This document shows positions 1-51,222 of a stretch of DNA of 51,222 nt, piece by piece. The notes below the pieces were generated by a model that was not told where the DNA came from, did no database searches, and worked only from the letters and a program-made list of their open reading frames with translations. A program made the translations under genes and the position numbers. Origin of the DNA: an uncultured Bacilli bacterium (lineage in GTDB: Bacteria; Bacillota_I; Bacilli_A; RF39; UBA660); assembly GCA_947623735.1 (NCBI GenBank), contig CANQHE010000005.1, forward strand, positions 1-51,222, written 5' to 3'. The stretch's first letter is position 1. Each line of letters starts with the position of its first letter.

Positions 1-80
1 AACTAATAATTGGGCGAAAAATATGGCTATTTATCCCCCATAAACACTGGCTTTATTCAAAACTGTCCGTAGGTAAGTAT
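1..80. other. Left-edge intergenic stretch
   Basis: These 80 bases lie directly downstream of the minus-strand lectin-module gene. I see no gene, no convincing terminator and no A-rich copy of the variable tract, so the template repeat expected for a DGR is not within this short stretch. Confidence 0.4.
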
Positions 81-2078
81 TTACGTTTCAACTATGTATG
101 GATTAGTTCTCGAACCCTCTGTTCCTCCTCCAGATGTTGTTAATTTTGTATCAGCTTTGAGGTTTATTACTGGGCGCAAACCAGTGCTAGCGTCGTACAC
201 GTAGTAGTCGAAGTTGAGGCTGCCATTATCAAACACAACGAACACGTAAGCATACTGGTTCGAAGAACTACTATAATAGCGAGACGGAGACATTGTCCAA
301 TAATGCCTATCAGTATATAGCCAATAACCATTGTTGGAAGCTCCTCCGAATCCTCCTGCAAATACTACTTCATCACTGGTTATTAAACCTACTGGGACAG
401 GCAATTTATTATTGCCTTCAATCAATGTTCCGCTACTTGATTTCGTGCCTTTTGCGCTTGGGCCTGTATACAAGTCTCTTTTTTGGGCTGCTGTATCTTT
501 TCCACATTTCAATGTTGGCGTTTGTGGCTTTTTCCAACTACTTCCATTATACAATCTTGTCCATGGAGCATATGCTGTTTGTTGAGTTCCATAACCTTGT
601 CCTGTATATCCTGATACAGATGCTGTATCTACCCCTCTATCTCCACAAAAGCCTGTTTCAACATCTATATATTGTTCAGCTAAATCTCCTAAATTTGTAC
701 TATTGTTATACCAATATTCAATTTCCTCTAATACTGTACTTTTTGTCTCAGGTTTATGTGCTGCATCATAGCCTGTACTTGCTTGTCCTTTTGTTCCGCC
801 ATACATATAACCTACATATTTATTATCATTATATTGTTCATTAAATCTTACAGCCATTCTATATTGGTCAGTTGTGTTTATTTCAGTTCTCGGTTTTATC
901 ATTGTTGTATTTCCTGTTGTTTCTGGGGCACTTTTAGGGCTAGTGCTTGTTCCAGCATAAATAAGTCTTATTGTTCCATTACCATTTATCCGAATAATTC
1001 GCCACCAAATATAATTACTACCAGTTTTATCCTTTCCAAAAACTACCCAGTTATTATCGACTGTTCCTCGATATACATAACTATCTCCAAAATCATCTTC
1101 TGTTTTATATATACCACTATCAGTCATTGTACAACTTCCACATGCTGGACCTGTTATCGAAGGAACATCACCTTTTGAATCTTGCTTTAAAGTATCTTCT
1201 AGCACTTCTTTACTTGTTAATACTTTATCATAATATAATTCACAACTAGTACCACTTTTGTTTAAGTTAGTTACAAGTAAACCATTTTGGGTACTATTCC
1301 ATTTAGGAATAGCATCATTAGTACAGCTACTTTCTTGTTCATTTAAAATATAATTTTCAGGAATAGTATTAGATGATTCATATTTGCCTGTTTCTTTATT
1401 TTCGATATATGTTGCGATAATATTAATATCAGGTTCAATGTCTGATGCTTGAACTTTGACGATACCATCAAAACCTTTTTCACCATCCATATCATCATTT
1501 TGACTTTGTGATAAGTTAGGATATTCTAGTACGACATAATAATACATTTTAGTACCATTTTCAGTGGAAGTAATAAATTCATCTTTAGCTAAAGTAAAAA
1601 TGCTACTTTGGGTACTATTAGTTATAGTACCAGTCGCAATAGGGTCTCCTAAATTTTCTAGGTTGGGAATAGAGCACTCTTCATATAACATTTGGCCACC
1701 TGAAACATTTTTCTTTATTTTTTCACAATTTGATTCATAAGTTGTTTCATTACTAGATTTATAAACTGTAAAATTTAGATTAGTTGTTAGGGTATTACTT
1801 CCCTCCCATATTAAGTCAAAGGGAATAAGTTCATTATTACCAGTCGCGGTTACTTCAACTCCGGAAATTTCTGTATGACCAGGAAGCATTCCATCATATG
1901 TAAACTCAAGTGTTCCTCTTACAGTTACTGTAGAATTTTTAACACTCGCGGTTGTAACTGTAGTGGTTGCTCCTTCTCCTCCAGTTAACATTCTTCCTAC
2001 AAAATACGCTAGAGCTAGACCTCCAAATAATAGAAAAACCCCTATTATAATTAATAATCTCTTATTTTTTTCTTTCAC
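81..2078 (-). CDS. Secreted or anchored surface protein with C-terminal lectin-like variable module
   Basis: This is a 665-residue exported protein with a GTG start and an AAGGAG ribosome site 7 bases upstream. Residues about 8-28 form one hydrophobic segment after a Lys-rich start. Residues about 40-290 are a beta-rich extracellular part without a family I can name. From about residue 330 to the end lies a module that begins with YRGTVDNNW, continues with WWRIIRINGNG and ends with YWTMSP and GLRPVINL. That ending resembles the C-type-lectin/formylglycine-enzyme fold that displays variable residues in DGR proteins. The same module occurs twice in the protein encoded at 3827-6907. Residues about 592-636 use GC-rich NNC codons unlike the rest of the gene. 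Ligand unknown; a binding or adhesion role is inferred. Confidence 0.85.
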   Translation of the reverse strand: MKEKNKRLLIIIGVFLLFGGLALAYFVGRMLTGGEGATTTVTTASVKNSTVTVRGTLEFTYDGMLPGHTEISGVEVTATGNNELIPFDLIWEGSNTLTTNLNFTVYKSSNETTYESNCEKIKKNVSGGQMLYEECSIPNLENLGDPIATGTITNSTQSSIFTLAKDEFITSTENGTKMYYYVVLEYPNLSQSQNDDMDGEKGFDGIVKVQASDIEPDINIIATYIENKETGKYESSNTIPENYILNEQESSCTNDAIPKWNSTQNGLLVTNLNKSGTSCELYYDKVLTSKEVLEDTLKQDSKGDVPSITGPACGSCTMTDSGIYKTEDDFGDSYVYRGTVDNNWVVFGKDKTGSNYIWWRIIRINGNGTIRLIYAGTSTSPKSAPETTGNTTMIKPRTEINTTDQYRMAVRFNEQYNDNKYVGYMYGGTKGQASTGYDAAHKPETKSTVLEEIEYWYNNSTNLGDLAEQYIDVETGFCGDRGVDTASVSGYTGQGYGTQQTAYAPWTRLYNGSSWKKPQTPTLKCGKDTAAQKRDLYTGPSAKGTKSSSGTLIEGNNKLPVPVGLITSDEVVFAGGFGGASNNGYWLYTDRHYWTMSPSRYYSSSSNQYAYVFVVFDNGSLNFDYYVYDASTGLRPVINLKADTKLTTSGGGTEGSRTNPYIVET
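163..290 (-). other. DGR-like variable region VR1
   Basis: This is the C-terminal tract between YWTMSP and GLRPVINL. Aligned to VR3 at 5013-5140 over 27 codons after the shared Asn-Gln pair, I count by eye about 25 differences at codon positions 1 and 2 but only 3 at position 3. Most variable codons read NNC, as expected if template AAC codons were mutated at adenines. The invariant block on the coding strand, CGCCCAGTAATAAA, sits at the 3' end, where an initiation-of-mutagenic-homing site would lie. No template is visible here. Confidence 0.7.
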
Positions 2079-2132
2079 GATAATTCTCCTTACTTAACTA
2101 TCTTAACGCTTTTTAAATACTTTTTCATTAGG

Positions 2133-2141
2133 TTCGACAAA
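2133..2141 (-). promoter_or_regulatory. Spo0A-box-like site upstream of the VR1 gene
   Basis: On the minus strand this reads TTTGTCGAA, matching the core of the Spo0A box (TGTCGAA). A TTGACA sequence lies just upstream of it. The same arrangement (TTGACA, TTTGTCGAA, TAATGAAA) is found ahead of the second lectin-module gene near 6965, which supports a shared control element about 55-65 bases before each start codon. Spo0A binding is inferred. Confidence 0.5.
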
Positions 2142-2254
2142 TGTTGTCAAAACTTCTATATATATAAATATTACAATATGTAATATCTTATGTTATATAA
2201 ATATATTACAATAATATTTAGAAAAATTCAAGTAATATATAACTTTTTAGTGTT

Positions 2255-2281
2255 ATATTTTTAATAGTGTTATCATATGGT
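2255..2281 (+). promoter_or_regulatory. Candidate sigma-E promoter of spoIVA
   Basis: ATA at 2255-2257 and CATATGG at 2274-2280 are separated by 16 bases. This fits the loose ATA / CATA pattern of mother-cell sigma-E promoters, 31 bases before the spoIVA start. In B. subtilis spoIVA is sigma-E dependent. The AT-rich context makes chance matches likely. Confidence 0.35.
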
Positions 2282-2311
2282 TAAATAGAAAGTTTGAAAG
2301 ATGGTGAATTA

Positions 2312-3790
2312 ATGGAGAAAAAAGAATTGCTAGAAAGTATATCCAAAAGAGGTAATGGAAGCATTTATCTTGGGGTTGTGGGGGCTGTTCGGACTGGTAA
2401 ATCAACTTTTATTAAAAGATTTATTGAAAATCTAGTAGTTCCTAATATTAATGATGAATATGAAAAGAAACATTGTTTAGATGAAATACCTCAAAGTGCA
2501 CAAGGAAAAGCAATTATGACAACAGAGCCAAAGTTTGTTCCTTCAAATGGAGCAGATATTATGGTGCAAGAATTTAAAACTAATATTAAATTAGTAGATT
2601 GTGTTGGTTTTGTAATACCAGGAGCAACTGGTTATGAAGATGAAGATGGTAATCCAAGAATGGTTAAAACCCCATGGTTTGAAGATTCAATTCCTTTTGT
2701 GGAAGCTGCCGAAATTGGAACCGAAAAAGTTATTAGAGATCATGCAACGATAGGAATTGTCGTTACAAGTGATGGTTCTTTTGGGGAAATACCACGAAAT
2801 AATTATATGGATGCCGAAGCCAAAGTTATTAATGAATTAAAAGAAATTGGTAAACCTTTTATCGTTATTTTAAATAGTGTACATCCCACTAATACTGAGA
2901 CTGTAAGAATGGCTCAAGATATGGAAGATATGTATCAAGTACCAGTAATCCCTATTAGTGCTGAAAAAATGAATGAAGTAGAAATAATGGAAATACTTAA
3001 AAAAGCTTTATATGAATTTCCAGTATTAGATATTAAAGTAAATATTCCCGAATGGATAGATGCTCTTCCCAAAAATCATGAAATTAAAGAACATTATTTA
3101 GATAAAATTAAAGAATCAGTTATTAGTGTCGAAAAAATTAAAGATATTGATTTTATTTTAGAACATTTTCAAGATAGTCCTTATATTAATAAATCTTATA
3201 TTAGTGAACTTGATGCCGCGACTGGGACAGTTACAATAAACTTAGAAGCAAAAGAAGAACTTTATAATGAAGTTTTAACAAGTATTATGGGAGATTCCGC
3301 GACTAGTAAAGCTGGTTTAATTAGAATATTTGCTAATTATAAAGAAATGAAAGAAGAAATGGATGGCATAAAACAAGCTTTAAATGTAGCAAGACAATCA
3401 GGTTATGGCATAGTATATCCCACTATTAAAGATATGAAATTAGAAACACCAGAGATAGTAAAACAGGGTTCAAGATATGGAGTTAAACTTAAAGCGACAG
3501 CTTCTTCTATTCATCTTATGAAAGTGGAAGTCCAATCGACTTTTGAACCAATTATAGGGTCAGAACAACAAAGTAAAGAATTAATTAATTATCTCATGAA
3601 AGATTATGAAAAAGATGCTAATTCAATTTGGCAAAGTGAAATATTTGGAAGAAGTTTAGAAGCAATAGTCCAAGAAGGAATACAAGCAAAACTTTCAATG
3701 ATGCCAGATGCTACTAGATATAAACTTAGTCAGACAGTTACAAAGATAGTTAATAAAGGGGCTAATAATTTAATTGCTATAGTTCTTTAA
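2312..3790 (+). CDS. spoIVA: Stage IV sporulation protein A, coat-base ATPase
   Basis: SpoIVA polymerises by ATP hydrolysis on the outer forespore membrane and forms the base on which the spore coat assembles. The ATG at 2312 gives 492 residues, the same length as the B. subtilis protein, and places the Walker A motif GAVRTGKST at residues 24-32 with the lysine at residue 30, as in SpoIVA. Other recognisable parts are LPQSA-like DEIPQSAQGK, TTEPKFVP, the LVDCVG switch-like segment and the C-terminal IFGRSLEAIVQEGIQAKLS and LIAIVL. A TTG 18 bases upstream extends the frame but is less likely. It is a single gene between two convergent or divergent surface-protein genes; SpoVID, its coat partner, is at the right end of the window. 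Confidence 0.97.
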   Translation: MEKKELLESISKRGNGSIYLGVVGAVRTGKSTFIKRFIENLVVPNINDEYEKKHCLDEIPQSAQGKAIMTTEPKFVPSNGADIMVQEFKTNIKLVDCVGFVIPGATGYEDEDGNPRMVKTPWFEDSIPFVEAAEIGTEKVIRDHATIGIVVTSDGSFGEIPRNNYMDAEAKVINELKEIGKPFIVILNSVHPTNTETVRMAQDMEDMYQVPVIPISAEKMNEVEIMEILKKALYEFPVLDIKVNIPEWIDALPKNHEIKEHYLDKIKESVISVEKIKDIDFILEHFQDSPYINKSYISELDAATGTVTINLEAKEELYNEVLTSIMGDSATSKAGLIRIFANYKEMKEEMDGIKQALNVARQSGYGIVYPTIKDMKLETPEIVKQGSRYGVKLKATASSIHLMKVEVQSTFEPIIGSEQQSKELINYLMKDYEKDANSIWQSEIFGRSLEAIVQEGIQAKLSMMPDATRYKLSQTVTKIVNKGANNLIAIVL

Positions 3791-3794
3791 TATA

Positions 3795-3826
3795 AAAATA
3801 ACACTCAAAATGAGTGCTATTTTATT
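3795..3826. terminator. Bidirectional terminator after spoIVA
   Basis: AAAATAACACTC and GAGTGCTATTTT pair around an AAAAT loop, with A and T runs on the two sides. The hairpin sits between the ends of the converging spoIVA and lectin-module genes and can serve both strands. Confidence 0.75.
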
Positions 3827-6800
3827 TTAAGATACTATATATGGATCTGTTGTTGTTCCTGAACCTGTTAATTTAATATTAGACTTGAGGTTTATTACAG
3901 GACGTATACCACGGCTATCGTGATGCACACCGTTGAAGTTAAGTTTGCCATTTTCATACACAATGAATATACTTGACCCACCGCTATAAGTACTTGGAGA
4001 CATGGTCCAATAAGCCATATTAATGTTTAGCCAATATCCACTATTCTCTTTATCCCCAAATCCACCGGCATATACTACTTCATCAGCCGTTATTAACCCT
4101 ACAGGCACTGGCAAAGCATTATTTCCTTCTACTACATTAGTAGTTGCTTTTATTGGCTTGGCTCCTATATATGTATATAAATCTCTTTTTTGAGCTTCTG
4201 TATCGACCACTTTTACCTCTGGATCTACTCCACACTTTAATGTCGGATATTGTGTGCTTCTCCAGCCGTTTAATAACATACGCCCATACACAGCATATGC
4301 TGTTGTTTTAGTTCCATATCCAGATTTTGTATCATCGCTCCACCATGTTTCATCTGTGTTATTAACTTGGGTGTCACTACAAAAGCCTATATCTGTATCT
4401 ATATATGTATTTTGTAAAGTTCCAAGATTTGTTTGTTTATACCATAAATCTATTTGAGTAAGTATTGTACTTTGTGTACTACTGCTTGTTACTTTATGGG
4501 CATCATTAAAATTTGCTGATGCTGTAGGAGTACTATTATACATATATCCTACATACTTATTATCATCATATGTTTCATTAAACATTACAGCTCGGGGATA
4601 TGAATCATTCCCGGCATTTTTTGTTGGACTTATTAAATTTTTTTCACTTTTAGCATCTGGCGTTGTTCCACTGTCATATGTTCCAGCATAAATTAACCTA
4701 ATGCTTCCATTTCCGTTTATTCGAATGATTCGCCACCAGATATCCCCTTGTTCTGCCCCACTTGTAGCTTGTCCAAATTTAACCCAGTTATTATCGACAG
4801 TGCCGCGATATACATAACTTGTTCCATAGTCATCTTCGGCTGTATATATTCCATTTTCTTTTACTGTACAGTTACTACAACTTGGGCCTGTAAATGTTGG
4901 AGTACCATTTACTTTATTATCTGCTAGAATTTGGTCTTTAGAATTGTCATATTCTATTTTATATGGATCTGTTGCTGTTCCAGAACCACTAAGTTTTGTA
5001 TTAGCATTTAGATTTATTACTGGGCGAGCACCAGTGACAGTGCCGCTCACGCTGTCGTCGCCGAGGCGGCCATCGGTAAGCACACGGAACACGCTAGCGG
5101 CCTGGTTCGAAGAACTATAATAATAATAGTTAAACGGAGACATGGTCCAATACCATTGATTTGTATATAACCAATAACCATTATTCGTTTGACCAGCAAA
5201 TCCTCCGGCATATATTACTTCATCCATTGTTATTAAACCAACTGGAATTGGTAAGGCACCATTTCCTGCTATTGTTGTTCCGTTACTGCCTTGTGTTCCA
5301 TTTGCCCCTGGGCCTGTATATAAATCTCTTTTTCTTGATGCATCATCTTTACCACATTTTAATGTTGGAGTTTGTTCAGTTGAATTCCAAATTGTACCAC
5401 TTGCTTGCCATACCCTATCGGCTCCAGCATAGGCTGTTGCTGTACTTCCATAACCTAAATTCCCTGTCCCTGGATAACTACTTCCATGGTTGGCAGTTGA
5501 GATTGTTGTATCACTACAAAAGCCTGTATCTACATCTATTTTACTCACTAATTCTCCTAAATTTGTTTTATTATTATACCAGTCTACTATTTCATCTAAA
5601 ACTGTACTTTTTGTACTTGTACTTGTTACTTTATGTGCTTGATCATGAGTTGTTGATACCGTCGGTTCATTATTATACATATATCCTACATATTTATTAT
5701 CATTATAAGTTTTATTAAAATAAACTGACTTTGGATAACTTGTACCACCTGCTGGGGATCTTGGCGTTATCATTGTATCATTACCTGTTGTTGGTGGTGC
5801 TTCTATTGTACTATTATTTGTTCCGGCATATATTAATCTTATTGTCCCGTTGCCATTTATGCGGATTATCCTCCACCAAATATATTGGTTGTTTGTGGTA
5901 TCTTTGCCAAAGACTAACCAGTTATCATCTACGTTACCTCTAAAATACATAGAATCACCAAAATCATCTTCGGCTGTATATAATGTTGATTTTCCTTGAT
6001 CATTTTTATGAGTTTGGTCATCTATTCCTGTGAAACTATCTTCTCCTTTTTCTACTGTTCTATCGGCGAGTATTGTTTCACAAGCTGGACTTCCACTTGG
6101 GCAATATTTACCATTTACGGGATTACTACAGATTACTTTACCTTCATTAATACTTGTACATACTATTTGATCGGTTTCTTTTTCTTCTAAATTGATTGTT
6201 ATTTTATTATCTGATGGTGATATTGGAGTTGTTGGTGTACATACATTTCCAGTAGTAGTACAATATTTGATATTTGAACTTCCTTCTGGTACTGTTCCAA
6301 TTAAGGTTAGTAAACTTTTTGTAAATTTAATGTCTACATTTGATATTGGTGTTACTCTGGAATCTCCCGCTACATTTATTTTTGATGAAAAAGTTTTATT
6401 TGCTCCCTCTTCTACTGTTGTATCATAATCGATCCATTCTTTTAAAGTAAATTCTTTTGTTTCTTCAGATCCAATTGTTCCATTAAATAAATTATATGAT
6501 GATACTGCTCCTTCATTAGTTACTTCACTACTATTATCACTTAACTTGGTTATTAAATTATCCATCGTATCACTTGATAAAGATACTTTAACATAGTTTG
6601 CTTCTAAAGTACTCTCTAATTTATCTAAATATATAGCATAAGTTGATTCTTTACTACAATTATTTTTAATAGTAAAACTATAACCATTATCTTCTTTTAG
6701 ACCTTCAACATCCGTTACAGGGACAGCATCTTTTAAATCTATCGCAGATGTTTCACTATCTATAGTGATACTTAAACATCCTGATGAAAATGTATTAGCT

Positions 6801-6907
6801 AGTTTTTGTTTATCGCCGGTTGTAAAAAAAGCAAAAGCTACTGTAAAGATTGCCACTAATGCTAGTGTTATTCCTCCGATTAAAAATACTTTCTTATTCT
6901 TTTCCAT
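3827..6907 (-). CDS. Large surface protein with two tandem lectin-like variable modules
   Basis: The product has 1026 residues and starts at ATG after AAAGGAAATG. Residues about 8-27 are hydrophobic and are followed by a beta-rich TasA/camelysin-like part (about 28-190), the N-terminal style of SipW-processed matrix proteins. A Cys-containing linker follows (about 200-290). Module 1 spans roughly residues 310-640 and contains a variable tract at about 586-629. Module 2 spans about 690-1026 with a second tract at about 966-1006. Each module has the YRG/FRGNVD, WWRIIRINGNG and RPVINL landmarks of the 665-residue protein. Module 1's tract is nearly alignable base for base with that protein's. 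Presumed extracellular binding protein; ligand unknown. An internal variable tract is unusual, since most DGR targets vary at the C-terminus. Confidence 0.85.
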   Translation of the reverse strand: MEKNKKVFLIGGITLALVAIFTVAFAFFTTGDKQKLANTFSSGCLSITIDSETSAIDLKDAVPVTDVEGLKEDNGYSFTIKNNCSKESTYAIYLDKLESTLEANYVKVSLSSDTMDNLITKLSDNSSEVTNEGAVSSYNLFNGTIGSEETKEFTLKEWIDYDTTVEEGANKTFSSKINVAGDSRVTPISNVDIKFTKSLLTLIGTVPEGSSNIKYCTTTGNVCTPTTPISPSDNKITINLEEKETDQIVCTSINEGKVICSNPVNGKYCPSGSPACETILADRTVEKGEDSFTGIDDQTHKNDQGKSTLYTAEDDFGDSMYFRGNVDDNWLVFGKDTTNNQYIWWRIIRINGNGTIRLIYAGTNNSTIEAPPTTGNDTMITPRSPAGGTSYPKSVYFNKTYNDNKYVGYMYNNEPTVSTTHDQAHKVTSTSTKSTVLDEIVDWYNNKTNLGELVSKIDVDTGFCSDTTISTANHGSSYPGTGNLGYGSTATAYAGADRVWQASGTIWNSTEQTPTLKCGKDDASRKRDLYTGPGANGTQGSNGTTIAGNGALPIPVGLITMDEVIYAGGFAGQTNNGYWLYTNQWYWTMSPFNYYYYSSSNQAASVFRVLTDGRLGDDSVSGTVTGARPVINLNANTKLSGSGTATDPYKIEYDNSKDQILADNKVNGTPTFTGPSCSNCTVKENGIYTAEDDYGTSYVYRGTVDNNWVKFGQATSGAEQGDIWWRIIRINGNGSIRLIYAGTYDSGTTPDAKSEKNLISPTKNAGNDSYPRAVMFNETYDDNKYVGYMYNSTPTASANFNDAHKVTSSSTQSTILTQIDLWYKQTNLGTLQNTYIDTDIGFCSDTQVNNTDETWWSDDTKSGYGTKTTAYAVYGRMLLNGWRSTQYPTLKCGVDPEVKVVDTEAQKRDLYTYIGAKPIKATTNVVEGNNALPVPVGLITADEVVYAGGFGDKENSGYWLNINMAYWTMSPSTYSGGSSIFIVYENGKLNFNGVHHDSRGIRPVINLKSNIKLTGSGTTTDPYIVS
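3891..4000 (-). other. Variable-region-like tract VR2 in module 2
   Basis: This tract ends module 2, between YWTMSPS and GIRPVINL. It keeps the frame words TTC, GTG, AATGGC and AACTTC of VR1 but differs more broadly, including third positions, and its 3' block reads CGTCCTGTAATAAACCTC. It may derive from another template or be an old, no longer retargeted copy. Confidence 0.45.
5013..5140 (-). other. DGR-like variable region VR3, internal
   Basis: The coding strand runs from ATGTCTCCG to CGCCCAGTAATAAA. It is strikingly GC-rich (GCC, AGC, GGC, GAC, GTC codons) compared with the AT-rich gene around it. Against VR1, the invariant words TCTTCGAACCAG, GTGTTC, GGC.GCCTC-like and ACTGGT are kept, while intervening codons change at positions 1 and 2. 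It lies in the middle of the protein, not at its end. Confidence 0.7.
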
Positions 6908-6964
6908 ATAATCATTTCCTTTGCTTAAACTATTCTAATACAAGTTATTTTTAATTTCATTACA

Positions 6965-6974
6965 TTCGACAAAA
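6965..6974 (-). promoter_or_regulatory. Spo0A-box-like site upstream of the two-module gene
   Basis: Minus strand TTTTGTCGAA, preceded by TTGACA and followed by TGTAATGAAAT. It is the counterpart of the site at 2133-2141, at the same distance from the start codon. The inverted pair GACA / TGTC across the site could alternatively be an operator for the neighbouring HTH protein. Confidence 0.5.
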
Positions 6975-7138
6975 CATGTCAAAACTTATTTTGTAATATT
7001 CTTTGTATTATTATATGTTATATATTAAATATACAATATTATTTATATAATTTCAAGCGATATGTTCTATTTTGCGTCAAATTTTAATTTAGGCTTCGTT
7101 TGAGTGTAGAATATTGTTTAAAGAGAGCGGAAATTAGA

Positions 7139-7618
7139 ATGAGATTAAAATACATTAGAGAAGAAAAAGAACTTACACAATGGGAAGTTGCAAATATGCT
7201 TAATGTATCAAGAAGTGTATATGGAATGTGGGAGCAAGAACATGATGTTATCCCAATTAATAGATTAAATGATTTTTGTAATATATTTGATGTTTCAATG
7301 GATTATGCTTTAGGTTTTAGTAATAGACCTAAATATTATGGTAGTAAAAAAGAAATAAATAAAGACATAATTAAAGAAAGAATTAAAGATTTAAGAAAAA
7401 AGAGATTTTTAACGCAAGAAAAGTTATCTATTAGTTTAGATATTACAAGATCTTTAATTAGTAAATATGAAAATGGTACTAATTTAATTCTGACGAATAA
7501 TTTAATACAATATATGGAATATTTTAAAGTTTCAGCAGATTATATAGTTGGAAGAATAAATACTCCTTATAAAGTAGAAAAAGTATTTGTAGATATAGAA
7601 AAAATGGCAAATTATTAG
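7139..7618 (+). CDS. XRE-family regulator with two HTH domains
   Basis: Transcriptional regulator of about 159 residues. Two Cro/C1-type helix-turn-helix units are visible: residues about 1-55 (LTQWEVANMLNVSRSVYGMWE) split from residues about 80-140 (FLTQEKLSISLDITRSLISKYE). No sensor domain follows. I chose ATG 7139, preceded by GAGAGCGG; a TTG at 7100 would add 13 residues. It is divergent from the two-module surface gene and shares its 230-base upstream region, so it is a candidate regulator of that gene. Target unknown. Confidence 0.85.
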   Translation: MRLKYIREEKELTQWEVANMLNVSRSVYGMWEQEHDVIPINRLNDFCNIFDVSMDYALGFSNRPKYYGSKKEINKDIIKERIKDLRKKRFLTQEKLSISLDITRSLISKYENGTNLILTNNLIQYMEYFKVSADYIVGRINTPYKVEKVFVDIEKMANY

Positions 7619-7636
7619 TTTTTTGCCATTTTTTTA
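7599..7636 (+). terminator. Terminator of the two-HTH regulator
   Basis: AAAATGGCAAA pairs with TTTGCCATTTT around the stop codon and is followed by a T run; the stop lies in the loop. Confidence 0.75.
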
Positions 7637-7643
7637 TTATACC

Positions 7644-7717
7644 GTCCGGTTTTTGAAGTCAAATAACTGGAAATCGTCCGGTTTTGGAGTCAAATAACCG
7701 GAAATTGTCCGTTTTTT
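7644..7717. repeat. Short tandem repeat, 2.3 copies of about 31 bases
   Basis: Copies at 7644-7675 and 7676-7706, with a truncated third at 7707-7717, share GTCCGGTTTT, GAGTCAAATAA and CCGGAAAT. Within each unit CCGGTT and AACCGG (AACTGG in copy 1) can pair. It fills the gap between the regulator terminator and the thrS stop codon. Function unknown. Confidence 0.7.
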
Positions 7718-9459
7718 TAATTAATTTTTTTAGTAGTTATTTCTGTAGTTATTTTAGTAATAAATTCATCTAGACTAACAGTTATAGTTTCTTCTTTTCC
7801 CCATGGGCGATAACTGATGGTATTAGATTCTAATTCTTTATTACCAATAATTAGAGTATAAGAAATCTTTTTAGAGATAGCATCACGCATTTTATAGCCA
7901 AGTTTTTCTTCTCTATCATCTAAATTAACACGAATATTATGGTTTTGTAATTCTTCTTTAATCTTTTTAGCATATTCTAAGTGATATTCATTATTAACGG
8001 GGATAACATTAACTTGGATAGGACTTAACCAAAGAGGAAATAAACCAGCATAGTGTTCAATTAAGATACCAATAAATCTTTCAATAGAACCAAATATGAC
8101 GCGATGAAGCATAACAGGACGTTTTTTAGAACCATCTTTGTCAATATAAGTTAAATCAAATCTTTCAGGTAAGTTCATATCAAGTTGGATAGTACCACAT
8201 TGCCATACTCGACCTAAAGAATCTTTGATATGGAAATCTAGTTTAGGGCCATAGAAAGCTCCATCACCAGGATTTATTTTACAATCTTTACCCGCTTTAT
8301 GACAAGCATCTTCTAAAGCTTTTTCAGAAGCATCCCAAATAGCAATATCCCCAATGTATTTTTCTTCAGGACGAGTAGATAATTCGATAGTATATGTTAA
8401 ATTAAATATTCTATAAATTCTATCTATAAAGTTAATTAAACGAATTATTTCTTCTTCGATTTGGTCAGGACGCATAAATATATGTGCATCATCTTGAGTA
8501 AAGGTACGAACTCTAAATAAACCATTTAGGGCCCCACTTGCTTCATGACGATGAACTTGACCTAATTCACCAATTCTTAGAGGTAAATCTTTATAAGAGT
8601 GTAAACTATTTTTATAAACAAGCATACCTCCAGGACAATTCATTGGTTTAATTGCAAAGGTTTTTTCATCAATTTCCGAAGTATACATATTTTCCCGATA
8701 GTTATACCAATGGCCTGATAATTCCCATAATTCTTTATTTAACATAATCGGAGTTTTAACAAATTCATAACCTTCTTTAGTATGTTCATCATACCAAAAT
8801 CTTTCAAGTTCATTACGAATAATCATGCCTTTATTTAAGAAGAAAGGAAAACCAGGGCCATATTCACTCATCATAAATAGTTCGAGTTCTTTACCAAGTT
8901 TTTTGTGGTCTCTTTTTTTTGCTTCTTCTAAGTAATTTAAATGGTTTTCTAAATCTTCAGGGGTGGTAAAACAAATACCATAGATACGTTGAAGCATTTG
9001 GTTGTTTTTATCCCCTTTCCAATAAGCGCCACTTACTTTTAAGAGTTTAAAATTCTTAAGTTCTTTTACAGATTCAACATGAGGACCACGACAAAGGTCA
9101 GTAAAATCCCCTTGCGTATAACAACTAATAGTAGTTTCTTTTTCATCCATCCGGCTTATTAAATCAATTTTATAAGGGTCATCTTTAAACTTTTCTAAAG
9201 CTTCTTCTTTAGTTAAAACATGTCTTACTATTTTTTTACCATCTTTGGCAATTTTTTTCATTTCTTTTTCGATTTTAGGTAAATCATCTTCCGTTAGAGT
9301 ATTTTCTCCTAAATCAATATCATAGTAAAAACCTTCTTCAATAACAGGGCCTACCCAAAATTTAGCTTCAGGATATAAATGTTTTATAGCTTGAGCTAAA
9401 AGATGAGCACAACTATGGTTTAAAACACTTAACTTTTCATCTTCTTTAATATTTATCAT
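7717..9459 (-). CDS. thrS: Threonyl-tRNA synthetase without TGS domain
   Basis: Class II synthetase that charges tRNA-Thr. It has 580 residues. The editing domain is present (HSCAH near residue 15, CRGPH near 123), followed by the catalytic core with the zinc cysteine in MNCPGG, the histidine in DDAHIF and the late histidine in MLHRVIFGS, and the C-terminal anticodon-binding domain. The usual N-terminal TGS domain of about 60 residues is absent; the protein starts right before the editing domain. The ATG overlaps the stop of the upstream small gene, with AGAGGA 8 bases before. Expression is controlled by the T-box leader upstream. Confidence 0.96.
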   Translation of the reverse strand: MINIKEDEKLSVLNHSCAHLLAQAIKHLYPEAKFWVGPVIEEGFYYDIDLGENTLTEDDLPKIEKEMKKIAKDGKKIVRHVLTKEEALEKFKDDPYKIDLISRMDEKETTISCYTQGDFTDLCRGPHVESVKELKNFKLLKVSGAYWKGDKNNQMLQRIYGICFTTPEDLENHLNYLEEAKKRDHKKLGKELELFMMSEYGPGFPFFLNKGMIIRNELERFWYDEHTKEGYEFVKTPIMLNKELWELSGHWYNYRENMYTSEIDEKTFAIKPMNCPGGMLVYKNSLHSYKDLPLRIGELGQVHRHEASGALNGLFRVRTFTQDDAHIFMRPDQIEEEIIRLINFIDRIYRIFNLTYTIELSTRPEEKYIGDIAIWDASEKALEDACHKAGKDCKINPGDGAFYGPKLDFHIKDSLGRVWQCGTIQLDMNLPERFDLTYIDKDGSKKRPVMLHRVIFGSIERFIGILIEHYAGLFPLWLSPIQVNVIPVNNEYHLEYAKKIKEELQNHNIRVNLDDREEKLGYKMRDAISKKISYTLIIGNKELESNTISYRPWGKEETITVSLDEFITKITTEITTKKIN

Positions 9460-9803
9460 TTTCTCATTCCTCTTTCTTTTAATTTTTCATCAATTATTAA
9501 TGTTTTAAGATATTTTTCTAATGCAATACTATCTTTGGTAACAGGAGTTGGAATAACTTGTAAAGTACGAACAACAAAAATAGTTTTCTTTTGTAAATCT
9601 TTTAAACTTAAATCTTCAGGTTTAAATTTTAAAAGATTTTTCGCATAAGCTTTTAAATCGTAATTACTTAATTCATGCGCGATATAATTTAAAATATTAT
9701 TTAAGCTTGCTTCTAATAAAACAGGTATCGATTCTTTTAGACTATTTAAATAAAAGTAAGCTGAACGGTACGCTATAAATTGTTCTCTTGTAATAATAAT
9801 CAC
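9456..9803 (-). CDS. Small hypothetical protein co-transcribed with thrS
   Basis: About 115 helical residues with no family I recognise and no membrane segment. It is the first gene after the T-box leader and overlaps thrS by 4 bases, so it is translated from the thrS mRNA. The start is unclear. The longest frame begins inside the T-box terminator, which is unlikely. GTG at 9803 is only one base from the AAAGGA ribosome site, whereas ATT codons at 9800, 9797 and 9794 are better spaced, and ATT at 9797 has 7 bases. No ATG is available in that stretch. Confidence 0.7.
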   Translation of the reverse strand: MIIITREQFIAYRSAYFYLNSLKESIPVLLEASLNNILNYIAHELSNYDLKAYAKNLLKFKPEDLSLKDLQKKTIFVVRTLQVIPTPVTKDSIALEKYLKTLIIDEKLKERGMRK

Positions 9804-9810
9804 TTCCTTT

Positions 9811-10015
9811 AAAAAAATAAAAACCACAGATATGCTTGGAGCAATTCTGCGGTACCATCCAATAGATTACTTATTTAGTTTATAACGGAACTATCCGGAG
9901 AAGATTAATCTCACTATAAAAGGAGTAACTTATAAATATATTTATTAACTTCCACCGTATGTTAACTCTCTTTAAAATATAATTTATAAATCATATCTTT
10001 TAATTATCGCTTTTC
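9811..10015 (-). promoter_or_regulatory. T-box riboswitch (threonine) of the thrS operon
   Basis: The diagnostic T-box sequence GGATGGTACCGCAG is on the minus strand at 9847-9860. ACCGCAGA of it pairs with TCTGTGGT (9823-9830) to form a terminator followed by a T run at 9811-9823. Upstream, AGAGAG and a GGTG loop flanked by TTAAC/GTTAA match the Stem I apical region. ACT at 9924-9926 is a candidate Thr specifier. Uncharged tRNA-Thr should favour the antiterminator. Confidence 0.9.
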
Positions 10016-10023
10016 TAAAACGT

Positions 10024-10052
10024 ATTATAGCATATAAAATAATTATATGCAA
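10024..10052 (-). promoter_or_regulatory. Sigma-A promoter of the T-box/thrS operon
   Basis: TTGCAT (10047-10052) and a perfect TATAAT (10024-10029) on the minus strand are spaced by 17 bases, immediately upstream of the T-box leader. Confidence 0.8.
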
Positions 10053-10055
10053 TAA

Positions 10056-10580
10056 TTAAATAATGACGTTTTCACCATTTTCACAGTGTTTATATAATTC
10101 TTTTAAACCAATATGGAATTTAGGTTTCTTATATTTATAAACACATAAATAATCATAATCCATAAATTTAATATTATGGAATTTGATGAATTTACTTCTC
10201 ACATCAGTTAGTAAGTCATATAAAGACATGTATTCATGAATACCACGATTTTTGTCCCAAGAATATTCTAACCAATAGAATTTTTCATCAGCTTCAAAAA
10301 CTATAAATGTATGCGTATAAATTCTTTTAGATTCATAATAAATCATGAAATAAGAATTATATTTTACATCTAAGTTCTTAAAATAAGTTCGCTCTAACTC
10401 TACTAAATCAAAACAAGTTCCGACTTTGTTGGAAAGAGTTTCTTCAGGGTTTTGTAAGATATATTTTTTCTTAAAACCCTTGTCTTGGTTTAGATAAATA
10501 TTTTTTTCAATATCCATCCAACCATATTCAATGCCATTTAGGTCTTCTAAAATTTGTTTTACTTCATCTATTTGTTTCAT
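10056..10580 (-). CDS. Transglutaminase-like cysteine protease fold protein
   Basis: 174 residues, with TAGGTGGAG before ATG. The transglutaminase-like triad is arranged in order: Cys in GTCFDLV (near residue 57), His in THTFIVFE (near 90) and an acidic residue in WLEYSWD (near 105). It has no signal peptide and no other domain, so it is probably a cytoplasmic peptidase or amidase-like enzyme. Substrate unknown. It stands alone between the thrS promoter and spoVIF. Confidence 0.75.
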   Translation of the reverse strand: MKQIDEVKQILEDLNGIEYGWMDIEKNIYLNQDKGFKKKYILQNPEETLSNKVGTCFDLVELERTYFKNLDVKYNSYFMIYYESKRIYTHTFIVFEADEKFYWLEYSWDKNRGIHEYMSLYDLLTDVRSKFIKFHNIKFMDYDYLCVYKYKKPKFHIGLKELYKHCENGENVII

Positions 10581-10640
10581 TTACTCCACCTACCGCTTAT
10601 TATATCAGATAAAGTGGGTTAAATGCAATGAAAAGTTTTT

Positions 10641-10676
10641 AAAACATGTCATCAAAATTCTAAAACATGTCATCAA
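10641..10676 (-). repeat. Tandem duplication at the 3' end of spoVIF
   Basis: AAAACATGTCATCAA occurs at 10641-10655 and again at 10662-10676, so the last codons (Asp-Asp-Met-Phe and stop) are duplicated just past the stop. Reading through the TAG would add Asn-Phe-Asp-Asp-Met-Phe. Confidence 0.7.
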
Positions 10677-10899
10677 CACTGTTTGGAACCTCGTCTTTTA
10701 CGACTTTTTTAATGATTTTTTCTTTTAAATCTTTGTTTACTTTCTTGCCAGTCATTTTACTTAAAGTGTCAATTACTTCACTTAATGTTTTTTCATCTTT
10801 CATATTACCACCTTGTAATTTTTCGGCAAGAGAGATAATGGTATTTTTGTCAACTTTGGTTTTTTTCTCTACTTTTTTAAAAAAAGAATCATCGAACAT
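10660..10899 (-). CDS. spoVIF: Sporulation protein SpoVIF (YjcC-type coat assembly protein)
   Basis: A 79-residue protein matching the SpoVIF pattern along its length: FFKKVEKKT at residues 6-14, a Leu-Gly-rich AEKLQGGNMKDEKT near 25-38, then a C-terminal helix NKDLKEKIIKKVVKDE. In B. subtilis SpoVIF is made late in sporulation and is required for GerE-dependent coat assembly. The ATG at 10899 is served by AGGAGG at 10910-10915, which lies within a hairpin arm. It is preceded on the same strand by a small XRE regulator. Confidence 0.85.
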   Translation of the reverse strand: MFDDSFFKKVEKKTKVDKNTIISLAEKLQGGNMKDEKTLSEVIDTLSKMTGKKVNKDLKEKIIKKVVKDEVPNSVDDMF

Positions 10900-10904
10900 A
10901 AAAA

Positions 10905-10942
10905 AAATACCTCCTACTACATTATATGAAAAAGAGGTATTT
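10905..10942 (-). terminator. Hairpin between XRE gene and spoVIF covering the spoVIF ribosome site
   Basis: AAATACCTC (10905-10913) pairs with GAGGTATTT (10934-10942); minus-strand transcripts end the hairpin in a T run. It works as a terminator for the upstream XRE gene, but its 3' arm also contains the AGGAGG of spoVIF, so read-through mRNA would have a blocked ribosome site. Confidence 0.7.
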
Positions 10943-10946
10943 TTGT

Positions 10947-11165
10947 TTATTTATAAATATCATAAAATATGTCATCAGGTTTTTTATTAAAGATAGCCGC
11001 GATTCTTTTCGCTAAATCATAATAAAGCCGGCGGTTACCATTTTCAATTTGCCAATAATAAGCTTTGCTTATACCTAAAGCATTGGCGACCATTTCATAA
11101 GACATATTGTTTTGTTTGCGTAAATTTTGAAGTTTAAAATTTACATTTGTACTACTTTTTACCAT
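10947..11165 (-). CDS. Small XRE-family regulator
   Basis: 72 residues, almost entirely one Cro/C1-type HTH (MSYEMVANALGISKAYYWQ region, residues about 18-60). ATG 11165 has GGAGG at close spacing. It ends in DDIFYDIYK. Likely a DNA-binding regulator; possibly linked to spoVIF, which follows on the same strand. Targets unknown. Confidence 0.85.
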   Translation of the reverse strand: MVKSSTNVNFKLQNLRKQNNMSYEMVANALGISKAYYWQIENGNRRLYYDLAKRIAAIFNKKPDDIFYDIYK

Positions 11166-11289
11166 AACTCCTCCACTAGTTATATAATATACCAAAATTG
11201 TTTAGTTGTCAAATTTTGTGTAGCTATAACTGGGTAGACATTATGTTTAATTATCAATAATATTAAGTGTAAGGAGTTGTTAGGTCTAT

Positions 11290-11553
11290 ATGGATTTAAA
11301 AGAAAAAGTTGGAATTAATTTAAAATATTATCGTTATCAAAGTGGACTTAGCCAAGAAAAGTTTTATACAAAGCTAGGTTTATCTTATAAATATTTAGCA
11401 GCAGTAGAAAGAGGAGAAGAAAATATTACTTCAGATTATATTGATGAAATTGCTTTTAAGTTAGGGATTAGAAGTGAAGATTTGACAACATTTAATGAAA
11501 GTCATGTTATTCATAAAAGAAGAATTGATGCTAAAGAGAAAATTGGTTCTTAA
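11290..11553 (+). CDS. Small XRE-family regulator
   Basis: 87 residues with one Cro/C1-type HTH (LSQEKFYTKLGLSYKYLAAVE, residues about 19-39, then a recognition-supporting helix to about 65) and a short basic C-terminal tail. The start follows AAGGAG. It is divergent from the other small XRE gene, with about 125 bases between them, so the two may regulate each other. Shares a terminator with der. Confidence 0.85.
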   Translation: MDLKEKVGINLKYYRYQSGLSQEKFYTKLGLSYKYLAAVERGEENITSDYIDEIAFKLGIRSEDLTTFNESHVIHKRRIDAKEKIGS

Positions 11554-11575
11554 ATATTATTTTTATTTTAATAAT

Positions 11576-11606
11576 AAAACCATAGTTTATTTTTCACTAT
11601 GGTTTT
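11576..11606. terminator. Shared terminator between XRE gene and der
   Basis: AAAACCATAGT pairs with ACTATGGTTTT, with A and T runs outside, so it can act on both converging transcripts. The der stop codon is in the loop. Confidence 0.8.
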
Positions 11607-12894
11607 TAAATTGTAAAATTATTGGAGTACCAGTTAAATCAAAGTTTTCTCTTATTTTATTTTCTAAGTATCTTTTATAACTAAAATGGACTAAAGTTTT
11701 GTCGTTTACTTGAAAAGTAAATTTAGGAGGTTTAGTCGCGGTTTCACTTACAAAAAAGATTTTTAAGCGTTTACCTTTATATGATGGAGGGGGGTTTAGA
11801 CTAGTTGCTTCAATAATAACATTGTTTAGTAAACTGGTTTTAATGACTTTATTGTTATTTTCGTAACTATTTATGATTTCAGGCATAAGAGTTGAGATAC
11901 GTTTTTTATTTTTCGCCGATAAAAAGACTACTTTAAGATAAGTGGCAAATTGAAATTCATTTTTTATTTTTTGGGTCCATTCTTTAATGGCGGTATCTTG
12001 ATTTTTCACAGTATCCCATTTATTTACGACTAAAACTATCCCTTTTCCAGCTTCCATTGCATAGCCTAAAATATGTTTATCATGTTCAATTATGCCATCT
12101 TCCGCGGATATTACAACGACACAAACATCACATTCATCAATGGCGCGCATACTTCTTAAATAACTATAACGTTCAACATTTTCATAAATTCGACCTTTTT
12201 TACGCATACCAGCGGTATCAATCGCGATATATTCTTTTTTATCGTATGTAAATTTAGTGTCAACAGAGTCCCGAGTAGTGCCGGCAATATTGCTCACAAT
12301 TGCTCTTTCTTCATTTAGTAAGGCATTTAAAAGGCTACTTTTACCAACATTGGGACGACCAATAATGGCAAATTTAGGAATAGGGTCGACATAAGTGGGA
12401 TTAGGAGGAATATCTTTCGTGATATAGTCTAAAAGTTCTGTAAAGCCAAGATTATGTTCCCCACTTACTGTCAAAATTTTTTCAAAGCCTAATTCATAAA
12501 ATTCATAGATGTTTTGGGCCCTTTTTTGATTATCAATTTTATTTACGACAACGATAACTTCTTTATTTTCTTTAATAAGCATATCCCGGATAAAATAATC
12601 GGTATTATCTAAACCATTTTTACCATCAACGACAAATAAGATTAAGTCTGCTTCATTAATCGCCAGAGAGGCTTGCATTTTAATACTTAAGTTAAAATCT
12701 TTTTTATCACTGGTAACACCACCCGTATCAATAAGCGAAAAACTTTTGTCTTTATAAGTTACAGTACCATAAATACGGTCTCTAGTAATACCGGGTTCAT
12801 CCATGATAATCGATTTTTTTTCACGAATTAATTTATTAAAAATAGTAGATTTACCAACATTGGGTTTACCAATTAAACAAACACATTTTTTCAA
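11587..12894 (-). CDS. der: Ribosome biogenesis GTPase Der (EngA)
   Basis: Double-GTPase that assists assembly of the 50S subunit. 435 residues, the normal length. G-domain 1 has GKPNVGKST (residues 8-16), DTGG and NKID; G-domain 2 has GRPNVGKSS near residue 182, DTAG and NKWD; a C-terminal KH-like domain ends the protein (residues about 345-435). Start is TTG, with GGGG upstream and no better ATG. Single gene ahead of the prepilin-like gene. Confidence 0.97.
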   Translation of the reverse strand: MKKCVCLIGKPNVGKSTIFNKLIREKKSIIMDEPGITRDRIYGTVTYKDKSFSLIDTGGVTSDKKDFNLSIKMQASLAINEADLILFVVDGKNGLDNTDYFIRDMLIKENKEVIVVVNKIDNQKRAQNIYEFYELGFEKILTVSGEHNLGFTELLDYITKDIPPNPTYVDPIPKFAIIGRPNVGKSSLLNALLNEERAIVSNIAGTTRDSVDTKFTYDKKEYIAIDTAGMRKKGRIYENVERYSYLRSMRAIDECDVCVVVISAEDGIIEHDKHILGYAMEAGKGIVLVVNKWDTVKNQDTAIKEWTQKIKNEFQFATYLKVVFLSAKNKKRISTLMPEIINSYENNNKVIKTSLLNNVIIEATSLNPPPSYKGKRLKIFFVSETATKPPKFTFQVNDKTLVHFSYKRYLENKIRENFDLTGTPIILQFKNHSEK

Positions 12895-12950
12895 TTTAAA
12901 GATGCCCCTTTCTTTAATTTAGTTATATATTGTATCATAAAATGGGAAAA

Positions 12951-13346
12951 TTAACAAACATTATCGGTATTTATGTAAATATTTGGGCGATTATTGGCTA
13001 AATAAATAGTTATATTTAAGTTATTCATACTGGTATCATCAAGAGGATTTATAACATCATTATCTTGGTCGGGAGTAAGAAGATTAGATTTAACTAAGTC
13101 TCCCACCGTAATAGTGATACTTTTGTTATTTTCATAGTAACTAGTACTATTATTAAGTTCTAATTCATGATTGTAAGCATAATCTAAGGCGGCACTTTTA
13201 ATGATTTTTATTTTCGCACAATAAAGAGTGTTATTACTGTTTTTAGCAAGAGATACAATACCCGCGGAGGCAATACAAGTTACTACCGAAAGTATCGCGA
13301 TAACACATAATAGTTCAACTAAAGTAAATCCTAATTTATTCTTCAT
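12951..13346 (-). CDS. Type IV prepilin-like protein
   Basis: 131 residues. The N-terminus has the prepilin peptidase and methylation motif GFTLVELL at residues 6-13 followed by a hydrophobic helix to about 30, typical of ComG/type II pseudopilins. The rest is a small Tyr/Asn-rich globular domain with two cysteines. No pilin assembly ATPase or prepilin peptidase is near, so it may be a stand-alone minor pilin or competence pseudopilin. Upstream lies a multi-span membrane protein on the same strand. Confidence 0.85.
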   Translation of the reverse strand: MKNKLGFTLVELLCVIAILSVVTCIASAGIVSLAKNSNNTLYCAKIKIIKSAALDYAYNHELELNNSTSYYENNKSITITVGDLVKSNLLTPDQDNDVINPLDDTSMNNLNITIYLANNRPNIYINTDNVC

Positions 13347-13397
13347 AATTACACACTCCTATAATAAAATTATAGCACAAATATTTAAAAAACTAAA

Positions 13398-14951
13398 TTA
13401 TTTCTTTTCGGTAATTTCTTCAGTGATACCAGCACCGACGTTAGGATGAAAAGTCGAATAATAAAAGTCAAAAGATATCGCTAAAGTTAAAAAGATACAG
13501 AAGATAAGTTTTAATTTTTTTCCAGCTTTATTTATAAAATCAATAATTATTGGGGCGAGAAAATAAGTGGCAATTACCCCGCCTATGCCAAAGAGAATAA
13601 GACCTTCTAAGCAAATACGGCCATTGAGATTCAAGAAAAAGCCTTCATAATTCCACCAAGCCATATGATGAACTACTTCAAGATAAATACTAGTCGCATA
13701 TTCAATAATCCCACAGACAACCATCGATAAAGTAAAGTAAACAAAAGGATTATCACGGAATTTTTTTAAGAGGACTAAAAGAGCAACACATCCCCCACCA
13801 TAGATAGGAAGCCATGGACCTTGAAGAGTACCTCTTTTTACAAATTCACCAGTTTGGAATAAATGAAGAAGTTCTTCCCAAATCCAACCAAGCATCGAGA
13901 TTAAAACAAATAATATTAGTAAATCAACAAGAGTATATTTCCGATTATAATTATAATTTAACCATTTTCTTTTAGAGGTTTTAAGCATATTATTGGGAAT
14001 AGGATATTCCCCAAAAACGATATCGCCATCTAATTCATTATCTTTTAATAATTCATTATTTTTAAGTCCTCTTGTTTTAGATAAGTCTCTTAAATATAAA
14101 TATACTTCAGTGTAAGTCGCATATTCATAGGGTTTAAAAAAGACTAAGTTAGAAATATTAAAAGTTAAAATACCTAAAAAGAAATAACCAATAAATGATA
14201 AGTCTAATTTAAATAATTCCCATTTATAACCGTCCATCATATCTTCTGATAACTTTAGGGCATCTTGGGGTTTAATACTGGGATTTTCGGCAAGAATATA
14301 GGGAACCATTTTATAGGCATAATATTTTATAAAGCCTCCCACAATGGTAAAACTCCATAGAATAGTATACATGTTTTTTAGAAACATCGTATAAGCTATA
14401 TTTGTTACTTTATTTATTTTATAAGGAAGTAAGATTTTACTTACTTTAGTTTTGGTATAACGATTATTTTCGAGGAAAAAACGATTTTTGCCAACTTCTA
14501 AGACTTTACTTACAAATATCCAATAAACAAGCGATAGTAAAGCCCCAATGATAATGACAACACTAGGCCAAATACGGTCTTTAAATAAAAGTTCATTAAT
14601 TGCATTTAATAAGCCAAAAAGAAAGGAACCAGTTTTAGAAACATTATTAGAAATAGTACCTAATACTCCACGTGTAGCATTACTTAAAAATTCTGATTCT
14701 ATAGGTTTAGAGCCAGTTAGACCATTAATAAATTCATTTACAATATCAGAATTAGTTTGCCCTTCTAAAGCACTTAAATTTAAAGTTTTTAAAGGTCTTT
14801 TATAATCATAATTAAAATCAAATTCCCGATTAATACTAATGATAGTTCCCCCAATAAAAACCGCATAAACAAAACAGACGATGATGCAAGATTTCCAGTT
14901 GCGATAAAAAGCACTTAGACCACGTTTTTTTAATTCTTTTCTTCTTAACAT
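13398..14951 (-). CDS. Membrane protein: DUF975-like part joined to PF06541-type domain
   Basis: 517 residues with many membrane segments. The N-terminal start RRKELKKRGLSAFYRNW plus paired helices resembles DUF975-type integral proteins. The C-terminal 180 residues (from about 330) carry the landmarks of the putative ABC-transporter type IV family PF06541: GWIWEELLH, RGTLQGPWLPIYGGG and GRICLEG. That domain usually occurs as a separate protein. Transport is only suggested by the family name; no ATPase gene is adjacent. Confidence 0.7.
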   Translation of the reverse strand: MLRRKELKKRGLSAFYRNWKSCIIVCFVYAVFIGGTIISINREFDFNYDYKRPLKTLNLSALEGQTNSDIVNEFINGLTGSKPIESEFLSNATRGVLGTISNNVSKTGSFLFGLLNAINELLFKDRIWPSVVIIIGALLSLVYWIFVSKVLEVGKNRFFLENNRYTKTKVSKILLPYKINKVTNIAYTMFLKNMYTILWSFTIVGGFIKYYAYKMVPYILAENPSIKPQDALKLSEDMMDGYKWELFKLDLSFIGYFFLGILTFNISNLVFFKPYEYATYTEVYLYLRDLSKTRGLKNNELLKDNELDGDIVFGEYPIPNNMLKTSKRKWLNYNYNRKYTLVDLLILFVLISMLGWIWEELLHLFQTGEFVKRGTLQGPWLPIYGGGCVALLVLLKKFRDNPFVYFTLSMVVCGIIEYATSIYLEVVHHMAWWNYEGFFLNLNGRICLEGLILFGIGGVIATYFLAPIIIDFINKAGKKLKLIFCIFLTLAISFDFYYSTFHPNVGAGITEEITEKK

Positions 14952-15036
14952 AGTTACTGCTCCTTAGTGATTTACTTTGATATAATTATTGTAGCATATT
15001 TTTTTAGAAACTGCAATTAATGTGATTAAAATAAAA

Positions 15037-15056
15037 CATACACTTGGGGGTGTATG
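15037..15056. terminator. Small hairpin
   Basis: CATACAC and GTGTATG pair around a TTGGGGG-containing loop, with a T5 run a few bases to the right. Possible terminator in the gap between two minus-strand genes, weak evidence. Confidence 0.3.
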
Positions 15057-15150
15057 CTCTAAGGATTTTTAATCTTATATCGATAATTATTAAAGTTTGA
15101 AATGATATATAAACATCATTCATTAATACTCAGTCTTAAATTTAAAATTG

Positions 15151-15873
15151 CTAAATTATTTTTTTGCCATGCTGTAATCTTAGATATTTTTTGCCTTCTT
15201 CTCTTGAAGATTGGTTTTGTTTTTGGTAAGTTGATAATGGAAAAGAATCTATACCATTAATAATATCAATAGTATTTTTTTCACGGGCTTCATCGCTTAA
15301 TTGTCTAGTAAATAACCAATCATTAGATGCTATTATTCCTTTGACTGAATTAATCATTTCTAAATTTTCGTGTAATTTATCAATAATTCTTACAACATCA
15401 TCAGATGTAATTTGCATTTCATTAATATCGCCTAGGTAATATCTAACAGTAATGTCATATTTTTCCAATAATTCTTCCATTTTGGGATTTTTTTCTTCTT
15501 CCTTTGGTACAGGATAAGTTGTTGGATAATGCCCTATATAATCTACTAATTCACACAAGTTAATGCTTGACTGTATTAATTTATCAAATATACTTTTTAA
15601 ACTGGCATATTTTAGATCTTTATTATGTTTCATAAATCCATATATTTCGTCATTAGCCATTGCTAATTGGACTAATTTATTATATAAAGCTGAACTCCTA
15701 TAATTTTTTTCAAAAGCATCATCAACTTGTTCTTTAGATACAAAACTTTCATTTTCAAGTAATACCTTTGTTTTAAAATAATCAGGATAAAATAATAAAA
15801 TTTCATTATAATTTAAAATTATATTTCCATATTGTTTTAATTCTTCATATCTTTCTTTCATATTACTAACCAT
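15151..15873 (-). CDS. Hypothetical helical protein
   Basis: 240 residues, mostly charged helices, with no family, signal peptide or membrane span that I recognise. The first ATG has GGAGG 8 bases upstream. The middle (residues about 115-125) has a Pro/Tyr-rich turn, and the C-terminus is basic. It is followed, after a hairpin, by the membrane-protein gene, and preceded by another orphan gene. Confidence 0.65.
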   Translation of the reverse strand: MVSNMKERYEELKQYGNIILNYNEILLFYPDYFKTKVLLENESFVSKEQVDDAFEKNYRSSALYNKLVQLAMANDEIYGFMKHNKDLKYASLKSIFDKLIQSSINLCELVDYIGHYPTTYPVPKEEEKNPKMEELLEKYDITVRYYLGDINEMQITSDDVVRIIDKLHENLEMINSVKGIIASNDWLFTRQLSDEAREKNTIDIINGIDSFPLSTYQKQNQSSREEGKKYLRLQHGKKII

Positions 15874-16013
15874 AAATTGAACCTCCTACAGAAAACTTTA
15901 AATAATTATTATTTTAAATAAATACAAGTATTGTACTTAAAATTCTATTTCAAAGCCATCTTTATCTTTACCATTATTTCGATTTTTACAATAATCATTA
16001 TTATAATTAATAT

Positions 16014-16325
16014 TTAACTATTACGTTCTATTTCAGGTAGCTTTAATGTCTTTTTTAAACTTAAAGCTTCTTCCTCCTGTTTTTTAGCCTGTAATTTTTC
16101 AGCATAGTTTGGATCATAATCAGGATTTGGATGTCTGATTGTTTCACAATTTCCATCTTTATCATAAACATACTCATAATAAAATTGACACATTCTCCGC
16201 CTTATCTCATATTCTTCTTGTAGTTTTTTCATTTTTTTTCGAACTCTTTCATGATCCCACTCAGGAATATTATCATATATAGAGCACATAAAACTATGAT
16301 GTTCTCCAAAAGGATTAAATTCCAT
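16014..16325 (-). CDS. Hypothetical small charged protein
   Basis: 103 residues from ATG 16325, which has AAAGGAG about 10 bases upstream; an earlier start would add 12 residues. It has a basic coiled-coil-like centre (HERVRKKMKKLQEEYEIRRR) and a Lys/Glu-rich end. No family recognised. It may pair with the orphan gene downstream, since both lie on the same strand with a 140-base gap. Confidence 0.6.
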   Translation of the reverse strand: MEFNPFGEHHSFMCSIYDNIPEWDHERVRKKMKKLQEEYEIRRRMCQFYYEYVYDKDGNCETIRHPNPDYDPNYAEKLQAKKQEEEALSLKKTLKLPEIERNS

Positions 16326-16507
16326 TTTTAGCAAACTCCTTTCATTAAATAATATTCTCATTTATTATAATTTTCTTTTTGGACAATGTCATGAGTTAAT
16401 ATATAATCAATAGTAACTTCATAATTATTTTTTAATATCTTTATTGATCTAAGGAATTATCTTTTTATATCAAAAGTCCGAAAAAGTTCGAACTATTTAG
16501 CAAGTGG

Positions 16508-16590
16508 TGCAAGAAAAGAGACTTGAACTCTCACGGATTAAATCCACTACCACCTCAAAGTAGCGCGTCTACCTATTCCGCCATTCTTGC
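16508..16590 (-). tRNA. tRNA-Leu(GAG)
   Basis: Acceptor GCAAGAA/TTCTTGC, anticodon stem CTACT/GGTAG with loop TTGAGGT (anticodon GAG), and a long class II variable arm. CCA is encoded at 16505-16507. Confidence 0.93.
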
Positions 16591-16627
16591 ATATTTATTA
16601 TTATAAGTAGGAAAAGAAAAAAAGTCA

Positions 16628-16645
16628 ACCTAACTTGACTTATTT
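16628..16645 (+). repeat. Target-site duplication, left copy (18 bases)
   Basis: ACCTAACTTGACTTATTT here is repeated exactly at 18138-18155, directly flanking the insertion sequence. Together with the bases just left of it, this copy forms the hairpin AAGTCAA...TTGACTT with a T run on the minus strand, the likely original terminator of dacF. Confidence 0.92.
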
Positions 16646-16738
16646 GTTAATCCTTTTTTAAAATGTATACGCATCATTAGTTAAAATGTATACATACTTA
16701 TGTTGTATAATATATCTCTTGAAAGGAGATATTTTTAT

Positions 16739-18034
16739 ATGCATAATAAAGAATATGCACTAAAACTTATTCAAAATAAAATTGATGGAAATAATAATTA
16801 TTCTTATTCTCAAATTGCTTCTTTAACTGGATATACAAAAACTCAAATATATAGACTTTCAGTACAATTAAATAAAAAGGATATTAATTCTATTTTAGTT
16901 CACGGTTTAACAAATAAACCTTCTAATAACTCTCCCTCTCCAAAAGAAATAGAATTTATTAAGAACTTCAAGAATAAATATCCGATTATTAGTATAACAC
17001 AATTTATGGATATTTACCATGAAGATATTATTTTTAATAAGAAAATGTTTAGTGTTGTTAAAGAATATAATCTTAAGGTTAGAAGTTATTCTTTCTTTGA
17101 ATCTTTATATGAAAAATTTAATTGGATTAAACCTATTAAACATAAATGTTTTAATAAAGAATATGAAACTCATCCTTTAAGAGAACCCTCACCTCAAAGA
17201 GGCATCTTAATTATGATTGATGGTACTCCTCACGATTGGTTTCAAAATAATAGAAAATCTTCATTACATTTAGCTATTGATGATGCTACTGGTGAAGCTT
17301 TATGTGGTTGGTTTATGCCTACTGAATGTTTAGAAGGTTATGTCCATATGCTTGAAATTTTGGTTACTAAGTATGGTATCCCTGAAAATCTTTATTGTGA
17401 TAAACATACTATACTTATTAATCCTAAAGATGGTGAATTAACTAACTTTGGTCATATGTGTGAGGACTTAGGTATTAATATTATCGCTGCTAATACTCCA
17501 CAGGCTAAAGGCAAAGTTGAAAAATGGAATAATACTATTCAAAATAGATTAATTAATGATATTAGAAGATATAATATTAAATCCATTGAAGAATTAAATA
17601 AATTCTTTAATGATTATTATTGTAACTATCTTAATCACAAATATGCTTATGAACCTAAAGAAGAAGATACTGCATTTGTCCCTTTAGATAATATGGATTT
17701 ATCTAATATTTTATGTATTAGAGACGCTAGAACTATCCTTAATGGTAATATGATTTCTTGGAATAATAATTACTATCAAATATTAGATAGAGATAGTTCT
17801 ATTAAACAAATATATAGAGGAACAGAAATAACCGTTTATGAAAATGTTTTAACAAAAGTCATAAGAGTTAAATATTATAACATCTTTTATGAAACTAAAC
17901 AAATTGAAGGTCATAGACAAGACCCAGTTAAAAAAGAACAATTAAGAATAGATAATCAAAAACAATTAGAAAAAGTTTTGAGAGAACGAGATGAAAGATT
18001 AAAAGCAAGGGCGAACAAAGAGAGTTTATCTTGA
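16739..18034 (+). CDS. DDE transposase, IS1202/ISNCY family
   Basis: 431 residues from ATG 16739 (AAAGGAG upstream). The N-terminal HTH is near residues 20-40 (YSQIASLTGYTKTQIYRL). The DDE core has DGTPHDWF (first Asp, near 160), the second acidic site in YCDKHTIL (near 222) and NTPQAKGKVEKWN with the last Glu (near 262). The C-terminal part is a beta domain. The coding frame is intact, so the element may be active. Confidence 0.92.
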   Translation: MHNKEYALKLIQNKIDGNNNYSYSQIASLTGYTKTQIYRLSVQLNKKDINSILVHGLTNKPSNNSPSPKEIEFIKNFKNKYPIISITQFMDIYHEDIIFNKKMFSVVKEYNLKVRSYSFFESLYEKFNWIKPIKHKCFNKEYETHPLREPSPQRGILIMIDGTPHDWFQNNRKSSLHLAIDDATGEALCGWFMPTECLEGYVHMLEILVTKYGIPENLYCDKHTILINPKDGELTNFGHMCEDLGINIIAANTPQAKGKVEKWNNTIQNRLINDIRRYNIKSIEELNKFFNDYYCNYLNHKYAYEPKEEDTAFVPLDNMDLSNILCIRDARTILNGNMISWNNNYYQILDRDSSIKQIYRGTEITVYENVLTKVIRVKYYNIFYETKQIEGHRQDPVKKEQLRIDNQKQLEKVLRERDERLKARANKESLS

Positions 18035-18046
18035 CCCTTGCTTTTT
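18001..18046 (+). terminator. Transposase terminator
   Basis: AAAGCAAGGG pairs with CCCTTGCTTTTT; the transposase stop codon is within the hairpin and a T run follows. Confidence 0.75.
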
Positions 18047-18137
18047 AGATTTCATCATTTAAAATACTTGTTTAAACAAAGTCTTCTTTGTTTGTTATCT
18101 ATATCACAAATCGTATACATTTTAACTAATGATTAAC

Positions 18138-18155
18138 ACCTAACTTGACTTATTT
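18138..18155 (+). repeat. Target-site duplication, right copy (18 bases)
   Basis: Exact copy of 16628-16645. It includes the stop codon of dacF, so the element landed within bases of the gene's end. Only one arm of the terminator hairpin remains here. Confidence 0.92.
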
Positions 18156-19301
18156 ACCGGCGGTTATAGTTTTTAAATTACGTTTTAAATAATCGAAAAA
18201 ACTAGCTTTTCTAAGATCTTCTTTAATTATAATATCAATTTCATTTATAATATTACCTTCATTATTTATAATCTCGGCGGTACCAACAATAGAATTTTTA
18301 CTTAAGGGAGCTATTATTTTATTTGCTTTAATATTAACACTATATTCTCCGACTTTTTCAGTTAGGCCTAAAATTTCCGTAGCATTTTCTTTTAAGTAAA
18401 CTTTAACTTGAGATACTTTTCCTCTTTCAACGGGAATTGTGCCTAAACTTTTTTCTTTGGATAAAATAATATTGTTTTTAAAAGAGTTAAAACCATAAGA
18501 TAAGAGAGTCGCGGTATCTTTACTACGGGTATCAGCACTGCTAGATTTCATAACAACACTAATTAATCTTAAACCATTTTTTTTGGCTGTAGCCGTAAGA
18601 CAATAACCAGCATCAGGAGTATAACCTGTTTTTAAGCCATCAACACCATCATAAAATCTAACTAAACGATTGGTATTTACTAACCATATTTGAGAACCAT
18701 CAGGTTTGGTTAAATAATCTTCATAGATAGATGTGAATTTTAGGATATCTTCATGTTTTAAAAGTTCTTTCGCGATCAGAGACATATCACGAGCCGTTGA
18801 GTAATGATTTTCACTATCAAGACCATGAGGGTTAGCAAATAAAGTGTTTTTAAGTCCTAGTTCTTGAGCTTTTTCATTCATTAATTTAACAAAGGAATCA
18901 ACACTACCACTTACTTTTTCAGCCATGGCAACAACAGCATCATTAGCACTTGATATAGCAATACATTTTAGTAAATCTTCAACTTTATATTCTTCTCCGG
19001 CTTGTAAAAATACTTGAGAGCCACCCATACCACTGGCATTTTCACTAATTAAAACTTTATCATTATATTTAAGAGAACCATTTTCAATTTGTTCCATTAT
19101 TAAAAGCATACTCATAATTTTCGTCATACTGGCCATTGGAAGTCGGGTATCGGCATCTTTTTCATATAAAACTTTACCACTTTCGTAATCTATTAAGATG
19201 GCACTTTTAGCATCTAAATTTAGAGAATCGGCGAGAACATTACAGGGAATGATTGAAAATAAAAAGGCCCCTATTAAGAAAGATATTATTAGTTTTTTCA
19301 A
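18150..19301 (-). CDS. dacF: D-alanyl-D-alanine carboxypeptidase (PBP5 type, DacF/DacA-like)
   Basis: Trims the terminal D-Ala of peptidoglycan stem peptides outside the membrane. 383 residues with an N-terminal signal peptide (residues 1-24, ending near ADS). Active-site motifs are SMTK (SxxK, near residue 58), SAN (near 118) and KTG (near 222). A beta-rich C-terminal domain follows, then a short amphipathic, basic tail for membrane attachment. The IS just downstream split its terminator. dacF is my best name by length and context; dacA or dacB types cannot be excluded. Confidence 0.88.
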   Translation of the reverse strand: MKKLIISFLIGAFLFSIIPCNVLADSLNLDAKSAILIDYESGKVLYEKDADTRLPMASMTKIMSMLLIMEQIENGSLKYNDKVLISENASGMGGSQVFLQAGEEYKVEDLLKCIAISSANDAVVAMAEKVSGSVDSFVKLMNEKAQELGLKNTLFANPHGLDSENHYSTARDMSLIAKELLKHEDILKFTSIYEDYLTKPDGSQIWLVNTNRLVRFYDGVDGLKTGYTPDAGYCLTATAKKNGLRLISVVMKSSSADTRSKDTATLLSYGFNSFKNNIILSKEKSLGTIPVERGKVSQVKVYLKENATEILGLTEKVGEYSVNIKANKIIAPLSKNSIVGTAEIINNEGNIINEIDIIIKEDLRKASFFDYLKRNLKTITAGK

Positions 19302-19343
19302 ATTTTAACACCTCTAATTAATATGTACGATTAATTTAAAAGT

Positions 19344-19763
19344 TTATGACACTATTGTGCGACTTCTAGTTAAAAAAATGGGATTTATTTTATAATATTG
19401 GGACATGCGATATTCGAAACATTCTAGTAAAATAGAAATTCGGTTCATTTCTTTTATATCAGGGTATCGACGTTCTTTGGTGATTAAGAAAATTATTTTA
19501 TTTAAGTTTTCATAGATGTCAGGGGCAAAGTTTTCAATTAAATGAAGATAACTATGCGCATTTTTAGTTAAGGCTAGACCATTAGCAACGGTTTTGCGGG
19601 TGGGAAATCCTAGTAAATTTAGTTCTTCAACCGATATTAAATGGTGATAAGTAATATAGTTGTCAGAACTCGCTTTAAAACCTAATATGTCGATATCATC
19701 TTTTATATATAAATTACATAATTCTGTCATTACTTTACTTTTACTATTACAATAATTTTTCAT
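19344..19763 (-). CDS. HNH-like small protein
   Basis: 139 residues. YHHLISVEEL near residue 40 and NAHSYLHLIE near residue 68 resemble the two halves of a beta-beta-alpha (HNH-like) metal finger, with histidines in place. A cysteine pair is absent. Function unknown; it could be a nuclease or an inactive relative. It sits immediately upstream of dacF on the same strand. Confidence 0.55.
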   Translation of the reverse strand: MKNYCNSKSKVMTELCNLYIKDDIDILGFKASSDNYITYHHLISVEELNLLGFPTRKTVANGLALTKNAHSYLHLIENFAPDIYENLNKIIFLITKERRYPDIKEMNRISILLECFEYRMSQYYKINPIFLTRSRTIVS

Positions 19764-19869
19764 GAAATCACCCTACTTTATATTTTATATGTTAATATAA
19801 GTTTAGAAATAGTACAAGTATTTAATAGGATTTTTATAGCTAAAAAGGGGCTGTTGAATAATTAATTGT

Positions 19870-21506
19870 TTAATTATTTGACAGTTTCTTTTCTTTTGGC
19901 TTTACATATGGAAATATTTCTTTATGTAAATTACTGGGAGTTTTCCAACAGTTTCTTTTGAACTTATTATTTTCATAAGACTCGAAATATCTTCTTACAT
20001 TAACTCCTAAACATATTAACATTATTTCTGCTGAAACCTTTTTTAATCCTCGTCTTCTTATTCTATCATAGTTCATATTATTTTTGATTTGTCCAAAGGT
20101 TCCTTCTACTTGTATACTTCTATTTATTCGTATTTCAATTCCTTTTGGACTTAATAAATTTTTTCTTACTTGTTCTTTTAGTAATTCATATTCTGGAATT
20201 AATTCATAATATCTGTAATTATAATCTTTTTTTTAAATTTAGACTTGCATTTATAAGAATAATTGCATTCATTACAACCAACAAATTTATATAATTTTCC
20301 TTCTTTGCTTTTTCTTCTATGATAGTAATCAAAAGGAACTTCTTCGCCAATACAAGTATTTAAACACATTATTCCATCATCAAATGTATAAAATAACTGG
20401 GGTGATTTTCCAGTTGCTTCTCCTTCCCATTGTTGAAATTTTACATAATTTTTAATTTTATGTTCTTGCATATATTTATAATTATTATAATTTCCATATC
20501 CAGCATCATCACATTCATTTGAAGGGTAAACACCATAATATTTAAAATATAAGTCATTCATTGGGATAAAAGTTTTGATATCATTTCTTTCTTGAAAGAC
20601 TCCATACATTACAATCAACAAAGAAGATACAAATACTTGTACATTATAGGCAGCATGAAAATCACGACTTAGTTTAGAATAGTAATCTCCTTTTAATACC
20701 ATTGCTGTGGCATCATAATCTGTTTTAAAATAAGAATTTCTATTCTCACCACATATTTTTTCTTTTTCTTCATACTCTAGCAATTTCACTAAATATGTAT
20801 GTCCTAGCTTATAATTTTTTTGCTGTTTTGTTAATCTTTTTCCTTTTCCATTGGGAATATGATTGATATCTATATTACTATTTTTAGTGTAATCTTGAAG
20901 AATATCACTAAATGTTTTTGAATCTATAAGTGTTTTAAAATTAAAATTATCATATCCTATCTCCAGTAATAATTTTTTGATTTTTTCGTTTAATTTATTA
21001 TGAAATTTAGCTGGTTTCCAAACAAATTTATATTTATTAGCATTTGCCTCTATTTTAGTTCCATCTAAAAATACATCATCTATTTTTAACTGAAATTCTT
21101 TGATGATTTGCTTCGTTATACAAGTAAATATTTCATATTGCTTAGGTACAATATATTCATTTATAAATAAACATATTGTAGAAAAGTCTGGTATCTGTCC
21201 TTCCATGATATAGCTTACTCTTGTATCAAAAATACATTTATCTTCAATATCTCTAAGTGTTGCTTTAAATTTAGAAAAACAATAAATAATCATAGCAAAT
21301 AAATTATATATAGAATAGCCTTTTGGACCTTTACATTTTTCCTTTTCTTGCTTTACATTGTCCAAAATGTTTCCTACTCCTGAATTTTCCAAAAAACGCA
21401 TAAATTTATCTATTTTTTCAAATTCTACGTTACATTTTTCTGAAGGCACTATGAAAAGTGACCTTTTTGTGTTAAAATATTCCATGTGATACAACTCCTT
21501 GAACAA
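19870..21506 (-). pseudogene. IS1182-family transposase, frame broken at an A8 run
   Basis: The first 435 residues read from 21506 to 20199: N-terminal domain, DGTKIEANANKYKF (DDE acidic residue near 155) and a late Cys cluster. At 20227-20234 the coding strand has AAAAAAAA followed by G. A -1 shift there restores the rest of the family's C-terminus (about 120 residues: EGTFGQIKNN and RRRG motifs), ending at 19870. The zero-frame sequence includes A AAA AAG, a classical -1 slippery heptamer. Either programmed frameshifting yields the full enzyme or the copy is inactive by a one-base loss. Confidence 0.85.
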
Positions 21507-21526
21507 GACTATTGTATCACAATTTG

Positions 21527-21551
21527 GCTAGAAAGTACCATACTTTCTAGC
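21527..21551 (+). terminator. Perfect hairpin at the upstream end of the IS1182 element
   Basis: GCTAGAAAGTA and TACTTTCTAGC form an 11-base-pair stem with a CCA loop and T6 on the plus strand. It lies just ahead of the transposase start and may insulate the element from outside transcription. Confidence 0.65.
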
Positions 21552-21646
21552 TTTTTTGAAATATTAAAAAAAAGAAACTGTCAAATAATTAAACAATTAA
21601 TTATTCAACAGCCCCTTTTATTTGATAATGGTTGGAAGTTGTTTAG

Positions 21647-22072
21647 TTAGCTTAAATTATTATATTCTTCATCAGTTACAGGTTCTAGCCAAATATTTTC
21701 TGTTTCTTCGCCGGGTACTTCAACAGCGATATGACTAAACCAAGAGTCTTTTTGGGCACCATGCCAGTGTTTTACGTTCGCTGGAATTACGACAACATCA
21801 CCTGGAGATAGTTTTTGAACCTTTTTTCCTTCTTCCTGATAGTAACCATATCCAGAGACACAAATTAAAACTTGGCCGCCTCCTGATTTAGAGGCATGGA
21901 TATGCCAATTATTTCTACATCCTGGTTCAAATGTTACATTTGCAAAACTGATTCCATTTTCCGTTTTGCCAAGAGGATTTAGATAACTGTTACCTGTAAA
22001 ATACTTGGCATAAGCATCGTTGGGATTTCCTAAGCCAAAGACATTTAATTTGTCAAATTCCTCTTTATTCAT
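21647..22072 (-). CDS. Cupin-domain protein
   Basis: About 141 residues forming a single cupin barrel. Metal-binding histidines are in NNWHIHAS (near 61-66) and KHWHGA (near 104-107), with the Gly-rich PGDVVVIP between. Last gene of the TetR-controlled operon; its start overlaps the end of the CMD gene. Commonly paired with CMD-family proteins. Substrate unknown. An ATG 9 bases earlier is a possible alternative start. Confidence 0.85.
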   Translation of the reverse strand: MNKEEFDKLNVFGLGNPNDAYAKYFTGNSYLNPLGKTENGISFANVTFEPGCRNNWHIHASKSGGGQVLICVSGYGYYQEEGKKVQKLSPGDVVVIPANVKHWHGAQKDSWFSHIAVEVPGEETENIWLEPVTDEEYNNLS

Positions 22073-22397
22073 TTTTATCATCACTTCCATAAACTTCCTC
22101 AATTAAAGGAAAAGTACTCCAGGCTTTAGGCCATCCTGAGTAAAATGCTAATTGGGTTACGGTTTCAACGACTTCCTCTTTTGTAAGACCATGCTCTTTT
22201 CCAAGCACAAGATGACTTTTTAATTGAGGGAATAAGCCTTGGGCAAATAAGGCGGATATAGTAATTAGACTTCTATCTCTAGGAGATAATTTATCTTCCC
22301 GGTTCCATACCTTTCCAAATAATACATCATCATTTAATTTGGCAAATAAAGGGGCTATATTGCCTAACTTTTCTCTACCGGCTGTTTGTTTTTTCAT
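22065..22397 (-). CDS. Carboxymuconolactone decarboxylase (CMD) family protein
   Basis: 110 residues, one CMD/AhpD-like helical domain: REDKLSPRDRSLITIS at the start of the core and the active-site-region histidines in LKSHL and EHGLTKEEV. The CxxC pair of AhpD peroxidases is missing, so it is closer to the decarboxylase branch. Followed by the cupin gene with an 8-base overlap. Exact reaction unknown. Confidence 0.85.
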   Translation of the reverse strand: MKKQTAGREKLGNIAPLFAKLNDDVLFGKVWNREDKLSPRDRSLITISALFAQGLFPQLKSHLVLGKEHGLTKEEVVETVTQLAFYSGWPKAWSTFPLIEEVYGSDDKNE

Positions 22398-22495
22398 ATT
22401 TATTTTTCCTCCTCTAAATTTTTAAATTTTTCGATTTTATCTTTATTTGATATTTGCATCTTTATAATAAATACTTAATAGTTATACTTATAATT

Positions 22496-22963
22496 CTACA
22501 TAATCCAACTTGTTATATCACTAGCTGATACATTGCTTGAAAATATGCGCGCACTCACAAAGTTAAGGTTACTATAAGTATTTTTTAAAGTATTAAAACT
22601 ATTATTTACACTTGAACCTCCTGATGTTGCAAATATATAGATTTTTTTCTTTTCAAGATTATTTTCTTCAATAAAAGTATTAATTATGGTTGGGGCTAAA
22701 TCCCACCAGATTGGAAAACCAATTAAGACAGTATCATAATTACTTAAATTAGAAACTTTATTTTTTACCTCTGGCCTTCTAGATAGATTTTTCATTTCAA
22801 TTGATGATCGGCTTTCGTTATTAGTCCAATCTAAGTCTTCATTGGTATATTTATTTACAGGTTCAATTTCAAATAAATCACCGCCTATATATGTAGCAAT
22901 TTTATTTGCTACTCCTCTTGTTACACCACTTGCTGAAAAATAACTTACTAAAATTTTACTCAT
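22496..22963 (-). CDS. Flavodoxin-like protein (soluble)
   Basis: 155 residues from ATG 22963 (GGAAGG upstream). FMN-phosphate loop SYFSASGVTRGVA lies at residues 6-18, and the IGFPIWW segment near 83 shapes the flavin site; the ATSGGS loop is near 115. It belongs to the long-loop flavodoxins found with aldo-keto reductases in Bacillota. Paralog of the flavodoxin at 25098. Probably an electron carrier or a quinone/flavin reductase in this operon. Confidence 0.88.
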   Translation of the reverse strand: MSKILVSYFSASGVTRGVANKIATYIGGDLFEIEPVNKYTNEDLDWTNNESRSSIEMKNLSRRPEVKNKVSNLSNYDTVLIGFPIWWDLAPTIINTFIEENNLEKKKIYIFATSGGSSVNNSFNTLKNTYSNLNFVSARIFSSNVSASDITSWIM

Positions 22964-22994
22964 AAAATCATTCCTTCCTTCTTTATTAAAATTT

Positions 22995-24095
22995 TTAGTA
23001 CCAATCGTGTTTTTCATTACGATCTAAATTATTTATTTGATTCATTTCATCTTCAGTTAATTCAAAATCATAAATATCGGTATTTTCTTTTATGTGGTCA
23101 GGATTAGAGGAACCTGGGATTACCACAACACCTTTTTGTAAGTTCCACCGAAGAATTACTTGAGCTGATGAGACATGATGGGTATTGGCTATATTAACTA
23201 TTGCTTCATTATTTAATAATTTACTTGTATGCCCTCTTCCTCCGAAAGGATACCACCCCTGGACGACAATATCTAAATTTTCGATATAGGGTATAACATC
23301 ATTTTCTTGATAATAAGGATGAATCTCGTTTTGGACAAGAGTGGGCTTAATATTTACTTGAGGCAAAAATTCTTCTAATTCTTTAACATACCAATTAGAT
23401 AAGCCTAAAGAATGAATCTTACCACTGGCAACATATTTTTCCATAGCTTTATAAGCTTTAACATCATCAGTACCTGGATGATGGAGCAACATCATATCAA
23501 TGTAGTCTATATCTAATTTTTTAAGAGCAAGTTCGATGGCACTTTCAGGATCAGCATATTGAGTAGGATATATTTTGGTAATAACAAATATTTCTTCTCT
23601 GGGTATTCCAGAATCTCTAATTGCTTGGCCTATTTCTTCTTCATTACCATACATATAAGCGGTATCGATTAATCTTACGCCGGAAGCTAAAGCACTTGAT
23701 ACGGCATCATAACAAGTATCCCCTGTTAGACTGTATGTTCCAAGACCATTTAAAGGCATAATATTACCATCATTTAAAGTAACTTGTCTTTTGGTTAAAT
23801 CAAAATTAAGATTTGGGTAATTAGATTTTATAAAACTATCTTTACTATCTTTATTATCATTGTTATCATTATTATTCATGGTATTTTCTCCTACGTTATC
23901 AAAAACTTTTATTCCAAATATTTTAATAATAATTCCATTATCATAACCACTCTTTGAATTACTGTTTAATTTATGAACTTTACTTATCTGATAGGTTAAG
24001 GCTTTAAATTCAATAGTTCCGCCATCTTTTAAGTGAAATGGGATGGGAATAAATAATATTAAAATAAGGATTATAATTAGCAATTTCTTGTTCAT
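22995..24095 (-). CDS. Membrane-anchored aldo-keto reductase
   Basis: 366 residues. An N-terminal hydrophobic segment (about residues 4-22) is followed by a linker rich in Asn and Asp (about 73-90), then the aldo-keto reductase barrel from about residue 100. The tetrad is visible: Asp in DTAYMYGN, Tyr in the same motif, Lys in TKIYP and His in LLHHPG. NADPH-binding IPGSSNPDH is near the end. Anchoring of an AKR to the outside of the membrane is uncommon. Start overlaps the hydrolase stop by 4 bases. Confidence 0.88.
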   Translation of the reverse strand: MNKKLLIIILILILFIPIPFHLKDGGTIEFKALTYQISKVHKLNSNSKSGYDNGIIIKIFGIKVFDNVGENTMNNNDNNDNKDSKDSFIKSNYPNLNFDLTKRQVTLNDGNIMPLNGLGTYSLTGDTCYDAVSSALASGVRLIDTAYMYGNEEEIGQAIRDSGIPREEIFVITKIYPTQYADPESAIELALKKLDIDYIDMMLLHHPGTDDVKAYKAMEKYVASGKIHSLGLSNWYVKELEEFLPQVNIKPTLVQNEIHPYYQENDVIPYIENLDIVVQGWYPFGGRGHTSKLLNNEAIVNIANTHHVSSAQVILRWNLQKGVVVIPGSSNPDHIKENTDIYDFELTEDEMNQINNLDRNEKHDWY

Positions 24096-25084
24096 TTTAA
24101 GTTTTCCTTAAAAAACTTTGCTATTTTATTAAAAGGAATTAGATCTTTATTATCATATAAATCAGTATGGACGGCATTCGGAATAAGCAAAAGTTCTTTA
24201 TTAGCGGGATATTTACTGTTTGTTATCATATTTTGATAGGCATCTTTACTGAAATAACAAGAATGGGCTTTTTCGCCATGAATCATTAAAACAGCACTTC
24301 TTATTTCATTACTATATTGTAAGATGGGTTGATTGATAAAAGACATACAGCCGATTTTATTCCAGCCACCATTAGAATTTAAACTTCTTTTATGATAAGC
24401 CCTACCTTTATAATATGCACTATAATCTTTAACATAAAAGGGAGCATCTTCGGGTACAGGTAAATCTAGGCATCCCCCACCAAGTTCATAATGGCCATTT
24501 TGATAATCAATTATTCTTTGAGCATTAAGATTTTTCTTTAATTCATAGCGAGATTCTTCATTATCGCCAGCATCAAAATAACCATTAGCGTTTACTCTAG
24601 ACATATCATACATGGTTGAAGTAACCGTAGCTTTTATTCTAGTGTCGAGAGCAGCCACATTTAAAGCCATGCCACCCCAGCCACAAATTCCTATAATACC
24701 AATTCTTTCAGGATCAACATTTGGGAGAGTTGATAAAAAATCGATAGATGCTTGAAAATCTTCAGTATTTATATCAGGACTAGCCATATATCTTGGTGTT
24801 CCTCCTGATTCGCCAGTAAATGAAGGGTCAAAAGCAAGAGTTAAAAATCCTCTTTCGGCAAGTTCCTGGGCATATAAGCCACTTGCTTGTTCTTTTACGG
24901 CACCAAAAGGTCCACATACACTGATGGCGGAGAGTTTTCCTTCATAATTAATAGGCTCATATAAATCAGCTACAAGTGTTAAGCCATAACGATTATGAAA
25001 AGTTACTTTCTGGTGATTTACCTTATCACTTTTAGGGAATGTTTTATCCCATTCTTCAACTAAATGCAATTTTTCTTCTTTCAT
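24092..25084 (-). CDS. Alpha/beta hydrolase (YcjY/DLH-type)
   Basis: 330 residues with the alpha/beta-hydrolase fold. The nucleophile elbow reads GICGWGG (near residue 128), with Cys in place of the usual Ser, as in dienelactone hydrolases; Asp and His are expected near ALMIHGEKAH and NAVHTDLYD. No signal peptide. AGGAG precedes the ATG. In the redox operon it follows the flavodoxin gene. Substrate unknown. Confidence 0.85.
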   Translation of the reverse strand: MKEEKLHLVEEWDKTFPKSDKVNHQKVTFHNRYGLTLVADLYEPINYEGKLSAISVCGPFGAVKEQASGLYAQELAERGFLTLAFDPSFTGESGGTPRYMASPDINTEDFQASIDFLSTLPNVDPERIGIIGICGWGGMALNVAALDTRIKATVTSTMYDMSRVNANGYFDAGDNEESRYELKKNLNAQRIIDYQNGHYELGGGCLDLPVPEDAPFYVKDYSAYYKGRAYHKRSLNSNGGWNKIGCMSFINQPILQYSNEIRSAVLMIHGEKAHSCYFSKDAYQNMITNSKYPANKELLLIPNAVHTDLYDNKDLIPFNKIAKFFKENLK

Positions 25085-25097
25085 TTTTTATTTCTCC

Positions 25098-25757
25098 TTA
25101 ATAATTTAAACTATTAACCCAATTTTTTACTTCAGTTTCACTTGCTCCGGAACCAAATCTGTGGCCATCAAGCCAAGTAATATTTTTATTATAATTTTTA
25201 AGGGTACTTAGGCTACCACTTATGCCAGTACTACCTGATGTACAAAATGGAATAATAGTTTTACCATTTAAATTATGATTATCTAAAAATGTTAAGATTA
25301 TTTTAGGAACATCTCCCCACCAAATAGGATAGCCTAAATAGATTACATCATAATTATCAGTATTGATAGTACTTGCAATTTCTGGACGAGCATTAGAATC
25401 ATTTTGTTCTTTAGTAGCACGAGAAGTATCATTTCCGTAATTTAAATCACTAGTAGTATATTTTTCTTTGGGGATTATTTCAATTAAATCGCCATCTGCC
25501 CAATTTTTAATATATTCGGCAATTTTCTTGGTTGTACCAGTTGCCGAAAAATAAATAATGGCCACTTTTTTAGCATTAGTTGTTTCATTATCATTGGTGG
25601 TTTCTTCATTATTTTCTTGCGTTTTATTTTAAGATTCATTACTAATTTCTTTTTCATTTGGATTTGAATTATTGTTAGAACTTATAACCCAAAAACTAAC
25701 CCCTACTATGGCAATTACTACTATGGTAACAATTAAAATTATTATTTTTTTATTCAT
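25098..25757 (-). pseudogene. Membrane-anchored flavodoxin split by an in-frame stop
   Basis: From ATG 25757 the frame encodes a hydrophobic anchor (residues about 3-25) and an Asn/Glu-rich linker. TAA at 25629-25631 interrupts the linker, and the same frame then continues without shift into a complete flavodoxin domain (IYFSATGTTKKIA, LGYPIWW, FCTSGSTG). A GTG at 25565 could start a soluble version, but no ribosome site precedes it. TAA may derive from CAA. Either a nonsense-mutated gene, a sequencing error, or a genuine soluble flavodoxin with a vestigial anchor ORF. Confidence 0.75.
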
Positions 25758-25816
25758 TATTATTTTCCTTCTTTTTTTTTATTTTATAGTTAATAAATGT
25801 TTATTAAGGTATTAAT

Positions 25817-26431
25817 TCATTTAATACCCCCTAATATTTTTGTTAGCCCCATTTTTATCATTTCTTTATCAGTATAAAATTTATATTTTAGATGAGCCTT
25901 ATTTATTGCTTCTTTCATTTTGTCTGTTAGAGAAGTATAAGGATAAATTCCTACTAAAAAAGGTAATATAGTAAAGGTCAGTTCTTCAGCCTCTTTATCT
26001 TTTAGATTAAAGAATTTACATAAACACTCTTCTAATAAAGAAATAGATTCTTTATAGGCTAATTTGAAATTAGTAATATTTTCAACGCGACTATTGGCTT
26101 CCATTTCAAACATATTCATAGAAATAAGTTTTAATAAAGTTTTCCTTTTCAAAAGCGAATCCGTAATTTTATCTATAAAATCTTCTTTTAATAGTTTTTC
26201 ATTTTTAAGAAGAGTAGATAAATCTTCGTTCCATTTTAAATATTCTCTTTCAAGAAGAGCTAAAAATATTTCTTCTTTAGTTTCAAAATAATTATAAATA
26301 GAAGTTCTACCAACACTTATGTGACTACCAATAAGTTTAATATTTATATCTTTAAAATCCAATTCTTGGTATAACTTTTCACAAGCATTAATAATTTCTT
26401 CTTTTCTTTCATCTATGAGGTGTTTTTCCAA
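25817..26431 (-). CDS. TetR-family regulator of the redox operon
   Basis: 204 residues. The HTH lies in the first 50 residues (ISVGRTSIYNYFETKEEIF), followed by the helical ligand-binding domain with no identified inducer. Start is TTG preceded by AGGAGG at good spacing. It is the first gene of the same-strand series hydrolase, reductase, flavodoxins, CMD and cupin, 60 bases before the next gene. Two matching palindromes at its promoter suggest autoregulation and control of the whole operon. Confidence 0.88.
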   Translation of the reverse strand: MEKHLIDERKEEIINACEKLYQELDFKDINIKLIGSHISVGRTSIYNYFETKEEIFLALLEREYLKWNEDLSTLLKNEKLLKEDFIDKITDSLLKRKTLLKLISMNMFEMEANSRVENITNFKLAYKESISLLEECLCKFFNLKDKEAEELTFTILPFLVGIYPYTSLTDKMKEAINKAHLKYKFYTDKEMIKMGLTKILGGIK

Positions 26432-26447
26432 TTTATTTTCCTCCTAC

Positions 26448-26494
26448 TGACACTATGTCAATATAATAATACATCAAAAATGACATTGTGTCAA
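26448..26494 (-). promoter_or_regulatory. tetR operon promoter with two palindromic operators
   Basis: TGACACTATGTCA (26448-26460) and TGACATTGTGTCA (26481-26493) share the form TGACANNNTGTCA, 33 bases centre to centre. The minus-strand promoter TTGACA (26489-26494), 17 bases, TATTAT (26466-26471) overlaps the upstream operator at -35; the downstream operator lies past -10. A repressor bound at both would block transcription. Confidence 0.8.
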
Positions 26495-26657
26495 TAATTT
26501 AAAAAAATTAGCGTTAATATTTTACTATTTTTAAAAGCTAATTTTTTATTCATTACTATTACTATACATTTGGCCTTTAGTTTCAAGGCTTAATAATCTT
26601 CCTTATTCAAATATATATGATAAACTAAATAAGAATAATATTTCTACTTTTATAATT

Positions 26658-27119
26658 TTATAAAAGCGATTCAACAATATATAATTTATTTTCTTTACTA
26701 TCCCAAAGAATAATAATCTCACTATTATTATTTTGTTTTTTATACCAATATTTACAATTATAATAATGAGGATAATATTCTTGAGAAACATTAATTTTAT
26801 TTAACCAATTATTTATGCTTTCACTATAAGAAGAGTAATATATGGTTTCTTGTTCTTCATTAGACCAATTAAATATTTCTTTTATTTCATCTTCATTTTG
26901 ATATGAAAAAATATGATATCTAATTCCATCACCATGGAAACTAGAATCAGAATGAGCATTGTATATTTCTTTAATTGAATTTTTAGGTAATTTTATATTC
27001 CAATTTGCTTGTAAAACGTTAGTATAATTTGTTAAGTTACTATATATATTTATACCTAATAACGTAAATATAATAATTATGAAAGTTATAATAATAACTA
27101 TTATACATTTTTTATTCAT
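26658..27119 (-). CDS. Anchored hypothetical protein
   Basis: 153 residues. One hydrophobic segment at residues 5-28 is followed by an extracellular part rich in Tyr, Asn and Trp (SSFHGDGIRYHIFSY near 59-73). No family recognised; similar single-pass small proteins are common in Bacillota. Starts 5 bases after the HAD gene's stop, so the two are co-transcribed. The 220 bases between its stop and the tetR start region hold the tetR operators and little else. Confidence 0.65.
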   Translation of the reverse strand: MNKKCIIVIIITFIIIIFTLLGINIYSNLTNYTNVLQANWNIKLPKNSIKEIYNAHSDSSFHGDGIRYHIFSYQNEDEIKEIFNWSNEEQETIYYSSYSESINNWLNKINVSQEYYPHYYNCKYWYKKQNNNSEIIILWDSKENKLYIVESLL

Positions 27120-27123
27120 AGCA

Positions 27124-27747
27124 TTATCCTTTATTATTATCTATTATCATTTGAAGTAAATCTCTGATACTATGATTTTTATCTATTATATAACTATCTA
27201 TGCCAGCATTTAGAGCGCCAATTTTATCACTTTTAATACTATCACCTATCATAATACAATCAGCTTTATTTGTTGTTCCGATAGCTAATTCAAAAGATTT
27301 TAAATCAGGTTTCATGGCATCATCACCCGCGATAACATAATCTATATAATTATATATACCCGCTCGTTTTAATCTTGGAATTTGAGTTTTACTAAACCAA
27401 CTTGTAAGAACTACTATCTCTTTATTATGTCCTTTTAAATATTCAAATAAATCTATAACTCCTTCAGCAACTTCATCGATTATATTTTTACTATTATAAA
27501 GCATCCAGCCATTTATAACCTCTTCACTTACATTAAAGCCATAATCTTTAAAAAAATTACTTAATGTTTTTGAATTATATTTGGGAAATTCTAATTCATA
27601 TTTATTTAAGATAGATTGTTTTTGTTTAAAGAACTCTTGTTGTTCATCTAAAGATATATGTTTTTTAAAATAATCATCTTCTTTGGACCAGTCTGGAATT
27701 AGTAATGTATAATCTAAATCAAATATATATTTTTTGTAATCTTTCAT
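27124..27747 (-). CDS. HAD-family phosphatase
   Basis: About 207 residues. HAD motifs: FDLDYTLL (nucleophile Asp, near residue 9), TSWFSKTQ (motif II Thr), Lys in MKPDLKSF (motif III) and IGDSIKSDKIGA (motif IV). Cap helices lie between. Substrate not predictable; sugar or nucleotide phosphates are typical. Several ATGs precede; I used 27747, while 27762 is also in frame. Confidence 0.85.
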   Translation of the reverse strand: MKDYKKYIFDLDYTLLIPDWSKEDDYFKKHISLDEQQEFFKQKQSILNKYELEFPKYNSKTLSNFFKDYGFNVSEEVINGWMLYNSKNIIDEVAEGVIDLFEYLKGHNKEIVVLTSWFSKTQIPRLKRAGIYNYIDYVIAGDDAMKPDLKSFELAIGTTNKADCIMIGDSIKSDKIGALNAGIDSYIIDKNHSIRDLLQMIIDNNKG

Positions 27748-27886
27748 AATAACCATCATCATTCCTATTTAAATATTATATACGAAATTTATTGTTAATA
27801 CAATATTTTAAAACATTCATATTGATATAAAAATTACTTGTAATTTAAAAAAAGCACACAATTAAGGTGCAATAAAATTTATAGTA

Positions 27887-28504
27887 TTAAAATAAACTAA
27901 GTTTTTTTGTAATCTCTGGTTCTTTACTTATGGAATTATCTAATAAAAAATTAGTTTTTTCATATTCTAATTGATGGGAAGCAGCTTCCCTTAAGCATTC
28001 ATGACAATTATAGTCAAAATACTTACATCTTTTCTTTGGAAGATTAGCTTTACTGCCTTCTACACATAAATCTAAAGTTTCCCATAATTGTACTGCCTCT
28101 AATGGAGATAATTTACCTTTTGAATGAATTTTATTTATTTGTTCCTGGGTAATAGAATTATAAAAGCTTTGGACTTTCTTTCTAACAATAATATACTCGC
28201 ATAAACCTTTTAAAGCAACTATTTGTCCTTTGCTACCTCTTGTATAAATAGCTAAATTTATTATATGATCAGCTACTTCATTTAAATACATCAAAAAGAA
28301 ATTTCTGTATTCTTCATAATTTTTAAATATATATATTTCATTTGGTCGGCTATATTTAACATCCATTGTTTTTTTATTTTTTACTTTAATAACTGGTATG
28401 TGTTCAGTTTTAACTGTCTTTGTTAAATATAAAAATAACCAAGTTTTAAAATCTAATCTTACATTATTACTACAAGGATTAAACGTATTTTCTTCATTAT
28501 TCAT
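27887..28504 (-). CDS. Hypothetical protein with Cys-rich C-terminal third
   Basis: 205 residues, no family recognised. Mostly helical; near residues 158-172 it has CKYFDYNCHECLRE, a possible metal-binding cluster. No signal peptide or membrane span. Isolated from its neighbours by about 125 and 325 bases. Confidence 0.6.
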   Translation of the reverse strand: MNNEENTFNPCSNNVRLDFKTWLFLYLTKTVKTEHIPVIKVKNKKTMDVKYSRPNEIYIFKNYEEYRNFFLMYLNEVADHIINLAIYTRGSKGQIVALKGLCEYIIVRKKVQSFYNSITQEQINKIHSKGKLSPLEAVQLWETLDLCVEGSKANLPKKRCKYFDYNCHECLREAASHQLEYEKTNFLLDNSISKEPEITKKLSLF

Positions 28505-28829
28505 TATTTACCTCATTTCTTATACTTTAATTATATATATTATTTACAAATTTGCAAGTGCTTTTTTAATTGCAAAATATATCAATTTAAACTATAAAAA
28601 TATAACATAAATTTGAATATTTTAAAACTCGAACTATAAGAAATCCTAGTTTGGTTTTATCTGGTAACTTTTACAGAAATTGATACAGCAATACAATGAT
28701 TTATTTAAATTTAATTTAATACTTTAAACTACAAATGGGGCGCATAATACACCAGAATTATATAAATAAGCAATTCATTTAAATATATAAACAATTTCTA
28801 GGCTAGCCTTTTCATACTTGTAATTTGTT
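28505..28829. other. Gene-free stretch
   Basis: A 325-base AT-rich gap between a hypothetical gene and the SplB-type gene. I see no tRNA, clear terminator or conserved ORF; only weak AT-rich promoter-like words. Confidence 0.4.
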
Positions 28830-29726
28830 CTACTTTTTCTTTTTTGATGATTGCCTAATTTTTTCGTGATAAAAATAGTTAATAATGATAGGTTTCCCTG
28901 TGGGATTTTTTAAAAATGGTTCTTCATCTATTACATACATAAAACCATTTTTATTAGCATATTTTTCTACTTGTTTATCTAATTCTTCCCAATATGTCAT
29001 ATCTTTTTTAGTATATATTTTATTATATAATTCTCTTAATTCAAGATGTTTTTTATTTATATAATTTATAATTGTTGGTTTAAATGTTCCCCTTAAATTA
29101 AGATTTTCAAGCCATATATAATCACAAAAATCTTTTATTTCTTCCATTATTTCAAAGACATTTGTTATTTCAGGGAATATTGGAGAGATAAAACAAGCTG
29201 TTCTTATTCCTGCCTCATGTACTTTTTTAATTGCTTCTATTCTTAACTTAACACTCGGTGCATCATCCATATCATTTTTAAAATCTTCATCTAATGTATT
29301 GATAGACAACGCAACTAAAGGATTAGGATAAGTCTTTATTAAATCGATATCTCTTGTTACTAAATTTGATTTTGTAGTAATAATTAAGTTGATTCCACTA
29401 CCTTGCATTTCTTCTAAAAAGGCTCTTGTTCTTTTATATTTCCCTTCAAAATAATTATATCCATCAGTTACGGATCCTACTATCATTGTTTGTCCTTTGT
29501 ACTTTTCAGGATTTTTAATTTTATCCCACATTTTAACATCTAAAAATGCACCCCAATCTTCTTTATGATTAGTAAATCTTTTCATAAATGTGGCATAACA
29601 ATACTTACAACCAAAAGGGCAACCAACATAAGGATTTATCGAATAACCTGCGATTGGTAAATTTGATTTTGTTAAAACTGTATCAACTTTCTTTTCTTTT
29701 ATAATTACATTTTTTAAAGCTAGCAT
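28830..29726 (-). CDS. Radical SAM protein, SplB-type (COG1533)
   Basis: 298 residues. The [4Fe-4S] cysteines are in CPFGCKYCY (CxxxCxxC, near residues 35-43), followed by the barrel with GSVTDGYNYFEG and FISPIFPEIT. Similar to the spore photoproduct lyase group but lacks the N-terminal extension of true SplB, so a different substrate is possible. Overlaps the upstream radical-SAM-like gene by 7 bases, with GGAGGT before the start. Confidence 0.85.
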   Translation of the reverse strand: MLALKNVIIKEKKVDTVLTKSNLPIAGYSINPYVGCPFGCKYCYATFMKRFTNHKEDWGAFLDVKMWDKIKNPEKYKGQTMIVGSVTDGYNYFEGKYKRTRAFLEEMQGSGINLIITTKSNLVTRDIDLIKTYPNPLVALSINTLDEDFKNDMDDAPSVKLRIEAIKKVHEAGIRTACFISPIFPEITNVFEIMEEIKDFCDYIWLENLNLRGTFKPTIINYINKKHLELRELYNKIYTKKDMTYWEELDKQVEKYANKNGFMYVIDEEPFLKNPTGKPIIINYFYHEKIRQSSKKKK

Positions 29727-30385
29727 TTCATACCTCCAAATTCTTTAGGAAGCTCTTGAATCATTTCTTCTTCCGTTAATATTCCTAGTAAATCTTCTTT
29801 CATAAATACGGGAATATTTTTATTCTTCGCTTGATTATAGATATTTTCTACCCATTCTGTTTTAGTAATTCTTTTATTTTTTCTATTACCTGTTTCTGTT
29901 CCTATTACTATCCAAGATATACCAGTTAAATCAAGAACGCCCACATCATCAAACATTGGTTCAAAGGTAAGATGATAATGTTTGGCTTTAATATTATTTT
30001 TAAGTTCATTTATGCGATATTTTTCTTTAGATGAAGTAATCGTTACTCCAAACCAACCATTATCAGGTGTAGAATCTATTTTAATTTTTTCCGGTCTTTT
30101 TGTTAAAAAAATATATTGTGTTTCTTTATTTTCTTCCATTTTAGCAAACACTTTATTTAACCACTCTTTTCTCCAACCTGATAAATCACTTTGTCCTGTT
30201 AATAGATAGGCTTTATATTTTTTATTATCTAACATTTTTAACTTATTTTCAAAAAATTCAGGTGAATTAAAATCATCTATTGTATGAAACCTGTTATTAT
30301 TCATTCTAGCATAACAATAAGGGCAACCTATATTACAACCGATAACAATATTTATATTTTTAATACTATCTTTAATACACTGCAT
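29720..30385 (-). CDS. DUF5131/phage Gp37-Gp68-type radical-SAM-like protein
   Basis: 221 residues. CNIGCPYCYAR near residue 18 gives the CxxxCxxC cluster motif; WFGVTITSSKEKYRI, HLTFEPMF and IGTETGNR are landmarks of the DUF5131 (Gp37/Gp68) family. Enzymatic role unknown. Translationally coupled to the SplB-type gene that follows, so the two probably act together. Confidence 0.8.
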   Translation of the reverse strand: MQCIKDSIKNINIVIGCNIGCPYCYARMNNNRFHTIDDFNSPEFFENKLKMLDNKKYKAYLLTGQSDLSGWRKEWLNKVFAKMEENKETQYIFLTKRPEKIKIDSTPDNGWFGVTITSSKEKYRINELKNNIKAKHYHLTFEPMFDDVGVLDLTGISWIVIGTETGNRKNKRITKTEWVENIYNQAKNKNIPVFMKEDLLGILTEEEMIQELPKEFGGMKC

Positions 30386-30394
30386 GATTTCGCC

Positions 30395-30724
30395 TCAATA
30401 ATTAATTTGCTCTTTATAAAATTCACCAAACAAAGCCATTTGATTTAATGTTTTACCAAGTTCAAATCCAAGTTCAGTCATGCCATATTCGACTTTTGGT
30501 GGATTAGTTTTATAATCTTTACGATAAATAATGCCATCTTGTTCAAGTTGTCTTAAATTATCGGTTAAAACCTTTTGAGATATCCCATCTAATGACTTTT
30601 GTAATTCGTTAAATCTCCATACTCTTTCTAATAAATTTCTAATTATTAATATTTTCCATTTATCACCAATTAAACTGACAGTTGTTGCGACAGGACATTC
30701 AGGCAATTCTCTTTTTTTCTTCAT
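30395..30724 (-). CDS. HxlR-family transcriptional regulator
   Basis: 109 residues, one winged-helix domain: CPVATTVSLIGDKWKILII at the N-terminus and a wing near RKDYKTNPPKVEYGMTELG. ATG 30724 has GAGAGGTG upstream. The Cys near residue 10 may sense oxidants or electrophiles as in some relatives. Divergent from a cupin gene, with a shared palindrome between them. Confidence 0.9.
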   Translation of the reverse strand: MKKKRELPECPVATTVSLIGDKWKILIIRNLLERVWRFNELQKSLDGISQKVLTDNLRQLEQDGIIYRKDYKTNPPKVEYGMTELGFELGKTLNQMALFGEFYKEQINY

Positions 30725-30779
30725 TTTGCACCTCTCATAAATTATATTAATTATAACATACATTAAAAAAATATGAAAA

Positions 30780-30802
30780 TAGTTACTTTAAAGTGCGTAC
30801 TA
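30780..30802. promoter_or_regulatory. Candidate HxlR operator
   Basis: TAGTTAC and GTACTA form an imperfect inverted repeat between the divergent hxlR and cupin genes. An extended -10 (TGGTATAAT, 30811-30819) for the cupin lies just to its right, and TATGTTATAAT for the regulator is on the other strand to its left. Confidence 0.55.
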
Positions 30803-30851
30803 TTTTTTTATGGTATAATATGATTAAATATAAATAAAGGAGGATAGAAAA

Positions 30852-31205
30852 ATGGCAAATTATAAAAAGATTAGTTTGGAAAATGCACCAAGAGTTGAAT
30901 TACATGAAAAATTAGGGCTAACAGGGGCGGAAATTAGTTATAATATTTTACCAGCTGGACAAGAAGTACCTTTTGTTCATTCTCATAAACAAAATGAAGA
31001 AATCTATTTCATTGTTAACGGTTCAGGTAAAGTTATCATTGATGGTGAAGAAGTTAATTTAATTTCTGGTGATTTTATTAAAATTTCGCCAAAAGCAGAA
31101 AGGCAATTTTTTGCTTCTGATACTTCAGATATTACTTATATTTGCATACAAGTAAAAGAAAATTCACTTGAGGGATTTACACAAGATGATGCAATTATAA
31201 AATAA
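30852..31205 (+). CDS. Small cupin protein
   Basis: 117 residues, one cupin barrel. Metal ligands appear in VPFVHSHKQNEE (two His and a Glu, near residues 40-51); the second motif, near AERQFFASD, lacks the usual His. AGGAGG precedes the ATG. Divergent HxlR gene implies control by it. Substrate unknown. Confidence 0.88.
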   Translation: MANYKKISLENAPRVELHEKLGLTGAEISYNILPAGQEVPFVHSHKQNEEIYFIVNGSGKVIIDGEEVNLISGDFIKISPKAERQFFASDTSDITYICIQVKENSLEGFTQDDAIIK

Positions 31206-31233
31206 AGCTTCTAAATTTCACTTTAGAAGTTTT
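31204..31233 (+). terminator. Cupin terminator
   Basis: CTTCTAAA pairs with TTTAGAAG just after the cupin stop codon, with T residues following. Confidence 0.7.
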
Positions 31234-31343
31234 ATAATTTTGAGATATCTACTTAAATATATATGAAAGATTTTGGCTTAAAATCCTAAATTTTTTCATA
31301 AATCTAATAGTTTTGGACTGTATATGGACATAAACTTGCAAAT

Positions 31344-31373
31344 AAAAAAGCCTTTATTTATAAGGGCTTTTTT
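31344..31373. terminator. Terminator downstream of the tRNA array
   Basis: AAAAAAGCC pairs with GGGCTTTTTT, with A and T runs on both sides. It ends the minus-strand tRNA array and may back up the cupin terminator. Confidence 0.75.
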
Positions 31374-31387
31374 GATATCTTAAATGG

Positions 31388-31460
<73 letters not shown>

Positions 31461-31467
31461 AAACTGG

Positions 31468-31541
31468 CGGTTCGTACGGGATTCGAACCCGTGGTCTTCT
31501 GCGTGACAGGCAGACGTCATAGGCCTCTAGACTAACGAACC
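31468..31541 (-). tRNA. tRNA-Asp(GTC)
   Basis: Acceptor GGTTCGT/ACGAACC, anticodon stem TCTGC/GCAGA with loop CTGTCAC. Encoded CCA at 31465-31467. Confidence 0.95.
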
Positions 31542-31547
31542 ATTTGG

Positions 31548-31621
<74 letters not shown>

Positions 31622-31649
31622 ATGTACATAATCGTCAACAATTAAATGG

Positions 31650-31739
31650 CGGAGGAAAAGGGATTCGAACCCCTGCGCCGATTGCTCGACCTCCCGGTTT
31701 TCAAGACCGGTCCCTTCAACCAGACTTGGGTATTCCTCC
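31650..31739 (-). tRNA. tRNA-Ser(TGA)
   Basis: Acceptor GGAGGAA/TTCCTCC, anticodon loop CTTGAAA with TGA, and a long variable arm. Encoded CCA at 31647-31649. Confidence 0.95.
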
Positions 31740-32003
31740 AAGACACTCTTTTTTGTCAACAATCAAATTATAACATAATACTTTTTAAGATGTCAACCAG
31801 TTTTATTCTTAAAAATAATTAAAAAACAATTTTTTTGGCTCCAATAATATTATATCCTTTACTTTTCTAATAAATACTAATAAATTTCAAATTTTAGTTA
31901 AAAAAGTCTTGCAAATATTTAAAAAACATATTATACTTAAGTAGTCTTATTAATTAAGACAAGTGCCTGCCCAAGTGGCGGAATAGGTAGACGCACAGGA
32001 CTT

Positions 32004-32691
32004 ATGGCCTCTTACTAATATTAGGAAGGCCTTGAGCACTAACGTAGAAATATGTTCTGTGAATTTGCTCAAATTCGGGGAAACCTTACAGATAACGCTG
32101 TTGGCAATCCCGAGCCAAGATTTATGGAGGGGATTTTGAAATTAAAATATTTAAAAGAGGATTTAATTGATGTTGTAAAAGATTCTCGCAGTAAAAGAGA
32201 ATGTTTACTAAAACTTGGTTTAAAACCTTATGGTGGTAACTATAGAGTTTTAGATAAATATATTAATTTTTACAATATTGATACATCTCATTTTTTGGGT
32301 CAAGGTTGGAATGTTTGCAATTCTCCAGCAGATATAAAACCTATAGAAAAATATTTTAATAACGAAATACCAATTTCTAGTTATAAGTTAAAAAAGAGGA
32401 TTTTAAAAGAAAATATAAAATCCTATAGATGTGAAATTTGTAATTTAGAAGTATGGAATGGTAAAATGATACCTTTAGAATTACATCACATTAATGGCAA
32501 TAATAGAGATAATAGTTTAGATAATCTTAAATTATTATGCCCAAATTGTCATGCTTTAACCGATAATTATAGAAATCGTAAATAAGGTGTAGAGACTTAA
32601 TGGGCAATACCTAAGTTACTTTAGAGTAATATGGTAAAGAGAAAGTCCGGACTACAAACACGTAAGTGGTAGTGAAAACTATAGTAGCAAG
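32004..32691 (+). ncRNA. Group I intron in tRNA-Leu(UAA)
   Basis: 688 bases. The 5' exon end CTT can pair with GAG of an internal guide (within GGCCTTGAG), with a U-G pair at the splice site. The conserved core elements are recognisable: P/Q-like AATTCGGGGAAACC and GGCAATCCCGAGCCAAG, and R/S-like GTAGAGACT and AAGTCC. The last intron base is G, as group I introns require. An HNH ORF is inserted in the loop after the Q element. Confidence 0.88.
32136..32585 (+). CDS. Intron-encoded HNH homing endonuclease
   Basis: About 149 residues. The C-terminal HNH finger reads CEICN, ELHHINGNNRDNSLDNL, CPNCH, with the two CxxC pairs and catalytic His. The N-terminal half holds a DNA-binding-like helical part. 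I chose TTG 32136, preceded by GGAGGGG; an ATG at 32124 would place the ribosome site inside the gene. It probably cuts intronless tRNA-Leu alleles to spread the intron. Confidence 0.85.
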   Translation: MKLKYLKEDLIDVVKDSRSKRECLLKLGLKPYGGNYRVLDKYINFYNIDTSHFLGQGWNVCNSPADIKPIEKYFNNEIPISSYKLKKRILKENIKSYRCEICNLEVWNGKMIPLELHHINGNNRDNSLDNLKLLCPNCHALTDNYRNRK

Positions 32692-32764
32692 AAAATCCTG
32701 CGGGTGTTAAAGCTCGTGCCGGTTCAAGTCCGGCCTTGGGCACCATTTTTGGTTAAAACATTAA

Positions 32765-33007
32765 TTAATGTTTTAATAAACTAAGCTTTAATTTAAAATC
32801 TTGACACAGACTTTTAAAAGAAAAGCTATGAGAATTTAGAGTTTTAAAAACTCTTTTTTCTTGTGATAAATCTTGTTGAATATAAATTCGTGCAGTAGTC
32901 TCTATATTACTATGCCCTAATAATTTAGATACTACATTAATTGGAATACCACTACTGATAAGATTAGTCGCATAACTATGCCTGAATTGATGTAATTTGA
33001 TGTAGGC
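32765..33007 (-). pseudogene. Tyrosine recombinase, C-terminal remnant
   Basis: 81 codons are open without a start. They encode the C-terminal catalytic part of a phage-type integrase: HQFRH (HxxR), LLGHSN and the nucleophile tyrosine in ARIYIQ. The N-terminal two thirds are gone. The stop is 20 bases past the 3' end of tRNA-Leu, where such integrases insert their element. Confidence 0.85.
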
Positions 33008-33180
33008 ATAAAGTTAATAAAAATAAGTAAATTGTTAAAAAACATTTATAATGATATTAAGATAAATCCAAAAGTATCACAAAAGGATTATCAAATAAAT
33101 ATAATGTTTGTGAAAAAGTAATAAGAAGATATTGTAAAATATTAAAAGATAAAGGCTATATAGAGTTATTATTGAAGTAA
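33005..33180 (+). pseudogene. Winged-helix protein remnant with frameshift
   Basis: Codons in one frame end in INPKVSQK; after a likely one-base loss in an A run near 33080 the next frame continues GLSNKYNV, VIRRYCKILKDKGYIE and stops at 33178. Together they read as a C-terminal wHTH like that of AlbA/Schlafen-type ATP-binding proteins. No start is left. It abuts the integrase remnant on the other strand. Confidence 0.55.
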
Positions 33181-33278
33181 AAATAGCAGATTGAATATTT
33201 TAAAATAATATAGTATAATTAAGTAGGAACACAAATTCTAATAAATAATGTATATTAATTTTAAGGAGGTATATGATT

Positions 33279-33749
33279 ATGAAAAAAATATTAAGTATAT
33301 TATTAATGGGCATTTTGGTCGTAGGTTTAACAGGATGTGGTAATTCAAAAGAAACAAAAAGCGAAGATTCTTATTCTAATGATGAAACAACTCAAGAAAC
33401 CTCTTCTACTAATCATCTTGAAAGTCAATTTATAGGAGAGTGGACAGGTAAAAGCAACACCAATGGTGAAGTTGTGTGGAAATTTGAAAAAGGTGGCGAA
33501 GCTACTTATTCAGAATATTTAGATACTTTATCAGAACCTAAATGGTCAAATGTGTCAGCAAATTATGAAGTAATTGATGAAGATACAATTCATATTCAAG
33601 TTCATAATGCCTTTGATTATGTTAATGAATTCAATTATGAAATAAAAGATAACAAGTTAAAAATGACTTATGTTAAAGCTCTTGATGTACCAGCCGAACA
33701 ACAAAAATGGGTAGGTTTTAAATCATTTGAGTTATCCAAAAAGGACTAG
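33279..33749 (+). CDS. Lipoprotein of unknown function
   Basis: About 156 residues. Signal peptide with lipobox LTGC (cysteine near residue 20), then a Ser/Thr/Glu-rich linker to about 50 and a small beta-rich domain (GEWTGKSNTNGEVVWKFEK) resembling DUF-type lipocalin-like lipoproteins of gut Bacillota. AAGGAGG precedes; ATG 33279 has better spacing than 33273. Confidence 0.85.
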   Translation: MKKILSILLMGILVVGLTGCGNSKETKSEDSYSNDETTQETSSTNHLESQFIGEWTGKSNTNGEVVWKFEKGGEATYSEYLDTLSEPKWSNVSANYEVIDEDTIHIQVHNAFDYVNEFNYEIKDNKLKMTYVKALDVPAEQQKWVGFKSFELSKKD

Positions 33750-33768
33750 AAAAGTAGTTTGCACTATT

Positions 33769-33797
33769 AAGATTATCAGAAATTGGTAATCTTTTTT
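33769..33797 (+). terminator. Lipoprotein gene terminator
   Basis: AAGATTATCA pairs with TGGTAATCTT (one wobble), followed by T6. Confidence 0.8.
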
Positions 33798-33975
33798 ATA
33801 AAAATTTTACCTCTTATTTACCTCTTAAAAAATTAAATTTTTAAATATTTTATTATAAAATTTTAAATTTATATAATTAAAAAAGCCTATAAAAAGGACA
33901 AAAAAATATATGTTAAATTATTTTAAACCATAAGTATAATCTCGGTCTTTAATATCATTACCATCATTAATAATT

Positions 33976-34161
33976 TTATTCTTCAGTTAATAGTTCTTTA
34001 CATTTATGACATATTTTAGCTTTCTTACTAACTCTAGCACCACATTTAGCACAAAAATATTCTGGTCTATTATAAGCAATGATTTCTTCTATTAATCTTA
34101 TTACAGTTAAAATACCATAAAGACAAGCTAATATATACGCAACTCCAGTAATAGTTTCCAT
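33976..34161 (-). CDS. Small membrane protein with zinc ribbon
   Basis: 61 residues: one membrane helix (about residues 5-27) and a C-terminal zinc ribbon CAKCG...CHKC (near 38-55). ATG 34161 chosen with AGGA upstream; longer starts run into the preceding broken gene. It directly follows a frameshifted zinc-ribbon relative. Confidence 0.7.
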   Translation of the reverse strand: METITGVAYILACLYGILTVIRLIEEIIAYNRPEYFCAKCGARVSKKAKICHKCKELLTEE

Positions 34162-34162
34162 T

Positions 34163-34446
34163 TTATTCTTCCTGTCCTTTAATATAAGATCTTTTAGCTG
34201 TGTAAGTGATAACACCTAAAATAATGGTCACAACTAATACATAATTAGCATAATAATATTCATAATAACCATATTCTGATGCTTCAGATGGTTTAATATT
34301 ATCTCTTTTTAAAGTTTTATATGTTTCGATATATTTTGCTTTATCAGAATTTAAATCTCCCTCAAAAGCAATAAATAAACATAAAAATCTTTAGAGCAAA
34401 ACATAGCGTTTTCCCCTAGTTTATTGCCACATTTTTCACAATACAT
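34163..34446 (-). pseudogene. Broken zinc-ribbon membrane protein
   Basis: The first frame from ATG 34446 starts YCEKCGNKLGENAMFCSKD and then stops early. A second frame from about 34385 continues for about 70 residues with a membrane segment (VLVVTIILGVITYTAKR) and ends at 34163. The second CxxC half is missing, consistent with a small deletion at the junction. Its end is 1 base before the next gene's start. Confidence 0.65.
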
Positions 34447-34577
34447 AGACTATTAATTAAGTTCTAAATATTCTTTTATGGTCGTTAAAGAAGTTCTTAA
34501 AATAATCAAGTAAGGCTATTTTATTTAAGTGAAAAATATGATATAATATTTGACAATTTTAAAGCGAGGTGAGGCAA

Positions 34578-34793
34578 ATGGAAAAAGAAGTATTAAAAAA
34601 ATACTTATTAGCAACGGGACGTTCTTTAGAAGATACAGAGAGAATACTTAATAGTTCTAAAGTAGAAAGTTTTGAAGAATTAGTTGAAACTTTTATAAGA
34701 ACGATGAAAAGAATTAATCAAGATCCGAATTTTGATGCTTTAAAATATATTGAACAACGACATAATAATAATTCTAAAGGAATGATTAGATAG
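34578..34793 (+). CDS. Small hypothetical protein
   Basis: 71 residues, helical and charged, no family recognised. GAGGTGAGG precedes ATG 34578; a GTG at 34569 is in frame. Preceded by a TATAAT near 34540. Followed by the methyltransferase gene, 60 bases away. Confidence 0.6.
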   Translation: MEKEVLKKYLLATGRSLEDTERILNSSKVESFEELVETFIRTMKRINQDPNFDALKYIEQRHNNNSKGMIR

Positions 34794-34854
34794 TTAAGTT
34801 TTTCTTTTGTTATTTTAGCTTGTATGATATAATTTTAGTAGAAATGGAGATTCT

Positions 34855-35490
34855 ATGGAAAAAGAATATATTAAAATTAACAGAGAGACTTATGATATTT
34901 TGGCTGAAGAATATAAAGAAAGAAATTATGCTGTTAAAGATGATTTTTATAAGAATGTTATGTTTAAAGATTTAGATTTTAGTGAGGGTAAAAAAATATT
35001 AGAAATAGGTCCAGGGAGAGGTGCAAGACTTAATAATTTTTTAGAATATGGAATGGATGTTTTTGCAATTGAATTATCTAATAAAATGTGTAAGTTGTGT
35101 AATACGATTGCTCCTCAGGCTCATATTATAAATGATGATGTTTTTGGGGTTAGTTTTAATTTTAAGTTTGATTTTATTTATATGGAAGCTGTTATTCATA
35201 ATTTTCCTTTAAAAGATGTCCATCCCCTTTTAAAACGTGTTAAATCATGGCTTAATAAAGATGGAATACTTATTTGTACGACAACAGTAAATGATGAAGA
35301 TAGTGAAGGATATGAAGCTAAAGATGATTATGATAATCCAAGAAAAAGATTTAGACATAGATATACGGAAGATAGTTTTGATAATATTTTTAAGGAAAAT
35401 GGTTTTAAAATAATTGATAAAAAGTATAAAGAAGAAATTGATGAAGATAGAAAAAAAATGTGGCAAATTGTTTATGCAAGAAAAAAATAA
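34855..35490 (+). CDS. Class I SAM-dependent methyltransferase
   Basis: 211 residues. SAM-binding motif I is ILEIGPGRG (near residue 46), an acidic residue follows in FAIELSN, and motif IV-like FDFIYMEAVIHNF is near 100. Substrate unknown; C-terminal half is lysine and aspartate rich. GGAG precedes the ATG. Confidence 0.88.
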   Translation: MEKEYIKINRETYDILAEEYKERNYAVKDDFYKNVMFKDLDFSEGKKILEIGPGRGARLNNFLEYGMDVFAIELSNKMCKLCNTIAPQAHIINDDVFGVSFNFKFDFIYMEAVIHNFPLKDVHPLLKRVKSWLNKDGILICTTTVNDEDSEGYEAKDDYDNPRKRFRHRYTEDSFDNIFKENGFKIIDKKYKEEIDEDRKKMWQIVYARKK

Positions 35491-35516
35491 GTTTGGTTTG
35501 AGACTTATTTTTTTTA
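35481..35516. terminator. Terminator between methyltransferase and matrix cluster
   Basis: AAAAAATAAGT pairs with ACTTATTTTTTT; A and T runs on both sides allow use by both converging transcripts. Confidence 0.7.
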
Positions 35517-37175
35517 TTCAGGGATATTTTTAGTTACCGTAAATGTTAGAGAAGTTGTATTTGTATCTGTATTGTTGGTTATAGAAGAATTAGTGATACC
35601 ATAAGTGCCATCAATATTTTTAATATCTCCTGCTATATCTAAAATATTATTTAAATTTTCAATGAACGATTCAATGATCTGTTTATTATTTTCGTAATTT
35701 GTGTCTTTATTATCTAAAGATACATTAATTGTTAGATTATTATCATCATTTATAAATTCTAGTTCTTTAAATATATCGGTTTTTATAAAATCTAAGGAAA
35801 TATATGTCATTTTTATTTCTACATCTGAGAATATATGAAATATTATATATTGATTTTTATCATAAATACTAAAATATTCACTATAAGATGTAGGATTATT
35901 ATTTTTTGTGCTATTTTTGACTATAGAATTTTTTATTTCTAAAGGTAAACTTGAACTTTTTAATAAAGACATTGTTTCTTCAGAAATAGAATTTTTATAA
36001 TATTCTAAACCTGTATAAAATTCGGAAATCATTTTAAGATTTTGACCAAATTCTATATGTATTGGACTTTTGTTAAAGTATTTGGCATGATTTAATAAAT
36101 TATTTAATTTGATTTGGTGTTTTCCTAAATATAATAAACCAGGTATTTCATTTGAATTATTTTGTAAAATAAAATTAGTTATATCGCCATTATCTAAAAA
36201 TTGAAAATTAAGTAAATAATTTTTTATTATCTCTTTGTAATTTTCTTCAGAATATATTTCATCTAAATATTCATAAAATATATTATTTAAATCAGTTTCG
36301 GTAGAAAAGTATAATATTTCATATTTATCTTGAGAATAAAATCTAGCATAACCAACAAAATTATTAGTAATTGTAAATTTATATTCTTCTTTTTCTGGGA
36401 TATATTCAATATTTATACCCGATAAAGTAATTTTTTCAGTAGTATTTTTATCAATTATATCATTAGATGCATTTACAGAAGCGTTTTGATAAACAGCAAT
36501 ATACTTTTCTATAGCGTATTCTATTAAATCAACATCATCACTAGCATCAATAAATTCATTTAAGTTATCGCCAAAATAATATGTTTCTAACCAGTTTAAT
36601 AATTTAGAATAAAGATTAGAAATATCACTTTTTTTAATTACAAAATATTCTTTTTGTTGATTGTCTTCAAATTTAGAGTTAAATTCTTGACGAGACATTT
36701 TAAAATTGCCTGTTAAATAAACGAATTTATCTTCATCGTTAATTTTTTCTTTAATAGTTATTGGAATATTAATATCTCCACTATCATTGTTAACTGAGCA
36801 AGTAACAGAGTAATTAAATTGTTTTTTGACTTGAGCATTAGATAAATTAATATTATTTATTTTGTTACAATTATTAGGTAAAACTATTTCATAAATATCT
36901 GTTGATTCATTTAAAGCAATTTCATTGCTTGTAAATGTTAAGTTAAATACTAAGTTAGCTTTAGTAGAAAGATTGCTGTAAGTAGTTTTTAAGCCTGTAC
37001 TTTCTTGATATAATTGAGCTAAATTGTTTTGATAAATAAATTCTGTTTCTGATTTTTTTATATATTTAGCATTTGATGTTTTATAGTTACTAAATATAAT
37101 TATATTAATAATTAGAAAAGTATATAAAAGAGTTAAAAATATTTTTTTATTACTATTTATTATCTTTTTTAACAT
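35514..37175 (-). CDS. Exported protein of the matrix cluster, function unknown
   Basis: 553 residues. One N-terminal hydrophobic segment (about 12-33) is followed by NAKYIKKSE, a SipW-client-like junction, and a long beta/alpha extracellular part rich in Asn, Ile and Tyr with one Cys pair (near 110-130). No known domain. It is the last gene of the minus-strand cluster and starts 4 bases after the stop of the preceding TasA-like gene, so co-transcription is clear. Confidence 0.7.
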   Translation of the reverse strand: MLKKIINSNKKIFLTLLYTFLIINIIIFSNYKTSNAKYIKKSETEFIYQNNLAQLYQESTGLKTTYSNLSTKANLVFNLTFTSNEIALNESTDIYEIVLPNNCNKINNINLSNAQVKKQFNYSVTCSVNNDSGDINIPITIKEKINDEDKFVYLTGNFKMSRQEFNSKFEDNQQKEYFVIKKSDISNLYSKLLNWLETYYFGDNLNEFIDASDDVDLIEYAIEKYIAVYQNASVNASNDIIDKNTTEKITLSGINIEYIPEKEEYKFTITNNFVGYARFYSQDKYEILYFSTETDLNNIFYEYLDEIYSEENYKEIIKNYLLNFQFLDNGDITNFILQNNSNEIPGLLYLGKHQIKLNNLLNHAKYFNKSPIHIEFGQNLKMISEFYTGLEYYKNSISEETMSLLKSSSLPLEIKNSIVKNSTKNNNPTSYSEYFSIYDKNQYIIFHIFSDVEIKMTYISLDFIKTDIFKELEFINDDNNLTINVSLDNKDTNYENNKQIIESFIENLNNILDIAGDIKNIDGTYGITNSSITNNTDTNTTSLTFTVTKNIPE

Positions 37176-37179
37176 TTTT

Positions 37180-37803
37180 TCACTTCTCCTCTTCTAAAAT
37201 ATTAGTATTATTTTGGATTGCTGAATACCCTACTCTAACTATATCATATGGACTACTAATTGAATATCCTTCTTTATATTCATTATTACTTATTAATTTT
37301 ACTATTACATGAAAGGTTCTTATATTATCTTCTTCTCCAACTTTATATAAATAATTTAGATTATATTGATTATAATTTTTACCACTGAAAGTTACTTTAT
37401 TTTCTTTGGGTACTAAGTTTATTTCTTCTTCTGTATCATTTTTTACTTCTTTTATTATATCGGTTTGATAAAAATTTTTAAATTCATCATTTATATATAT
37501 CTTTAAATATATATTAGTATTTACTTCTAATTCGCTAGTATCAACTGTAAAATAATAATCTATTTTTGTAGGTCTTACTACACCTATATTACATGTTTTT
37601 TGTTCTTCATCTGTGTTAGTGCAATTATTAGGTTTTATTAAAACATTAAATTTAGCAACACGAGCACTATCTTTAGCATACATGCTACTCATATATTTTG
37701 AGTAAGTTATAACTGTGGTTAGAAAAGCCATTACACCTAGATACATTACTAACCATTTTCTTAAATTTTTACGAAATTTTTTACTAGAAAATAGTCCTTT
37801 CAT
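37180..37803 (-). CDS. TasA/camelysin-like exported subunit
   Basis: 207 residues. A basic start and hydrophobic segment (about 17-36) are followed by YSKYMSSMYAKDSARVAKF, which mirrors the processing and first-strand region of TasA-type proteins. The rest is beta-rich with a Cys pair. Probably secreted through the adjacent SipW-type peptidase and deposited as a minor matrix subunit. Confidence 0.7.
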   Translation of the reverse strand: MKGLFSSKKFRKNLRKWLVMYLGVMAFLTTVITYSKYMSSMYAKDSARVAKFNVLIKPNNCTNTDEEQKTCNIGVVRPTKIDYYFTVDTSELEVNTNIYLKIYINDEFKNFYQTDIIKEVKNDTEEEINLVPKENKVTFSGKNYNQYNLNYLYKVGEEDNIRTFHVIVKLISNNEYKEGYSISSPYDIVRVGYSAIQNNTNILEEEK

Positions 37804-37811
37804 ATGTTCAC

Positions 37812-38519
37812 CTACTTCTTTTTCTTGTTCTTTGATTTAGTTTTTTTACTAGTTTTTCTTTTCTTTTTATTCTTTATTTTAGCTTTTTTCTTGGCCTTCT
37901 TTTGAGCTTTAGCTTTAGTATTTTTTGCTTTTTTAGGAAGTTTATTTGTTATTTTTTTAATAAAACTTTCTTTTGGTTCTTCTTTATTTTCTATAAATTC
38001 ATTAAAGTCTTCTTCTTCAATAATTAAATTACCATCTTTATCAAGACTTAAGAAATAACAGATTAATATACCGATAATTAAAATCATACCACTTACAAAG
38101 GGACTACGAAGAGATTTTAAGATAAGACCTAAACCCCCTATTTTAAAGAGGTATTTACCAACAATATTTTTACTTGGAAGTGATTCATCAACGGTGTTAT
38201 TTGCATCACCTTTAGTAATCATCGTATCATCATTTAGAGAAACTAAGCGATGGGTTACAAAAGAATTATTGACATCATAAAAGGTAATAATATCATTTTC
38301 TTGATAATTTTTTTCTTTGGTATTGATAATTATTAAATCCCCTATTTTTAGAGTTGGTTCCATAGAACCAGTAGCAACTTCTAAAATGGCATATCCTCCA
38401 ATAGTGGGTAAATCTTTTTTTAAGATTTTTAAAGAGATAAAATTATATAAATTAAATAATAATACTATTACTAAAATTAAAGTAATGAGACTAAAAATAA
38501 CTTTCTTTACTATTTTCAT
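37812..38519 (-). CDS. sipW: SipW-type signal peptidase I
   Basis: 235 residues. Membrane segment about 8-28; catalytic serine in TGSMEPT (near residue 52), the histidine of the archaeal/ER-type dyad in FVTHRLV and the aspartate in TKGDANN; a second membrane segment near 140-160. The 50-residue C-terminus is an almost pure Lys/Ala/Arg tail, longer than usual. Start overlaps the previous gene by 4 bases. Likely processes the neighbouring TasA-like proteins. Confidence 0.88.
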   Translation of the reverse strand: MKIVKKVIFSLITLILVIVLLFNLYNFISLKILKKDLPTIGGYAILEVATGSMEPTLKIGDLIIINTKEKNYQENDIITFYDVNNSFVTHRLVSLNDDTMITKGDANNTVDESLPSKNIVGKYLFKIGGLGLILKSLRSPFVSGMILIIGILICYFLSLDKDGNLIIEEEDFNEFIENKEEPKESFIKKITNKLPKKAKNTKAKAQKKAKKKAKIKNKKKRKTSKKTKSKNKKKK

Positions 38520-41236
38520 GATGTTACACTTTCTAGTTTACATTCAGTTTTAAGAGATGTAAAGTCTAATCTAACAGTTAATTTATATAAATCATTAATA
38601 GTTTCATCGATTTCTTTTTGAGCGACATAATTACCTATTTTAGTGTCGGTTACATCATCATTATCTATCCAACGCCAATTTAGAGTAATAGAAACTGGAG
38701 TACTATTATTATTAGGTATTAAAATATTATCAATAGGAATGATATTTTCATTATCATGATCTGGTAATATTTCATAAATAGTGTTATCTTTTTTATCACC
38801 GGATTTACCATAATAATAAGTATTATTACCATCTTTAATAACATAGCCCATATTTATACAACCCGTATCAACACATATAGTTTCTTCTTCTAAACTTATG
38901 GCGGTTAGTGTTAAATCTTTACCACTGGTGTTATTTAGTTCCATCGTATAAGAACCCGTGGCACCAGGATAAATTATTTTATCTTTGCCATACTCTTGGA
39001 AATATTCTTCATTATGAAATAAGTTTACATCAACTAAATATAAAGAGGTTTTTTCTTCAATTTCAGTTTCATAACTTGTTTCATCATAAATAGCATATAA
39101 AGTAGTGTCTTTAGTTATTTTAATGGTTTTATTTTCATTATTATAAGATACACCTTTACCATCTTTTTTAGTGTTATATTCTTTAAATAAATAATAAACA
39201 CATTTTCCTTCTTCACTCGCTTTATTTAAATAAGCATTTAAATAATTAGTTAAATCAAAAGATTCATTTTCTTTTAAAGTAAATTCATACTTATTAGTAT
39301 TTTCGGTAAAGTATCCTCCATTAGCATCTAAGGTTAAAATATATTTTACAGTAACATGAATAGTTGTTTCATAACCTTTAACTTTTAAATTACCAGCATT
39401 CCCTGAAAATTTTAATTTGTAATCACCACTTTTGGTAGCTTTAAAGCCTAATACTAAAGGAGATGAACCATAAGCATCCAGTATAGTTAAATTATCTTTA
39501 TCATATTCGATATCAATGTAAATATCAGGATTATTTTTATCTCTTATTCTAACACCATTTGGAATTTCTTCCATTGTTACTTCACCATTAAAGAAATTAT
39601 TATATACAACTATATCTTTATCATTGTTTTTACTAGTGACATCTAAATATGTTTCTTTAGAGCCATTTAAGTAATAATCTTCATCAAAAAATTCTAAAGT
39701 TGTAGTATCACTTGATGTAGCATAACTAATAGTTAATTTATAAGTATTTTCAGTATTACTATTTACTTTAATAATTCCTTTAGCAACTTTACTTATAGTA
39801 AACCCATTAAAATTAATATCTTTTAAATCATAATCAGTTATTTCTTCGCCATCTTCATAAACTGTAAAGCCAATATTATACGTATTATTAATATGAATAC
39901 GATATTTAGATTTATTAAATTTTATAGTTCTTATACTACGATATACATCGACTGTGTAGGTTTTAGTTTTACCATCTTCACTTTCAACAATAACATCAAC
40001 TGTGATAGTTTCTCCTGGTTTGATAGGAATATCATTACAATTATCATATGTTTTATTTTTATATTTATATTTTACTTTACTATTGTTATCTTCTTTGATT
40101 CCATTTAAAGTAAAGGTATCTTGATTATAAGGTATTTTTACACTATAATCTAAGTTATCTTTATTAAAATCAGAAATAGATGATCCATTTAGAGTTAAAT
40201 TTTTAAGATTGTTATTTGAAGATTTTTTACTATAATTTATCGTTACTTCATAAGTAGTAGTACTATTATCTTCAGCGGTTACAGTTATTTTGACTTTATT
40301 CTCTCCTTCTTTTAATTCTAAATCTTTAAGAGAATTAACACTTTTACCATTAAATTCATAAGTTACTTTAGACTTATTATTATTGGGTATAGCATCTAAA
40401 GTGATACTTGGAGTATCAACTTCTAAGTAATATTTTTTAGTATGAGAATTAAAGTTAATCTCTCCTTTATTTGCGGTTAAACTTTTAAGAGTACTATCAC
40501 TATTTTTAGAATTAATACTTCTAATTACATTTATTTTATATGTAGCCTTATATTCTTTACCATTATAAGTTATGCTTAAAGTAATAGTTGTGGAGCCAAC
40601 TTTTAGGCCTGTAATTGTTAAAAGGCCATCTTTGGCGGTTGCACTAACAATAGAGGCATCATCAATAGTTACTTTGATATCTCCACTTAGATTAATTAAA
40701 TTATAAACAAGAGTTTTAGTATTAAAATAATAAAGATTAATAGTACCACTGGTACTTGATAATTCAATATATCTATTACTATCAGTGATAGTTACTTTAG
40801 AAGTTGCTTGATATCTTTTACCATTTGTAATAGCTTCTAAAGTAATGGTTATATCCCCTGTTTTTTTACCATTTATCACAACATGATTATCTTTTACATA
40901 ACAGGTAGCGATAGAAGCATCACTGGTTATGCAAGTAAATTTATCTGGACTAATATTTTTATAAGAAAAACTTATTATTCCTTCTTCGCTTAAAGACATT
41001 TCTAAATCATCAATATCAAATTTTAAATCTTTATTTTTTACAATAGGTAAATCTTTGGTGTCTTTATCAATGGTATATTCTTTAGAATTATTAAATAAAT
41101 CACCAATTCGTCCCCAAAATTTAGCGGTACAACTGCAACTGGTTATTAAAGAAAGAATAATGATTATAATAATTATTATTAATATTGTTCTTCTTTTGGC
41201 TTTATCATGATTATTAGAATTGTCTTTATTATCCAT
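38516..41236 (-). CDS. Large adhesin with Big-like, cadherin-like and Listeria-Bacteroides repeats
   Basis: 906 residues. One membrane segment (about 16-34) followed by bacterial-Ig-like (Big_2-type) repeats to about 240. Cadherin-like beta-sandwich repeats (PF12733-like: LKSLTANKGEI, LKNLTLNGSSI) lie at about 245-430, then an InlB B-type repeat (LDANGGYF to TLYAIYDE, about 640-725) and a TasA-like C-terminal part. No LPxTG sorting motif. A cell-surface or matrix structural protein. Confidence 0.85.
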   Translation of the reverse strand: MDNKDNSNNHDKAKRRTILIIIIIIIILSLITSCSCTAKFWGRIGDLFNNSKEYTIDKDTKDLPIVKNKDLKFDIDDLEMSLSEEGIISFSYKNISPDKFTCITSDASIATCYVKDNHVVINGKKTGDITITLEAITNGKRYQATSKVTITDSNRYIELSSTSGTINLYYFNTKTLVYNLINLSGDIKVTIDDASIVSATAKDGLLTITGLKVGSTTITLSITYNGKEYKATYKINVIRSINSKNSDSTLKSLTANKGEINFNSHTKKYYLEVDTPSITLDAIPNNNKSKVTYEFNGKSVNSLKDLELKEGENKVKITVTAEDNSTTTYEVTINYSKKSSNNNLKNLTLNGSSISDFNKDNLDYSVKIPYNQDTFTLNGIKEDNNSKVKYKYKNKTYDNCNDIPIKPGETITVDVIVESEDGKTKTYTVDVYRSIRTIKFNKSKYRIHINNTYNIGFTVYEDGEEITDYDLKDINFNGFTISKVAKGIIKVNSNTENTYKLTISYATSSDTTTLEFFDEDYYLNGSKETYLDVTSKNNDKDIVVYNNFFNGEVTMEEIPNGVRIRDKNNPDIYIDIEYDKDNLTILDAYGSSPLVLGFKATKSGDYKLKFSGNAGNLKVKGYETTIHVTVKYILTLDANGGYFTENTNKYEFTLKENESFDLTNYLNAYLNKASEEGKCVYYLFKEYNTKKDGKGVSYNNENKTIKITKDTTLYAIYDETSYETEIEEKTSLYLVDVNLFHNEEYFQEYGKDKIIYPGATGSYTMELNNTSGKDLTLTAISLEEETICVDTGCINMGYVIKDGNNTYYYGKSGDKKDNTIYEILPDHDNENIIPIDNILIPNNNSTPVSITLNWRWIDNDDVTDTKIGNYVAQKEIDETINDLYKLTVRLDFTSLKTECKLESVTS

Positions 41237-41267
41237 TATTCTTTCTCCTTTCTAGTATTAAACTCTC

Positions 41268-41319
41268 AAATAAACCCATAATAAGATTATGGACTTATTT
41301 GGAAGTTTAGTAAACTTCC
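41268..41319 (-). promoter_or_regulatory. Two hairpins between the TasA-like gene and the adhesin gene
   Basis: AAATAAACCCATAAT/ATTATGGACTTATTT (41268-41300) and GGAAGTTT/AAACTTCC (41301-41319) are adjacent. There is no T run on the minus strand, so they may attenuate or stabilise the tasA end of the mRNA and set unequal expression. Confidence 0.55.
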
Positions 41320-41329
41320 TTTAAATTAA

Positions 41330-41995
41330 TTATTCACCAAAATCTTGGGTTGCAGTTACATTAGCAGTTACTACAACTGTTGTGTGATCACCTGCTTTAG
41401 CTGAATTTTCACCAATTGGTGTATCTGTTTTTCCATCATTTTTATCATCTTCAGGCCATTCCCATTCAATTGTAATTGTTACATCACTACTATTATTATT
41501 TAGAGATAATGATTCTCCATGGCTTGATAAAAATTCACTCCAATCAGCTGTGCTTAGATCTTTAGCATCATCTAAACTTACATAGTTTTCTCCTACTTTA
41601 ACTTTATACTCTAATGGTATACCTGTTGCAGTACCAGAGTCTGATGATAAATCTATAGCTAATTTAGCTTTTACTTCAGAATTATTTTGAACTTTAATAG
41701 TTGCAGATCCTTTTGATCCTGGAGCTATAATTTTAGGTTGTTCACCTTCACTATTATTTTGAGCAGCTTCTGTTGTTAAACTAGTATTTGTTGCATTTGC
41801 AAATAAATCTAATTTAAATTCCTTGTTACTTTTAGTATCAGTATCGTTTATAGTAAATGCCCATTTTGCAACATTAGCAGTTGAAGTTTCAGATGAAAAC
41901 TCTTCTGTATATTTAGCATATGTACCTGCTACTGAATAACCAGTAATTACTACAGCTGCTACTAATACAGCTAAGATTGTCATTTTCTTCTTCAT
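41330..41995 (-). CDS. TasA/camelysin-like matrix protein
   Basis: 221 residues. Signal segment (residues 6-24) followed by TYAKYTEEF and TANVAKWAF, the hallmark start of SipW-processed TasA/CalY proteins. Beta-rich domain with PGSKGSATI and a C-terminal VTANVTATQDF strand. In B. subtilis TasA forms biofilm fibres. AAAGGAGGTG is 6 bases before ATG 41995. Flanked upstream by a SipW gene and by three hairpins in the leader, which suggests high, tuned expression. Confidence 0.85.
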   Translation of the reverse strand: MKKKMTILAVLVAAVVITGYSVAGTYAKYTEEFSSETSTANVAKWAFTINDTDTKSNKEFKLDLFANATNTSLTTEAAQNNSEGEQPKIIAPGSKGSATIKVQNNSEVKAKLAIDLSSDSGTATGIPLEYKVKVGENYVSLDDAKDLSTADWSEFLSSHGESLSLNNNSSDVTITIEWEWPEDDKNDGKTDTPIGENSAKAGDHTTVVVTANVTATQDFGE

Positions 41996-42023
41996 TTTTT
42001 CACCTCCTTTATTATGAATTTTG

Positions 42024-42094
42024 TGCATAAATTTTTATGCATAGGAATTTATGCTATTCCTAAATCTATGTAAACGTCATAAATGACTGTTTAC
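42024..42094 (-). promoter_or_regulatory. Three consecutive hairpins in the tasA-like leader
   Basis: TGCATAAA/TTTATGCA (42024-42041), AGGAAT/ATTCCT (42043-42061) and GTAAAC-GTCAT/ATGAC-GTTTAC (42070-42094) fill the 110 bases between the SipW stop and the tasA-like ribosome site. No T run follows, so a processing or stabilising leader is more likely than a terminator. Confidence 0.6.
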
Positions 42095-42105
42095 CAAAAT
42101 TAATT

Positions 42106-42756
42106 TTAAGACTTGTTATTAGTCTTTTTCTTTTTAGAAGATTTCTTAGGTTGAGCTTCTTTTTTGGTTTGTTCTTCTTTCATTTTTTTATATTCTAAAT
42201 ATTCTTTTTGCATTTCTAATCTTTGTTTTCTGTTGGAAATAGAAAAGGCAATGATGAATATTAAGGTTACACCAAGTAAAACAATTATTACAGTAGTTGG
42301 TTCAGATAAGCTATTCATCATGGAACCAATACCAGGTATTCTGGTAACATATATACCTTCAATATCGCTATATTCAACTAAATTTTGATCTTGAGTATTA
42401 TTGTTATCACCTTTAGTTATAAAATAAGTTGTACCTTCATTATCAACTATATCAATAATTCTATGGGTTGTAACAGTATTTTCAGCATCTCTAAAAGCAA
42501 TAATATCATTTTCTTTTAAAGTTTTAGGGTCAACTATTTTAGTAATTATTAAATCTCCTTTATGGATTTTTGTTTCCATTGAACCTGATAATACAATAAA
42601 AGGTTTATAACCAAAAACACTTGGTATTTTATCTTTATTAGAGTTTGCTTGAAACATTATCCAAATATTAATTAATAATATTGGAACTAATATTATACAG
42701 ATTAGAATTATAAGCCAATTACTTATTTTTTGATACCATTTTTTATTTTTATTCAT
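42106..42756 (-). CDS. sipW: SipW-type signal peptidase I
   Basis: 216 residues. Membrane segment about 12-32; catalytic serine in SGSMETKI (near residue 60), histidine in VTTHRII and aspartate in TKGDNNN; second membrane segment near 152-172; a Lys-rich tail. Its ATG overlaps the stop of the preceding gene by one base. With the second SipW copy at 37812 this cluster has two ER-type peptidases, perhaps specialised for different clients. Confidence 0.9.
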   Translation of the reverse strand: MNKNKKWYQKISNWLIILICIILVPILLINIWIMFQANSNKDKIPSVFGYKPFIVLSGSMETKIHKGDLIITKIVDPKTLKENDIIAFRDAENTVTTHRIIDIVDNEGTTYFITKGDNNNTQDQNLVEYSDIEGIYVTRIPGIGSMMNSLSEPTTVIIVLLGVTLIFIIAFSISNRKQRLEMQKEYLEYKKMKEEQTKKEAQPKKSSKKKKTNNKS

Positions 42757-44963
42757 TAGTACATCCCATTTCTTTCTATTCCTTTACGTCTTGATAATAT
42801 TAGTGGCTTTTCTTCTTGAGTTAAACTTGGAGTTTTATAATAAATATTAAAACCATTTACTGTTTCTTCAGTTTGATATTCTTCTATCTCTTCCTCAATA
42901 ATTTCACTTTCGGTTACTTCTTCTTCGATTTCTAAACTTGGGAAAATTATTTGTTCTTCAATTGGCATATTATCAATTGGTGAATGTTCTTCATCAGAAA
43001 TGGTTAATTCTTCACTTGATGGACTTTCAAATGAAGGAATATCGTAATAAACTTCTTTTTCTTCAACATGACAGTTGCCACTTCTAGAGCAATATTCAAT
43101 ATGGCCAAATGCTGATTCATATTTTTTTTGCCAATCATGTTCTACATCAGTTTCGATGGTATCGCCACATTTTGAACAAGTTTCGGTTTTACGATAACAA
43201 TAAGTTGGATCATTATTATAATAACTTATATCGGCATCATAGTCATGATTTTCTTCTTGATATGTATATGTACAGTCTTCATGATTGCATGAATAAGTAA
43301 CAATACAATTTTCTTCGGTTCCATCATTAAATTCATGAGCTTTGGTAGTATTATTGCCACATATTTCACATACTAATATTTCATGGGCTCTAGTAGCCTT
43401 GCCATTATCTATCTTATATATATGTTCAGAATGTAATTCTTTTTTGGTATAATCACAGCCCGCATTTAAACATTTATATTCAACTTCATTAGTATCCTTA
43501 TTATAAGTTCCTGTTGGGGATAAATTATGAGGTTTAGTAATAGTTGTTTCATCATCTTTACATTTCCAAGTTTCTTCTTCAGCAGTGCTTGATACAAATT
43601 CAGTATATTCATGAGTATGACCTGGTGTAATAGCTTCAGTATATGTATAATCACACCCTGGGGTTGTACAAGTATATACTTTAGTATCATCTTCAATATG
43701 ATATGTTAGATTATGATTAACAGTTTTTTTATGATTACAAGTTTCACATAGCCATTCTTCCCCTAGCTCTTTTAATGATCTTAAAAATCTAAAGATACCA
43801 TGAGGCTTTTTAATAGTGGCATCATCTTGAGGACATTTCCAAGTCTCTTCTTCATCAGTACTTGATACAAATTCAGTATATTCGTGAGTATGAGTTTCAG
43901 GTTTTGATGTACTACTTGATGAGGAATGAGATGGACTAGGTTTCGATTTAGTTTTAGAATAATCACATAAATCATTAGTACAATTATAAGTAATAGTACC
44001 ATCTTTGTTATCTGTTCCTTTATCAAAATTATGTTTTATCTTATGGGTATTGCCACATTCACAAGTCCAATATTCATAATTATCATCAGTGTTTTTAAGA
44101 GTTTTAAAATCATGAATATGGTCTTTAGTTTCTGTATAATTAAATTCTAGACAATCTCTTACATCTTGACCTCTAGTAGCATCGTAATACCAAGGTGTAA
44201 AAGTCATATTTTTGGTTTCTTTTTCTTCGTGGATATAGCCACATGTACGACAACTTTCAGTCATTATTTCTTCGTAAGTATTAAAAGTATAATTAGGGAT
44301 TTTTTCAAAACTTGCTTCTTCATAACTATGACCGCGAATTTCCATTTCTTCACAAGAGCAACTTCTAAATTCTTTTAATTCATTTAAAGCTTGCCAGTCA
44401 CTAAATTCATGAGTGTGAGTACTTGGAGTTTCAACAGTTTCAGTTGTTTCCGGCTTCTTTTCTTCTTCTTTTTTGGGAGTTTCAGGTTTATAGGTATTAT
44501 TTAACATAGCATTAACAATATCTTGAATAGCCACATAATCATATCCAGCGGCGGTTAGAGCATTAATTCTATTTACCCCATTACCCCATAAACCTTTAAT
44601 TACTTCTCTTGCTAATTCTTCATTAGTTTTTAAAGAATTTTGGACATCTAAAGAACCCTCTGAAGATTTATCAGAAGTTATGGTATCATCTTTTTTTTCA
44701 GTTTCTTCTATAGGGTCAGATTCTGAGGCTTGACCCCCCCCCCAGGCATAATTTTCATTATCGATGATAATATCTTGTTCAATATCAGTATTTGGGGTAA
44801 TTGATGTAGAATCACTCATACTTTTATCGGGAGTATCATCTTTAGGCATACCAACATTTTTAGTGTCTTTACAACTTGATGCGGTTACAATAACTACGGC
44901 ACTCATTAATAAAGCAGCTGTTCTTTTTTTAATATCTCTTATTTTTTTAGATAATTTGTTCAT
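42756..44963 (-). CDS. Lipoprotein-like protein with repeated Cys/His-rich units
   Basis: 735 residues. The N-terminus (basic start, hydrophobic 16-30, TASSC) fits a lipoprotein, though the lipobox is imperfect. A Pro/Glu-rich spacer is followed by many CxxC/CxxxC and His motifs (CRTCG, CETCNHKK, CTTPGCDY, CLNAGCDY, CSKCGD), which look like repeated zinc-ribbon-like units; HTHEYTEFVSST occurs in near-identical copies. The C-terminus is acidic. First gene of the matrix operon. Residues about 73-77 are encoded by a G10 run. Confidence 0.75.
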   Translation of the reverse strand: MNKLSKKIRDIKKRTAALLMSAVVIVTASSCKDTKNVGMPKDDTPDKSMSDSTSITPNTDIEQDIIIDNENYAWGGGQASESDPIEETEKKDDTITSDKSSEGSLDVQNSLKTNEELAREVIKGLWGNGVNRINALTAAGYDYVAIQDIVNAMLNNTYKPETPKKEEEKKPETTETVETPSTHTHEFSDWQALNELKEFRSCSCEEMEIRGHSYEEASFEKIPNYTFNTYEEIMTESCRTCGYIHEEKETKNMTFTPWYYDATRGQDVRDCLEFNYTETKDHIHDFKTLKNTDDNYEYWTCECGNTHKIKHNFDKGTDNKDGTITYNCTNDLCDYSKTKSKPSPSHSSSSSTSKPETHTHEYTEFVSSTDEEETWKCPQDDATIKKPHGIFRFLRSLKELGEEWLCETCNHKKTVNHNLTYHIEDDTKVYTCTTPGCDYTYTEAITPGHTHEYTEFVSSTAEEETWKCKDDETTITKPHNLSPTGTYNKDTNEVEYKCLNAGCDYTKKELHSEHIYKIDNGKATRAHEILVCEICGNNTTKAHEFNDGTEENCIVTYSCNHEDCTYTYQEENHDYDADISYYNNDPTYCYRKTETCSKCGDTIETDVEHDWQKKYESAFGHIEYCSRSGNCHVEEKEVYYDIPSFESPSSEELTISDEEHSPIDNMPIEEQIIFPSLEIEEEVTESEIIEEEIEEYQTEETVNGFNIYYKTPSLTQEEKPLILSRRKGIERNGMY
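44734..44743 (-). repeat. G10 homopolymer in the coding strand
   Basis: Ten C on the plus strand (44734-44743) give TGG GGG GGG GGT in the gene, encoding Trp-Gly-Gly-Gly. Such G tracts are very rare in AT-rich DNA and are typical slippage sites; loss or gain of one base shifts the frame near residue 75. Confidence 0.9.
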
Positions 44964-45086
44964 ATATATTCTCCTTTTTTTCTTGGTGTATAGATAAAAA
45001 TGTGGTTTTATTATACATTAAAAAAAATTTTTGTCAATAAATATTTCCTTAACAATATTGTAATATATTTTTAGGAAAGTGGCAAG

Positions 45087-45428
45087 TTATTTAGTTATTT
45101 CTTTTAGCTTTTCATTTATCCAAACATTTAAATTCTTTTTAAGGGGTAAAAATCCCGTTTTATCTCTTTCTTCCATGGCTTTACCATCAACTTTATAATT
45201 AAGATTTTTAATAGATAATTTTAAATGTTTATTTTGGTTATCTATTTCTAATATTTTGGCATATATTTCTTCACCAATATCGCCATAATCAGAGACATTT
45301 TTAACAAAACTTTCAGATATTTCAGATATATGTATTAAGCCATCATATTCATTATCTACTTTAGTAAATATACCATATTCTTTAAAACCGGTTATAGTAC
45401 ATTTTACAATATCATTTATTTTATACAT
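45087..45428 (-). CDS. cvfD: S1-domain RNA-binding protein, CvfD/YugI-like
   Basis: 113 residues: one S1 (OB-fold) domain at residues about 3-75 (GIFTKVDNEYDGLIHISEIS, LSIKNLNY) and a short helical tail. Matches the ribosome-associated stress protein GSP13/CvfD group in length and layout. Gene symbol is my best guess. Divergent from the NifU-like gene. Confidence 0.8.
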   Translation of the reverse strand: MYKINDIVKCTITGFKEYGIFTKVDNEYDGLIHISEISESFVKNVSDYGDIGEEIYAKILEIDNQNKHLKLSIKNLNYKVDGKAMEERDKTGFLPLKKNLNVWINEKLKEITK

Positions 45429-45509
45429 ATAATCACCTAAAGTAATTATATCAAATATTCTTTACTTTAAAAAGGTTTTAATTTATAATTGACTATGAGG
45501 AGAAACAAT

Positions 45510-45734
45510 ATGGAAAATAAAATTAAAGAGTTAATTTTAGATTTAAAGCCACTTATTAATCAAGATGGTGGAGATATAGAATTTATTAGATATGAAGATA
45601 ATTTTGTTTATATAAAACTTAGTGGAGCTTGTCTTAACTGTGGATTTCAAGATGAAACAATAACTTTTGGGATAGAAAATTATTTAAAAGAGCAAGTACC
45701 AGAAATTGAGGGAGTTATAAATGTTAGTTTATAA
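45510..45734 (+). CDS. NifU C-terminal-type Fe-S scaffold (YutI-like)
   Basis: 74 residues, one Nfu domain: QDGGDIEFI and the cluster-binding CLNCGFQD (CxxC near residues 44-47). AGGAG precedes ATG 45510. Carries Fe-S clusters to apoproteins. Its stop overlaps the stop of the convergent YutH gene; yutI and yutH are also neighbours in B. subtilis. Confidence 0.9.
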   Translation: MENKIKELILDLKPLINQDGGDIEFIRYEDNFVYIKLSGACLNCGFQDETITFGIENYLKEQVPEIEGVINVSL

Positions 45735-46658
45735 TTCTTTTTTATTTAACCAATCTATAGGTTCTAAGGGAGCATATTTAATTAATTCTTGATAACAGGA
45801 TTTTAAAAATAATTCATATTCTTTATTTTTTTCAATAATCGGGATTAGTTTTTCTTCATCTTCTTCATTATTCATTATCTCTTCGTATAAATCAAAATAA
45901 TATGTAGGATATAGTAATCTGGCATATAAAAGACCTAAACTAAAGGGAGAAAAAGAGGTAGTTTTTAATAAACTTTTTAGATAACTTAAAGCATCTTCAT
46001 TATTAAAAAAGGTACTTTTTAAATATTCGGCAATATCTCTTACTTCATAATCAAATATAAAACTTAGAGGATTTAAATAGTTTAAAGCATAATTGGGGAA
46101 TTTTAGACGACGATGAGATAAACAAACTTTATCAATATTTGTTTGGGGAAATTTTTTTAGAATACTATTGCAATAACTGATGGCATTTTCACCTAAACCG
46201 ATATAATAACTAAGACTATCTAAAATGATATTTTTATCTTTGCCTAATTCATGGATTTGATATTCAAAATAATCGATTTTATCAGCCCATAATTTAGGCC
46301 AAGAAAGACGATATAGTTTACTTTTATTTTCGGTTAAAGTAAGAGTTTTATTTAGTTTTAACATAAAGTTTAAGTCATATTCTTCATCTATCTTGACGAT
46401 GGGTTTTAATAAAATATAAGAATCATTATAAGCCATAGTTACCACTTTATTAAAAATATTAGGAATAATATCATGAACAGGAATATTTTTTCTTTTTAAT
46501 TCCATAGTTACTTCTAAAATATCGGTTAATTCACTTTCTAAACGTTTTAAGGGAGTAAAATAATAATAACTATCATTAAAGATAAAACGATAAGTAGAAC
46601 CCCAATTTTCTACTTCTTGAATGTTTAAGTTATAATAATAATTTATAGTTTCTTTCAT
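45729..46658 (-). CDS. yutH: Spore coat protein YutH-like (CotS/APH fold)
   Basis: About 309 residues of the CotS/YutH aminoglycoside-kinase-like family. The kinase core is degenerate: the catalytic-loop region reads CLSHRRLKFPNYAL, without the usual Asp, so catalysis is doubtful. Landmarks include WGSTYRF and FSPFSLGLLYARLLYPTYYFDLYE. Linked to the NifU-like gene as in B. subtilis. ATG 46658 or a GTG 9 bases upstream; neither has a strong ribosome site. Confidence 0.8.
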   Translation of the reverse strand: MKETINYYYNLNIQEVENWGSTYRFIFNDSYYYFTPLKRLESELTDILEVTMELKRKNIPVHDIIPNIFNKVVTMAYNDSYILLKPIVKIDEEYDLNFMLKLNKTLTLTENKSKLYRLSWPKLWADKIDYFEYQIHELGKDKNIILDSLSYYIGLGENAISYCNSILKKFPQTNIDKVCLSHRRLKFPNYALNYLNPLSFIFDYEVRDIAEYLKSTFFNNEDALSYLKSLLKTTSFSPFSLGLLYARLLYPTYYFDLYEEIMNNEEDEEKLIPIIEKNKEYELFLKSCYQELIKYAPLEPIDWLNKKEL

Positions 46659-46694
46659 AAGAATCACTATTAATACTTATGAAAAAACTGGTGT

Positions 46695-47663
46695 TTATAT
46701 AACACCAGTGGGATTACTTTCAGGATTGGTGGGCATTAAATTTCCAATGTCCATTATTTTTTTAGCATTATCATGAGCAATGTTGGCAACTTGTTCTTTA
46801 GCTTCAGCATTAGCAAGATGTTCGGTAGCATCTTTTAGTTTAGTTGCAATTTCTGCTTCTTTTTTTTCAAGTTCCGCTTTTCTTACTTCAATATCATTTA
46901 ATTCTTTTTGATATTTAGATACTAAAGCATCAAACATGTTTTCACAGGCTTTTAAGAAAGTTTCTTTTTCACTTGAGAAATCATGGGTTTTTATTTCAGG
47001 AGTAATACTATCTTGAACGTTAGATAGAGGTTTTACTTCACTTGTCGTAATATTACTTTCAGCTTCATTTTTAGGAATTATCGGAGTTGTAGGAGCAACA
47101 TTGGTTAGGGGTTCAGGAGTTGGAATTTCACTTCCCATGATGGTTGGAGGGATGATCTCACTTGGAGCTGGTTCAACAGGTGGGGCGACATTGATTTCAT
47201 TATTTGGTGTATTAACTGGTGGCACACTTGGCATAACAACATTATCTGGAGCTGGTTGATTTGGTTCAACAGACGCACTTTCAGTAGTAATTGTCGGAAT
47301 ATTTGAGGGAGCACTTTCCTTTACTTCATAGCGGCTTTTTATTAAATCAAAAGATGATGCAGGTAAAGTTAAAGCCCGATAAAATACTTCATCACCAGGA
47401 TAGTTTTCTTCCGGTTTGATATAAAGAAAATTCGTGCCACTGATTATTCCTTTTAAATAATTTTTGACGGAAGTCCATTCTGTTTCTTCGGTAATATTTT
47501 CTAATTTAGTAGTTAATTTACTTAAATATATTATAGGTAAGCCGGTGGAACTTATTTTTTCACTGTCAAAAACAAGATAAGTATTTTCTTCGACTTTAAA
47601 AGCACTTAATAAACTTAGTGATTCACTAGTACCAGTAGGTTTCGTAATATTAATTTTAGTCAT
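46695..47663 (-). CDS. Hypothetical protein with Pro-rich linker and coiled coil
   Basis: 322 residues. An N-terminal globular part (1-115) precedes a Pro/Val/Thr-rich low-complexity linker (about 120-225). Residues about 240-310 are a Lys/Glu/Ala-rich coiled coil. No signal peptide or membrane segment. No family recognised. It lies between YutD and YutH genes on the same strand and may be a structural or spore-related protein. Confidence 0.65.
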   Translation of the reverse strand: MTKINITKPTGTSESLSLLSAFKVEENTYLVFDSEKISSTGLPIIYLSKLTTKLENITEETEWTSVKNYLKGIISGTNFLYIKPEENYPGDEVFYRALTLPASSFDLIKSRYEVKESAPSNIPTITTESASVEPNQPAPDNVVMPSVPPVNTPNNEINVAPPVEPAPSEIIPPTIMGSEIPTPEPLTNVAPTTPIIPKNEAESNITTSEVKPLSNVQDSITPEIKTHDFSSEKETFLKACENMFDALVSKYQKELNDIEVRKAELEKKEAEIATKLKDATEHLANAEAKEQVANIAHDNAKKIMDIGNLMPTNPESNPTGVI

Positions 47664-47715
47664 TTTTTATCCCTCTATTCTTATTTATTTATTATAGCAA
47701 AAATATATGCGATAA

Positions 47716-47997
47716 TCAATCTTTTATTTCACTTATCATAAACCAACGACAGCCATAAGCACAGTTATTTTTGATGTAATCTTCGACTTTATCAACATCG
47801 TTAAAAGGTTTAAAATTTTTATTGGTTTTACTATTAAAACCTTTTAGCCGAAGTTTATTATAAGCAATATCGCCGACAATATAGTCAAAGTCATCAAAAT
47901 AATCCGTTAGTTTTTCTTCTAACTCTTCAATATTTAAAGCATCTTTATAATTTTTTAAGATACCATACTTACGACCTTTTATTTCAATTATATCCAT
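47716..47997 (-). CDS. yutD: YutD family protein
   Basis: 93 residues matching the YutD (DUF1027) pattern: FDYIVGDIAYNKLRLKGF in the centre and a C-terminal CAYGCRWF near residues 79-86. Function unknown. It belongs with yutH and yutI as in the B. subtilis neighbourhood, separated here by the orphan 322-residue gene. Confidence 0.85.
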   Translation of the reverse strand: MDIIEIKGRKYGILKNYKDALNIEELEEKLTDYFDDFDYIVGDIAYNKLRLKGFNSKTNKNFKPFNDVDKVEDYIKNNCAYGCRWFMISEIKD

Positions 47998-48006
47998 AAA
48001 ACCTCC

Positions 48007-48855
48007 CTAAATGACAGTAAGAACAATAATGGCAACAACACTTAATGAAGTTACAATAACACTCATTAATAGTAATATATCGACATAACCATTGCCAGTG
48101 GTTAGTTTAGGCTTGGCATTACTTTTTAAAGCCTCTATTTTATTTTTTAACTCTTCTTCTCTAGTAGGACTAGTAGCATCTACTTGAAAATATTTATAAG
48201 TATCACTTACTTTTTGAGCAAGTTCCTGACTAGAAAATTTTTTGATATTACTTAAATTAACGCCAACATATTTTAAAGCTTCTAAATTTAAATTCATATT
48301 GATAGTTTTGGATAAATCTCTAGTAACATCTAAAGAATTTATTTTAGAATAATAATATTTTTCAATATATGATGGGTCATCATTGGTTAAATAATTATAA
48401 GACATACGGAAAGTATTTTTAGTATGACTAGTATAGGCTAAATCAAGAAAATCTTCTTCTTCAGAATAATTAGCATACCCCGCTTGTTTTTTTAAAATAA
48501 ACATATCCGTTAAATATTTTAAAACACTTCGAAAGTAGGGATTTTTAGGTTTGGGTTCCGTATTTTCATTTTTACACATAAATTCATAATAACTTAATAA
48601 TTCTTCTTTAAATAAAGCAACATCAGATTTACTCATTCCATATTTAGATAAATTGTTTAAGAGAGCAACACTGTTATTTAATTGATAGGGATTTATAATA
48701 TCAGTTTCACCATAGATTAAAGATAATATACGGATAACTACGACTAAAAAGGAATTGTATAATACCCCTTCTTTATCATGCTTGCTGGCAATATATAGTT
48801 TTATTGCTTCTTCAAAAGCATTATTTATAAAATAATTATCTTTCATATTATCCAC
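48007..48855 (-). CDS. Hypothetical protein with C-terminal membrane anchor
   Basis: 282 residues, helical throughout, with one hydrophobic segment at about residues 260-281 and no signal peptide, so a tail-anchored topology is likely. No family recognised. Nine bases upstream of the yutD start on the same strand, hence same operon. Confidence 0.65.
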   Translation of the reverse strand: MDNMKDNYFINNAFEEAIKLYIASKHDKEGVLYNSFLVVVIRILSLIYGETDIINPYQLNNSVALLNNLSKYGMSKSDVALFKEELLSYYEFMCKNENTEPKPKNPYFRSVLKYLTDMFILKKQAGYANYSEEEDFLDLAYTSHTKNTFRMSYNYLTNDDPSYIEKYYYSKINSLDVTRDLSKTINMNLNLEALKYVGVNLSNIKKFSSQELAQKVSDTYKYFQVDATSPTREEELKNKIEALKSNAKPKLTTGNGYVDILLLMSVIVTSLSVVAIIVLTVI

Positions 48856-48914
48856 CTACTTTATTATATCATATAACTATGGGTTTAGACAATTATCAAA
48901 TTGTGTAAAATAGT

Positions 48915-49009
48915 TTGACATTTATTTAACTTGAAAATAATTTAAAAAGAGCACTCGACCTGAGGGCTTAAAGCCTAAGAGAGTTTGGAAAAAGGTCAAG
49001 TGCTCTTTT
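48915..49009 (+). ncRNA. Candidate small structured RNA with its own promoter
   Basis: TTGACA (48915-48920), 17 bases, then TAATTT (48938-48943) lie just before a hairpin: AAAAGAGCACT (48945-48955) with AGTGCTCTTTT (48999-49009), extended by GACCT/AGGTC and an internal GGCTTAAAGCC. No ORF is inside. It could be a stand-alone RNA or a strong terminator with a chance promoter. Not matched to any family I know. Confidence 0.5.
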
Positions 49010-49074
49010 GGGTATAGAAAATTTCTATACATTATAATTTTATAAATACTTTTTAGAATAGTCAATAAAAATCG

Positions 49075-49084
49075 TTCGACAAAA
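49075..49084 (-). promoter_or_regulatory. Spo0A-box-like site
   Basis: Minus strand TTTTGTCGAA, identical to the site before the two-module surface gene. It is in the 310-base divergent gap between a tail-anchored-protein gene and a small membrane-protein gene. Confidence 0.4.
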
Positions 49085-49167
49085 GGACAATTAGACAGTT
49101 TTTTTATATTTAGGCATTAATTTAGTCTTATATTTTTAAGATACATAAAATAAATTAGGTGATTTAT

Positions 49168-49356
49168 ATGTGGCCAAATAGAAATTTTGGAGGTAGTTTT
49201 TTAACTATAATTGCACTTTTTTGTTTAGCAATATTAATTTTTTATCAAGTTATTATTACTCTTATTTTGCCTCTTAGATTTAACCTTTTTATTTTATTAA
49301 TTGAAATATTTTTATTCTTTTATTTATTATTTAGAATTATTTATCCTCGGAGGTAG
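49168..49356 (+). CDS. Small two-span membrane protein
   Basis: 62 residues with two hydrophobic helices (about 12-33 and 36-57) and a basic end. AGGTGA precedes ATG 49168. Overlaps the end of the convergent YsxE gene by 20 bases. Function unknown; small spore-membrane proteins are common in such settings. Confidence 0.55.
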   Translation: MWPNRNFGGSFLTIIALFCLAILIFYQVIITLILPLRFNLFILLIEIFLFFYLLFRIIYPRR

Positions 49357-50236
49357 GAGGATGCATAATAGAAATTAGGTTTTCGGTTTTAAAAATATAA
49401 TCTAATTTTTTTCTTATATCTTTAGTAATTGGTAATTCTTCCCCTTCTAAGTTAATAATCGGAGGAATACTTATAACTATAAAAAATAAATCTAATTCAT
49501 TATCCTTTAAGGGATAATTTTTTAAATATTTTTTTAATAAGACTTCAAAATCTAGGTTTAAATATTCTTTTTGATAAAAGTTAATTAAATCTAAGATGGG
49601 TGAATCTATTTTGGCATGTTCCCAACTTATTAGATAATCTTTATCTCCTTTGATAAAATGGTCGGTTTCTAAGTTGTTATGAATGAGAGCAACTCTTTCT
49701 TTTAAATCATCTTTGGTTTTATCAAACCAATTATCTAATGATTCTTCACAATAATCTAAGGCGGAAAAGATTTTGTAGATGTTTCTTAAAAGTAAATAAT
49801 GGCTGGGACTAGGATATATTTCATTTATAATAATATTATAGATATTATCATAATAGTTCTTGCTATATAAAATATTATTTTTTAAGTTTTCATATATTTC
49901 TTTATATTTATCTTCGGTTATTTCTTTATAATAAGTTGTTTTATTATGAAGGAGTGAGACTAAATCAACCATGTCCATGGCTTTTTGGTCTTTGGGAAGA
50001 GAGGTTTCATCAATATATTCAAAAATGTTTACATCATCGCGATCATAATCCGCGAGTTTGGGAAAATAATCGAAATTACGACTTAAAAGATAGTTATAGA
50101 TTTGGGAGACTTTATTATCACTTTTTTCTTTTACAACATAAGAACCACTGGTGGAATCAATTATGGTTACATGCTTTTTTTTAGTAAGACGGTATGGTTT
50201 ATAGGTGTTTTTTACTTCATCTAAAGCATTATTCAT
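49337..50236 (-). CDS. ysxE: Spore coat protein YsxE-like (CotS family)
   Basis: 299 residues of the CotS/YsxE kinase-like family. The loop LIHNNLETDHFI matches the APH catalytic-loop position but with Asn and Glu where Asp is usual, and SWEHAKIDSPILDL follows. The gene overlaps the end of spoVID by 8 bases. In B. subtilis spoVID-ysxE are adjacent and YsxE localises to the coat in a SpoVID-dependent way. Confidence 0.85.
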   Translation of the reverse strand: MNNALDEVKNTYKPYRLTKKKHVTIIDSTSGSYVVKEKSDNKVSQIYNYLLSRNFDYFPKLADYDRDDVNIFEYIDETSLPKDQKAMDMVDLVSLLHNKTTYYKEITEDKYKEIYENLKNNILYSKNYYDNIYNIIINEIYPSPSHYLLLRNIYKIFSALDYCEESLDNWFDKTKDDLKERVALIHNNLETDHFIKGDKDYLISWEHAKIDSPILDLINFYQKEYLNLDFEVLLKKYLKNYPLKDNELDLFFIVISIPPIINLEGEELPITKDIRKKLDYIFKTENLISIMHPPTSEDK

Positions 50237-51029
50237 TAATATCAGGAATAATTAGTTTATCGCCACTTGCTATATTACTTAAATCATTATATTCCGATAA
50301 GATATTCATACTCGAATTGTACATAGTACAAATAGTTTCGACAGATTCACCATCACTAACCATGTGAATGTGGTAAGTAGCATAATTATCATCGATTCCT
50401 TTAATGTTATTTATTATTGTGTCTTCACTTAAATTAGTTTTCTCTTCTTTGGTTTCAATAATTGTTTTATTAGAAGTGATATTAGTTTCATTTTTTGTTT
50501 CAGGAATCTCTAGGGGCTCTTTTTCTTCATTTATTTCGACGGGAATAGGCTCACTATTTCTTTTTTCTGCTACTTTGAGATTTGGAGTATCATTAGATGA
50601 AGGTTCAGTGGTTTTTTTTAAATCGGGAATTTCTTCTAAAGCATCAGGCTCCCGAAATAAATTACTCGCATCCTCAAATAATTCGTCTTGCACTTCAGGT
50701 TCTTTTGCTAATTTGCTGCCAACAACATTAAAGTCAATATTTACTCTTAGAATACTTTCCCCAATTACTTCGTAAGTAAAATCTTCAATCATAAATTCAA
50801 TAGTACTATGGTCAATATCATCAGTTAAGGCTATTTCAAAAGGTAAGATATATGAAAATGGTTCTTTATTGATACTTACTTCATGGCTTTTATAATCACC
50901 AGATACGATAAAGTTGCCTTTTAGGGCATCATCAGTTATTTTAATTTCATGTTCGAGACTAATACTAGTTATTTCATATAGCTTTTTTTCGAAATCAATG
51001 TCTTTTGTAAAAGGGATTTTACAATTCAT
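50229..51029 (-). CDS. spoVID: Spore coat morphogenetic protein SpoVID-like with LysM
   Basis: 266 residues, shorter than the roughly 575 in B. subtilis. The N-terminal domain (1-115) has the SpoVID form: CKIPFTKDIDF, SISLEHEIKI, VSGDYKSHE. A Glu/Pro/Ser-rich linker (about 120-215) precedes a C-terminal LysM (HMVSDGESVETICTMYN to DKLIIPD). It guides coat encasement by binding SpoIVA. Followed directly by ysxE. Confidence 0.85.
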   Translation of the reverse strand: MNCKIPFTKDIDFEKKLYEITSISLEHEIKITDDALKGNFIVSGDYKSHEVSINKEPFSYILPFEIALTDDIDHSTIEFMIEDFTYEVIGESILRVNIDFNVVGSKLAKEPEVQDELFEDASNLFREPDALEEIPDLKKTTEPSSNDTPNLKVAEKRNSEPIPVEINEEKEPLEIPETKNETNITSNKTIIETKEEKTNLSEDTIINNIKGIDDNYATYHIHMVSDGESVETICTMYNSSMNILSEYNDLSNIASGDKLIIPDINE

Positions 51030-51222
51030 TAAATCATCTCCTAAAAAAATGTATGTTTAGAAGAAATAAATATTCCAAATAGGCATAAAATAAATTGACT
51101 TTTGTACTATAATATAGTAAAATCAAGAAAGTAAAAGAAATTTTGGAGGTGACTAACTATTAAAAGTCAAGATATTTTTAATAGAAAGTTATAAATTGGA
51201 AAGAAACCCATGCCAAAAAGAT
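51030..51222 (+). promoter_or_regulatory. Right-edge promoter and start of a plus-strand transcript
   Basis: TTGACT (51098-51103) is followed 17 bases later by TAAAAT, with TTGGAGGTG near 51144. An ATG at 51210 (Met-Pro-Lys-Arg) is cut by the window edge. The first codons after the GGAGG reach a stop quickly, so a leader or a gene beyond the edge is more likely than an ORF here. Confidence 0.4.

Follow-up and report, generated by a model that had tools for sequence, protein, structure and literature searches.

Variable repeats of a putative trans-acting, many-template diversity-generating retroelement in surface-protein genes

Diversity-generating retroelements (DGRs) are usually described as one reverse transcriptase (RT), one template and one or a few targets. 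The analysed window, a stretch of 51,222 nucleotides, contains related variable tracts in two surface-protein genes, which had been read in a first-pass annotation as a probable DGR target pair.

The source genome of 1.34 Mb contained a DGR operon, at least 42 targets bearing variable repeats (VRs) and at least 12 adenine-containing template repeat (TR) RNA genes. The earlier DGR reading is correct in kind and far too small in scale: both tracts lie in DGR targets, but they are two among at least 42 targets and not a pair. Judged from the sequence, VR1 and VR3 are most probably (probability of about 0.86) variable repeats of a trans-acting, many-template DGR. With 77 contigs and 91% completeness, the draft assembly was fragmented, and therefore some templates are probably missing. 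The features of the two genes were as follows.

81..2078, minus strand: target gene 1, 665 aa, surface-type protein (hydrophobic segment at the N-terminus, variable module at the C-terminus)
84..1115, minus strand: C-terminal module of target gene 1 containing VR1 (YWTMSP...RPVINL)
171..293, minus strand: VR1, in target gene 1
171..182, minus strand: 3′ end of VR1 (GGTTTGCGCCCA), IMH-like and G/C-rich; templates have GGTGTGCGCCCA
3827..6907, minus strand: target gene 2, 1026 aa, two variable modules in tandem (VR3 internal, VR2 C-terminal)
3830..4852, minus strand: C-terminal module of target gene 2 containing VR2
3899..4003, minus strand: VR2, at the C-terminus of target gene 2, with an altered IMH (GGTATACGTCCT)
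4958..5983, minus strand: internal module of target gene 2 containing VR3
5021..5143, minus strand: VR3, in target gene 2

Variable repeats and their match to the templates

The VR1 module shared 57–62% identity with both modules of target gene 2. Target gene 1 matched no Pfam or NCBIfam family, and residues 963–1009 of target gene 2 matched DUF6273 (E 7e-6). A lectin-type fold had been suggested for the module in the first-pass annotation; no PDB relative was found by sequence search, and the AlphaFold model of the VR1 module (pLDDT 37) was too weak for use.

Between the common Asn-Gln and the CGCCCA anchor, VR1 had 26 codons and VR3 had 25; relative to VR3, the Tyr run of VR1 was one codon shorter and its Asn-derived run one codon longer. 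An alignment with one codon gap gave 14 first-position, 10 second-position and 3 third-position differences (14, 11 and 3 over 27 codons in the first-pass annotation), and the adenine-mutagenesis-like divergence described there was upheld. The same signature was found again in about 40 further genes of the genome and is therefore far beyond chance. The reported GC-richness in an AT-rich genome was also reproduced, with a GC content of 0.45 for VR1 and 0.53 for VR3, compared with 0.35 across the two genes and 0.28 across the window, as was the invariant common end, CGCCCAGTAATAAA, of both tracts. The GGTGTGCGCCCA element was followed by GTAATAAA in VRs and by ATATCC in templates, which placed the VR/TR divergence directly after IMH/IMH*. 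VR2, a third and diverged copy of the VR1/VR3 tract that had not been grouped with them in the first-pass annotation, was left with 20 non-A mismatches at 72 positions against its best template, and from this sequence is probably a retired VR.

The mismatches fell mainly on template adenines, as had been predicted. The best template for VR3 was TR C12c (contig C12:17858-17941), in which 17 of 37 adenines were changed compared with 4–6 of 86 other bases (Fisher p 1.4e-7). The log-likelihood of VR3 was 15.1 better with this TR than with the ancestral template, and none of 2000 simulations gave so high a value. VR1 was compared with the inferred ancestral template and was changed at 18 of 33 adenines and 1 of 45 other bases.

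When 22 close VRs of the genome were pooled, 247 of 537 template adenines were changed, compared with 92 of 1113 other bases (p 6e-67). The changes were asymmetric, with 247 A to N and 47 N to A. Third bases in VRs were kept at 331 of 375 positions. A specific extant template was better than the ancestral one for 12 of 34 VRs. VR2 and about ten other VRs had at least 12 non-A mismatches and did not fit one extant template, and VRs differed at A positions from every template known from the draft assembly. The VR C4_53305 resembled a mosaic of C12b and then C12c with no residual non-A mismatches, and C45_3114 and C22_14627 also resembled two-template mosaics. When VR–TR matching was repeated in G018, a close ungapped fit was obtained for only 4 of 36 VRs, with 44 of 90 adenines and 14 of 210 non-A bases changed. 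A repeat in G030, which has A-poor templates, gave no clean pairs: all 20 VRs analysed had at least 12 non-A mismatches against every template.

Template RNA genes and reverse transcriptase loci

The 12 TR RNAs of the genome, found by blastn and CM searches, were single or in tandem arrays, and two TRs on C1 were 5′-truncated. The gene was composed of a TATAAT box, a covarying closing stem, a TR with IMH*, conserved hairpins and a terminator. Across 39 RNAs, 96.3% of cells were paired and double changes occurred in 30 of 42 pairs (0 of 500 shuffles), and the 5′/3′ closing stem showed compensatory changes. The TATAAT box, with at most one mismatch, lay just upstream of the RNA in 35 of 39 cases, compared with 6 of 39 in a control window. 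The TR RNAs at C12:16.2–18.7 kb are predicted to be ~220–300 nt long and to begin at the GGGTTAATCT strand. Of 36 genomes of the genus, 32 contained the RNA, with a maximum of 25 copies, and it also occurred outside the genus; it matched no Rfam family.

A template adjoining a DGR-type RT had been anticipated. An RT of this type with Avd and A-rich near-copies of the tracts were present in the genome, but the templates were separate RNA genes elsewhere. The main RT operon (C28) encoded the RT, a bAvd and a MutS_I-like protein. Both 370-aa RTs carried IGNMTSQ, an (I/V/L)GxxxSQ motif, and YMDD, and the RT matched the PHROG RT family (E 2e-82). The Avd adjoining the RT matched bAvd PF22296 (E 1.5e-9; slightly below the cut-off at C28, above it at C44), NCBIfam Avd (E 2.8e-9, below the cut-off) and the PHROG family 'Avd protein of DGR' (E 1.5e-14). 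No TR RNA was found by CM search (R1) on C28, where blastn gave the known VR tract only, or in 21 related RT-operon loci, some of which were incomplete. Because the TRs stand alone elsewhere and the main RT operon has no adjoining TR, the templates would have to act in trans.

At a second locus, C44, a TR lay ~4 kb upstream of avd, forming the only complete cis set of the genome. In its TR/VR pair, 20 of 37 template adenines and 1 of 68 other bases were changed, and the template ended in TTGCGGCCA, not GGTGTGCGCCCA. Part of the TR/VR set may be served by a second RT (C57). The RTs of some relatives contained in-frame stops. A group II maturase on C12 was considered as the RT and set aside because of its GIIM domain.

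Template variation, proposed mechanism and alternatives

The TR columns with A were variable in 31 of 35 cases, compared with 1 of 40 columns without A, and no such split was observed for other bases or the RNA tail. The split was seen again in a second species (24 of 29 versus 2 of 38), where the test was clean within one length class and ungapped tests mixing length classes were not. It was weak in the G030 templates, which have few adenines. At A sites, the templates had G, T and C at 13, 8 and 8%, and the VRs at 26, 15 and 13%, respectively. The silent third positions of GTG, GGC, CTC and TTC codons in templates were as fixed as other bases, and template codons changed two bases together (AAT to CGT). 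Variation among the templates is almost confined to adenine columns, a pattern absent from the remainder of the RNA, and this suggests that the templates are also rewritten.

In the proposed mechanism, one RT–Avd–MutS_I-like operon, without an adjoining template, would serve at least 12 stand-alone TR RNAs, each transcribed from its own promoter and terminated independently. Each RNA has a closing 5′/3′ stem and an adenine-containing TR that ends in IMH* (GGTGTGCGCCCA), with conserved hairpins downstream. After binding of the RNA by protein, the RT would copy the TR and introduce errors at A. By homing in trans, the cDNA would take the place of the corresponding VR in one of about 40 surface-protein genes. 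The TR loci would be rewritten too, and the templates would therefore form a slowly diversifying library. A self-rewriting library, in which TR RNA genes expand into arrays and undergo adenine mutagenesis at their own loci, and in which mosaics of several templates overwrite the targets, is proposed tentatively, at slightly less than even odds. If true, diversification would have two tiers, slow in templates and fast in targets, and some species would drift toward adenine-poor, memory-like templates.

The promoter, covarying stems and terminator were kept in the 11 TR RNAs other than that of C44, the TR bodies were conserved at non-A columns (1 of 40 variable), and specific extant non-C44 templates fitted VR3 and 11 other VRs. 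These features, together with the TTGCGGCCA end of the C44 template in place of GGTGTGCGCCCA, make it unlikely that an ordinary DGR with one functional TR (e.g. C44) is present, with the other TR RNAs as dead duplicates and the VRs as relics of past activity, although C44 is the only complete cis set, its VR/TR match is nearly perfect (20/37 A, 1/68 non-A), two C1 TRs are 5′-truncated and the RTs of some relatives have in-frame stops. RT-independent gene conversion among silent cassettes, with the TR-like tracts as a DNA archive for archive-type antigenic variation, would fit the already-varied codons in templates, the two-template mosaic look of C4_53305 (C12b then C12c), C45_3114 and C22_14627, and the few adenines in G030 templates. 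However, missing templates could also yield mosaics, conversion alone does not restrict changes to the adenines of a template and preserve third bases (331/375), and the kept RT/Avd operon and the structured, promoted RNA indicate an RNA step. The A-position differences of VRs from all known templates also argue against conversion, though missing templates could account for them, and this explanation is considered very unlikely. The excess of first- and second-position differences could, by itself, arise from ordinary positive selection acting on surface-protein paralogues, with no retroelement; that explanation is refuted by the non-coding A-rich near-copies, the RT/Avd operon and the asymmetry of 247 A to N against 47 N to A, and its probability is negligible.

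Another alternative concerns template rewriting only. The adenine-only variation of templates could be passive, with the scaffold held by selection (homing, target fold) while A sites drift, and such constraint is expected because non-A template bases enter proteins and serve homology. The equally fixed silent third positions of GTG, GGC, CTC and TTC codons, the two-base codon changes at once (AAT to CGT), and the same leading base at A sites in templates (G 13%) and VRs (G 26%) argue against drift, which is considered somewhat unlikely.

In the trans-acting, many-template DGR, template choice would be uncoupled from the RT. With this uncoupling, several questions become testable: the RNA features that recruit RT–Avd (one RNA is available in dozens of natural variants), the way in which a template selects its targets, and the possibility of template rewriting. 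The diversified proteins are probably at the cell surface, facing the host, neighbours and phages. Furthermore, the TR RNA genes, being compact and stand-alone, would be useful directed-evolution parts.

Comparison with known systems

The retron msr-msd RNA is a compact RNA gene that is closed by complementary ends and copied by a separately encoded RT. By analogy, the TR RNA genes may be regarded as retron-like, being compact, closed by complementary ends and separate from the RT gene. Unlike the msr-msd RNA, they carry a TR with IMH* and have homologous protein-coding targets.

In the canonical DGR (Bordetella phage BPP-1; DiGReF survey, PMC3521204), a single TR lies no more than a few kb from the RT. 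Features in common with it are an error-prone RT with (I/V/L)GxxxSQ, Avd, A-specific TR/VR changes, IMH/IMH*, a structured RNA downstream of the TR, and a variable region in a surface or binding protein (PMC3521204). In contrast, the TRs found here are at least 12 stand-alone RNA genes arranged in arrays, none adjoining the main RT operon, and the templates themselves vary at A.

The DGR of Treponema denticola ATCC 35405 has 1 TR and 7 targets (PMC4891356). Both systems have one RT and many remote chromosomal targets, and TR variants are a further common feature, occurring between strains in T. denticola. A single genome here has at least 12 TRs and at least 42 targets. Thiohalocapsa PB-PSB1 has 9 DGR loci in four classes and 15 targets, with one complete locus per class (PMC10907252). 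Inferred trans diversification of remote targets and degenerate loci are common to both genomes, and the arrays of stand-alone TR RNA genes present here are not described in the passages compared.

In the MetaCSST survey, most multi-VR DGRs had one TR, and multiple TRs were also reported, e.g. 2 TRs and 6 VRs in Stenotrophomonas SKA14 (PMC6642488). A high-copy case in that survey, with 6 TRs, 91 pairs and few A-to-N changes, was termed atypical. Multiple TRs are a feature common to this genome and some MetaCSST DGRs. No many-template DGR was found in the open-access journal literature that was searched. By target number, the many-template DGR would place these small-genome gut bacteria among the heaviest programmed protein diversifiers in the open-access literature compared.

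Variable tracts of the window and their templates

The window, contig C5 of a genome of 1.34 Mb (77 contigs, 91% complete), carried three variable repeats (VRs) in two surface-protein genes:

ORF 81-2078, minus strand: gene containing VR1
ORF 3827-6907, minus strand: gene containing VR3
3899-4003: VR2, a third copy, at the end of the second gene (ORF 3827-6907)

The codon-position skew between VR1 and VR3 noted in the first-pass annotation was reproduced, with 14, 10, and 3 differences at first, second, and third positions when one codon gap was allowed, and the tracts were GC-rich as described (0.45 for VR1 and 0.53 for VR3 vs 0.28 for the window). Since a SpoIVA sporulation gene (2294-3790) lay between both target genes, the locus looks like an ordinary chromosomal one, with no obvious prophage. 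Across the genome, the pattern W-T-M-S/T-P...R-P-V-I occurred in frame in 42 tracts on about 30 contigs; a profile built from them matched 72 places, a figure that includes template repeats (TRs) and paralogous domains.

An A-rich ancestral template was predicted from the VRs and used to query the genome. Several matches covered only the query interior and turned out to be non-coding cassettes on one common plan, which are A-rich near-copies of the kind that the annotation had proposed to search for in the full genome.

Template RNA genes

The plan ran from TATAAT through GGGTTAATCT to a TR ending in GGTGTGCGCCCA, followed by an ATATCC...GGATAC stem enclosing an inner hairpin. The 3' part contained AGATTAATCC, which pairs with the cassette start, then a hairpin and a terminator hairpin with a T-run. 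The 3' body was complete in 12 cassettes, and one further match was partial:

C12: five TRs, four of them about 300 bp apart
C10: two TRs
C1 (64590-65057, stretch L036): two TRs, templates 5'-truncated, downstream structure intact
C35, C18, and C44: one TR each
C38:9729-9796: partial TR-RNA match, 3' end only

Among 39 RNAs of the genus, 96.3% of cells were paired and both sides had changed in 30 of 42 pairs (0/500 shuffles), counts that are biased towards structure because 12 of these RNAs had served to build the covariance model to which the alignment was fitted. In slid controls, the paired fraction fell to 33-49%. The closing stem, outside the model, showed compensatory changes, and TATAAT with at most one mismatch was located upstream of it in 35/39 RNAs, usually 5-10 nt away (control window, 6/39).

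Adenine changes in variable and template repeats

Mismatches fell mainly on template adenines. In the C44 VR, 20/37 adenines of its own TR were changed and 1/68 other bases. VR3 differed from C12c, a TR on C12, at 17/37 adenines vs 4-6/86 other positions. For VR1, the ancestral template with one extra codon, a reference itself inferred, gave 18/33 and 1/45. VR2 is probably a retired VR, because 20/72 non-A mismatches remained and its 3' end (IMH) was altered. In 22 close VRs compared with extant TRs, changes affected 247/537 adenines and 92/1113 other bases (Fisher p 6e-67), somewhat inflated by choosing the best-matching template per VR; A-to-N changes numbered 247 vs 47 N-to-A.

VR length classes corresponded, by inspection, to template classes in the 5' parts. 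An extant, already diversified template outperformed the ancestral one for 12/34 VRs (p < 0.01, simulation), including VR3 (log-likelihood 15.1 for C12c). Some VRs fitted a two-template mosaic with zero residual non-A mismatch, such as C4_53305 (C12b then C12c, both TRs on C12). Rewriting of VRs as template mosaics is suggestive only, because missing templates could mimic mosaics.

The templates themselves varied at adenines. Among nine own TRs, 31/35 columns with A were variable and 1/40 without; this split arose in about 1e-5 of trials under random base identity. When the columns were split by C, G, or T instead, those lacking the base in question were variable in 19/49, 13/43, and 17/47 cases, and the RNA tail showed no A split (8/40 columns without A variable). 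The G018 templates, from a related genome, gave 24/29 vs 2/38. The main rival explanation is selection-limited drift, against which the rewriting of TR loci has to be weighed. AAY codons retained their third base in 128/135 cases, and the A-site spectrum was A71 G13 T8 C8% for the TRs, compared with A46 G26 T15 C13% for the VRs. In G030, a relative with adenine-poor templates, the split was weak (10/39 and 11/37 columns without A variable). Mutagenic homing into TR loci, or copy-back from VRs, would best explain these sequence patterns.

G030 carried 22 TR RNAs (L117-L121) with few adenines left, and two adjacent cassettes were identical across the compared stretch; its templates may be on the way to becoming fixed donors. 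Over the 70 nt preceding the TR 3' end (IMH*), AAY triplets numbered 0-6 in G030 (offset approximate), 4-14 in the own genome, and 7-14 in single-template genomes.

Reverse transcriptases, relatives, and known DGRs

Three RVT_1 genes were present. The one on C12 was a group II maturase (GIIM domain). The expected reverse transcriptase (RT) of diversity-generating retroelement (DGR) type was found on C28:

C28:10450-11559: RT, 370 aa, IGNMTSQ and YMDD

DGR RTs are marked by an (I/V/L)GxxxSQ motif (PMC3521204). Upstream lay bAvd, matching PF22296 at E 1.5e-9 and the PHROG Avd family at E 1.5e-14, together with a gene for a MutS_I-like protein. A second set was divided between C44 (TR, target, MutS_I-like, Avd) and C57 (RT). 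A group II intron apparently inserted between avd and RT probably splits this locus and the assembly there, because a 5' intron part (RF02005) started C44 (C44:1-167) and an apparent intron 3' end preceded the RT at the right end of C57.

In two relatives, the target gene was separated from MutS_I-like/Avd/RT by a gene for a MYG1-family exonuclease (L080:3262-4155, L081:6170-7048; PF03690, E 5e-43 and 1e-50), and a gene near C28 8630-9506 resembled it by position and sequence; it is a possible unrecognised accessory. A PD-(D/E)XK nuclease-family gene (PF12784, E 6e-12; L048:3513-4424) adjoined the C44 TR, and a similar-looking gene on C12 between 16.5 and 17.5 kb was flanked by two TR cassettes, which could be coincidence.

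TR RNA occurred in 32/36 genus genomes (2 to 25 copies), and the C28-type RT usually in one copy; neither was found in G002, G016, and G023. TR number correlated with the count of target domains after subtraction of the TRs (Spearman 0.61, p 8e-5, species not being independent). G001, G007, G009, G011, and G013 kept TR RNAs, with RT genes fragmented or containing in-frame stops; recent RT loss with leftover templates is possible. In other genera of the family, G289, G318, G367, G355, G356, and G313 had a single A-rich template, and G137, G285, and G234 had multiple TR RNA copies. Named RT relatives were uncultured gut-type Bacilli/Tenericutes MAGs and Candidatus Caccenecus avistercoris.

We infer from these sequences that the DGR would act in trans. 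T. denticola ATCC 35405 has one TR and seven targets (PMC4891356), Thiohalocapsa carries 9 loci and 15 targets, with trans activity having been inferred there (PMC10907252), and DGRs with two TRs are on record (PMC6642488). In the open-access literature searched, a part of the whole, no description was found of stand-alone TR RNA genes in arrays, and the arrangement is therefore taken as a probably undescribed form of DGR.
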